Shown: one piece after another, positions 1 to 64,000 of the stretch
How the letters are laid out: every line of letters begins with the position of its first letter
Numbering within the stretch: position 1 is the stretch's first letter
Source: Hyaloraphidium curvatum
Taxonomy: Eukaryota > Monoblepharomycota > Hyaloraphidiomycetes > Hyaloraphidiales > Hyaloraphidiaceae
Length of the DNA: 64,000 nt
Direction of reading: 5' to 3'
Assembly (NCBI GenBank): GCA_025558095.1
Contig: JAIVFI010000002.1
Span: 930,001 to 994,000, forward strand
Made by a program: the position numbers and the translations under genes
The notes under the pieces: model-generated
The model's input: the letters and a program-made list of their open reading frames with translations, nothing else
Told to the model about the DNA's origin: nothing
Database searches by the model: none

Positions 1-487
1 GCTGCTCGCAGCCTGTTCTGGACCTCCATGAGCTGGTCCCACATCCAATCACATCCCGCAGCTTCCTGGAAGCTCAGCGCGAGGTCCGTCCCATTGGCAT
101 CAGTCCAGACAATCAGCGTGCCTTCGAAAACGAACGAGTCCATCGAGTACGTTATGGTTAGAAGTGTCATGACGCCACGACGCTGATGAAGAAGTTACCT
201 TGCTGGCGCTGGTAGTTGTCCTCCTTCCGAACCCTGCAGTTCAGAACCATGGCATCGGTGTCCTCAGACTTGACGACGATGTGATTGGACTCTTGCTTCT
301 GCGGTGCCGGCGAGGAAAGCGCCTGCTCAGGCGTCTGCCAGGCGCTGGGCGACCAGTCTCCGCGAACCTCGAAGTAGAAGAGGGCCACGTGGCCCACTCC
401 TTGCTCCTGCCAGTTCCCGTCCGAAGACAGCTCATAGACCTTGACTCTCCTCTCCGGCGTCCTTTGCAGAAACCCGTTGGACGGCAT
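1..487 (-). CDS. Protein phosphatase 4 regulatory subunit 3 (PP4R3/Psy2/SMEK), N-terminal part
   Basis: Regulatory subunit that targets the PP4 catalytic subunit to substrates in DNA-damage and cell-cycle control. Exon 1 runs from an ATG at 487 to 199 and encodes the start of the PH/EVH1-like domain, including RRVKVYELSSDGNWQEQG. A 77-nt GT-AG intron (198-122) follows. Exon 2 continues in frame as TLIVW, then LALSFQEAAGCDWMWDQ, the strongly conserved PP4R3 block, and runs off the left edge. An in-frame extension upstream of 487 exists but has no ATG. The rest of the protein (armadillo/DUF625 region) is outside the window. Family identity rests on these conserved strings. It is divergent from the SARAF gene, with about 410 bp between start codons. 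Confidence 0.85.
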
Positions 488-899
488 TGCGCGTGCCAGT
501 CCGAGGTGCGCCTCCGACACTCAGAGGCGAGGGGAAGGAACAGAACACCGGGCGTCGGTCCTCAACATGGAACACTAGCGCTGTGCGGCTCCGCGCGTGC
601 CGATGACGGGCCCACGGGCGTGCGAAGCGCCTGCCCTTGACGGGCTGAAAAGGCCCAGGACGGCCCAGGCCGCCGCGCGGGCGCCTTCAGGCCCCACCAC
701 CAGGCGGCTGTGACCCCTTTAGCCGCTAGAGCCGCACGGATTGGGCGCTAGCGGGCTGGGTTGCGGGGCACGACGAGGTTTTCGGGATGGCGCGAATCGG
801 CCCGCACGGCGGGAGGGGATCGAATGGGCCCAATCCCTCAGCCCTTCACGATTGGAGGGCGGCAGCGACGTGGCACGTCGTACTTCGAGAGATCGCCTA

Positions 900-2087
900 A
901 TGATGGGGTGCCTGATGCGCGCCGTGTTGGCCGCCGCGTTCGTGATCGGCTTGGCGCAGGCAGCTGCCGGACAGAGTGCCAAGAAGGTCCTTCTCCGGGA
1001 CGTCGAAACGCTGACGCTCTACCGCGGCAAATGGACGACCGCCCGCCGAGGCAACCCCGTGAAGCAGATCTCTTGCATCAAAGGAGATGCTTGCGAACTG
1101 TTCGTTCCGGACGTGATCCAATGCAGGAACATGGGATGGGACGGCACCGACGTGACCTGGAAGTGCCACGCCGAGATGGACGAAGCGTTCAGATTCGGCG
1201 AAACGACGGTGTCGTGCGAGGGCTACTCGCGGCCGGACGACCCTTACATCCTGGGGGGCTCCTGCGGCGTCGAATACGCCCTCTACCTCACGCAGAAGGG
1301 AAAGGAGTGGAAGAATCGAAATGCCGGCGGGGGCACCTACGGCGGTCGCGCAGGCGATCAGAAACCGCGGGACTTCTACAACGAGGACGAAGTGGTGGAA
1401 GGTTGGTTGACCATCGGGAGATTCTTGCTCTATTGAGTGACGTCCGCTTTGACAGAGCCCGAGAAGACCTCTTTCCTGGGCAACTTGATCTTCTATGCGA
1501 TGGCAGCTTTCTTCCTCTACACCATACTCGGTGCCTTTTGCTTTCCGCCGCGTGGTCCGCAGGGGGCCGGCGCGGGGAGAGGAGGGTCGGGCGGGGGCGG
1601 TGGACCTGGTCCGGGTGGCGGCTGGGGTCCGGGTGGAGGAGGCGGTTACCCCGGGGGCGGTGGCCCGGGCGGAGCGAACCCTCCGCCTCCTGGTGGGTGC
1701 ATTCCCTGGTGAAGTTGCGCACCGATTTACGGGTCTTTCGCCTCAGGCAAAGGCGACGACCCGCCTCCTTACACCGCGTACCCCTCATCCTCGAGCTATT
1801 CACCAACATCTGCTGCTTCGTCTTCATCGTCTGGCCTGGGGACCGCTGGAACCTTCTTGGCCGGAGCCGCTGCAGGGGGACTCCTAAGCTCGATGTTTGG
1901 CCGGAACCGGGAGCCGCAGCAGCAACAGAGGCAGTCCTCTCGGACGATGTTTGGACACCGGAGCACGTCTCCCTCGGCCCCGCCAGCATCGTCGTTCGGA
2001 TCGTCCTCTTTCGGGTCATCCTCGTCGTCGAGTTTCACCGGGACTTCGCACACGTCGACCGGTTACGGCGGGACTCGCAGGCGGTAG
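900..2087 (+). CDS. SARAF-like store-operated calcium entry regulator (TMEM66 family)
   Basis: In animals SARAF is an ER membrane protein that inactivates STIM/Orai calcium entry. Exons are 900..1401, 1456..1692 and 1747..2087, with two 54-nt introns. Tandem ATGs at 900 and 903 begin a signal peptide (hydrophobic AVLAAAFVIGLAQAAAG). The luminal part carries the family hallmarks VLLRDVETLTLY, VIQCRNMGWDGTDVTWKC and SCEGY, with paired cysteines. A transmembrane helix (NLIFYAMAAFFLYTIL) is followed by a Gly/Pro-rich and then Ser-rich cytoplasmic tail. The tail ends in GYGGTRRR, the same C-terminus as vertebrate SARAF. Whether this organism has a STIM/Orai pathway cannot be seen here, so the cellular role is inferred from the family. 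Confidence 0.9.
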
Positions 2088-2214
2088 ACACAAGGTGTAT
2101 TCTCGATTGCATCTCAAATAAGCTTGCAAAATGATAGCCGATGCCCCGTCCCACATCATCATCCATGCATGAAGCAACATCGCAGGAGGCGCAAGCAGGG
2201 TGCACAGGCAAACT

Positions 2215-3259
2215 CTAGAAGTCGCACGCAAGAAGCAGGAACTTGTCCGAATTGAAAGGCATCGCGCTGGGGTTGACTGCGCGAGCAAATGCGATGAGCA
2301 CGATCCCGCCACGGAACAGAAGGAAAAACTCACTCATTTCGAACCCTATCATGGTGAACGCGCGCACCCAAGCCTTTCGAAGCGCTTCGTCGTCCTGCAG
2401 CCTCTCAACAACCACCACGAGTCTGTCCGCATGCAACCGTTGCTCGACAATCTCCATCAGAGCAGCCACAGATTCCTTCGGCAGAGTCACACAGCCCCTC
2501 GGCACCTTGACGAAAGCGGCGCGCGAGACGACTCGCTTCGAGGCCTTGGACCTCTTTGCGACGACGAAGCCGGGGAAGACGTTGGACGCCGCGTTGGACG
2601 CGTCCGTGCCCCACATGCCCGCTTTGACGCCCTGAAGCAAGTCGCCCGAGCGCGCTCCCTTGTTGATGCCGTCGGCTTCCGAGACCGTGAGAATCTGGAG
2701 CGAGCTCTCCACGAACACGTCCGCCCCCGGGTCCGGCCCGCCGAACACCGTCTCCATCCCACGCGTCGGCCCGCTCCCCGCAAAACACGCAGATGCAGAG
2801 ATCTGCGGCCGCCCAAACACCTCGCGCACCAGCTCCAGATCCGCCCTCACGCCCGCCCCCGCCCCGCCCCCGACCCTCGCCGCCGGTCCCCCTTTCCACC
2901 CTCCAGGCGGTAGTGGGGGTGCGTCCTGCGCCGGAGGGGCGTCAGGAACAACACAGCGACTTGTCAAACAACGTAGTGGAGCGGGTGGGCACGTCCTCGA
3001 TCGGGAGCTGCTGGATCTTGGCCACGGCAAACGTGGAGCTCAGGACCTGCGCACGCGAGCAGATCGGGCACAAGAAGGAAGCAGGGAAGGGGAGTTAAGC
3101 AACGTGCTACGTCCTATGTGCCGAGAGTCGAAGACGCACCTCGAAGACCTGCTGGACGGGCAGGGGCGAGTCCTGGGCCACGGCCGGGCCCCGCTTGACG
3201 ATCGAGTTGACGTGGATACTTGTGGTGGTATTATTCGAAGCCTTCATCGTGGACGCCAT
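2215..3259 (-). CDS. OAZ: Ornithine decarboxylase antizyme, requires +1 programmed frameshift
   Basis: Antizyme binds ornithine decarboxylase monomers, sends them to the proteasome and blocks polyamine uptake. ORF1 starts at ATG 3259 (exon 3259..3140, intron 3139..3047). It continues from 3046 and hits an in-frame UGA at 2944..2942. The sequence at the stop, UGU UCC UGA C, matches the classical antizyme shift site. Skipping one base moves into the long +1 frame, giving CCS-DAPP just as in vertebrate OAZ1. The C-terminal half has family motifs: VPRGCVTLPKESVAALMEI, RLHADRLVVVVE and AFTMIGFEM. A 57-nt intron (2333..2277) then joins INPSAMPF and the stop at 2215. The predicted product is about 297 residues. 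Frameshifting is normally stimulated by polyamines, forming a feedback loop. Confidence 0.92.
2941..2947 (-). other. Antizyme +1 ribosomal frameshift site (UCC UGA C)
   Basis: On the minus strand the heptamer reads TCC TGA C. The zero frame ends at this TGA. The family-conserved region lies in the +1 frame, entered by decoding UCC and then GAC. The preceding codons are two UGU (Cys). No stimulatory pseudoknot could be established by eye. Confidence 0.9.
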
Positions 3260-3675
3260 GTTGCGAGCTTGTAACGGTGACCGGTGCGAAGTTTACAGGG
3301 ACCTGCGCTTGCCCTTGGCGGCGCGACCTATCGAACGGGTCAGCCGACCGGTCAAGGTGCGGGCAAGCACAAGATGCCTACTGCAGGTGCTTGTGGAGCA
3401 CTTGATGGGCGGAGCCACTGTGTCAGCACGGCGGGGCGACAGTGCGAGGGCAGATTACTCGCCGAGAGAGTCAGGACCAACGACTTTGCCAGCTCCGCCT
3501 CTGGTGAGCCCCTGGGGGCAAACTGGGCAATGTCCTAGTCACGCGGCGGTGCGCGGAAGGGGCTCGGAGTGCGCGCGGCGGTGGGGCACGACGATTCGAC
3601 GATGCTGGGGAGCGTTGACCCTTCGATCACGCGCGCGCGGATCGTCGAAGGCGCGGGGTCGAGCGCAACACCGAA

Positions 3676-5255
3676 ATGGACCTGGACGGAATCACGCGGC
3701 TCGCGGCCGGATCGCGCGTGGCGACCCTCCTATTGGGCGAAATTGCGTGTCTGGTTGTCGGCAGGCCGTATGACACGTCGTCGGACCACGCCCTGCTACG
3801 CGCGGAGGCGATCCGCGCCGCCGGGATCGGCGTCCCCGCCGACCAGCAGCGATCCTCCGGAGATGCGCTCCTCGACCTCTTGTTCGGATGCTGGGTGCGA
3901 TGGGATGCCGTTTACTTTCTCGGGATCGCGGAGGATCGGGGATATGCGCTGGAGCAGGCCAATGCTTTCCTGCCGGGGCTGCCGATGGCGATGAACCTCG
4001 TGGGAGCACGTGCGGCCGGAATCGTTGGCAAGGAATGAAGAATGCAATTGATACGGCTTCTTTTGCAGTCATTTCGCCGCTGGCGGGTGGTTGGCTCAGC
4101 CGAAGATCGATCCTCGTGCTGGCGGGCCTGCTCGTGAGCAACACATCTTTCGTGCTCGCCGCGCGGAGTCTGTACCGGTGAGCATGACTTGCCACGATGG
4201 CGGACCGCTGTCTGACACGAGTTAGGCTGACCGCAAAGCTAACGAGCGACTCCAAGTTTGCTGCCCTGTCGGCGTTTCTTTTTTGCTTGACACCTGCGTC
4301 GCCCTTCGTATCCTCACTGTTCGTTTGTTGTCGTCCATCTCTCGGACGCATGCTGACATTGCTTCCGGGTAGCTACGCGGAATCGACTTTCGCACTGGCC
4401 ACTTTTCTGGGGATGGAGGCCTTCGAGTCAGAACAGAACCTGCTTGCAGCCCTTCTATGGGCGGCTGCATCGGCCTTCAGAGCGAACGGCATTCTTCTGG
4501 CCGGATTCTTTGTGTTTCGGGCCCTGCACGGTTCAGGCTCTCTATTGAAGGTTAGCGACTGCATCACCCCTCTTTCCCATCGCGCTTATGGGCTCCCGTG
4601 CAGCGCACCTTCGATGCCACCTTCTGTTCGTGCATCGTCCTTTCGACGTTCCTGTCCACCCAGCTGAAAGCCTTCAATGACTACTGCCGGTCGGGTGAAG
4701 CATCTTCTAGGCCATGGTGTTCTACGAGAATCCCCTCGATCTACACCTTTGTCCAAGCACACTACTGGTATGCAGCCCCCTCCCGCTGCTCTTTCTCATT
4801 GCTCAGACTCAGCTTCCGCCAGGGACAACGGGTTTCTCAAGTATTTCCGGCTTTCCAACGTTCCCCTGTTTGCAGTTGCTGCCCCGACCCTGGCCGCTTG
4901 TGCCTACGGTGTGGTTAGCTTCGCCGGAGCGGACCCTCTGCGCTTCATGTCGATAGGTTTCCGCTCCCGACTGGCGGGATCGGGCGCGGGCAAGGCTCCG
5001 TTCCACGTCGACGCCTTGCTGCCTTACGTCTACCTGGGCGGCCTCCTTGCGGTCTACACCGCTCTGATGGCCCACGTCCAGATAGCCGTCAGGCTTTTCA
5101 CGTCGATGCCGCTCCTGTACTGGGCGCAGGCCCACCTGATGCTTGGTGCGGACGGCGATCGGCGGCGAAACTGGGTCCGGCGGGCGGCAGCGCTCAGCAC
5201 GCTGCATGCTGCCGTCGGCATAGTGCTGTTTGCTCTGTTTTATCCTCCTGCATAG
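3676..5255 (+). CDS. GPI mannosyltransferase 2 (PIG-V/Gpi18)
   Basis: ER multipass enzyme that adds the second mannose to the GPI-anchor core. Exons are 3676..4009, 4069..4177, 4226..4318, 4373..4550, 4604..4767 and 4823..5255. All phases agree, giving 436 residues, the usual family length. Family landmarks in order are WVRWDAVYFLGIAEDRGY (catalytic-loop acidic residues), FLPGLP, LFCLTPASPF joined to YAESTFALATFLGMEAFE, FRANGILLAGFF, RPWCSTRIPSIYTFVQAHYW, and a hydrophobic C-terminus with HVQIAVRLFTSMPLLYW. The spliced junctions restore alignment exactly with PIG-V, which supports the 48-59-nt introns. It is divergent from the antizyme gene, with about 416 bp between the ATGs. Confidence 0.92.
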
Positions 5256-5375
5256 AGCTGCCGCGCCGGGAAAACGATTGGCTTCCTCGAGAGGCCAAAG
5301 TGGCTGAGCAAGCTCAAAAGCATGATGGTCGCCGCTTTTCCTTCTAGCACAAACTCAACACTTCACAAACACTCG

Positions 5376-7992
<2,617 letters not shown>

Positions 7993-8712
7993 GCGCCCCG
8001 CGCGGGGGCCGCGGCGGCGGCATGCAGCACCGTCGCCGGGGTGCAAGGGCTGGGGAGCTGCGCAAGGGACGATCGGCAACAAGGTTTCGGCATTTTTGCG
8101 GGCTTGCATGCGTTTGGAGTGCAAGAACCGCGACACCGCAGCTATCCGAGGATTGGCTGCACTGAACTTTCATCATCATCTTAGAACTTAGAGGCATGAA
8201 GATTGGGCTGGCGAGCTTTGAGGAGGATGCGTCCTCCTTTGTGAGCCCGGGACTGGACGCCGAAAAAGCTAGAGTCTGATTCCTGGGCACGGCGCTCGTT
8301 GGCCAAGCGACGGGGGAAAGCAGTGCGCACCCTTGCGGCTTGTGGTATACCCTCGTCTTTATCGATCTTCATGCTGTAGCGAACAATGTAGTAGTTGAAA
8401 AAGACTGCCGACGTCGAAACACTTCTGCAACTTGGGCGAAAGTCCACGTTCGGCACCCCTCCGGTCCGTCATGCAAGAATGAGAGTAAGCGCGCCCCAAA
8501 GCACGGTCTATTCAGCAGTCAGTCGAAACCGATGTGTACAAGCTCTGATTAGGTATCCAGTTTGATGCGAAAACGGGCAGGGTGTGAAATGGTGCAGGCA
8601 AGTCCAGATCCAACAGATCCACGGCCGCCAGGCGGGCCGATGAAGCAGGCGATCGAATAAGCTCTAAGAACAGCATTCAGACGGTGTGCGACGCGGTCCG
8701 GCCGGCGTGCAT
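7993..8712. other. Intergenic stretch, no gene recognised
   Basis: This lies between the stop of the Ded1 gene and the stop of the next (minus-strand) gene, so it should hold two 3'UTRs. Short open frames of up to about 90 codons exist on both strands, but none has a recognisable motif or a convincing ATG/splice structure. Confidence 0.4.
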
Positions 8713-9282
8713 TCAGTCTACGGACACGGGGGGGAGCGGTGAGAAGGCCGGCGGGCACCAAAAGAACGGGCAAAACGTACAGGAGTACGAGACGTCGCTC
8801 CAGACCGAGTAGGCCTCGGCCTTGTCCTCCTTCTTGGCCTCCTCGGACGCCGCGAGCCGCGAGCGCTCCAGGCACTCGGAGAGGTCCTTCTCGGACAGCG
8901 CGGCGGCGTGCGTGCCCACCCAGGCCGGCGCCGATGCCTGCGAGGCGTGCATTGCTGCCGCGAGCCTGTCTGCAGCGGGGTCCTCGGCCGGCTGCGCGAC
9001 GTTCGTCTGTTGGGCCGGGGGCAAGCCGGGGGTCAGCCTGGTCCAGGGCAGGTTTGGGCGCGCACCCACGGCGAGGGTCTGCGCGCGCGCGGCGGGGACG
9101 CGGAGGGCGGCGAGCGCGGGGGCCGTACCGGCGCGGAGGGAGCGCGCGGCGAGGAGCGAAGCGGAGATCCTGGGTGGCGGGCGGGACGGCAGGCCAAGGC
9201 GGCGTGAGCGTCGGAGGGGAGTGCGGCGGCCGCGCGACGCACATGGCTGCGAGGCGCGCGGGCTCTCTGTTCGGAATCGCAC
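8713..9282 (-). CDS. Unrecognised Arg/Ala-rich protein, possibly mitochondrial; 5' end unresolved
   Basis: I do not recognise this protein. A 190-codon open frame on the minus strand begins with an Arg/Ser/Ala-rich, acid-free stretch resembling a mitochondrial presequence. It is followed by LPWTRLTPGLPPAQQTN and a charged helical segment ALSEKDLSECLERSRLAA, then KKEDKAEAYSVWSDVSYS. The frame has no ATG upstream of codon 100 or so; its 5' end begins at a GTG, so the true start probably lies in an unseen upstream exon. A 63-nt segment (8780..8718) has GTACGT...CCGTAG ends and its length is a multiple of three. Spliced, the protein would end SVWSDVSYSY; unspliced, it gains 21 residues before the same TGA at 8715..8713. 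Confidence 0.4.
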   Translation of the reverse strand: MRFRTESPRASQPCASRGRRTPLRRSRRLGLPSRPPPRISASLLAARSLRAGTAPALAALRVPAARAQTLAVGARPNLPWTRLTPGLPPAQQTNVAQPAEDPAADRLAAAMHASQASAPAWVGTHAAALSEKDLSECLERSRLAASEEAKKEDKAEAYSVWSDVSYSCTFCPFFWCPPAFSPLPPVSVD

Positions 9283-9465
9283 GCGGCGGGGGCCGATGAG
9301 GGGGCAGAGGGGATGTGGGTCGGATATCAGCTGGAGCTGATCTTGCGGGCAACCCGGGGGCGCGCTGCACGGGCGGCAAAGTCAAGCGAGGCCATACTAA
9401 TCCGTCCCAACTGGTCACGGCGCAAGCAAATGCATCCAAACTTCCAAGCGACCACCGTGTGACGG

Positions 9466-9531
9466 TCGAGACCTCAGGGCGTATACCAAAGATGACAATC
9501 GAGACTTCAAAGCGTACACCGAAGATGACAA
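9466..9531. repeat. Two tandem 33-bp units
   Basis: Units 9466-9498 and 9499-9531 both begin TCGAGAC and end AAGATGACAA, and differ at only about five positions. They lie about 50 bp downstream of the stop of the WC-1-like gene, in its probable 3'UTR or the spacer beyond it. Confidence 0.7.
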
Positions 9532-9577
9532 TCGTTACAGCAGCGCACGTCCGTTGTGCGATCGCGGCGCATCCAGC

Positions 9578-12944
<3,367 letters not shown>

Positions 12945-13599
12945 TCAGCTCCCGATCCTCTGCCACCCCTGCTGCTGCCTCCGGGTCTGGTTGGAACAAG
13001 TCGATGAGCTGCAATGCGGTTCGCAGGCGCCGCTTGAGCCCACCTTGATGGCCTCGAGGCCCTGCCGCGCGCCGGCCCACGCCAGCAGCCCGCAGCACAG
13101 CAGGATGAAGGACCACACGACCACCTCGTCCTTGTACGATCCCCTTTCTGCCACCCCGCATACTATTATCAGCTTCCTGTCCCATGTGCACGGCAGGGGA
13201 GCGACCCACGGAAGCACGTCACCCCCCATCCCTCCATGTCCGCCGGCAGCTTCACTGTCCCGTTCGCGTCGGGCGGGGGGAGCCAGCACGCGCCCTGCTC
13301 GACGCAGAAGGCCTTGGTGCAGGCGGAGCAAAGGGGCACGGTGAGGGTCGTGATCTGTGGGTGGGTGGGTGGGAGGGGCGCGTCAGAGGGTGGGGGGATT
13401 GGGGCGGGGGCGGGGGGGCGGCGCACGTTCTTCTCGCAGGTGCATTTGCAGAAGAGGGTGAGGTTGGCGGCGTTCGCGGACTGCGGGTGGAGTGCGGGGC
13501 GCGGGGTGAGTGGGCCGAGTGAGACGGGCAGCGCGGGCGCACGTCGAGGTTCGCGAGCAGCGCGAGGCCCGAGAGGATTGCGGAGAGCGCGTCGGGCAT
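12945..13599 (-). CDS. Cysteine-rich single-pass membrane protein (conserved-looking fungal family, function unknown)
   Basis: Exons are 13599..13543, 13480..13427, 13354..13210 and 13147 onward, ending at 12945, with or without one more short intron near 13043. The N-terminus (MPDALSAILSGLALLANLD) looks like a short signal peptide. The lumenal part has paired cysteines: LFCKCTCEKN, LCSACTKAFCVEQGACW and VTCFQRGSYKDE. A single hydrophobic helix follows immediately (VVVWSFILLCCGLLAWAGA). The pattern CKCTC...C..CT..FC...CFQR.S.KD plus one TM helix resembles an uncharacterised fungal membrane-protein family I recall, but I cannot name it with certainty. It starts 150 bp from the divergent SNARE gene; both may share a promoter, and a secretory-pathway location would fit. 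Confidence 0.65.
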
Positions 13600-13749
13600 T
13601 ATGGAAAGGGGAGCAAGGGTCTAGCAGCGGTGGTAGTGTGTTGTCGCGTAGGCTGCTGCTTGAAGCTTTCTCAGAAACGGAAGCGGAGTCCAGTCGTCGC
13701 AAGCTCGGAGTGCGGAGCTATATAGGGAGCACCGCAGGCGACCCTTAAG

Positions 13750-14685
13750 ATGGAGGACCCGTTCTATGCGGTGCGCGACGACCTCTCCGCGGCTTTGGCG
13801 GGCGCGCGCTCGCAGCTTGCGCGGTGGCGGGGGCTCGCGCGGACTGCGGGGAAGGACGCGGCGCGCGCGGCGGCCGAGCTGCGGGCGGCGCTGGCCGACA
13901 TCGACGCCGACGTGGCCGAGCTCGAGCAGGCCGTGGCGGTGGCCGCGCGGGACCCGGCGCGCTTCCGGCTGGCCGCGGCGGAGGTCGCCGGGCGGAGGGA
14001 GTTTGTCGCCGCCGCGCGCAAGGAGGCCGCCGCGCTGAGGGCCGCGCTGGCCGACGAGGAGGGCGCCGCGCAGGCTGCGCAGCGGGACATGCTGCTGGCC
14101 GGCGGCGCAAAGGGCGGCCAGGGGGCGGCAGGGGGGAGCTCCGACCGGACTGCGCGGCCCCCGCGGGCACCAAACGGGACACCGCTGCCCGCCGACGGCA
14201 GATCGCCGGCATCTCTTCCTTCCTCGGGTTCCCCCGCACCGGCGGGCTCCCCCCCTGGCCCCTCCGTGGGCGCCCCACCCCCCCGGACAAAGCCCGCCGG
14301 CGCACCCCGCCCGGGCACGCCCAGCGGCCAGGCCGGCCGCTCCTCGACCCCCGACACGGGGGACCGCCCGCGCGACCGCTTCGCCGAGAACGAGCAGATG
14401 CAGCAGCAGGTCATCATGCGCGAGCAGGACCGCGAGCTGGACCAGGTCGCGCACACGGTGCGCAACCTGCGCGAGATCGCAGTGACCATCGGCGACGAGG
14501 TCGAGGACCAGAAGGTGCTGCTGGACGACGTCGACGAGCGCGTCGACAGGACGCAGGGGAGGATGCAGCTCGCGCAGAAGCGCATGAACGCCGTGCTGGC
14601 CGAGCTGCGCAAGGGCGGGACCTGCACCATCGTGTGCCTCATCACCGTGCTGCTGATCCTGCTGGTCGTCGTGATCGTCATCTAG
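13750..14685 (+). CDS. Syntaxin-6/10/Tlg1-type Qc-SNARE
   Basis: Tail-anchored SNARE of the trans-Golgi network and endosomes. A single open frame encodes 311 residues. The N-terminus DPFYAVRDDLSAAL is the hallmark of the syntaxin-6 N-domain, a three-helix bundle. A long Pro/Ser/Gly linker follows (about residues 125-205). The SNARE motif includes MREQDRELDQVAHTVRNL, IGDEVEDQKVLLDDVDERVD and MQLAQKRMNAVL, with the central-layer Gln in EDQKVLLD. The C-terminal anchor is IVCLITVLLILLVVVIVI. No intron is needed, though one in the linker cannot be excluded. Confidence 0.9.
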   Translation: MEDPFYAVRDDLSAALAGARSQLARWRGLARTAGKDAARAAAELRAALADIDADVAELEQAVAVAARDPARFRLAAAEVAGRREFVAAARKEAAALRAALADEEGAAQAAQRDMLLAGGAKGGQGAAGGSSDRTARPPRAPNGTPLPADGRSPASLPSSGSPAPAGSPPGPSVGAPPPRTKPAGAPRPGTPSGQAGRSSTPDTGDRPRDRFAENEQMQQQVIMREQDRELDQVAHTVRNLREIAVTIGDEVEDQKVLLDDVDERVDRTQGRMQLAQKRMNAVLAELRKGGTCTIVCLITVLLILLVVVIVI

Positions 14686-15319
14686 GCGTGTACTCCTCGC
14701 GGTGAAACGGAGGGGTCTCACCCCGTTGCTGCGTGTTGCTGAGCATGTGAAGCAGCATCCCTTTTCTCTTCTACAAACGCGCTCCTAGGGAGAACGCACA
14801 GTCGTTGATGAAGCGGACTAGGACATTGCAGTTTGTAGTCGAGATGCAGGCCGGCGATGCAAGGGTGGATGGGAGCCGTCTCGCTCGGTAAAGGACTTAC
14901 TACTCTAGGCCTGAGGTGCCAAGCGCGGCGGTTCGGACACACGGGAGCTGTCTCTGCGTTATTCAGACGTGCGTATCGACTGCCGGTGTGTTTTCCACGG
15001 TTGCGCCGGGGCGTTGGCTTCGGCGCCGAGCCGGGGTCGCGGGATTGCCGGGTCCGCTTTCCGGCCCCGTCGACACCCCGGCGGCACACCAACGGCGCCT
15101 TGGGAGCTCTCCTTCGTTGGTGGGCCTTGGTGGACGCGTGATGGCCGGTAGTTGCGTCCGGCGCGGCGTCACCGGCGGTGCTCCGGCCCCGGCCCGAGCT
15201 CCGGCGTTTAGATCGGCTTCGAGCGCGCTCACACGCTCCGCCCCCCGCAGGTTCTCTCGCGAGCGGCAGCAGCTTTCTTGTCAAGTACTCGTACCGCCCC
15301 CCTCGAGCTCGCCGGCAAG
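14686..15319. other. Intergenic stretch upstream of the XPG-Fanzor-like gene
   Basis: This holds the SNARE 3'UTR and the promoter of the giant gene. Several short frames occur, none recognisable. I saw no terminal inverted repeat or obvious target-site duplication matching sequence beyond 23535, but an exhaustive search by eye is not possible. Confidence 0.4.
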
Positions 15320-18300
15320 ATGCCGTCGATGCGCCGCGGGGGGCCGGGCCACGGCGCGCGGCGGCAGTACGACCCGGACGGGCGAGGGACGAAGAGCGGC
15401 AAGAGATATCTCGGCGACAAGATCAAAGAGCACTGGCAAAATGCCCAACAGGGCCTCTCGATGTTCAACGCCATTCGGACCTTTTCGGAGGGGCGACTGT
15501 TCGTGCTCGACTCCGGCGTGCTCATTGTCGACTTTTCGTGGATAGTGCATCGGGTGGCGCCCATGTTCGCTTGGGAGCTGGTTCAATTGGCTTTCGGCGA
15601 CGAGAACCTGGATCCTCTGAGCGCTGCGCAGGCCGAGGAAATCTTCACCAAGTTGGCCACGGGGCTGATGCGCGAGATCTGGAAGGCCCTGGCGCCCACG
15701 AACAGGCCGCTGCCGACGGGCTACCGGGTTGTCATCATCCACGAACTGACGGCGGAATCGGCCAAGGAACTGCTGCGCAAGGAGGGTCCGGGGGTGTCGT
15801 TGCCCGAGACAACGGCGGAGCTGGACGAGTTGCTCAGCCGCCATGGAGACTCGTGCCCGCTCCGTCCTCTTCCCTTGCTGGTTCCTGGCTATCAAGGAGG
15901 CGCAGCGGTTGCGGCGCTTGGTTCCGCCGTGCCGACGAACGGGGATGCTGCACCAGCGGAAGCCGCAAACTTCAACTTTCTGAGGAAGACCGACGTCGAA
16001 CGGGAAAGCCGGACTCGGTCTTCGGCGTCCGCGGCGTCCAAGGGCATCAAGCGCGTGCTGGTGGTTCACGGTGATGGGTTCAAGCGCACCAACAAAGTCG
16101 TCGATCCGCGGAGTAAGTGCGTCGACACGCATCTCTACACTGCGGCTGACGGGCATTGCGACAGAGCTTCCCGGTGCGCCACAGGCCGCGACAAACGTCC
16201 TTCTGTCGGACCCCATGTTCAAACTTTGCCTGTTCAGGGCGACCCAGAAGGTATTCGAGACTCCCGATATGAAGGACAAGCTGCCCGCCGTCGTCTCGCA
16301 CATTGTCGTCGGCGAGTTCGACCCGGCGGCCTTTGCCTACGGTGGGTTTCACGCCGCGACGTCGCCTGCGGTTTGGCGCCTTGTTCTGATGACTCCCGAA
16401 ACAGCGCGAAATGTCAAGGCGGAACGCGCTCCCAACGCCCGACCAACATTTGTCGGTGTCCTGACCGTCGATACCGACTTTTCCGCTTTCAACGTCGGCA
16501 GGTACATGGACGCCATGCTCGACGGCATCGGCAAGCAGAAGCGGCTCCTGCCGCTCGACAGGGTCAACCAGCTCTTTGGCGGCGGCTGCTCGCCGCTGGT
16601 CATCGCGTTCGCGGTGGCCGTCGGCGGCACCGACAACACTCTGCGTTACGGAATGGTGGGTGATGGTTTCGATGGCTTGCCGCCAAGACTGCGCTGACTT
16701 GCAGATCCAGGGTCCGAAGGCCGTGATCGACCTGCTAGACCAGCTCGGCCTTCGCAAGGACTACACGGAACGGGTGCCGGGCCAAGGCCCGCAAGAACTG
16801 CTCGACGCCCTCCCACGCGGGCCGCAGGTACCTGAAGAAGCATGTTGTCGAGTTTCTCGAGAAGGATGGGCAGGACATCGTCAAGGCCATCAATGCGTTC
16901 CAGAACCTGTCAGCAAATGGACATTGGCACCTGCCCACGCTCGAGATCGCCGCCGACCAGCTCAAACAGGATCCCTTTGCCGGCTTTGCCGGCAAGGGAA
17001 CGCTTGTCGGGGCTCATTTGGCAGCATGGGACGAGGAGCGCCACAGGCTTCGGAGGCCGAAGCTTCAACTTCGCTTCAAGGAGGTTGGTCGCTTCATTCC
17101 CCGCGATGCTGCGACTGGTCGGCCGATTTCTGACCTCGCTCGCGCAGATGAAGGACAATATAGGGAAGTTTCGTCGGGGTGAGCTGCCTCCCAAGGTCGA
17201 GCCGGATCGGGGAAACTACCCGCTCCGATGGTTGCGGGAGGTCAGGTTCAAGGCCGAGCGGCGGGAGCGGAGCGAGAAGGAGAAGAACAACAAGTACTTG
17301 AGACTTTACGGCGAGGAGAAGAAGGCCCAGGGCAAGAAGGTCGCCGCCGAGCAGGGCGTCGCCGAGCAGCAGGTCGCAGCCGAGAAGGTCGAGGTCGAGA
17401 AGTTTGAGGTCAAGACCGGCATCGAGAAGGTCGGGAACGGCAAAGAGGGCGGCGGCAGTGCGGGCCGGACGCGGGGCGACGGCGTCGCGCAGAACCCCGA
17501 CACCGGACTGTTTGAGCAGCTTTGGTTTGCAGCTTTTGCCAACCCTCATTTGCACCCCGCGCAGCCGGCGGAGAAGCTCGACGGCGACGAGGACGACGAC
17601 CGCTACGGCGACGACGTCAGTGTCACCGAAGGCGGCTCGCCTCGCTCGTCCTCTTCGGCATCTTCGTCTTCCTCCTCGCAGGCCGAGCCCCGGTTCGTGC
17701 CGAATCCCGGCGGTGTTGTTCCCCGCACCCTTTCGCAGCTGCCTCAGATCCCGGAGGAGCAAGGCATGGAGCAGCCCCGCGTGCTGACGGCGTCCCCCGA
17801 GCCGATGGAGGGCGTCGAAGAGTCCGACGTCGCGTCGTCGGCGGCGGGTTTTGGTGCGTCTGTCGCCGGAGAGAGCAAGGTGCGCTCGCCCGCTAAGCGC
17901 CTGAGCTCTGCCGGCTCCGATCTTGCTGGCGACGAGGGAGAAGGCGACGAGCACTCCGAGGGACCCGCGCCCAAGATCCGTACTCGTGGTGGCAAAGTTG
18001 CGAGCAGCGAGCGCTCCGCGTCGGTGGGCTCGGACAGAGGTTCCGGGGGGTCGAGATCCGGCGGGGACGGCTCGGACTCCGGCTCGGGTCGGGCGTCGCC
18101 GAGTTCGTCGCGGGGCAGGTCACCGGCGCCCTCGCGCAAGGGTGGTCGTGGTCGCGGTCGCGGTCGCGGTCGGGGTGCAAAGGCAGCGACTGCGGCAGGG
18201 GCTGGCCCGTCACCGGCAGCCGGCAAGGAGAAGGAGCCTGCTGCCGACCCGGCTGTTCAGCGTGCGCAGGATGTGGGGCGGGAGCTGCTGAAAGCAGTTG

Positions 18301-21300
18301 GCAAAATGTCTTTCAGGTAAGTCACGGTGCTATTCGGGAGTCATGGGAGCTGACCACGTACTAACTGCGATTGCAGCGGCCGGTTCCGCACCACGGGACC
18401 GCAGCAGGATGCGCTGTTTAGCTCCATCAAGGATGAACTGAATCAGGGGAATTACAAGAGCTTCCAGATGGTCGCCGAGGACATGGCCTGGGCCATCAAG
18501 AGCGGCGCCCGTGCGCGGGTCTTGGAGCTGGAAGAGCTGCTTGCGCGGGAGGGGTCCGAGGCAGAAATGAAAGCAGCGTGGGAGAAAGAGAAGAAGAACA
18601 TCAAGGCGGATGAGACGGTCATGATGGTGAGCTTGTCGAGGCTCGCGCTTGCGGACAGCACTGACACTTGTTCTCGTGCAGACAACCCTGCACCGAGTGT
18701 ACGACGATCTTGTCGAGCGACGTCGGCAGGCCGAGATCGAGCGTCAGGCGCCGGGCTCCAGCAGCTCGAAGAAGCCTAAGAAGAAGGGCATGGAGCACTC
18801 AGAGAACACCCTGAACAAGCGCTGCTTCTCCGCCATGAACGCGATCAAGAGCCGCCGCGGCCCAACGCTCGAGAATGCCATGAACCAGTACCGCATGACC
18901 TTCAACCGGGCGGCGAATCAAGTACTTGAAGCGCAAAAAGGTCTCTTTTACCCGGAGCTCCAGGTCGAGGCGATCTTCAACGAGGTCTTTGAGCTCATCG
19001 GGGACCAATTGGTCGGACCAGCCGAGCCCCGCCCGGCTCGCGACACGCCGGAGTGGAATGGTCGTCTCGAGGAGTTCCGTGCCGCGCTCGATGGAAGCAA
19101 TGCATTCGCTGTGTCAGGTGCTTCGTTTGTCGCCGAAGCGATCAAGACGATTGCTTCGCTGAACGTGCTCAGCCGCGCTGCGGGCCACGCGGCATTGCAG
19201 GCCGCCGCTGTGGAGGGCTCACCGGCGCTGAACCAGTTCACGGACTCCCGCTTCGGCGTGCCTGCTCCCTCTGCACCCTCTTCGCGCCCTGTGCGCGCTC
19301 GTCCTTCGAGCGGGAGTTCTGCAGACATTCCGGCTGGCGCTGGCCCGATCAAGGTCTCTTCCAAGGAGCCTTTGGCCGAGGATGACGGCGCTTTGGCTCT
19401 GTATGCGCACGCCCACCAGGCCGTCGTCACCGAGGCGCGAGCGACAGTCCAGCCAGATGATCGGACCGCCGTACAGTACAAGGCCGTGTTCAACCTGTTG
19501 AGGAGTGGACAAATTATGGAGCAAACCAGCTTCCGCCCCGGTACCAAGGAAGCGATGAAGTATTGGACCGTCTGCAGGTTCTCCCCTTTGGATCCCCCGT
19601 TCAAGCGGGAGGCCTTACTGGCCTTGGAGCCTCCGATCGAGGCGGCCGGGGCTGGACAAGAAGCGAACGCCGAGACGGTGGCCGAACAGCCGGATGAGAC
19701 GGTGGCGCCGGCCGAGCCTGCGGACGTGCCAATGGAGCCGGCGGACCCGGCCGCTCGGTTGCCCGCGGGGCAGCCGTTCCACGGCATCACGGCGGCGCAG
19801 TTCGAGGAACAGACCGCGGTAGTTCAGCCGGGCTGGAGGAAGGCGCTGGCAACCACGACCTCGACGGATCTCATCTGCACGCGAGCGCGGCCATCGAGCT
19901 CACGCAGTGGTCCTGCGTGGCGCTGGTTCCTCACCCTGACGGTAGCGGCCGCCTCCTCCTCGCGATGAAGTCGCCGCACCCCATCTTCTCCGTCTCGTCG
20001 ACCGGTGTCGCCGTTGACAGCCCACTCGTCTTTGCCGCGCAGCTCCTTTTGCCCCTGCTCCTGCGCCGCATGACCAAGCTGCGCGCTGGCGACGAGCTCT
20101 TCGACCAGCACTCGGACTGGACCGGCGGAGTCCCGCCACAACTCGCTGGCTACGCCCGCGCGGCCCTCCAGCCCGCGATCAGGCGGGCGATGGAGCTCCT
20201 CGCCGAAGGCGGCTTCGACGTCATGCTCCGCGGACGGCTGCAAGGCGATGGCCTCAACAGCGCGGCGGCGTTCGAGAAGGAGGAGGACGAGCTGTCGGCC
20301 CCACGGGTGCGCAGCTCCGTGCCGTCGTCCATGATCGCGCCCGAAACCAGCGTCAAGGCCATCGCGCCGGTGCTGGGGACGAGAACGCTCGCCACCTTCC
20401 TGGACCGCGAAATGCTGCCGGTTTCCCGCCTGCTCCCGGAACGCGTGAAGGATTCCCTGGACATCAAGGCCGACGCCGCTTTGCAAGGCCAGCTCGTTCG
20501 GATCGCGACGGAAGGCAACGACGCCAACGCCATTCCCGACAAGCTGCGCAAGAGCGCGCGTGGCTTGTTGGCGCGGACGGCGCGTGGCAAGTCGGGCAAG
20601 GCACAGGTGCTGAAGGCCGCGCGCGGGGACGGTGAAGAGGACGAGGACGGTGACCTGGACGATTCAGGGGACGAAGAAGACGACAGCGAGGAACCTGGCG
20701 AGGAGCCGGCTGCAGGAAGCGCGCTGGAGAGAGTTCGCACGTGGTCTACACGGTGGCGAGATACCATCGCCAAGCGGCAGTGGTCGGCAGCTCGCAAGGC
20801 GGCCTCGGAAGCTCTCCTTGCGGCTCTGGACACCTTGTTTGCCAACAGCACCGAGGAGGCTGATGTTCAGCTCGCTGTTTTGGACCTCTTGAACCTGGAC
20901 GACGACGTGCAAAGGCTCTTTCTATCTGGCAACTGGACGCAGGCCGCTCTCAACTCGGCCGCAACCGCAGCACGATTCGCCATCGAGACTCTACCCGAGT
21001 TTCGTGCTCTCGTTCCTGTTCCCTCGGCACGCGCAATCTCCATCCCCATCACCGGGACCCTTGCGGCGCGCCTCTTGGTCTCCTGGATCAGGACCTGCAC
21101 CTCGGAGACCAGGGTCGCGGTGGCGAAAAACTTGTCAGCAACGCTGTTCGGGATGCAGCAGCGGGGAACAGTTAAGCCCCAGGATGCGGCCGACATCAGG
21201 GCGATCATCGCGAAAATCGAGCTCGGGTCGGACATCGCCGCCACATCCTTTGCCCCTCACCTCCTCTTTGCATTCGAGGCGCTCTTTGCCGGACTTCCTC

Positions 21301-23535
21301 CTCTCGATCCGCGACCACGAGTGGTTCAACGCGGCGATCGAACTCTTCAGCTCCCTCCGCAATTGATCCCCAGGCCGTTCCTCCAGACCAACGGCTACTC
21401 AACCGTTCCTCTCGGAACCGTTCCGGCTCACCACACCGCGCGCAAGACTGGCAGCGCCGCCGTCACCAAGTATGGAGCCGAGGTCCTCGGCGTCAACTCG
21501 TCCCGCGGCGAGAACATCATCATGGTGAGCCAATTGCCTGGGCCACCTGACAGCGAGCCATCTTCTGACTTGCTGGCACCTGCAGCGCTCCCGTACGCGC
21601 CGCGATTACACTCTGCCGGAGCAACCCGCCGCCGCCGTCGACGTCGCCCCTCTCCCCGCTCAACGGGCCGGAACGGCTCAGCTGATGGACACGGAGACTA
21701 CCGACGACGCCATGAACACGGACGTGGATTTGCTCGAGGCGCCTCAGCAGGAATTCGGGGTCCAGTTGCGGCCCGACGTGGAGGACCTGGAAATGTCAGA
21801 GGCACTACGGGAGGGCTCTACCTCCGAGGAACGCCCAGCCGTGGAGCCTGCCGCCGCCGCGGAGCCTGCCGCCGCCGCGGACGGAAGTCAGCTGCGCCCT
21901 ACCTCCTCGCTGCCCTACCTGCGTGCTCTGCAGCTGCACATTGGAGGGCGTCCGGATCCTCTTCATGCCGAGGGCATCGAGCCGCTACTGCCTCGGGATG
22001 CTCCCGCTGCGGCCGCTGCTCCGCCACCGGGATCGTCGTCGGACTCTTCCCCCACGGCTCCGCCAGCCCCGATCGACGAGGACCTGATCTTCGGCCCGGA
22101 CATGAGCGACACCAGCATCGACATGCTGAGGCATCTGCTTGGCAAGTGCTCGTTCGGAGCCGGTGCCTCCCGCACCGACGGCGCCTTCCGCGGCTGCATC
22201 CCGGAGGCCGCCTTCACCGTCCACCCTGCCAACCCGGCTTTCTCGACGCAATCGTTTGTGATGAAGCAGGGCGGACCCCGCTGCTTCGTCCCGCTCATGT
22301 TCCGGACCGCGGACCCGGACTACGCCCGCTCCGTCATGCTCAACGTACCCTTTGTGTGTCTCGACGTCGGCGACAAGATCACCGCCATCTCGGTGCTCAT
22401 GGCCTACGTAAAGCCGGACGACTCGATCGGCGTCGCTATCACGCGCTTCCACGTCAAGAACACGACGGACAAGGCGAAGCACGAGTCGGCACGAGCGGCT
22501 GCCGAGGCGCAGAAGGACGACAAGTACCGCGCCGACTTCCAGTCCTACACGTCTGGCGCCGGCAAGGCCCGGACCTGGAGCAAGTTCGAGTTCGACGCGT
22601 ACACCCAGAACCTCCTCGACACAGCCGGCCCGATCTTCGACCAGTCGTACAGCCGCGAGTCGCTCAAAGCCACCGAGACCCTCAACCGCGAAAAGGACTC
22701 GCACCTATACAAGATCCTCAACGATATGCTGTTCGCGGTCGATCGCACCCAGCTCATGGTGACCCAGATCCAGGCCAGCTACGCCGCGGCGAAAGAGTGG
22801 GAGAAGCTGCAGAAGCCTGCGGCAGAGGAGCCACGGCAAGACGGGGAGCCGCAGCACTCGCCTGCCGAGGCCGAACACGCGCAGGCGGCTACGATTGCGG
22901 AGGAGCTGATGGAGGCGATGGCGCCGGAGATGGAGCGGGTGCTCGACGAGGCTGATCGCGCAGCAGGGGCAGAACAGGCGGCCGCAGAGGAGCAGGCACA
23001 GCAAGGCGGACCAGCAGCTGACGGGCAGCACGAGGAGGACAAGGAGCGCGCGCGGCGCGAGCAGCGCAACGCCTTCATCGCCGGCAAGGTCAAGGAGGCG
23101 GTCGAGAGCCTCAGGGCTGAGCTTGCCGACGGCCGCAAGGAGCACTACAACCCGATCGTGATCATCGGCGACGGCGGCCATGGCGGGCGAACCCCGGATC
23201 CTGACTCCCTCGCCGGGTTCCTGATGCGGCTGTTCCTCGTGATCTTGCTCATTGAGTGGGGCACTTCTCAGGTAGGCTGGAGCGTTCTGCACCTGCGTGA
23301 CTTTGGCTGACGCATCTCCCAGCGCTGCCCTTCGTGCTATTCGAAGCTGCTCCCTACGAAGGACCTCCACATCAAGGACTGTCCCTCGTGCCCCGGACAC
23401 GACGGCACCGGCATGCTTCGGGTGGAGAAGAACGTTTCCGCGACTCTCTGCTTTTATCGAATCTTTCTTCACATCCTGGCAACGGGCACGCGGCCTCCGG
23501 CCTTCCGTGACCCGACTGCCAAACTCACTACCTGA
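15320..23535 (+). CDS. Gi­ant XPG/FEN-like nuclease fused to Fanzor/TnpB-like RuvC + Zn-ribbon domain
   Basis: Ten exons read through without interruption: 15320..16112, 16165..16655, 16705..16773, 16838..17083, 17148..18316, 18377..18626, 18682..19757, 19823..21524, 21586..23271 and 23323..23535 (2,564 residues). The junctions near 16774-16837 and 19758-19822 are tentative. The N-terminus looks like a FEN1/XPG PIN fold: LIVDFSWIVHRV (Asp71), VVGEFDPAAFAYGG, VLTVDTDFSAFN (Asp367, Asp369), VGGTDN (Asp421) and an H3TH-like IQGPKAVIDLL. A middle region of about 1,700 residues holds a Lys/Glu coiled coil, an RG repeat and acidic tracts; I recognise nothing there. The C-terminus looks TnpB/Fanzor-like: RuvC-I VCLDVGDKITAI (Asp2192), IVIIGDGGHGG, then IEWGTSQRCPSC...DCPSC (zinc ribbon) and KNVSATLCFYRIF. 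It could be a mobile-element protein or a domesticated nuclease. Both domain calls are motif-based and need a structure-aware search. Confidence 0.6.
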
Positions 23536-23873
23536 CAAACGAACCAGGTACTTTAGCTGAATGCGTGAGTGCACTGTGGTCGTGCATCGTGGATAGTTTA
23601 CTCATGCGATAAGCTGTTTCGTGGAATTGGTGTTATCCTTTGCGTTTTGGTGGCGGTTCCCGGATTCCAGAGCAGCAGCATCCGTGTATTTAGGGGTCCG
23701 ACGCTGGGCCAAACAGTCGTCCCCGAATCCAGCCCTCCCGAGTCCCCCCGCGCCGCATCGCCGGCGCACACCCGGCGGTCCGCAGCAGCACCGAGGGCTT
23801 GTCTCCGTTCGTCGGGGCGGCGGCGCACCAGCGGGACCCAGTGTTGCCGGAACCCGCCCGCCGCGCGCCGACG
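23536..23873. other. Short intergenic stretch, no gene recognised
   Basis: This is the 3' flank of the giant gene and the upstream region of the RhoGEF gene. Nothing recognisable is seen on either strand. Confidence 0.35.
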
Positions 23874-26800
23874 ATGGAGACGTCGCCGACGGCTTTCACG
23901 ACGCACCGCGTCGACCCGCTGCGGCGCATGCTCGCCGATGCGGTCGGCAAGGTCGACGCGGGCAGGCGGGAGGTAATTGCTGCCGCCGGCGCGGGCAGCG
24001 GGGGACGACACTGACGCCGCATTCAAGGACGGCTTCAACGCACTCCTCCTGGCCGCCTCGGCCGCGCTCGATCGCCTCCAACTGCTCGGCCCGAGCTGCC
24101 TGAAACGTAGGCCATCGGTGTCCTCCTTCGAGTCCCCCTCGTCTGACGATGTTTGCCCCCTCGATCCCCCGCAGCCTCCCCCGCCGACGCTTTCGACGCC
24201 GCCGCGGCCTACGTCGACATCCTCCGCACCGCCTCCTCCAAGCTCTCGGCGCTGTTCCTCCCCCCGCGCGCGCCCCACGACGTCGACGCCGCGCTGCAGG
24301 CCGTCGCGGACGCCATCGCCGCCGTCGCGGGGGGGCTTGCCCCCGAGGACGAGGGCGGGTCGCCGACCACCGCGACGCAGCAGCTGCCGGACGCGGGCGA
24401 CAGGCTGCCCAAGTTCGAGGTGGTGGTCACGGAGACCGCGCCCGCGGCGGAGCCCGAGGCGGTGGAGGCGGATGCGGAGCGCGGGGCACAGACGGGCGCC
24501 GCCGAACAGGCATCCGACGCGGCGCCCGAGGGCGGCGACGGCGCAGGCACTCCCTCCCGCGGCCGCAAGATGCACCTCGAGGTCGACACCGAGTCGGCCA
24601 AGAAGAAGCGGCTGGACAAGCGGACGTCCAAGGAGAAGCTCGCCGACGCCATCGCCGAGGCCCTCGAGGGCGTCTCGGAAGCGCGCTCGCCCGCGGACGA
24701 CTGGGTGCTCGCGGGGTCGCCGTCCGTGAGCATGCGGTCGCTGCTCAACTCGAGGCAGGGGAGCTCGGCGACCATCATTCGCAAGCCCAAGGTGCTGCCC
24801 CCCGTCGTCGGGAGCAGGCTGCAGTCGCCCGCGGTCGACGTCGGCGGGGTCATCGCCGTGACCGCGACCGAGGGTGCGGCAGAAGCCACGGCAGAGCAGC
24901 AGGACGAGCTCTCGGTGCAGCTCGTCGACGACTCCGAGCCGGCCCCCACCCCGCAGCCCGAGCCCACCCCCTCCTCCGAGGACCCCTCGTCCTCGGACCC
25001 CGCATCCGGCGACCCCGCCGCCGACGACGCCGATGCCGACGTCCCCCCCGGCCCGTGGAGCGCCTCGGCGTCGATCGCCCCCAGCCTCGCCGGCTCCGAG
25101 GACCACCTCGCCGCCATCCCCGCGCGCGGCAGCTCCATCGTCATCCCCCTGCGCGGGCAGTCCCTGCTCCGCGGCGCGTTCGGGGAGCATGCCCCGCCGG
25201 CGCGCAAGGACTCGCTGCGCTCGGCGAAGGGGGGGTCGCCGGGCGAGGGTGGGATGCGGAGGTGCTGGTCGATGGAGAGGACGTCGAGCATGACGAGCTT
25301 CGGGTACGGCACGCTCAAGCCCGAGAAGAGGCCATCGACGATCCAGGAAGGTGGGCCGTCACCCGGGGAACGCCTCCATACGTGAGCGGCTCTGATGCGT
25401 GACCTGTGTTGCCAGCGCAAGGCGCGAATCAGAAGATCTGGAACAGCTACCAGTCGATCATCGCCGAGCATAGGGCCAAGAACGAGCCCATCCCCGAGGA
25501 GCTGGTGCGCATCACCCTTTCGTGTCACGGAAGGACGCACGGCTGACCAGTACACCGCCAGGCGTGGAATACGATGCACTCGATGATCCAGACGTTCGCC
25601 GAGGCTAGGGAGCAGTGGGACAGGATGAAGCCCCGGCGCTTCGGGCCGGGCGCCAATGAAACCAATCTGCCTCCCCTGCCTCGGAACCTGTGGGCATCGG
25701 CGCTTGCAATGAGCCTTTGTGCATCTGATTCACGCCTCCCGCACCACAGGAGCAGCAGGGGAAGTCCCAACACCAAGTCGCCCGGGCTCGACTCGGCCGT
25801 CAGCGACACCTCGAACGTCTCACCGCACAGCACGGACTCGGCCGCCACCGCCGTCCCCACCAGCGCCCGCTCCCCCGCCTTCGACCTCACCCCCTCGGGC
25901 GACGACCCGGTCCCCGAAGAGGTCCGCCAGAAGCGGCTGGAGCAGTGCGCCATGATCGTGCGCGAGATCTACGAGACCGAGCTCACCTTCAAAGACAACA
26001 TGGGCATCCTCACCGGCGCCCTCGGCCAGCAGATGCGCTCGGCGGCGGCCAACCCCGACGGGCCGCTGCTGCCGCTCTTCGACGTCGAGACCATCTTCAA
26101 GCACGCGCCGGACCTGCTCATATTCAGCCACTCGCTGTGCAACGAGTTCAGGGCCGCATCGGAGAGGTTCGTCGAGGACCAGAGCGCGATCGGGAGGGTG
26201 TTTGCCAACAACGTGGGTGGACGATGACGGGGGTTTCGGCTCGGTGACTGACGGATGCGGCCGGCAGTTCGGGGGTTTCGACATCTTCATCCGCTTCGTC
26301 ACCAACTACTCGCGCGCCAAGGCGACCATCCGCCGCAACGAGCGGGACTCGGCGCAGTTCAAGAAGTTCCTCGCGGAGCGGCAGAGCAGCCCCGAGTGCA
26401 AGAAGCAGGACATCCACTCGTACCTGATCATGCCCATCCAGAGGGCGATGCGGTACTACCTCTTGCTGCACAGTGGGTGCATCGCACGGTCGTGTGCGTT
26501 TCAAGTTACTGACAGTACATTCCTTTGCAGCGCTGCTCAAGAAGATGGACCCGGCAAACACCGAGGCCTACAACCTGATCGAGAACGCGTGCCTGTACAT
26601 GAACGAGATCAGCCAGATCATGAACTGCATGCAGCAGCAGGAGGAGGAGTTCAACGGCCTGTTCGAGATGCACGACCTTGTCGAGTACTGCCCCGATACG
26701 ATCCTGTCGGCCACCAGGCGACTGGAAAAGTCGTTCGTGTGCGAGGATCTCGGCAAGCACAAGCGGCACATGAAGCTCTTTGTCCTCACGGACCTCGTCA

Positions 26801-27732
26801 TCTTTGCTCGCATGAAGAAGGACAGCAAGGACGACTACGACGCCGTCCTGAGCGGGGAAAAGGACCAGGAGGCCCTGGCCAAGGGCAAGCGGCGGTACGC
26901 GCTCAAGGAGATGTGCTTCAACAACCACATTCGGGTGCAGGAGGCCAAGGACGGCGATGGTGGGTCGCTCGCTGCGCGACGATTGGCGTGCAGCTTACTG
27001 GATTCTGCAACAGACGCCAGTATCCTCCGGGTCCACCTTGTGAACCCCTTCCGAATCGACGGCGACGGCAAGAGGAAGGAGAAGGTCGTGTCGAGGCGCA
27101 CGTCGACGAGCTCCAAGGCCCGCAGCAGCTCCCTGGCTGCGCAGCGCAACAACTCCACGGTGACGCAGAGGAGCAGCTCGGCGCACCGCAGCAACTCGGC
27201 CACGCCGCAAAAGACGGGCAAGTGGCCCTTCAGCAAGCCCGTCGCCGAGGTTGCCGTGCCCGAGGCGGACAACGAATGCGACGACGATGCGGATTCCTTC
27301 TCGATCGCACCTTCGATCGTCCCCTCGGAACTTTCCAGCCGCGCCGCGAGCCCGTCCCGCAGGCCCGACGAGGCCGCCGACGTTTCGAGGGCTGGAACGA
27401 TGAGGAGCATGGCCGAGTCGACTGCCGTGGGCGGCGACGTTTCGCGGGCCGGCACGATGCGCAGCACCGCCGAGACTGCGTCCAACGGCACCGAGATCGC
27501 CCGGGTCGGCACGATGAGGAGCATCGCCGAATCGGCGGCCAGCAACCGCACCAGCATCTACGTCGACGACGCGGCGTCGGTGTTTGAGAACGTGGACGAT
27601 GACAGCGAGATCGTCTCGCTGTCGCTCAAGTTCCAGGACGGGGCCGCCCGCGAGGACATTGTGCGCCTCATCCGCCAGCTTTCCACGGTGCCCATGGTCC
27701 GCCGCGACTTTGTGGGCGAGTTTGTGCTGTGA
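23874..27732 (+). CDS. RhoGEF (DH-PH) protein with long regulatory N-terminus
   Basis: This activates Rho-family GTPases by nucleotide exchange. The 5' end is tentative: a frame from ATG 23874 (METSPTAF) precedes a second coding block (TDAAFKDGFNALLLAASAAL), but I could not find a phase-consistent splice between them. Downstream the frame is clear. It has an acidic, low-complexity region of about 400 residues, then short exons reading IWNSYQSIIAEHRAKNEP and WNTMHSMIQTFAEAREQW. The DH domain follows (IVREIYETELTFKDNMGIL, DIFIRFVTNYSRAKATI, and the diagnostic HSYLIMPIQRAMRYYLLL). A PH-like region follows (HKRHMKLFVLTDLVIFARM, ILRVHLVNPF). The C-terminal tail contains three near-identical 19-20-residue repeats and ends RRDFVGEFVL. 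Confidence 0.82.
27412..27542 (+). repeat. Triplicated protein repeat in the RhoGEF tail
   Basis: Three consecutive units begin DVSRAGTMRSMAES, DVSRAGTMRSTAET and EIARVGTMRSIAES, spaced about 60 bp apart. The shared core is (S/A)R(A/V)GTMRS.AE. Serine and arginine spacing suggests a phosphorylation or 14-3-3-type docking segment; that role is inference. Coordinates are approximate, since the first unit begins a little upstream of the start given. Confidence 0.75.
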
Positions 27733-27846
27733 GCCAAGAATGTGGCAACGAATTGGACGGGGATGGATGTTGGAGATACCCACGATACCAACGAAACACA
27801 GCTGATCAGAGCATTATGTACCTGAGCGAGGATACACACGAGCACG

Positions 27847-29152
27847 CTACACTTTCCGCCGCTTCGTCGGCTTGTCGAAGCCGCCGTGCATGCCGCCGTA
27901 CTTTTCCAGGGTACGCTTGTTGATGTCCGACTTCATGGCCCACGGCGAGTCCCGCGCCGTCGTGTCCTCGGCCGACAAGTGGGTCCACTTGGTGCGGCCC
28001 TTTTTGCCAAAGTTCTTGACCTGCATCACCTGAGGCAGCATCTCCTTGTTGATCGTGGCGTCCTCGCCCGTCGGCGCGGAGTAGTCGCGCTGCAGAATGT
28101 CCGTGTCCTGGTAGAAAGCACCCTTGTGGAAGTACTTTTGCAGGAACTTCTGCTTCGAGCGCTCCTGCTGCGGTTCGAGTTCCCGGAGCTTGGCATCCTC
28201 GGCTTCGCGCTCTGCATCCGTGAGGTTGCGCCTCCGCTCAATCTCGGCGATCTCGGCCTCCTCGGCCTCGCGCTCCTCCTTGTCGCGCTTCAGCCGCAGC
28301 AGCTCCCGCAGCTTCCAGGCCGCGTACTCTTCCTCCTCGTTCAGCCCATCAGTGTCGTCCACGTCGGGCACCTGGTTGGCCGCATTCGCCTGTGCCATTT
28401 CCCGTTTGATCTGGTCCGCGGCGAGAAGGTGCGACTCCTTCTTGCGCTCCTCCAGCTGCGCCTTCTGCCGTTCTTCTTCCTCGGCAGCTTCGCGCTCTAG
28501 CCGTTCCTTTTCGGCGATGGTTTCGCGCTTGGCTCTGCGGATCACAATCAGCTGCAGGATTGGGACTGCGCAGCACGGCCACCCACTTGGGAATGAACAC
28601 CGGTTTCAGGAGGACGGGTGCAGCAAACTGCTGTTCCTCCTCGGAATCCGTGGTGTACTCGGAAGAAGACTCTTCTTGCTCTTCCTCGCTGGCCTCTTTG
28701 GCCTCCTCGGCCGCGAGTCGTTCCTCCTCCTCCCTCCGCTGCTGCATGGCGCGTTTCCGGATCGCTTCGCGTCTCCGTTCGGCCGCTTCCTCGTCCTCTT
28801 CATCCTCGTCGTCCTCAGCTGGTGCCGCCGCGGCCGCTGGGCGACGTGGAGCCTCGTCCGCGTCGTCCTCGTCCGGGCTGGCCCGCCGTCCCCTCCGGCC
28901 TCGGGGCTGTTCGTCCTCATCGTCCGAAAGCTGCTGCGCCCTTAGCAGACGCTGCAACCTCCTGTCGTCGGCATTGCTCGCCGGGGCCGGCGCGGGCTGC
29001 AGAACGGGCTCCTCGCGCCGCTCGGGCTTCCGGCGCCGCTCCGGCTGCTGCTCCTCCTCGGCCTCCTCCTCGTCCGAATCCGGTTCCCGGTACCCTTCGG
29101 GCACTTTGCCCGGCCAATACCGCACCGGCTTCGCCGCTTTCTTCGGCGCCAT
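27847..29152 (-). CDS. Spliceosomal protein MFAP1
   Basis: MFAP1 is a B-complex-specific spliceosome component that binds Prp38. Exons are 29152..28587 and 28534..27847, with one 52-nt intron. Splicing gives KPVFIPK joined to AKRETIAEKERLE, which aligns without gaps to human MFAP1. The N-terminal half is acidic and low in complexity, with many Glu/Arg runs. The C-terminal domain carries the family signature: LQKYFHKGAFYQD, RDYSAPTGEDATINKEMLP and VMQVKNFGKKGRTKWTHL, ending DKPTKRRKV (nuclear-localisation-like). The start codons of this gene and the divergent LYRM2-like gene are separated by only 54 bp. Confidence 0.93.
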
Positions 29153-29206
29153 CGTAAAGCAAAGTGGACGCCGCGCGCTGAGACGCCTACCAGAATCGAC
29201 GCTACA
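29153..29206. promoter_or_regulatory. 54-bp bidirectional promoter/5'UTR space
   Basis: This is the entire space between the MFAP1 ATG (minus) and the LYRM2-like ATG (plus). Both 5' leaders and core promoter elements must lie here or overlap the coding sequence. No TATA-like element is visible. Confidence 0.6.
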
Positions 29207-29763
29207 ATGGCGGCCGCTAAAGCGGGGGCGAGCCTCGCATCGCGGCTGAAAGATCTTCCACCTCTTTCCTTGAAGGAGGTCCGATGCGCTGCGGGCGGTG
29301 GATTGGGACCAAACTGACGGAACGTCCCGGGTTGCGGCAGTTCATGTCACGGCAACGAGTGCTCCGGCTTTACAGGGAGGTACTCAAGATTGCACGACGT
29401 GGGATGAATCTTGTGCTTCTCCTTGTTTCGAGCTCACGAGGTTCCTCCTTCCCTTCGTTGCTTTGCCGGGGAATCCGATCTGCTTTCACGCCTTCGCCCA
29501 TTGTCAACTTGCCGCGGCATTTCCTTTGTATTCCAACAACCGTGCCCTTTTGTGCAACAACGCCAGATACCAAACCGTCGGACCGGGAAGAGGTCCGGCA
29601 GTGGGCCCGGGGCGAGATCGAACGATACCGGAACGAGACGGACGCGGAGAAGATCTCGCACCTCCTGAACTACGGCTCGCAGCAGCTCCATTCGCTGCGG
29701 GGAGCCATCGTGAACAGCACGACGCGGAAGGATATCAGAGGGCCCTCGCAGTCGAAGGGCTAG
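29207..29763 (+). CDS. LYR-motif mitochondrial protein, LYRM2-like
   Basis: LYR proteins are small mitochondrial matrix factors that dock with acyl carrier protein and assist assembly of respiratory complexes or Fe-S transfer. LYRM2 is linked to complex I. Exons are 29207..29278, 29341..29398 and 29567..29763 (108 residues). The spliced protein reads LSLKE joined to FMSRQRVLRLYREVLKIAR. This contains the LYR tripeptide and is followed by DREEVRQWARGEIERYRNE and LLNYGSQQLHSL, matching LYRM2. The second intron (168 nt) is long for this genome. Confidence 0.88.
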
Positions 29764-29903
29764 GCCGTTGCGATACCACGTCGGGTGCTCCCGAGGCGAC
29801 TTCAATCCGTTGATTCAAGAGTATTCGACTTGTAATCGCGATACCCAAAACATCAAAAGTCATTGTCTATCTACAGGGGCGCACTGCCTGCTTCTTTTTC
29901 ACC

Positions 29904-32345
29904 TCACTTCATCAGGTTCTTCAGGTTGGGCTCGTCCAGCTTCAGCGGGCCAAGCTCCATCTGCGGCGCGGAAAGCGTGAGCGCGGGTCCCAAACCATGC
30001 CGTCCGGAAAGACGCACCTCGTGCAACGCCCTGCCGGCGGGCACCATCGGGTACACGTGCTCGTCCTTCTCCACCACGGCCTCCATGATCACGGGCTCCT
30101 CCGTCTCCAGGAACTTCTTCATCCCGGCCTCGAGCTCCTGCTGGTTGGTCACGCGGATGCCCACGCAGCCCAGAGCCTCGGCGAACTTGACAAAGTCGGG
30201 GTCTGGAGGTCGGGGCATTAGGCGCCGCGCCGGGCGGGGACGGCTCGAAGAGACTCACTCTGCATCTGCGTGCCCGAGTACCGCTGCTCGTAGAACAGGT
30301 CCTGCCACTGCTTCACCATGCCCTGGAAGTCGTTGTTGAGGATGAGGATCTTGGCGCCGATGTTGAACTGCCGCGCCGTCATCATCTCCATCGCCGTCAT
30401 GGAGAAGCTCGCGTCGCCGTCAATGTCGATGACGATCTTGTCGGGGCAGGCCACCTTGGCGCCGATGGCCGACGGGACGCCGTAGCCCATGGTGCCGAGT
30501 CCGCCCGAGGTGATGAAGGTGCGGGGGAACCGCCACCGGAAGAACTGCGCGGCCCACATCTGGTGCTGGCCCACGCCGGTCGTGATGATGACCTTGTCCT
30601 TGATGTCCCGGGTCTGCTTGTCCAGCTCCTCGATGACGGTCTGCGGCTTCAGGGCCTTGCCGGGCTCGGCCTTGTTGTACGAGAAGGGGTACTTGGTCTT
30701 CCACGCGTCGAGCTGCGCGAACCATTCCTTCCGCGGCTGCGTCTTGACCAGCGGCAGCATGAGCTCCAGGTTGGTCACCACGTCGCCTTCGATCGACTCG
30801 GTCGCCTTGACGACCTTGTTGATGTTCTTGGGCATGATCTCGAACTGGATGATGCCTCCCCGGCCCTCGGCGGCTGCGGCCTTGGCTGCGGGCGCGAACT
30901 CTGCCGAGAGGAGGTGGTGTCAGGAACGTTCCTAACTGCGCATCACATCCAATACGCACTGGACAGGTTGCCCGTCACACGGTCGTCGAAGCGGGCGCCC
31001 AGGGCGATGATGAGGTCCGCGGTCTGCATGGCCAGGTTGGCGTACGCGGAGCCGTGCATGCCCAGCATGTGCAGGCTGAGCGGGTTGAGCTCGTCAAAGG
31101 CGCCCATGCCCATGAGGGTGGTGGTCACGGGGATGTTGGCGCGCTCGGCAAACTCCTTGAGGAGCTTGGGGCCCTCGGGGCTCGCGAGCATGCCCTGGCC
31201 GGCGTAGATGATGGGGCGCTTGGCGATGTTCACCAGGCGAGCGGCGCGCTCCAGGCTCTCGGCAAAGTTGGGCGAGGTCTGCGGCCGCGGCGTCAGGGGG
31301 CGGATCTGGGGGATGGCCACGTGGTCGAGGCCGGTGGTGATGGGCCGGTTAAGCACGCCCGCGGTGACGTCCTTGGGCAGATCCACGAGCACGGGGCCGG
31401 GGCGGCCGTGCGTCGCGACGTAGAAAGCCTCGTTCAGGCGCCGGGGGAGCTCGGCAACGTCCCGCACGAGCACGTTCCACTTGGTGCACGAGCGCGTGAT
31501 GCCGACCACGTCCGCCTCCTGGAACGCATCCGTGCCGACGGCCGTCGTCGGCACCTGACCGCATAGCACCACCATCGGGGTGCCGTCCGACAGGGCATCC
31601 TGCATCGCCGTGACCACGTTGGTGGCACCGGGCCCCGAGGTCACGAGCACAACGCCGACCTCGCCGCTGAAAGAGGAGCGGGGAGGAAGCGTCAGACGAT
31701 GAAAACAAAGCACCAAGTGAAAGGAACGCCACGAGGAATCCGCGAAGCGGATCAGCAGGAAGAGGATCACACGTCATTGCAGCAGCCCCCTCCAGGCGGC
31801 CGCACCACCGCAAATCCTCGTCTCGCCCATCACCAATGGACAGCCGAAGCATCTCCCAAGCACTTTGGGCCCCGATGGGCCGTCCATCGCCCGCATCGCC
31901 GCCGTCCGGAGGGTTCCGAGCCTCACCTTGCCCTTGCGTATCCCTCTGCCATGTGGCCCGCGCCCTGCTCGTGGCGAGGCAGAATGAACTTGAAGTGCGG
32001 GCTGTCGTGGATCGCGTCGAACACGGGCAGGATTGCGCCGCCGGGGTAGCCGAACACGGTCTTCACGCCGTGCCGCCGCAGCATCTCGTGCACGATGGCG
32101 CCGCCGGTCATGCCCATGAAGGTCGTGTCGCCGATGACGGCGGGGGCGGGTGCGGTCGCGGTGGCGGTGGCGGTGGCGGCGCCGCGCTGGGCGGCGGGCT
32201 TCGCGGGGGCGGGCGCGGGTTTGGGCGGCAGCGAGCTGTTCCACCGCGCGGGCGCGGCGGCGGCCCGCGGGCCCGCAGAGTTCGTTGCCGCGCGCGCGGC
32301 GGACGGCGCCGCAAGCAGCGGCGGCAGATTCCGGGCTCGGCGCAT
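29904..32345 (-). CDS. ILV2: Acetolactate synthase, catalytic subunit, mitochondrial
   Basis: Thiamine-diphosphate enzyme that condenses two pyruvates (or pyruvate plus 2-oxobutyrate) in valine, leucine and isoleucine synthesis. Exons are 32345..31927, 31666..30960, 30900..30259 and 30202..29904 (688 residues); all junctions keep phase. The first about 80 residues are Arg/Ala-rich with no acidic residues, a mitochondrial targeting sequence. Key blocks are [33 protein letters not shown] (catalytic Glu), [59 protein letters not shown], and the ThDP/Mg motif DIDGDASF...NNDFQGMV. It is divergent from YJU2B with 187 bp between the start codons. Confidence 0.96.
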
Positions 32346-32532
32346 CGTGGGAGGCGCGGGGGACGCAGGAAGAAAAGAGGTCTGCGTCACAAAGGTGGCG
32401 CGGTGCAAAGTCAGTTGGCCGGCACTTGCGGAAAGTGCTCGCTTGCTCGAGAACTGCGAAAACCGGGGCGCCGGAACGGCCGAGGGAGGGCCGCAAGGGC
32501 CGCGTGGGTGCTGCAGTGGAACGGTAGTAGCT

Positions 32533-33700
32533 ATGGCGGAGCGCAAGGCGACTAATAAGGTGGGCCGTCGCCTCCAGAGTCGTCGCTGCGCGTCTCACCC
32601 CCGGCCACCTCGACAACCCCTTCACCCCCGCTTTCCCTCCCGTCGCCCCTCCATTCCAGTACATTCCGAGCGACTTTGACCCGAAGAAGCATGGCTCCGT
32701 CAACGGCTACCGCAACTCGCACCCGCTGCGCAAGCGCGCCTCGAAGCTGTCCGAGGGCATCCTCGTCATCCGCTTCGAGATGCCCTACAACATCTGGTGC
32801 GGCGGCTGCGGCGCGCACATCGGCATGGGCGTGCGGTACAACGCGCAGAAGAAGAAGATCGGCAAGTACCTTTCGACGCCGATCTGGCAGTTCCGGATGA
32901 AGTGCCACCTGTGCTCGCACTGGATCGAGATCCACACGGACCCAAAGAACGCCGAGTACGTCATCGCCTCCGGGGCGCGCCGCAAGGTGGAGACGTACAC
33001 GTCCGAGGACGCCGGTGTGATCGCGCTGCCCACGCCCGAGGAGGCCGCGCTGCTTGCCGCGGACCCGATACACCGGCTGGAGCACCAGGTTCTGGACAAC
33101 AAAAAGGGCGAGGACGCGCGGCCGCACCTCGCGCGCCTGCTCGAGGCGCAGGACCGGACGTGGTCGGACCCGTACCTGCTGAACCGCGTGCTGCGGGCGG
33201 ACAACCGCGTGCGGCGGAAAGCCGAGGCGGCCGAGGAAGGGGAGCGCAAAGAGGTGCAGGACCGCCTGAACCTCGCGATACCGGTGCTCGCGCCGTCGGC
33301 TGCGGACGCCGAGGCGGCGAGGGAGGCGATCGGGAAGCGGGACCGGATGCGGGCGGCGGGCGCCGCTACGGGGCTGAGCGTGGTCGTGGACGACGACCCC
33401 GAGTCGGTGATGCGGACTGCGGACGCGAGCGTGCTGGCGGAAATGGAGGAGCGCAAGAGGCGAAAAGTGGAGGGTGCCGTGCTCGGGCCAGATGCGGAGC
33501 AGGCGGCCACCGCCAAGGAGAAGCTGGCTACGAAGCTCCGAAACGCGCGCGTCGGCGGACTCTTTGGACCAGACGCGGATGTTGGGAACGGAAATGGGGA
33601 TGCCGCCGTACCCGCAGTGGCTTCGAGCGCCACGGTGCTGGTGAAGCCACGGCCCTCGCTTGTGGCATACGATTCCGACTCGGATGTTGGCGAAGGGTAG
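32533..33700 (+). CDS. Splicing factor YJU2B/CCDC130 (CWC16 family)
   Basis: CWC16 proteins join the catalytic spliceosome around the branching step; the CCDC130 branch is a paralogue of YJU2. Exons are 32533..32559 and 32660..33700 (355 residues). The spliced start [19 protein letters not shown] is diagnostic. A conserved zinc-binding core follows: [20 protein letters not shown] and [20 protein letters not shown]. These supply four cysteines in two CxxC pairs. The remainder is charged and helical and ends in an acidic DSDSDVGEG. Confidence 0.95.
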
Positions 33701-33774
33701 CAATACCACGAAATCAAATTAAAAGCATCGCCCTTTTTCGGTGCCGGGTCTCCGGCTCTAGAATTGGGTATCCA

Positions 33775-35068
33775 TCAAGCCAGGAAGACAGTCTCCTCGA
33801 ATATCCGCCCCTCGACCACCTTCTTCTCCCCTCCGACCTCCAGCTCCAGCTTGGACGCGTTCTCGATGTACTGGAACAGGAACGGCTTGGAAATCAGCAG
33901 CTGCAGCGCCTTGCGCACCAGCCACGGGAGTTCCGAGAGGAGGTCCAGCTTCTCGAAGCTCTCGCACGACGCCGGCGTCGTCTCGGCCGAGATCCGCACG
34001 TCCTCCCCAGAGTCCAGGCCCTGGCCCGCGATGCTGTACCGTATCCGCACCGGAGCGTGGTACCCCGTCTCCTCGTCCTCCTCGCTCTCCACGATGTCCG
34101 CCAGCGCGTCGACCGAGACCGTGAGGAGCTTGCCGTCCAGGACGACGACGCTGCGGTTCACGGTCGACACGGAGTAGTCGTAGCCTTCCGGCATGATGAA
34201 CTGCATCATCATCACGGAAACGGAGGGGGAAGTGAAGGAGTAGAAGTTCCAGCTGGCCATCCAATGACCGTCAGCTGTTGATCCGGTCGAGGCCTCGGGT
34301 CCGCTCACCGCTTGACGTTCTGGGGGTTCAGCTGCACCACGTTGACGAAGAACCCGGTGCCGGCGGCGTCGATTTTCTCCCCATCAACGGTGATGGAGCC
34401 CGTCACGGTCGCCCGCGGGACCAGCTTGTGGAAAACTGCCGGGGGTACGCGTTAGGAAGGCTCTTGCGTAGGCCGATGTCCGAGCCTACTGTAGCCGGTG
34501 TCCTCGGTCTCGTTGAAGTAGGTCTTGGTCGTGATCCCGCCTCCCACGAACACGAATTCAAAGTCGAACTGGACCTCGCCGTCGATGTCCGCCGTGACGC
34601 GGTATCCGAACTTGGCGGGATCAAACTCGAAGTTCACCACGCTCCCCCGCACCGACATCTTGTCCTCCGAGAATTCAGCCACCGAAGCCCAGTGTGATGC
34701 CGTCTTCATCTTGTTCATCCCCGTCGACGGCCGGTAGACGCGGCAACTAGTCTGCACCGAGGCGGTGAGGCTGCGGGCGTCCCGGTCAGCATTGGGCTCC
34801 GCCGGCACGCCTGGAGCCGAATCCGACGCACCCCATGGTGGAATAGACCATCTGGAGCAGCGCGAAGCTCCCATCGTCAAGGTTGAGGTAGAATCTGCGG
34901 CACCCGGATGCGGTTGGCGTCCTCCCCCAAAGTCGGAACCGGACGTCCCCACGTCTGTCCCTCGGTCGCGAAACTCGGCTCCAGCACCCATTTCAGATCC
35001 TCGGGCTGCAACACTGCGAGCGTCGCGGGCTGCCCGGCTGCGTCGACGAGCTCTTGCAAAGATGCCAT
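33775..35068 (-). CDS. Svf1-like protein (oxidative-stress survival / ceramide transport family)
   Basis: Svf1 is a lipocalin-like fungal protein needed for survival under oxidative and cold stress; in yeast it helps move ceramide from ER to Golgi. Exons are 35068..34953, 34894..34832, 34770..34490, 34435..34309 and 34252..33775 (354 residues), with introns of 54-61 nt. Each splice restores alignment: EGQT joins FYLNLDDGSFALLQMVYS, GY joins IFHKLVPRATVTGSI, and KR joins WNFYSFTSPSVSVMMMQF. Other family features are VNFEFDPAKFGYRV and the tandem beta-barrel pattern. The extreme N-terminal amphipathic helix known in yeast is plausible here (SLQELVDAAGQPATLAVL). Confidence 0.88.
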
Positions 35069-35159
35069 CTTTTTTTTGTGCAGCTGATGATTAGTGGCGG
35101 TGCCGCCGGCAGCGGCCACGCATGACATTCGTCAGCTCTACATCAAGAATGAAAGGAGA

Positions 35160-36713
35160 TCAGCTATCCTTGTGATTAGTCAGCTCAACGTGGATGTCCG
35201 CCGTCTTGACGCCCTCGACGGTTTCGACCACCTGCTTGGAAGCCTGCTTGGCGATCGCCCTGGCCTCGCTGACGGTCATACTGTCCACGATCACGATCTC
35301 CGCCTGGGCGTGAATCTGGTCGCCTCCAGCGTTGTAGATGAGAAGCACGTGCGAGGTGCCCAGCACGCCTGGGGTCGACGAAAGGACCTTGCGGATCTGG
35401 GCCTCGACGTCGCTGGTTGGCCGCTCAAAGATCCGCCCGTGATCATCGCCCTCCTGATAATGGTACGGGTTGGGACTCGAATCAATGTGTATGTTGATCT
35501 CGTCAACGTCATCGAAAGCTTTGAAGATGGCGAACCTGAGGGCTTCGCCGATCTGATGCGCTGAAATGGCAACACATAATCAGCAAAATCACCCCACGAC
35601 ACACACCCACAAGGACATACCATGCGACACACTGATGTGCGGGCGCACGACCATTATGGCGTCGATGGTGACGTTGGGACCACGCTTCCGCCCGCGAACC
35701 TGTTCGAGCCCGAGCAGGTTCTTCTCCTTCTCTTTCAGCTCCCGCACAACCTCATCCAGTCCTTTCAGCAGTCCCGGAACCTGGGCATCGACCAGCTCCC
35801 GTACGGAAGAGACGCCCGTCTCCCAGCCGACTTTGGCAATCATCAGGCTCACGAGGAGGCCTCCCACCGGATCCAGGAAAGGCATTCCGAGGTAGCTGCC
35901 CCCGACTCCCACCAATGCCACGACCGATGACAACGAGTCGCTACGGTGGTGCCAAGCGTTCGCGATGAGAACGCTCGAATTGTAGCGTTCCCCGACGCGC
36001 AAAGTGGCGCGAAAGAGTGCCTCCTTGACCAAGACAGAGCTCAGCATGAGCCAGATTGCCCACTGATCAATGTGCGAGGATCCGGTGATGATCGGGCCGC
36101 CACTGTGCGCGTGAACCACACTTGTGGTCTGGAAAACGTGGAAGAGCGCCTCGCACGAGTAGGCACCCGTGCCGGCCGCCCCGGCAAGAAGTATTCCGCT
36201 AACGGCCAGGGCACCCATGGGCTCCCAACGCCCGTATCCGTGCGGATGCGAGGGATCGGCCTCCTTCCGAGCCAACCGGAAGGTGAATAGGGTCACAAAA
36301 TCCGAGACCAGGTCCGATGCCTGGTGGGCCGCGTCCGCTATCAAGGATGCCGAACCGTACCACACTCCTGCGGCCGCCTTCAGCACCGTGTAGGCCACGT
36401 TCGAATACAAGCCGTAGAGCGTGATCCTCGCGCCAGTCTTCTCCGCCTCGGTGCTGGGCTTCCGGAGGAACAGATCCACAGTGTGTCCATGGTGATGCGC
36501 CCCCGGACCGTGGCCGTGTCCGTGGTGGTCGTGCGGATCGTTCTTTGAGTGCGTCGAATGTCCGCGTGCTCGTCTCGGGGTATGGCACCGAGACGCGATG
36601 CTCCGCAGGCCGAGACGCGTAGGATCGCCGATCCAGGGCTGCAGTCCTAACATTCCACACCATCGCAGACTCCCAGTCCTTCCGAGCCGCGCGAATACCA
36701 ATACAGGCCGCAT
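35160..36713 (-). CDS. Mitochondrial cation exporter, CDF family, MMT1/2-like
   Basis: Cation diffusion facilitator; the yeast Mmt proteins move iron out of mitochondria. Exons are 36713..35621 and 35560..35160 (497 residues), with one 60-nt intron. The start chosen is the ATG that opens an Arg-rich presequence (MRPVLVFARLGRTGSLRW). A His-rich cytosolic loop follows (DPHDHHGHGHGPGAHHHGH). The CDF core includes SLIADAAHQASDLVSDFVTL (metal-site Asp/His residues), HPHGYGRWEPMGAL and IANAWHHRSDSLSSVVAL. The C-terminal cytosolic domain has INIHIDSSP and VLGTSHVLLIYNAGGD. Substrate (Fe versus Zn/Mn) is not certain. It is divergent from UPRT with 85 bp between start codons. Confidence 0.9.
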
Positions 36714-36798
36714 CGCGCGGGCGCGGGATGAGCCAATAGCTTTTTGAGACGTATAGTGGGGACTCGCACTCCACCCACGTCGCGCCAGTGGCTGTAAA

Positions 36799-37696
36799 AT
36801 GGCCTCGGCGCCGTGCAATTCAACGGAAGTGCGGCCGAATGTCAGAATTCTCACGCAGGTTTGGCAATCCGGCATCCGCTGTCGCATCGTTCCGTTAAAC
36901 ACGACCCTGGCACCCCGAAGACCAAGCAGCTGTTGGCCCTTATGACGATCATTCGATCCGAATCAACACAGAGGGAGGACTTCGTCTTCTTTGCCGACCG
37001 CGTGATCAGGCTGCTGGTAGAGGAGGCCCTCTGTCATGTCAGCTTTCTTCCAAAGATCGTTCAAACGCCGACGGGCAGCCAGTTTGACGGCCTGGAGTTC
37101 AGCGGACGAATATGCGGCGTGAGCATCATGCGAGCCGGAGAATCCATGGAAAAGGGGCTGCGGGATTGTGCACGGAGCGTCAGGATCGGGAAGATCCTCA
37201 TCCAGCGAGGTCAGCTGCCTCGCCGCGTGTTTCTTGGTCACGACAGCTGACTCTTTGAACACCTGTTTTCTTGTCCCCGAATGTCTCTCGCCTCGATGGC
37301 TGACTCCTCTTCGATCAGACGAGGAGACCGCTCTGCCGAAACTCTTCTACGACAAGCTGCCTCACGACATCGCGCAAAGATATGTGTTTCTACTCGATCC
37401 GATGCTCGCGACTGGAGGGTCGGCGGTCCAGGCCATCAAGGTCCTGATCGAGCGGGGCGTGAAGGAGGAGAACATCATCTTCATCAACCTCGTTGCCGCA
37501 CCCGAGGGTATCGCTTACGTTCTGTCGGCACACCCGAAGCTCACGATCATCACCGCACAAATCGATCAAGGGCTCAACGAGAAGAAGTACATAATCCCAG
37601 GTTTGCGTGCCTTTGGGGGGGGATCGCTACTTCGGAACCTGACTGACTGGACTCACAGGTTTGGGTGACTTTGGGGATCGCTACTTCGGAACCTGA
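36799..37696 (+). CDS. Uracil phosphoribosyltransferase
   Basis: Pyrimidine salvage enzyme forming UMP from uracil and PRPP (FUR1 in yeast). Exons are 36799..36858, 36921..37209, 37319..37600 and 37659..37696; phases agree. Blocks in order are NVRILTQ joined to [76 protein letters not shown] (PRPP-binding loop), [11 protein letters not shown] and [14 protein letters not shown]. The last exon gives [11 protein letters not shown], the conserved C-terminus that closes the active site. The last intron is an imperfect tandem copy of that final exon. Confidence 0.95.
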
Positions 37697-37705
37697 CTGG
37701 ACTCG
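37598..37705 (+). repeat. Tandem duplication forming the last UPRT intron
   Basis: Copy 1 (about 37598-37655) and copy 2 (about 37656-37705) both start CAGGTTTG and share ATCGCTACTTCGGAACCTGA. Copy 1 has extra Gs and an extra ACTG, and differs at a few other bases. The AGGT inside each repeat boundary supplies the donor of copy 1 and the acceptor before copy 2, so copy 1 is removed as a 58-nt intron (37601..37658). Confidence 0.85.
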
Positions 37706-38171
37706 CGGGTGCGAACGATCGGAGCAGCTCGCGGTGAACGTTGGGCCAAATCAGACATGGATACGATGTGTACGCTCTATGTAATGAAAAACTCGGTAAT
37801 TCGCTGATAGACGGTGATCTCGGGAGGAGGCGTCGTCCGAAAGAGCGGATTGCGAGTTGTGGTTGGGTCACGCACACATCGCACATCGGCCCGGTCCGCC
37901 CTCCCCGGCTTACGGTCTCCCGGGCTCTGCTGGTCGAAACGCCGAGAGATCCACATCGTCGAAGCGCCTTTCAGCGTGCCTGGCGCTCGGCATAGGTGCA
38001 GCGTGTCTGGAGGAGCGGTTCGCAGTCGACCACCCTTCGCGCCCCCGACGAGCTCGCGGACTCGGCTGTTCCACCGACGACCGACATCGGAAACAGAGGA
38101 ACCTACTTCCACGTGTTTCCACTCCTTTTGAAGACTTTGGGCGCCTCCTCCCTCGTCGGAACCTCGCCAAG

Positions 38172-38887
38172 ATGCTGAACATTATGAGTCTCAAGAAGCA
38201 GAAGGCCGCGGCGGCCGAAGCCGGGCCGAAGAAGGCGAAAACCTCGGCAGCGCAGATCCGGTTACAGAAAGGTTGGCCCGATCTCGGCGGCTGTCGGGCC
38301 TTGGACGCGGTTTCACGCGTCCCTGCTAGACTTCTCGGACATGGACAAGCTACCGCGGACGATGAAGCTGACTTTCCCGGACCCGAACGATCTCTTCAAG
38401 TTCACGCTCATCATTTCGCCGGACGAGGGCTTCTACAAGGGCGGCACCTTCAACTTCGACTTCAACGTGAACACGAACTACCCCCACGAGCCGCCGAAGG
38501 TCAAGTGCATGCAGAAAGTACGGAGTGCCGACCGGGGACATCAGCGGACCTTCCGCTGACGCAAAGCCTCGCAGATCTACCACCCGAACATCGATCTGGA
38601 GGGCAACGTGTGCTTGAACATTCTCCGCGAGGACTGGAAGCCCGTGCTCAACATCAACTCCATCATCGTTGGACTGCAGTACCTCTTCCTGGAGCCGAAC
38701 GCCGATGACCCGCTCAACAAAGGTGCGAGTGTTTGCTTGTAAACGGGACGTCGGGCTTACAGGCCACGCTATTCCAGACGCCGCCGAAGTGCTGAGGACG
38801 AACCGCCGGCAGTTCGAGACGAACGTGACGCGGTCGATGCGTGGCGGATCGATCAACGGCATATACTTTGACGTGGTTGCGAAGTGA
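38172..38887 (+). CDS. NEDD8-conjugating enzyme UBE2M/Ubc12
   Basis: E2 that transfers NEDD8/Rub1 to cullins, activating SCF-type ubiquitin ligases. Exons are 38172..38271, 38330..38517, 38575..38722 and 38778..38887 (181 residues, the usual length), with introns of 55-58 nt. The N-terminal extension ([14 protein letters not shown]) is the E1/E3-docking peptide typical of this E2. The core has [29 protein letters not shown] and [18 protein letters not shown] (catalytic Cys). Then come [19 protein letters not shown] and [10 protein letters not shown] joined to [14 protein letters not shown], ending RSMRGG...YF. Confidence 0.96.
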
Positions 38888-39107
38888 TCGGAGCGGTTTG
38901 CACCGGATGGGTGCCTGAGGAGGCGCGGTAGAGGGTGGTTTGGGACCTCTGGTGCCTGCAAGGGGCTAGAGGGCGGGCAACCTTCACCTTGGACGTTTCT
39001 CCTGGAGGCAGTACGCGAAACACCTCTATCACGGAATGACATCGGCAGCATAGAGCTCTGGCGCATGTAGACGCAGGTTGGTATGGGGGAATCGATGTGT
39101 CGTGAAA

Positions 39108-40838
39108 TCAAGCCATTTCGTAGAGCTTTTCCAGTTTGGCGAGGTCGCCCTGGTGATCGCCAGGGCTTTTGCGCAAGTGATCGAAGACTGCGCTCGTAGC
39201 TGCAACGGATTGATCAAACAATTTGCCAACCCAATCTCGCTCGTTCAACCTGCCTGCTTTGTCCGCCTTGGACATGAACATGACGCACATTGAGAATCGG
39301 CTCAGTTCGGATAGGACTTGCAGCACGCGCACGATGTCTGCTGGTGTATCCCGCCTCGACGACGGTCATTCTCAACGTCAGACAATGAGGCGAGGCAACT
39401 TACTCCGTGTAGAAAGTCAGCAGAATCGCCATGATCTGCGACAAATGCTGGCTTTCAAGCCCGCCCTTCATTATTGTTGACAGCGTTTGTGGGCCAAGCG
39501 ACTGCGGCGTGTATCTTGTCAGAGGAAGCGACAATCGCCAGTCCAACAGCCACAAGACCTTCAGGTAAAGATAGCAAGCCTCTGGATCCTTGCGGAGGCT
39601 TCTCCAATCGCGCTCAAAGTCCAGCATGGAAGTCGGCGGTGGAGGGATCTTCTTGGTGGTGCTCGATGGCGACGGCGTGGCAGCACTTGCAGCGACCGGA
39701 GTCAGCCCAGCATCGCGGCTCGCGCTCTCCGTCCCGACGACCGCATCGACGCTCGCGGCAATTGCAGCGACGCGAGTGCTTGCTGTCACATCGGGCTCCG
39801 CTTCCTTGGGCACTTCCGGGGGAATTGCGTCGACCGAATCGACTTCCTCGATCGTCATCCTTCGTGATTCCTGCGCCTTTGTAGGGGGCAAATCCGGCGT
39901 CGCCGAGTCCACTTCCTCAATCTTCATCCTGCGACTGGAAGGCTGACGTGTCCTCTCCGGCTTCGGCACGCCGGCCAGTTTGGCCAGCTCGCTTTGCACG
40001 TCCTTGTTTCCTGGATCCAGCGCTGCCGCCTTCTGGAGATCTACAGGGTGTTAGATATGTTGGTCCGAAGCTCTCACAGAAACCAACCTTGTCGGGCATC
40101 TTCCAGCCTGACAAGCTCCCTCCTGGCGATCCCACGCCGCCACAGGGCCTTGACGTTTTGCGGATCGAGGTCAAGTCCTCGGGTGCAGTCCGATTCTGCA
40201 GCCTCGTAATCGCCTTTCTTCAGGTGCGCCATGGCCCGGTTGAAGGAGAGCACTGCGTTCTTGGGATCGAGCTTCATTGCCTTCGTGTAGTGTCGGATGG
40301 CGCTGTCGTAGTCGCCGACTTTGAAGAAACCGTTGCCCTATCCATGGCATGAGAAGAAGCGGATGTATCGGGGTTGCAGGTAGAGTACCTTATCTTTCTC
40401 TCGGCCCGCAGCCTCTTTCGGGTCCGCGATCAGAGCAGTGTCCTCCTCATCATGGTCAGCAGCTTCCTAGAATGCTCAATCAGCAAGCGGATGATAGTGT
40501 TGCGGCAGAGCACCTGCCTGTGCGAATCTGTCCCAGGCACGATAGTCGTCGGAGGCTATTCGCGGAGCAGCGGGTGAAGGTTCCGGGCTTGTGCCCGATC
40601 TAACCGAGCCTCTTATAGGAGGTAAGACCCTCTGAGGAACAAGAGCCGTTGAGCCAACGCTCCGACACAGGAAGACGTCCACCTCCACCTGTTTCCCGGC
40701 AGCATCGTCGGCGTACCGTTGATCCTTGATCGAGATCTCCTTCACCCATGAAGAAAGCTCCTTGACACTATCCCTCAAAGCATCCTGACTTTGCCTTATG
40801 GCCCACTGAGCCCGGGACGAAAGGTGCCGATCACCCAT
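39108..40838 (-). CDS. RPAP3/Tah1-like TPR co-chaperone (R2TP complex)
   Basis: RPAP3 links Hsp90/Hsp70 to RuvBL1/2 in assembly of RNA polymerase II, snoRNPs and PIKKs. There are several short introns; the approximate coding blocks run from 40838 down to 39108. The N-terminal helix LRDSVKELSSWVKEISIKDQ matches RPAP3. A TPR module follows (GNGFFKVGDYDSAIRHYTK, AVLSFNRAMAHLKKGDYEAA, NVKALWRRGIARRELVRLE). Then comes a linker with a duplicated segment (RRMKIEEVDS, RRMTIEEVDS). The RPAP3_C domain is FERDWRSLRKDPEACYLYL, then SQIMAILLTFYTE and VLQVLSELSRFSMCVMFMS. Only one TPR array is visible, against two in human RPAP3. The start at 40838 is the first ATG in frame. Confidence 0.82.
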
Positions 40839-41121
40839 TCGTCGGCGACAAGGGTTCCCACGCGTCAGGCGTTGCAGCAGAACACGATGCGGCACGGGAA
40901 TAGAGTTTCAGCACATCTTCGAAAGCATTTGGACTCGGGCAGCCGACCTGAGCCTCCTCCATTGCCCCGGTCGCGTGGTGTCAAAGCGAGGGACGACAAT
41001 AACACCCGGGCTGGGCGGCGGGGCCCGCCACACCTTCGAATCCCGGACGGATCTTGGACGAGAGAGACGGAACCCCCGGTAAAAAGATTCGTTTCGGAAC
41101 GCTTTTGCAAGAGAACAAAGA

Positions 41122-41940
41122 ATGGAGGGCCTGCCGGTGCCGAGTGGGCACGTTTCCCGGGAGGAGTTCCTGAAGCTCGAGGAAGAACTCTTTGACGCCC
41201 GGCGGGCGTACGAGGAAGCTTCCGAGCTGGAGAGGGAGATACGTGCAGAGCTCGAAATGGAGGCCGAACGGCGGGAGGCAGAATGCCAGCGCCTTCGCAC
41301 GCGGCTTCGCTCCGTTGAGGAACAGCTCGAGCGTTCCGACGCGAAACTCAGAGCCATGCTGGAGGAACGGGGTGCGCTGCACACCAAACTGGAACAGCTT
41401 CGGGCCAGCGAGATGAAGCTCAAGCGGCGCTCTGTCTCGCTCGAGCAGGATTGCGACGAGCTCGAGTCGAACCTTCGCGTGACTTCGACCAGCGTCCAAC
41501 AACTGGAAGAGCAATATGCCGCAGTTGTCGAAGAGAACGCCTGGTTGCTCGCGCGCGTCGATGAAGCGGAAGAGCGAGCGCAGAGGCTGAAGGATGCAAA
41601 CCGGGAGCTCGAGGATGAACTTGCTGCCAAAGGCCGCGCAAGCGACGCGGGTGCCGAGGCGCGTCCCGACGCTCCAGCAGTTACAGTGCCTCTGGTTCCC
41701 GCGAACTTCTTGGCCATGAGCGAGGACGCACTGCGGGAGTACATAGCGGCTCGAGAGGATCAGCTGCTGCGGGAAGAAAAGGACATCAGCATCCTCCGAA
41801 ACCTGCTGCGAAGCCGGAAGGAGTCGAAGCTAAAGAAGCTAGCCGCCGGACTGCATCTTGCACCGACCCCAAAGAAGCAGTCCCAGTCGAAACTCGGGCG
41901 GCGCATCAGCCGTCTATTCCACAAAGACGCCAATCAATAG
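41122..41940 (+). CDS. NudE/NDEL1-like coiled-coil dynein regulator
   Basis: Probable partner of LIS1 and dynein in nuclear migration. A single open frame of 272 residues is almost entirely coiled coil up to about residue 180, with heptads beginning at EEFLKLEEELFDARRAYEE. The segment SLEQDCDELESNLRVTSTSV followed by LEEQYAAVVEENAWLLARVD matches the NudE region, which usually reads LEQ.NDDLER..R.T..SLED and NAFLE.ELDE. A second short helix (LREYIAAREDQLLREEKD) and a basic tail (LGRRISRLFHKD) follow. NudE identity is by pattern; a generic coiled-coil protein is the alternative. Confidence 0.65.
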   Translation: MEGLPVPSGHVSREEFLKLEEELFDARRAYEEASELEREIRAELEMEAERREAECQRLRTRLRSVEEQLERSDAKLRAMLEERGALHTKLEQLRASEMKLKRRSVSLEQDCDELESNLRVTSTSVQQLEEQYAAVVEENAWLLARVDEAEERAQRLKDANRELEDELAAKGRASDAGAEARPDAPAVTVPLVPANFLAMSEDALREYIAAREDQLLREEKDISILRNLLRSRKESKLKKLAAGLHLAPTPKKQSQSKLGRRISRLFHKDANQ

Positions 41941-42029
41941 GTTTGGCTGTTCTGCCGGATATCTGGTATCTGGTATCAAATGAAACAGGAAACGGCCCAA
42001 ATGCGTCCCCAATAGCGTCCCATTGCCCG

Positions 42030-46519
<4,490 letters not shown>

Positions 46520-46745
46520 CGCGCGATCGCCCGCCAACATGGCCTTGGGCTCGCGAATGGGCCGACAGTCCCGGTGTGATCGGTGCCGCCACGCTGGCCG
46601 CCACAGCGAATAGGGGTCTCTCCCTCGAAGCGCAAGGCGCACACAACCCGAGACATAAGACTTCCGGGACATCGGACGGGCCAAACAACCTGCCACAGCG
46701 GTGTCTTCTTCAACCGCGGCCGAAACTTGGACGATTAGCGGAGCG

Positions 46746-48586
46746 ATGGGCTCGCACGAGCCGCACCGCGAGGGGAGCAATACTCCAAAGCGCCGGCGGC
46801 ACCTCCCCACCGCCGCGCTCCTGGCACTGTGCTTCGGACTTTGCTGCATGCTTGGACTTGCGGAGGGCTACCGCCTCCAGGAGAGGGGGCCGGCGCTCGG
46901 CGCACGGGTTGCGCTGCGGGAACAGGCCTGGCGGAATAGAAACGGACCGCATCGGGCCGCCGCGGCCCTGCTCCGGCGCCAGGCCGAAGCGACGTCTTTG
47001 GCGACGCTGCCGATGACGAAGGCAGCTGCCAAGACCACGAAGGCTGCGGCGGCGCCTTCGGCGACTTCGTCCCGGGCCCCAGCGGTCAAAACGACCCCCG
47101 CTCCGACCGCAACCGTTACCATTACGGCGCCGTCGGTCATCCTCACCCAAATAGCGACCACCATCGTCTCGACAGTCATCAGCACTGGCATGGTGCAGAC
47201 GTGAGTCGGCCAGTGCGCTGTTGGTTGATTCCGACGCTAACTTGATTGCCAGCCCGGTCGCCACATGCGTCGTCGAGGCTGCCGAACGTGCGATGGCCCG
47301 CATGGCCCGCTCGCGTAGAGCAAGGGCGACGCCGTCGGACCCTTTGACTGCCACCGTGACCGTCACGGAGGCCACTTGGACCTCGACGACCATCGTCACC
47401 ACTACCCTCGTGGATGCTCTCTACGGGCAGATCGAGCGCAAAATCATCACCCTCGGCCCGAACTCTTACAGTGAGTTCTAAAGCACCTCAAGAGCTACAG
47501 TGAACTAACCGATCTCCGCGACCAGTTCTTCCCGTCCTGCCCACGGCGCGGGCAAGGTTGCCGTTCTGCGAAGGGGAAACAACCACAGTCTCAACGACCA
47601 CGACCACGAGCACGACGCGGAAAACGACGACGACCAAGTCTGCCGGGCCCTTGGCGGCCACGCTGACTCTCCCGCCGGACACCTCGCCCCTGGACCCGAC
47701 GGACGTGACGGTGCCTACCACCACGGATGGCGGAGCCCTGGAGACGGACCCGGCCACGGCTTCCAACTACGGCCTGAGTTTCTGCGTGCAGGTCTTTGGC
47801 TCCGGGAGCATCCGCACGACCTGCGCGGACGTCTGCTCCTTCTTCCTCGAGAGCACCGACGCTGCCAACATCATGGCGTGCAACAAGATGTGCCGATCGG
47901 TGGCGCAGACCACGGGGTCCTTCACCACCTCGTGCTCCGCGATCTTCCGCGACATTCTAACGGACACGGGTGCCGTGCCCGGCGGCTCATCCGGCGGCGG
48001 CTCGTCCGGAGGGAACACCGGGGGCACGGACGACGGCTTCGTCACCGGCATCGCGCAGCCGACCGACCAAACGCAGCCCGAGGTTCCGGCTGCGACGCCG
48101 ACGAAGGATCCCATGGGCGGCATTGCCACCGTGCTTCCTTCCCGTGACCCGACGCTGCCGCAGGTCACGACAATCTACGAGACGATCTGGGTGGACCCCA
48201 CCCCGGTGGTCGACGCCACCCCCACGATCGTCGACTTCACCGTCCCTTCCCTGGCGGAAGAGTCGACGAGCACCGCCCCGCCGAGGACCTTCGACTTTGC
48301 CCAGTCGTCCGAGGTTCCGACCGGCGAGGACCGGCCGACTTCGACCCGCAAGACGACGAGCCGATCGACGGGCCTGAAGCTGATTTCGAGCCCTACGAGC
48401 AAGGCGCCGACATCGACGCTTATACCCATCTTGCTCGCGAACCAGAACAACAACCTGATCTCGACGTCGGACGTGAGCGATCCGATCGTTCAGGGGTCTG
48501 GGGCCGCCAACACGGCCGGGTTCCGGACATTGGCGTCGCTGGCAGCGGGGCTCTCCGCAGCGTTCCTTCTTAGCGCATGGGCATGA
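46746..48586 (+). CDS. Ser/Thr-rich secreted protein, probable GPI-anchored cell-surface protein
   Basis: Exons are 46746..47200, 47253..47470 and 47526..48586 (577 residues); introns of 52 and 55 nt carry CTAAC-type branch points. A basic N-terminus precedes a hydrophobic signal segment (PTAALLALCFGLCCMLGLA). The mature part is dominated by Thr/Ser/Ala/Pro, with runs such as TTTVSTTTTTSTTRKTTTTK. A cysteine-bearing island follows (SFCVQVFGSGSIRTTCADVC, CNKMCRSV). The end GSGAANTAG plus a hydrophobic tail (LASLAAGLSAAFLLSAWA) fits a GPI-attachment signal. No enzymatic motif is visible. The expected role is as a heavily O-glycosylated wall or surface protein; the function is unknown. Confidence 0.75.
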
Positions 48587-48634
48587 TTACTCTATGGAAA
48601 CCTGTGTCTATAGATTGCATCTGTGTCGCATCGC

Positions 48635-49963
48635 TCATTGCTTCGTTTTGGGCTGACCGTCCTCCGCCAAGAGCGACACCTTGAGGTCCCAGCCCTTGGC
48701 CAGCACCTGCGGCCCGGGCCCGACCCGCGTGTGGATCATCCTCTGTATGCTTCCTGGCGCCTGCACCGGGAATTTGAGGGCCTCGGCGAGCTCCTTGATC
48801 GCTGCCGAGCCTGCCGCGCCCTTTGCAACCTCGACGAGTCCGCCGGTGCCGTAGAAGGCCTCGTCCGAAGCCGATTCCGGCTTGGGGAAGAGGAGGGATG
48901 CCAGGGCCACGAATTCGGCAACGTTCTCCTTTGGCATGTAAATAACGGCATTGGGCCCGGCGTCGAACGTGTACGCCACCCGGTAGCCCTCGCCCTTGGC
49001 TTTGTAGTGAGCATTGTACCGCGTGACCAGCTGGATGATGCTGCGCGAGACATCGTTCAGGTAAAAGATGGGCGGGAAGGTGTCCAAGCACGTCGCGTGG
49101 AACTGGTTCGAGTCCTTCATGGTGAGCTCGGCAAAGGCGTCAAAGTCCCTGGCCAGGATGGCCTTTTTCATCAGCTCCATCCGCTCGGGCACCGAGTGGT
49201 CGATGCGCCGCTTGATAAGGTCCGAGGTCTCCACGGTCTCCTGCATGCCCTCGGTCGAGCCGACGCCCTTCTTGGCGTCCGAAACCACCATGATCAGGGC
49301 CTCCATCTCGGGCCAGTGCGACTCGGGGGCCACCTGCACGGCCTCGGAGTCCGAGCCGTCCGGTTTCGACCCCATCTCCCAGGCGACGTAGCCGCCAAAG
49401 ACCGAGCGGCACGCGGAGCCCGAGCCCACGCGCGCGAGCCGCGAGATCTCGGAGCCCGACATGGGCAGCTCAAACACGGTTGCGAGGGCAAACACCAGCG
49501 CGGCGTACCCCGCGGCGGACGATGCGAGCCCGGCGGCGGTCGGGAAATTGTTTTCCGAGCAGATGTGCAGCTTGTAGGTCGAGAGGCTGGGGAGCGTCCC
49601 GCCCGAGGCGTCCTCCATCGCTTTGCGCGCCTTCCGCGAGTCCTCCAGGCAGTTGAGCAGTCGCCGGCTGGCGGGGATCGACTCCTCCTTGCCGTTCAGC
49701 CACAGGCGGTCCTGGTCGAACGACGGCGAGGCGCGGATCGTGGTCGTCGTCTTGAGGTCATCCTGGTGCAGCGTCACCGAGAGCGACGAGTTGGTCGGGA
49801 GAAGCAACTTAGTGTCCCGCTTGCCCCAGTACTTGATAACTGCGATGTTGACGGGGCCTCTGCAGGTCCACGAGGGCCGGACGGTTCAGGAAACGCGGGG
49901 AGAAAGACGGGACTCGAGGACCCACGAGACCGTCACCTCGGCATCGGACGACGAGACCGGCAT
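48635..49963 (-). CDS. Mevalonate diphosphate decarboxylase
   Basis: ATP-dependent step that makes isopentenyl diphosphate for sterol and isoprenoid synthesis (ERG19/MVD1). Exons are 49963..49926 and 49859..48635 (420 residues), with one 66-nt intron. The splice gives EVTVSGPVNIAVIKYWGKRD, continuing as TKLLLPTNSSLSVTLHQDDL. GHMP-kinase-fold features are SENNFPTAAGLASSAAGYA (ATP-binding and catalytic-Ser loop), RVGSGSACRSVFGGYVAW, VSDAKKGVGSTEGMQ and AYTFDAGPNAVIY (catalytic Asp). It is divergent from U1-70K with 179 bp between the ATGs. Confidence 0.96.
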
Positions 49964-50142
49964 CGCGAGGGAATGTGGCGATGCGGCTCTCTCGAATGTC
50001 GGGGTCGCCTGTCCGTTGGCAGTACCGCGCGCGCGAATGCAAGCTTCTAGAGGTGTGAGGCAGGGGACCGTGCGGAACCGACCTTCCCCTCATCAGTCGC
50101 CGTTTCTCTCGTTCCCATCCGGGCCGGGCGGCCGCCGGCGCC

Positions 50143-51592
50143 ATGACGTCCACGCTGCCGCCCAACCTGCTGAAGCTCTTCACGCCGCGGCCCGCGCTGC
50201 CGTTCGTCGAGCCGGTCGACAAGGACACGGCCAAGCTGCCGAAGCCAAAGTTCCTCGGCCTCGCCGCCTTCGTCGACCGCGCAAAGGGCCACGACCCCGA
50301 GTACGTGCGGACCGAGACGCACAAGGAGCGGCACGACCGCATCGTGGGTGGAACACGCGCCGCGCCGCGTCGGACGCGTCGCCGACGCCATCCTCCCCTC
50401 CCGCCGGGCTGCGCACCCGCCGCATTCAGGCCGCCGAGAACAAGGAAAAGGCGGACGAGGCAATCAAGGCTGCGCTCGCGGAATGGGACCCGTCCTCGGA
50501 CCCCAACGTCAAGAGCGACCCGTACCGCACGCTGTTCGTCGGCCGCCTGGTGGGCGTCGCGTTTCCCTGCGTCCTCCCGGCCAATCGCTGACCAATTTCC
50601 GTGCTCTGCTCTCTGGCTGCGAACCGCATTGTTTTCGGGCGCGCAGTCGTACGAGACGACCGAGAAGACGCTTGCGCAGGCGTTCGAGACGTACGGAGCC
50701 ATCCGAACGGTAGGGAAAAGCGCATCCGCGCGCCAATCGCGGATGATCCAACGGTAGGGCTCGCTAGGTCACGGTGGTGAAGGATAAGGAAGGTAAATCG
50801 CGCGGCTACGGGTTCGTCGAGTTCGAAAGCGAGCGGGACCTGAAGAACGCCTTCAACGACGCCGACGGCATGAAGATCGACGGCAGGCGGTGCGTCGTCG
50901 ACGTCGAGCGCGGCCGGACGGTCAAGGGCTGGAAGCCGCGGCGCCTGGGCGGCGGGCTCGGCGGCACCCGGGTCGGCAAGCCCGAGCAGAATCAGAAGCA
51001 CAGCGGCCGGGACCACTCGGGCAGGGACACGCTCCCGCCCGGCATGAGGGACTCGTACGGCCCCCCGCCTTCTTCCTCCTACGGGGCCGCGCCGTCGTAT
51101 CGCGGGCCGCCCAGGGATTACGGCGGCGGCGGCGGCTACGGGGGAGGAGGCTACCGCGGCGGCCCGCCCCCGCCCGGCCCGGGCTACTACCGCGACCGCG
51201 GTCCGCCGCCACCGCGCGACTATCGTGGCGGCGGCGGCGGGTGGGGCGACCGCGGGTACGGCCCGCCCATGGGCAACGGCTACGGCCCGCCGCCCTACCC
51301 GCCGCGCGACTACGACCGCCCGCGGGTGAGGGTCGAGGAGCGCCAGGCGCCGGGCGACTCCGGGCGCAACTCGCCCCCCGAGCCCGGGGCGATCATCGAG
51401 AAGGAGCCGTACGGGCGGGACAGGGACCGGCGCCGCAGCCGGAGTCCGGAACGCAGGAGGTCGCGGAGCAGGGAGCGGAGGGACGATTCGAGGCGGAGGT
51501 CGAGGAGCAGGGACAGGGACCGGAGGGACGATTACAGGCGGAGGAGCAAGAGCCCGAGGGACCGGACGAGGAGCGACCGCGACAGCAGGTAG
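50143..51592 (+). CDS. U1 small nuclear ribonucleoprotein 70 kDa
   Basis: U1 snRNP protein that binds U1 stem-loop I and helps define 5' splice sites. Exons are 50143..50343, 50430..50549, 50647..50709 and 50768..51592 (402 residues). The N-terminus [20 protein letters not shown] is diagnostic. Next come [21 protein letters not shown] and the RRM (RNP2 LFVGRLSY; RNP1 [10 protein letters not shown]), then [20 protein letters not shown] and [11 protein letters not shown], all family hallmarks. The C-terminus is Gly/Pro/Tyr-rich and then an RS/RD-rich tail ([18 protein letters not shown]), the target of SR kinases. Confidence 0.96.
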
Positions 51593-52554
51593 CTGGCGCG
51601 TGTGTGGGTTCTTTGCCGTACGTTGTCGCTTGTCCCTCGCTGACGGTCACTAGCAGATTCAGAGGTGCTGCAAACATGTACAGGGAGAAGGAATGCTCTC
51701 GCCGGGACATTTTCTCCGCCGCTGCTTCGGGAGGTACCGGGGTCTCGCGGTGTCGACGATCGCCCCATCAATGCCGAAGCTAGAGCGACGTCCGCGACGA
51801 TCGCGGGCCGGTATGTTGCTCTACACCGGTCCCGCTTTGCAATCACGGATACAGATGGGCTTTGCTGGGCTCGCTCGGTGGTTGTGGCGGCACCCAGGTT
51901 GCTCGCCTTGAGATCGGGCACGAATCGTCCGAATCCCCGGTTGCCGCCGATCGGGAGGCCGTTGGAGAACCATCTGCAATGCCATAGATTATGTCCGGCG
52001 GGCGGCCGCGTTCCCAACGGGACGATCTCGTGTTCGCTCGAACGGGGCCCCATCTCCTCCCCCGCGGTCGCGTCCCCCACTCCACCCCGCCTGAGCGCCG
52101 CTCCCAGGCCGCCGGCGGCTCGGGCGACCCTTGCTTAGGCGGCTGCCGGAGTCTCGCGGCCCGGGGAGCGCCGCCGGCGTCGGGGCAGGCGTTCCATCCC
52201 GGCCCGCCCGCCCGCGCGGGAGGCCGCCCCCGCTTCCCCAGGCCGCGGCGCCCGTGCGGACTCCGCCGGGCGGCTTTCGGGCCTCGTCCCCGGCGGCGGG
52301 CATCGCCGCGGCCCGCTCGGACGCCCGCCCGCGCGGCGGCTCTTCCCCCCGCGCGCGACCCGCGCTGCGCAGACGCTCGCCCCGCACCCCTCTGGCCGCC
52401 GTCTGACGGACCGGAAACCGCTCCCACGGACTTTTAGGACTGTCGGGCACCGCGGACCGCGCCGCCGTGCATGCCGGCCCGGACCCGCCAGCCCGGAACT
52501 GGACGACCCCTGCGGACCGGCCTCGCGTAGGCCTCCGGCCCCGGAACACACCCG
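51593..52554. other. 962-bp intergenic stretch, no gene recognised
   Basis: This is between U1-70K and the Ada3 gene, both on the plus strand. The last about 450 bp are extremely GC-rich, so long frames are open on both strands by composition alone. None shows a motif or a plausible ATG plus splice structure. It probably holds the U1-70K 3'UTR and the Ada3 promoter. Confidence 0.4.
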
Positions 52555-54462
52555 ATGGCCGCTGCAACCGCCGCAGCGGCCGGCCCGGTCGCCGCCCTGG
52601 CGCAGCTGAACCCCGTGCTCCACGATGGGGGCCCGAATGAAATCACCCTCACCTACGGCTTCACCCCGCAGCAGGCGCGGCTCGGCGTCGCGCCGCCGCA
52701 GACGCCGGAGCTCGACCGGATCCGCCAGAGCCTGGACGTGATGCGGACAAACGCCACAAAGACCGTGCGGACGCTGCAGGCCAACATGGACGTGGTCGGC
52801 GAGTTCCTCAAGTCGCAGAACGCGCTGGTGCAGCCGGCATCGCCGGCCTCCGAGGCCGCACCGGGGCTTCCGGTGCCGAAAAAGATCAAGATCACGCTGC
52901 CGAATCCCGCCGTCGACAAGCTGAAGTCTGCGACTTCCAGCCGGCCGAGACTGCCGGAGGGAACGTGGGTTGTTGTGTCTCCCACGCGAGTCCGCCCCGT
53001 GCTCACGGCAACCCCGCCGCCGCAGTCCGGAACCCCTTTCTTCCTCGCAGCAGCGCCGCAAACGGCAGCACAGCGAGATGCTGGCAGAGAGCGCCCCTCG
53101 TGAGTGCTCTGCGGACTGGGGAAGACCTTGCCTGAACTTCGGTGCCAGCCAACGCCATCTACAGCATGAGGGTGGAAAACACCGTCGTGCACATCACCCA
53201 GGACAACAAGATGAAGGTGATCGTGCAGGCTCGGCCGTCCGCCGACGCTCGTTCGAAGCAGAAGAACAAGGTGCGAAGCCTCGCCTCGCGGGCAAAGCTC
53301 CCTCTGACCCTCGATCCGCAGAACAAGAGCGGCACCACCGGCGGCAGCAGCAACAACTCCTCCGTCCCCACTCCTCGCAGGCCGGAAACCCCCACCCTGG
53401 CGCCCGGCGAGGACGTCTACGGCACCGCGCAACCCACCATGCACGGCGTCCCTCTCGATGGCGACTTCACAAAGCTGTCCAAACCCCAGAACCAGATTCC
53501 CTACGACCAGTTTTGGCGTTTTGTGGACCAGTTCTGGCGCCCCCTCGTGGAGGACGACCTCGCGTGGCTGCAGAACCCCGGCGACGGGATGCAGGTCTAC
53601 GCCATCCCCCCGCTGGGCAAGCCCTTCGTGCAGCAGTGGGACGAGGAGGACCGCATCCTCATGCTCAATTCGGCCTCGGAACTGACCTCGCGGCCGGGCG
53701 AGGGCAGCGAGTTCCGGTACGAGAACGACGTGCTGGTGCCCGGGGACGCGGTCCTCGGGCCCTTCACGGAGCGGACGCTGCAGGCGCTGGTGCAGGAGGA
53801 CCTGTTGGACTCGGGTTCGGTGGCCTCGCATGCGAGCGATGCCGAGACGCTCGTGCAGCCGATTCCGGAGCACGTGCCCAGCAGGACGAAGCAGGACCTC
53901 GCGGACCTGGAGGAGCGCATCAAGATCGAGCTGCAGTACATCGACCTTGCGCCGCCACACGAGGTAACCCAGCTTGCATCGCGGTGCCCGTCCCATAGAT
54001 TTGCTGACTCCCTTTGTGCGCAGGCCTCTGCTTCGGAGGGCCAGGAGGACGAAATCACGAACCAGCTGCGGCGCGCGCAGAACCAGCTCCGGCAGCAGGT
54101 CGAGCGCAACATGCGCCTGAAATCCCGCATCCACGAGGTCGCCCTCAAGTGGCTCGCGTACCAGGAGTACCTGTCCGTCAAGGACGAGCTCGAGCGGCAG
54201 ATCCAGGACGCCTACGCGCGGCGCTTCGTGGGTACCCCTTCCGGCGCATACGCATGCACGGGCCTTACCCCCCCCGCAGCGCACCATCAAAAAGAAGAAG
54301 AAGGCGGGGGAGCGGCCGGTGACGCAGTACGTCAAGCCGCTGGTGGGCGACAACGCGGGGCTGCTGATCGCAAAGAGGCGGCAGTGGATCGAGAAGGCGG
54401 GGCCGGCGTTCGATCTCTCGCGCAAGGAGCGGCAGCCGCTCTTTTTAAATGTAGACGGGTAA
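52555..54462 (+). CDS. SAGA/ADA complex subunit Ada3 (Ngg1)
   Basis: Ada3 bridges Ada2-Gcn5 within the histone acetyltransferase module. The coding blocks start at 52555 (Ala-rich start, then ITLTYGFTPQQARLG). A second block from about 53147 includes ANAIYSMRVENTVVHITQ and FVDQFWRPLVEDDLAWLQ. A third starts near 54025 and a last from about 54288 to 54462. The C-terminal Ada3 domain is recognised by LEERIKIELQYIDLAPP, then EGQEDEITNQLRRAQNQLR, ALKWLAYQEYLSVKDELERQ and YARRF joined to RTIKKKKKAGERP. It ends with GDNAGLLIAKRRQWIEKAGP. The middle is low-complexity. The first intron boundaries are not fixed. Confidence 0.85.
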
Positions 54463-54650
54463 TTGATGCGGCCGAGCGGCGTCTCCACGGTCCGATCGGC
54501 GCCTGTGCCTCCTTTGTTGACAGCCCGGCGTCGGCGAGTCCGCAGCAGCCGACGCTCCCCCCGACCCTCCAGGGCCCTCCCTTAGACAGGTCCACCCTGT
54601 CGACCTCCTAGGAATATTGCCAGCGGCTGACGGCGAGCGGCGGCCCGGCC

Positions 54651-56193
54651 ATGGAGCTCCCGGGAGGCCTCGCCGCCGCGACCCCGTCGCTGCTCCCTCT
54701 CGCGCCATCGGGCGCGCTGCCCGCGGCGCCAGCGGCCGCGCCCCGGCCAAAGAGCAAGTCGAGCGGCCGGCAGCGCGACCGCGAGCGCGAGCGCGAGCGC
54801 AGGCGCAACAGGGCGCTGGCCGCCGCGGGGCCGCCCAAGAAGCCGGACCCCGCGCCGCGGAACCGCTCGGGCGGGAGCAAGAAGCGCAAGGAGCCCGGAG
54901 CCGACTTTGCGCTGCCTCCGGACCCCGCGGTCGCACGCGACAAGGCCCTGCAGCAGAACCATGAGTGGGTGACGTGGTCCGTCCCCCACCGCGGTCCCTG
55001 ACGGCCCCAAAGCTACCAGCTTGTGCTGAGCGCGCTCAACGCGCTGCGAGGGCAGAGACAGCAGGCCGAGAGGGACATTCCCAGGTTGCACGCGCAGAAG
55101 GAAGCGGCGCTGGCCGACCCGACGAAGTTCATCGCGGCGCTCATGTCAAAGACCAACGACCCCGTGCCCAAGCGGCAAAAGGTGGTGCGCGTGCCCGACG
55201 TCTCGTTCGAGAAGTACGGTTTCAGGATGGAAACGAACGGAGGGCTGGCGACGCCGAGGGCGGGAGGCGTGCAGAGCCCGATCGAGCCGTTCAAGGCCGC
55301 GCCGTACCTCGAAGAAGCCATGAAGGTCGGTTTGCGCGCCCCGATTCACTTCGCGCTGCTCGTTTGACATTTCTTCCATTTGCTAGGCCATCAGACCCCC
55401 GCCGTCTCCGAATGGCCGCACGCTCTGGCTGCCGAAAGGACTCTCGACCTTTGATCGCCTGGCGGGCACCGCTTTTCGCAACGGGATCTCCCTGAACGAT
55501 TCGTACATGGACTCCCCTGGCGGATCGTCCGTGAGCCGGCGCTCGGACTCGCCCATCTCGGTGCACCCGCTCCTGCCGCACGGACCGATTTTGGAGGCGC
55601 CTCCCGTGAGACTTGACGCCTTCTCCTGACCGCGGATGGCGTTGACCCAGTCTCTGGGCCCTGTTTCAGCCACCGAGATCTGCCGCCCGCGTCTCGGGAT
55701 CTATTTATCAGCAGCGCCAAACGCTCGCCAACCAGATCCACCTCGCTGCCCCCAAATCTCTGCACTCGGGCAACGAGCATCCGCACGTCAACGGAGACCA
55801 CGCAAACGGTCCCAACGGCGACGCTACCTCTCGACCCGCAGCGCCTGCCAAGGCGGCGGGCCCGCGGAAGTCGGAACCTCGGCGGGCCCCTGCCAACATC
55901 GATGACGAAAGCGTGCACTACAACGTGGCGTGCGACGGGTGCGGAATGGATCCGATCGTGGGAATCAGGCTGAGCTGCACGGATTGCGCGGCAATGAAGA
56001 TCGACGTGGACCTGTGCGTAGGCTGCGAGAACAAGAAGTTCCCGCACAGTGGGTGTTCCGAACCGCGCTACCGCGGGCCGGAGCTGACCGGACTTCCCCA
56101 GAACACCACCTGCCGACCCACTCCTTCCGGAAAATCGCAATACCCGAGCATGTTGTATCCGATTTCCCCGTGCTGCCCCAGGTTGCTGTCTGA
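54651..56193 (+). CDS. ZZ-type zinc-finger protein of unknown function
   Basis: Four introns can be placed. QNH ends before 54959 and the next exon starts DYQLVLSALNALRGQRQQ. Then AMK joins AIRPPPSPNGRTLW, PP joins PPRSAARVSG, and FPHK joins HHLPTHSFRKIAIPE; the stop is at 56193. The N-terminus is Ala/Pro-rich and then strongly basic (RQRDRERERERRRNRALA). The C-terminus is a complete ZZ finger: YNVACDGCGMDPIVGIRLSC, TDC, LCVGCENKKFPHKHHLPTHS, FRKI, with the expected Cys4 pairs and the distal His residues restored only after splicing. ZZ domains bind histone H3 tails or N-degrons. Its position next to Ada3 is suggestive but not proof of a chromatin role. Confidence 0.75.
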
Positions 56194-56289
56194 GTCGGTG
56201 CCGGAGCGGTCTGAGTCAATGCTGGCGCGTATGATTTATGTGATTCGAATTCGATTGATGGTATCGGGTATATGTTGCGGTCCACACGG

Positions 56290-57232
56290 TCATCCGAACA
56301 TGGACTGACTGATCAGAACCAACCATCCGAGTCCAAAGTAGAAGAGGACCATGGGGTAGACCGCGAGCGCCCTGCGCTTCTCGAGGCGGACATCGCCGAG
56401 AAAACCAACCGAAGCTGTCGACGAGCATAAGTACGGCGGGATCGCAGGCAGTTTCCAACGAAAGAGCCCCACCGTAGGCGGCCCAGAAGAACGCGATGCC
56501 GACAATGACGCCGCGGATAATGATACTGGGGAGGAAGAGGGAGAAGAGAGAGGCGATAACGAGGGGGAAGATGCAGTAGCCGAGGACGCAGACGGATTGG
56601 AAGAAGGAGCTATACGCCAGGGGAGTCAAGAGTCAACAGATTGCACGACCGAGCGAAGGCCCGCGAACCAACATTCGGCCCCCGAGGAGCTGGGAATTGA
56701 GCGTGACCACGGCCGCGCCGCACCACACGATCACGAAGATGCTGGTGAAAACGAGAGCGGACTGGTCCTCAGGCGCCGTGACTCCCAGCCGTCTGCGGTG
56801 TTCGCGTCAGCGACAGCCAACCCCGGCCGAACCCGGGAAACCAACATTGCCAGTGTCAGGCAAAGCAGCAGCGGCCCCCACAAATCCCAATCCCGCAGGA
56901 TGTTTGACCGCTCCTTTGTCGGCCAGAGCACCTGGCGCATCTTGTTCCAGACGTTGGTCAGGTCCCGCATCTGCCGCCCCGGATCAGCACATGCCACGCC
57001 GCCGATTCGAGCACATTGATCCCACGATTGTCGTAGATACGGGTTCGTCCAGCGTGTCCAGGTCCGAGCGCACGACGCGCGAGGTCGAAGGGTCGTTCAT
57101 TGAGCCCGAAACGCCGATTGCGGCATGGCTGCCCGTGGACAGGCTCAGGTCGTCCGGCCGCAGCGGCGACGACGTCGCCAGCGGCTGTATCAGCGGCGCA
57201 CTGTCGCCCGGCATGGAGCCGTAGCCCGCCAT
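56290..57232 (-). CDS. YIPF6-like Yip1-family Golgi membrane protein
   Basis: Yip1-domain proteins bind Rab GTPases and act in ER-Golgi traffic and Golgi structure. The gene starts at ATG 57232 (MAGYGSMPGDSAPLI) and ends at 56290, with several short introns. Coding blocks include NDPSTSRVVRSDLDTLDEPV, then RDLTNVWNKMRQVLWP joined to SNILRDWDLWGPLLLCLTLA. These are followed by SFFQSVCVLGYCIFPLVIAS, GVIVGIAFFWAAYGG and LEKRRALAVYPMVLFYFGLG. The SFFQSVCVLGYCI and RRALAVYP strings are those of YIPF6. About five transmembrane helices fit the family. It is divergent from the DUF726 gene. Confidence 0.88.
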
Positions 57233-57492
57233 GGTCAGCCGGCTGTGAGGACGCAGCAAGGGACTGTAACTTCCCACTAGTCGCGCTTCCCACGACGACT
57301 GCCGGAGCCTAACTGCTGGAGACTGGATATGCGGTGGACTCTGCATCGTTAGACATCTCAACGGACAGCGGTGTCTCTGGGAGAAACCACGGCATCGTGT
57401 GACCCAAGTGACCCAGGCTTGCGTGTGACCTGCGCAGTCGTGGAGGAAGCTCTTGTCTCGGTTCCGAGGTCGTTTGCTCCATTTGCTCCACG

Positions 57493-59589
57493 ATGTCGGT
57501 ACCGCCGCGACTTATTGCGCCACCGCCGGTCGACGGCCGCGAGGCGGACTATGGTCCCGACGAACGCGGTGAGCTGCTGATGCACGTCTCGTCGACCCTG
57601 GCGCTTCAGCGCACGGAACTCTCTTCCTGGTACACGGAGGACGACGAGCCGCGGCCGCCGGGGCTGCTCTTTGAGGCTCTGGGCAGCAGCAGCACCCAGG
57701 ACCCGCCGTGCGTCAAAGACTTCGACGCTTTCGCGAAACGGACCGTGGGAGCGATCTGCGATGGCGTTGGGGCAGATTCCACCGAACGCCGGCGTGCTCT
57801 CGATTCTGTGATCCGCTTCCAACCCTTTGACGTTTCTGGGGGCTCTGTCCTTCGGCCTTTGGACGAGGCGCACAAGAAGCACTTGTTGTCGTCGGTGCTC
57901 CTTGTTCTGCTCCTGACGGGCCGCTACGATGCGCGTGCGCGGGTCATGCTGCGTCGCCTCGCGGCTGCTATAGGCTCGGACCAAGGCATCGATGCTGCGG
58001 AGCGGTCCGTTGCGGCAGCTTTGGTGGACAACAGCAGGCTCGGCGACCCCGAAGCGGCCAAAGCACCCCTGGCCGAAATGGCGAGGAAAAACAAGCTCGC
58101 GCGGGTTTTCGGTGTCGGAGCTGCCACCGTTGCGGGCGGCCTGCTCATTGGCCTTACGGGAGGTCTCGCTGCTCCTCTGATCGGGGCCGGCTTGGCGGCT
58201 GCTGCTGGAGCCATCGGCCTCGGCGGGACTGCGCTCGCGGCAGGCATTGCAGCCGTAGCCGGAAACGCGGCTTTGATTGGCTCCATCTTTGGCTCGTATG
58301 GTGCAGCGGTGTCTAGCGAGGCCGTGGCCAACCGGATGAAGGACGTCGAGGATTTTGCCATTGTCGACTTATCTGGCGCAAAGCCCGGCGAGAGCAACAA
58401 GGACGAGGAGGAGCGTCCGGCAGCCAGAGCCTTGCACGCCACCATCTGCGTGTCGGGTTGGCTCATGGAGCCGGGCGACGCTGTGGATCCATGGCGTGTG
58501 CTCGGAGACACCGAAGGCGATGTTTTTGCCCTCCGTTGGGAGGAAAAGGCGCTCATGGATGTCGGCGCCGGCTTGGCGGGAATCGTCAAGCGTCTGGGGG
58601 GAAGAATGGTTGTGACCCAGGTGCTCCAGCAGACGGCGCTTGCGACGTTGACCATGGCTTTGTGGCCTCTCGCGCTCCTCAATGCCGGTTCGCTGATCGA
58701 CAATCCCTGGTTGAACGGCATGAGCCTCGCAGAGAAGGCGGGCAAAGTCCTGGCCGAGGTGCTCCTTGCTCGTGCTCAGGGGCAGCGGCCTGTCTCGCTA
58801 GTGGGCGCGAGTCTCGGTGCAACCGTCGTCTTCGAATGCCTCCTTGAGCTGGACCGCCGTGGCGGGTTCGGAATTGTGGAAAATGCCTTCTTGCTTGGTG
58901 CCCCAGTATCCTCGGCTCCGGAGCGTTGGATGCGCGCACGGCGCGTCGTCGCTGGGCGCATGGTGAACGCCTACTCCAAGAACGATTGGGTCTTGGCCTT
59001 CTGTTACCGAACTTTGAACTTCAAGCTCGGTGTGGCCGGACTCGGACCCGTTGCTGGCGTCGAGGGGGTCGAGAATGTGGATCTGAGTGCGGACGTGACG
59101 GCGCACACCGTTTACCGCTTTCCCGGGCTGCTGTTGCGTCAGTGCGGGTTCGGTTCCCTCGTGGAGGACGAGGTGCAGCACCAGAAGCTCGAGGCGAAAG
59201 AAGAGATGGAGGCCGAGGAAGCGCTCCGGATCCAGGAGCTCGAGCTGGAAGGGACGCTCGAGGGCGATGTGGCCTACTCGAACCTGCAGAGGCCGAACCC
59301 AGGGGAGCCGCTGCCACCGTGGATGGAGGAGCCCGGCAGCCGGAGGAACTCTTTCAATCTCGATGACCCTTGGCTAAGCCCGCACATTACCCCCGTGACC
59401 CCGAACTCGGGCAATTCGGAGGTGGTGTTCGAGGCCGGCGACGACGCTTTTGGCGAGACGAGCCCGATTGAGCTCTTCCCGCCGCCACCGCCATACTCTG
59501 AGGTTCCGAACGGGGAAGTGCAACTAAGGACGCCAGACTCATCCGCAGCAAAAGGGGCGAAGGAAGATATCGGGCAAGCATCTAGATGA
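57493..59589 (+). CDS. TMCO4/Mil1-like DUF726 alpha/beta-hydrolase membrane protein
   Basis: A single 698-residue frame. Residues about 200-275 form a Gly/Ala-rich double hydrophobic hairpin (VFGVGAATVAGGLLIGLTGG, AAGAIGLGGTALAAGIAAVA), a family hallmark. The hydrolase-like domain follows: ICVSGWL, a nucleophile elbow VSLVGASLGATVVFECL (Ser in GASLG), NAFLLGAPVSSAPERWMRAR and GRMVNAYSKNDWVL (acid-base region). The tail has a Glu-rich helix and ends with a proline stretch containing PPPY, a potential WW-domain ligand. Yeast Mil1 binds the AP-1 clathrin adaptor. Catalytic activity is not established for the family. Confidence 0.88.
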   Translation: MSVPPRLIAPPPVDGREADYGPDERGELLMHVSSTLALQRTELSSWYTEDDEPRPPGLLFEALGSSSTQDPPCVKDFDAFAKRTVGAICDGVGADSTERRRALDSVIRFQPFDVSGGSVLRPLDEAHKKHLLSSVLLVLLLTGRYDARARVMLRRLAAAIGSDQGIDAAERSVAAALVDNSRLGDPEAAKAPLAEMARKNKLARVFGVGAATVAGGLLIGLTGGLAAPLIGAGLAAAAGAIGLGGTALAAGIAAVAGNAALIGSIFGSYGAAVSSEAVANRMKDVEDFAIVDLSGAKPGESNKDEEERPAARALHATICVSGWLMEPGDAVDPWRVLGDTEGDVFALRWEEKALMDVGAGLAGIVKRLGGRMVVTQVLQQTALATLTMALWPLALLNAGSLIDNPWLNGMSLAEKAGKVLAEVLLARAQGQRPVSLVGASLGATVVFECLLELDRRGGFGIVENAFLLGAPVSSAPERWMRARRVVAGRMVNAYSKNDWVLAFCYRTLNFKLGVAGLGPVAGVEGVENVDLSADVTAHTVYRFPGLLLRQCGFGSLVEDEVQHQKLEAKEEMEAEEALRIQELELEGTLEGDVAYSNLQRPNPGEPLPPWMEEPGSRRNSFNLDDPWLSPHITPVTPNSGNSEVVFEAGDDAFGETSPIELFPPPPPYSEVPNGEVQLRTPDSSAAKGAKEDIGQASR

Positions 59590-59699
59590 ATTGATGTGAT
59601 TGTTCTTCTGATGATGAATGATTTGTTCTGCTCATTGTTTCCACGAGGCGCCCATCTTCGACCACTTTCCGACGGCGTTGCGCTGTCACTCATCCCGCA

Positions 59700-60117
59700 A
59701 TGACCGCGTCTTCCCGCTACGACCCTCCCGACTCGGATCTCGAAGAGTCCCCGGTGCCCGAGAATGAGCAGTGCATGGCGCTGATGTCGTGCTACCCCGG
59801 TGCCCGCCGCGTGCCTTGCTTGCCTCCGCGAGATTCCCGGCGGCAACTGTTCGTTCTGCGGCAAACTGCTCTACGACAAGGACCACATGTGCTTCCAATG
59901 CGGCGCGCCGCTCTGCTCCGACCACGGAGGTGGCACGCCGGACTGTTCGCAACACGGCGTGATCCCAACGCACCGGCCCCTATGCCGCGAAATTTCCAAC
60001 GTGATCGAAGCCTTGCAGAAGGAGCGTCAAGGTGTCGTCGGGGACAGCGCATCTGCCGTGGCTCTCCGCAAGGAAATCAAAGCGATTGTCAAGGAGCTCA
60101 CGGAGAACTACCTTTGA
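59700..60117 (+). CDS. Small cysteine-rich, probably zinc-binding protein
   Basis: Not recognised. The start MTASSRYDPPDSDLEESP (59700) is in a different frame from the cysteine-rich part. One phase-consistent solution is an intron from 59754 (GTGCCC) to about 59832 (GAG), joining ESP to IPGGNCSFCGKLLYDKDHMC. That acceptor is weak. The core has CSFC, CFQC, LCSDH and DCSQH, a likely cross-brace or treble-clef zinc site, and then a helix (EISNVIEALQKERQG) and TENYL at the stop. It is converging with the SPS gene. Confidence 0.5.
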
Positions 60118-60559
60118 CTTTTGAAAACGCAGAAGCGCTTCGCTGCAATCGGTTATACACACCGGAGGATGGGTCGCACGGCTTCGAGGTGCCCACAGGC
60201 GGAAGCCGGACCGATCGCTGAGTCACCGGTGGTAACAGGAACGCCTACCGCCTAAGCTGTGACAAGAGACTCCAAAAGTGGAGAAAAATGCGTGGGACTC
60301 GCGGGATGTATAACTGGCTAATGCATACAACGCGAATGCGGTGAACCTGTGCCGCACCACACCTCCCAAGTCCACAGCTCCCGTCTACGGCGACAAAACG
60401 AGCCAGCACCAAGCTAGATCCCCGAGGCAAAGAAGCGGCGAAACCGCTCCCAGGTCCCGAGACGGCGAACCGGCGGCTGCGACGCTCTGTATTCGCCGCA
60501 GCACCAGGTCCGATCGCCAGGAACCTGCATGCGCCATCCGGCGGCATGCCTGCCCGATG
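60118..60559. other. Spacer between convergent genes (3'UTRs)
   Basis: This lies between the stop of the small cysteine-rich gene and the SECIS-bearing 3'UTR of the SPS gene. No coding or RNA gene is recognised. Confidence 0.4.
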
Positions 60560-60565
60560 AATCCT

Positions 60566-60632
60566 CACGGCGATCAGCATCGCGGCCTCATCCGAAGATG
60601 TTTGCGGCCGCGGCTTCATGGTGCAGCTTGGT
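60566..60632 (-). promoter_or_regulatory. Candidate SECIS element in the SPS 3'UTR
   Basis: On the minus strand, 55 nt after the stop codon, the 5' core ATGA (60619..60616) is followed by a GC-rich stem arm. That arm leads to an apical loop beginning with AAA (60603..60601). The opposite arm GGCCGCG (60587..60581) is complementary to CGCGGCC (60612..60606). The 3' core TGAT (60576..60573) completes the non-Watson-Crick quartet. Spacing from ATGA to the AAA (12 nt) and the ATGA/TGAT pair are canonical. The lower helix is weaker (CAC with GTG plus scattered pairs). Found by eye; no folding energy was calculated. Confidence 0.72.
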
Positions 60633-60673
60633 CCGGCCCCTTCTGTCGCGTGAACGAAGATGGATATCCTGTT

Positions 60674-62002
60674 CTAGAGATTCGACGACAGGAACTTGTC
60701 GTCCAACGTTCGGTACGGGCACTCCACCACCTGAAGTCCCTCCTCTGGCGTAAGAATCCTGGCTGTCCGTGCTCTTGCCGGATCGGAAGCTTCCACGACG
60801 TCGCCCACAATCCAGCACGGCCAACCTTCAATCTGCTCAATCTCCTTCTTGAAGGCGGCCGCGCGGTCGCGCGGGAGCGTAAACAAAAGTCCACCACTGG
60901 TTTCCGCGCTTCTGCCCAGCAGAAGCCTGTACGGCACCCTCGCGTCCACCAGCTGCGTCTTCGCTATCACTGGCAAAGTGTGGAGGACAAACTCGACCGG
61001 CAGGGTCTGGTTGGACGCCAAATTGCCCGCGTGGCCGAGGATACCGAAACCCGTGACGTCCGTCGCCGCCCGCGCACCGTACTTGCGCATGAGTTCAGCG
61101 CCGACCTTGTTCAGCCGGGACATTGAGAGGATGCTCGTCTCGTACGCCAGCCGGGCCTCTTCCCGCGTGATCACGTCCTCGACGCGGCCAAACTTTGCGG
61201 CGGATTCGGGACCATGGAGCCAGACATTCAGGTTGGAGCAGACCTGCGTGCCGAGAGGTTTGGTGAGGATGAGGACGTCGCCGGGTTGAGCACCGGTTGG
61301 TCTGGGGAGCATGTTAGCATCGAATGGCGGGCCGCCGGCATCAGTGCCCACTTGATGATTTCCTGGTCACGGGCGACCGTGGAAGCGACACCGCCGACGA
61401 TGAACCCTACGAGTGGTTGGCGCGGTCAGACTCGGTTGTCATGTTCGCTTGTCAGACAACCCACAAGGGCTCATGACCGATTGACCGCCCGTGACTTTGG
61501 TGCCGGCTCGCTGAGCTTGGACGCCAAAGCCCTTCATCATGAGCTCCGTGGCCCGCCAGCGGTCCGAGTCTGGCATGGCCTTGTCCCGGCAAACTCCGAG
61601 GATCATGAGCATGTTGTCGCAGTCCGGAAGGCCCATCGCGTAGATATCGGAGAGCACGTTGGCGCACGCCACCATTCCCTGCCAGAAGGGCGAATCGATG
61701 TTGGGGTAGAAGAAGTCCGTCGTCTGGACGAGTGCGAGGTCGGGGAAACGCGGAAGAGGGGTAATGGACGAGTCCATGAGGAGCAGCGGGGCGGCCGCCT
61801 CCGCGGTCTTCCCCGATGCGTCGGCAGCAAGGGCGCCTGCCGACGCGGCCGGCCCGTTCAGGGCCTCCAGCAGGCGGTACAGATCCGCCTGCTGGACCTT
61901 GCAGCCTCAGCCCTTGAGCTCGGCCCACTCCACGAGCCGGAACCCGCGCGTCATGCCCTCGCGTTCCGCATCAAAGCGCAGCGGGTGCTCCGTGTGCCAC
62001 AT
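60674..62002 (-). CDS. Selenophosphate synthetase, selenocysteine form (SPS2/SEPHS2-like)
   Basis: Makes selenophosphate, the selenium donor for Sec-tRNA. Exons are 62002..61465, 61406..61352 and 61301..60674 (406 residues). Reading from ATG 62002, the frame passes an in-frame TGA at 61909..61907. Its context, GFRLVEWAELKG-U-GCKVQQ, is exactly the active-site loop where Sec sits in animal SPS2 (residue 32 here). Downstream the frame continues unbroken: LVQTTDFFYPNIDSPFWQG, ANVLSDIYAMGLPDCDNML, VTGGQSV, WFIVGGVAS, GDVLILTKPLGTQV, AATDVTGFGILGHAGNLA and SAETSGGLLFTLP. A TGCTAAC branch point marks intron 2. A candidate SECIS lies in the 3'UTR. It is divergent from the PDE gene, with 96 bp between the ATGs. 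Confidence 0.93.
61907..61909 (-). other. Selenocysteine UGA codon (Sec32 of SPS)
   Basis: The in-frame TGA lies between AAG-GGC and GGC-TGC-AAG (Lys-Gly-Sec-Gly-Cys-Lys). The homologous residue is Sec in SPS2 and Cys in many bacterial SelD proteins. Family-conserved sequence on both sides of the codon in the same frame argues against a stop or a sequencing error. Confidence 0.92.
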
Positions 62003-62098
62003 CGTTGCAACTGTCAGGCGGCACCGCCCGCCGCGCTGCCGCGCTTCCAACCCCTTGACACGGAGCATCCGCGTCCCTCCTCGGCGAGCGGCGACGCG
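62003..62098. promoter_or_regulatory. 96-bp bidirectional promoter/5'UTR space (SPS and PDE)
   Basis: This is the whole space between the two divergent start codons. No TATA-like element or other recognised motif is visible in it. Confidence 0.5.
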
Positions 62099-64000
62099 AT
62101 GTCTGCGCTATCATCTCCCGAAGAAACAGAAGCGCCACTGGTGGAGCGGTGCTCGGTATCGCCGGCGCCGCCGAGCCCCGTGCCGACGGAGGATGCCGTC
62201 CGGAACGCCGAAGTCTTGAAACTCATAAGAACTTTCTTCCGCATGCCGCTGCGGAGTGACAGCGAGGAGGACTTCTTTGCACTGGGCCGGCACATCGTTC
62301 GGACGCTGCGGAAGTACATGAACTGCGACCGTGCCTCCCTCCTCATCGCGGACACCGAGTCCGGCATCTTCAAGCCCACCTTCTGGGACTGGAACGGCCT
62401 CGAAGTGCCGGCGATACAGAAGCTGCACGAGGCAGAAATCAGGGAGCTGGCGTTGCCGCTTCGTAAGGGCATCGCTGGAGATGCCCTGTCGAAGAACGCG
62501 ATACAGGTCTGCGACGACGCGCAGGAGGATCCCCGGTTCTTCAAGGAGGTGGACATCCGGTTCCAGTACAAGATCCGCTCCATCATGTCGGTCCCTCTTG
62601 GTTCGGTGGCGGTATTGAACCTATACAACAAGCTCTGCCCGGATACGGGAGACATTCTCATCTTCTCTGCTGACGACCGAGAGGTGATCGGAGTGAGTAC
62701 ACCGCAACAGGCGGACCACGGAATACACGGCAGAAACTAATTCCCGTGTGTCGCAGACCTTCCGCGACCTCCTTGGTGTGCTCCTCGAAAGGGCCGTCCT
62801 GCAGCGCCAGGTGGCGCAAACGGAGATGAAGCTCAAGATTACTCTGGACGTTTTGTCCTACCGAATCGGAGTATCGGACGCGTTGATCGCCTCCTTCATC
62901 AAGGACTGGACTCCGTACGTCGAGCAGGATCCGCACCCGATCGACGATTACGCCTGGGACCCGCAGCACCGCGACGACGACGAGTGCGTCGCGGCGTTCG
63001 TGCGGATGGTCTACTCCCTGGGCTACGTGGAGAAGTTCAAGATCTCTCACGAGAAGCTCGTGCGGTTCGGGCTCACGGTGGCCCGCAACTACCGCGAGAA
63101 GTCGGACGTACAGTACCACAACCTCGGACATGCCACCGCCGTAACGCACGGCATGTACATGCTCGCCAAACGCTACGGCCTGAGGAAGCTGTTTAAGGAC
63201 GACTTGGAAGTCTTTTCGCTTGTGCTCGCTTGCTTCTGCCACGACTTGGATCACCGGGGGCTTTCAAACGCGTACCTCAAAACAACAAACAGCTTTCTCT
63301 CGGGTTATTTCAGCCACTCCATCATGTAAGTCCGCTTCCCCTGTTTTCGCGGCGCGAATTCGAAGGGTGCCTAATCGCGCTACCTTGGCTCGGTCCTTTC
63401 TTTCCTACCACAGGGAAGAGCATCATGCGAACTTTGCGGTCTCAATTCGTTGGGTTGCTGCACTTTGCACCCGCCTCTACATGCTAAACCGCGCGCTCCG
63501 ACAGTGACGGCGCCCGACTGCGACATCCTCGAGAACCTCTCCGTGGAAGACTTCAAGCACGTCCTCCACATGACGCGCGCCAACATAATCTCGACCGATC
63601 TGAGCGTCTTCTTTTCGCGCAAGGCGCAGTTGACGGAGCTCATCACGACCGGGACTCTCGACATCGACCATGACAAGCCTCAGGTGCGTTCCCGTCCGGA
63701 ACGAATCCTCTGTGCTCACTCTTGTCCTCACCCCAGCGGCGCATGATCCGGGGTCTTTTGATGAACTGCTGCGATCTGATGGCGATGACCAAGCCGTTCC
63801 TGACCGTCATCCGCGTCGTCGACGTCATCTTCAAGGAGTTCTTCACCGAAGGCGACAAGACCAAGAGCCAGGGCCTGGCGCCGAGCTCGGAGCTCATGGA
63901 CCGCGACAAGGAGCACGCGATCCCGAAGATGCAGGTCGGCTTCATGTCAGGTGTGGTGATCCCCGCGTACGAGCTCATGGCCAGCCCCAACGTCCTGCCG
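62099..64000 (+). CDS. GAF-domain class I cyclic-nucleotide phosphodiesterase, C-terminus cut by window
   Basis: Hydrolyses cAMP and/or cGMP. Exons are 62099..62692, 62757..63325, 63414..63448, 63505..63683 and 63737..64000 (continuing beyond the edge). Introns are short, with CTAA-type branch points. Residues about 35-210 form a GAF domain (CDRASLLIADTESGIFKPTF, LPLRKGIAGDAL, IRSIMSVPLG). The catalytic domain has the metal-site signature YHNLGHATAVTHGMYMLA, CFCHDLDHRGLSNAY, MEEHHANFAVSIL (restored by splicing a 35-nt exon), STDLSVFF and MNCCDLMAMTKP, then MQVGFMSGVVIPAYE. The order and the single GAF resemble the animal PDE2/5/10/11 group rather than the GAF-less fungal PDE1/PDE2 enzymes. 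Nucleotide specificity cannot be read from the part visible. Confidence 0.92.

Follow-up and report, generated by a model that had tools for sequence, protein, structure and literature searches.

A predicted FEN/XPG-like and Fanzor-like fusion protein, recurrent in the genome of Hyaloraphidium curvatum and carried by a mobile element

Eukaryotes have RNA-guided DNA nucleases of their own, the Fanzors, whose role in transposons is still open. Their sequence hallmarks are a DPG motif and an alternative glutamate, and a TDG motif is found in the WED domain (PMC10711439); the strict motif of Bao and Jurka ends in RD. In Chlamydomonas, CRe-1/2/3 are Fanzor1 elements residing in non-autonomous Helitrons (PMC3627910), and stand-alone guide-RNA “ghost” loci have been described for Fanzor (PMC10432273). 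The only text found that pairs Fanzor with a flap endonuclease is a single sentence, without domain description, on “Fanzor flap endonuclease homologs (Fendons)” in viral contigs, which may not mean a fusion (PMC11071296). Within the limited library of open-access papers, none contains both “Fanzor” and “XPG”, and those combining “Fanzor” with “FEN1” or “flap endonuclease” are one review and one preprint, neither of which describes a fusion. No description of a FEN-Fanzor fusion was found in these papers, and the original prediction for the locus presented here likewise knew of no described protein with both sets of motifs.

The gene lies in a window of 64,000 nt (C2:930001-994000; genome size 31.9 Mb) and can be read on the plus strand from 15320 to 23532 as ten GT-AG exons (7,668 nt, 2,556 codons) that are open and in phase. 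The original prediction was right about the open ten-exon frame, if not about its length of about 2,564 codons, and all the motifs that it named were located in the window protein. Exon 1 (15320..16112) starts the FEN-like domain, with VD in the first strand and a Glu at the D86 place; exon 2 (16165..16655) carries the GEFD, VDTD, and GGTD motifs; and exon 3 (16705..16773) carries the H3TH-like QGPKAVIDLL. These are followed by exon 4 (16838..17083), whose acceptor was assigned from phase, exon 5 (17148..18316), which encodes a low-complexity linker, exon 6 (18377..18626), and exon 7 (18682..19853), which is cut by a deletion. At the end of exon 8 (19854..21524) is a TNG motif resembling the TDG of the Fanzor WED domain (PMC10711439). 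Exon 9 (21586..23271) holds the RuvC-I motif LDVG, IIGDG, and the alternative Glu in IEWGTSQ, and exon 10 (23323..23535) holds the zinc ribbon, EKNVSA at the RuvC-III place, the RPPAF tail, and the stop codon (23533-23535). Pfam searches with single exons and with the spliced N terminus of the window gene returned no domain, no relatives were found in phage records or in viral contigs searched with profiles of both domains, and Rfam gave no match within 14700-23800. The genes on either side are unremarkable, with the end of a syntaxin-6/10/61 gene at 14685 before it and a RhoGEF domain at ~25.9 kb after it.

The ten-exon reading ends exon 7 at 19818 and starts exon 8 at 19908, but the “intron” between them (19819-19907) is, almost certainly, a scar left by the loss of 949 nt of coding sequence that a sister copy of the element still has. 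This copy, on C13, has 949 extra nt at the junction 19853..19854, a coding segment that continues the frame at both of its ends and contains one in-frame stop, and the copy on C30 retains the last 193 nt of the segment at 94% identity. The length lost exceeds a multiple of three by one, and the window frame stays open only when a cryptic intron is taken to be spliced out over the scar; the original prediction presumably bridged the scar by taking 19819-19907 as such an intron, which, given the coding sequence running across the site in the C13 copy, is most likely none. With these 949 nt gone, the window copy is probably non-functional. A working nuclease from this copy is not supported, since the deletion shifts the frame and the clade to which the copy belongs has the third RuvC aspartate changed to Asn. 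In addition, the C13 and C30 copies contain stops when read in the window's frame, so that no intact copy of the window subfamily was seen, and dN/dS values of 0.38-1.25 for the window copy versus C13 and C30 fit relaxed constraint in this subfamily.

The fusion can nevertheless be followed in other genes. A genome search with a C-terminal piece identified relatives on C14, C5 (742 kb), C8 (332 kb), C31, C8 (89 kb), C15, and C17. For C14, a model with seven introns gives an open frame of 2,378 codons that begins with the FEN-like part and reaches the end of the gene, and at C14 and the two C8 loci the FEN-like part lies ~7 kb upstream of the RuvC part. The N-terminal parts were read in the window, C14, the two C8 genes, and one C5 gene (336 kb), leaving out those of the C31, C15, and C17 copies, and the same collinear fusion is present in each gene so read. 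Judged from these gene models, the fusion is real, and at least two diverged subfamilies have the same collinear order. The ordered acid set of the N-terminal domain is satisfied by 0.9% of shuffles when scored with a permissive pattern that was designed on this very protein, but the collinear recurrence of the motif order in diverged paralogues rules out coincidence. Moreover, recent copies of the C14/C8 type show dN/dS of 0.02-0.20 (pairs C14/C5, C8/C31, and C8/C17; exons mostly C-terminal), indicating that their coding sequence is under selection there. Comparisons between loci by tblastx were dominated by GC-rich wrong-frame matches.

The C-terminal module resembles Fanzor1 in its D-x-G motif, the Glu before TSQ, the C4 zinc ribbon, its transposon setting, and an RNA-like element at the 3' end (PMC3627910, PMC10432273, PMC10711439). 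It differs from Fanzor1 in being joined to an N-terminal FEN-like domain, in protein length (2,400-2,900 residues, an estimate for the undeleted window type), and in the Asn that replaces the RuvC-III Asp in the window and the C14/C8 types. A C-terminal profile matches L016, L018, and L019, which are Fanzor-like genes from the same genome (E 2.3e-7), as well as the C5 gene (E 4e-9). Of the two checks proposed for this region in the original prediction, the profile search thus gave Fanzor-like matches, whereas the structure prediction did not help: the AF2 model has a pLDDT of 47, its VIA rows are mostly helices and coiled coils, and AF2/VIA of the RuvC part was discarded as evidence because the model is too poor. 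The RuvC-I Asp is kept (LDVG in the window, VDPG or MDPG in the C14/C8 types), as is the alternative RuvC-II Glu before TSQ (IEWGTSQ, GEYFTSQ, GEHNTSQ, GEYTTSQ), and the four Cys of the C4 zinc ribbon are present in all, with PF07282 (TNB) above the Pfam cut-off in the C5:336 kb gene (32.6 bits versus 26.3) and below it for the C14/C8 types. At the RuvC-III place, the window, C14, C8, C31, C15, and C17-type sequences have NKNRSA or EKNVSA; the aspartate of this place is kept in three non-fused Fanzor-like genes (NRDINSA, NRDVNSA, NRDVMAA) and in the C5 fusion (HRDELSG). By the strict motif of Bao and Jurka, the window clade classifies as a derived Fanzor relative and no full member, since KN replaces RD.

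The N-terminal domain is FEN/XPG-like with good but not complete confidence. The ordered acids of FEN are D34, D86, E158/E160, D179/D181, and D233. All aligned FEN-like domains have VD in the first strand, followed in the window, C14, and C8 by a Glu at the D86 place and then by E-x-D and D-x-D; the window also has Asp for E160, and at the D233 place it keeps Asp, where the C14/C8 types have His. In the C5:336 kb gene, the full ordered set from D34 to D233 is present in canonical FEN/XPG form (MGIAGSFKGL...VVVDALAVFY...VFAFDGKRSLEKK...NAESDPELARRA...IISTDSDYL...LLAFLGNDY). Judged by such motifs, this gene is a less derived fusion than the window and C14/C8 types, although its reading as one gene rests on a model with three introns, two of them uncertain. 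The order of acidic motifs resembles that of FEN1/XPG/EXO1/GEN1 and of asteroid-type (XPG_I_2) nucleases, while the fusion to Fanzor, the Glu at the D86 place, a weak H3TH, the His at the D233 place in the C14/C8 types, and the lack of a Pfam match above cut-off set these domains apart from both. The HMM search for XPG proposed in the original prediction yielded only a sub-threshold XPG_I_2 match, the best in Pfam for the C5:336 kb domain (E 0.0093), and none on the window N terminus. In-register hhalign alignments link the C5:336 kb domain to XPG-type genes of the host (P 0.0063) and the C14/C8 domain profile to the C5:336 kb domain (P 0.0074); a further in-register alignment has P 0.026. The same C14/C8 profile gives P 0.54 versus host XRN, and XRN as a closer relative of the domain was rejected on this negative comparison. 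Structure prediction, likewise suggested at the outset, gave a low-confidence AF2 model of the FEN-like part of a C8 gene, with an intron read through (pLDDT 47, pTM 0.52); it has no significant match in Foldseek, and its top VIA rows are nevertheless XRN2, Rat1, a plastid exonuclease, and EXO1 (Z 4.6-5.2), with FEN1, XRN1, and GEN1 lower. PDB sequence searches with the N- and C-terminal profiles and the C5 FEN domain gave no relevant match.

The window gene is carried by a mobile element at 14761..23673 on the plus strand (5' limit approximate, 3' limit 23668-23673), which is flanked by the 10-bp direct repeat AGCAGCATCC at 14751..14760 and 23674..23683, probably the left and right target-site duplications. 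Near-identical DNA is found on C13 (near full length), C30, C11, and C6, and the copy number of the locus, raised in the original prediction, is thus that of a repeat family. All copies stop at window position 23668 or at most 4 nt away, whereas their 5' ends and internal parts vary, with 5' truncation and pyrimidine-rich extra sequence at the 5' junctions. Direct repeats flank the copies on C13 (16 bp, GTTCGATCGTATGTGT), C30 (14 bp, GGAATCCGTCCCAT), and C6 (17 bp, GAGTAATTTCGTACGGA), and the C11 copy has no clear flanking direct repeat. The copies keep their introns, which argues against an RNA intermediate that had been spliced. Inspection by eye showed no terminal inverted repeats in the element copies, and a transposase belonging to the element was not found. 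The element shares with CRe-1/2/3 its intact 3' ends, 5' truncation, internal deletions, and extra sequence at the 5' junction, and the duplications are of similar size (7-19 bp there, 10-17 bp here), but the TTTT that precedes the duplications of CRe-1/2/3 is absent here (PMC3627910). Helitron helicase genes are present in the genome, with Helitrons at C2:541600, C35:92638, and C8:491059; a search with the 3' end of the element matched only its own five copies and revealed no end in common with a Helitron.

A hairpin, TACCTG-10 nt-CAGGTA, spans the stop codon of the window gene (23529..23550, plus strand). All 12 sequences examined have a 5-6 bp hairpin at the stop codon with a 10-nt A-rich loop, the stem being TACCTG...CAGGTA in the window group and GCCGG...CCGGC in the C14/C8 group, and CTGAATGNGTGAGT follows the hairpin in most of them. 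In eight aligned sequences, all pairs are kept and two are changed on both sides, and sliding the partner abolishes the signal. Since the window group accounts for two of the eight rows, the second differing by one additional base, the covariation amounts to about one event between two groups, and the compensatory changes are suggestive only. With ~120 nt between it and the 3' end of the element, the hairpin is situated where a Fanzor guide RNA would be looked for, and the ~160-bp C6 copy starts exactly at the hairpin and reaches the 3' end, much like the Fanzor “ghost” loci (PMC10432273). The folding z-score of the whole 3' region (-0.95) is not significant. Together, the hairpin and the C6 copy starting there are consistent with a guide RNA but are no proof of one.

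The original prediction envisaged either an RNA-guided nuclease that had acquired a 5'-nuclease or a mobile-element protein with both activities, and each of these overlaps with what is supported, a single FEN/XPG- and Fanzor/TnpB-like protein on a mobile element. The analysis shows the anatomy, the recurrence, the selection, the marks of mobility, and the conserved hairpin, whereas RNA binding, guidance, the two nuclease activities, and a role for them when the element is copied are inferred. We propose, with about an even chance of being right as a whole, a mobile-element protein made of a FEN/XPG-superfamily 5'-nuclease domain, a long linker, and a guide-RNA-binding Fanzor1-like module that would work as follows. 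The 3' end of the element would give rise to a guide-RNA-like transcript that starts at the stop-codon hairpin and continues past the end of the element into flanking DNA. The Fanzor module would bind this transcript and be directed by it to DNA that matches, for example an empty or a donor site, where the FEN-like domain may cut or trim branched or flapped intermediates. In the window and C14/C8 lineages the RuvC center would be weakened by the Asp-to-Asn change, whereas the C5 lineage would have an intact one. The outcome would favor a one-ended copying mechanism anchored at the 3' end of the element. Points against this proposal are the Asn at RuvC-III and the His at the last FEN metal position of the C14/C8 types, the low pLDDT of the FEN-like model and its lack of a significant Foldseek match, the unusable RuvC model, a hairpin covariation that amounts to about one contrast, and the failure to find a transposase with the element.

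One may argue that the Fanzor module is no longer a guided nuclease and that, with Asn at RuvC-III, it serves as an RNA- or DNA-binding platform, the FEN-like domain maturing a guide or messenger RNA from the 5' end instead of cutting DNA. The presence of this Asn across the whole clade, the XRN-type RNA exonucleases heading the structural list, and the RNA-like element at the end of the messenger all speak for such a role, but sequence comparison prefers FEN/XPG over XRN, and the alternative Glu, DxG, and zinc ribbon are retained, so that we consider it rather unlikely. It is unlikely, too, that both parts are ordinary DNA-processing domains for transposition, for example, for end trimming in a rolling-circle or one-ended process, with no guide RNA and the 3' hairpin as a terminal signal. 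Although the fixed and structured 3' end, the 5' truncations, the 10-17 bp duplications, and the Helitron genes of the genome would suit this mode, the hairpin occupies the place expected for a Fanzor guide RNA, and the C14/C8 types retain the DPG and alternative-Glu motifs. More doubtful still is an exchange in which a FEN-type nuclease took over DNA cleavage and the disarmed RuvC left the Fanzor module only guide-RNA-directed targeting; the Asp-to-Asn change and the retained FEN-like center make it thinkable, and the C14/C8 types, with their His at the last FEN metal site, call for caution against it. Finally, an artefact, be it a pseudogene or two unrelated genes read together by chance, could appeal to the one false intron that bridges the scar in the window frame, to the absence of Pfam domains from single exons, and to the shuffles that reproduce the acid pattern, but is very improbable given the same order in four diverged paralogues, the open C14 model, and purifying selection.

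In a lineage where selection has maintained a Fanzor with an altered RuvC center fused to another nuclease of different structure, one may ask directly whether the Fanzor supplies targeting or cutting. If the cutting domain has indeed been exchanged, it would be a natural example of a guide-directed protein in which this has happened.

In the diverged fusion paralogues on contigs C14 and C8, ubiquitin-like stretches (L050:1789-2599, L069:295-1000 and L070:965-1270, positions within each locus) lie in the same exon as the FEN-like domain and directly 5' of it. Their C-terminal ends read RLRGG, RLPGG or RLLGG, and the Pfam ubiquitin match to them is weak (E 0.059).

Contig C14 also carries a Fanzor1-like gene distinct from the fusion (C14:721-726 kb; L019, L073), in which the RuvC motifs are intact and the N-terminal region is rich in cysteine and histidine, resembling a zinc knuckle. 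Upstream of a non-fused Fanzor-like gene on contig C2 lies a long minus-strand ORF (L072:312-2498; C2:399-401 kb), which, judged by eye from WGDHFALQ ... HYD, resembles an OTU protease; a Pfam search of this ORF returned no match. Ten further loci (L020-L029; C5:5540, C3:632898, C6:426117 and others) are near-identical, all with the same weak, partial PF07282 (C4 zinc ribbon) match within a 199-aa frame, and probably represent a different kind of repeat family.

At C30:186.5-190.9 kb (L031, L032), the C30 copy of the element sits just upstream of the point where a minus-strand gene, read by eye as MGRIPFLLQYPNVHRDFW..., apparently starts, and this start codon falls inside the copy's 14-bp duplication. 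Elsewhere in the genome, Helitron_like_N domains score above the cut-off at C2:541600, C35:92638 and C8:491059, and these loci are possible autonomous partners for the fusion-gene element.
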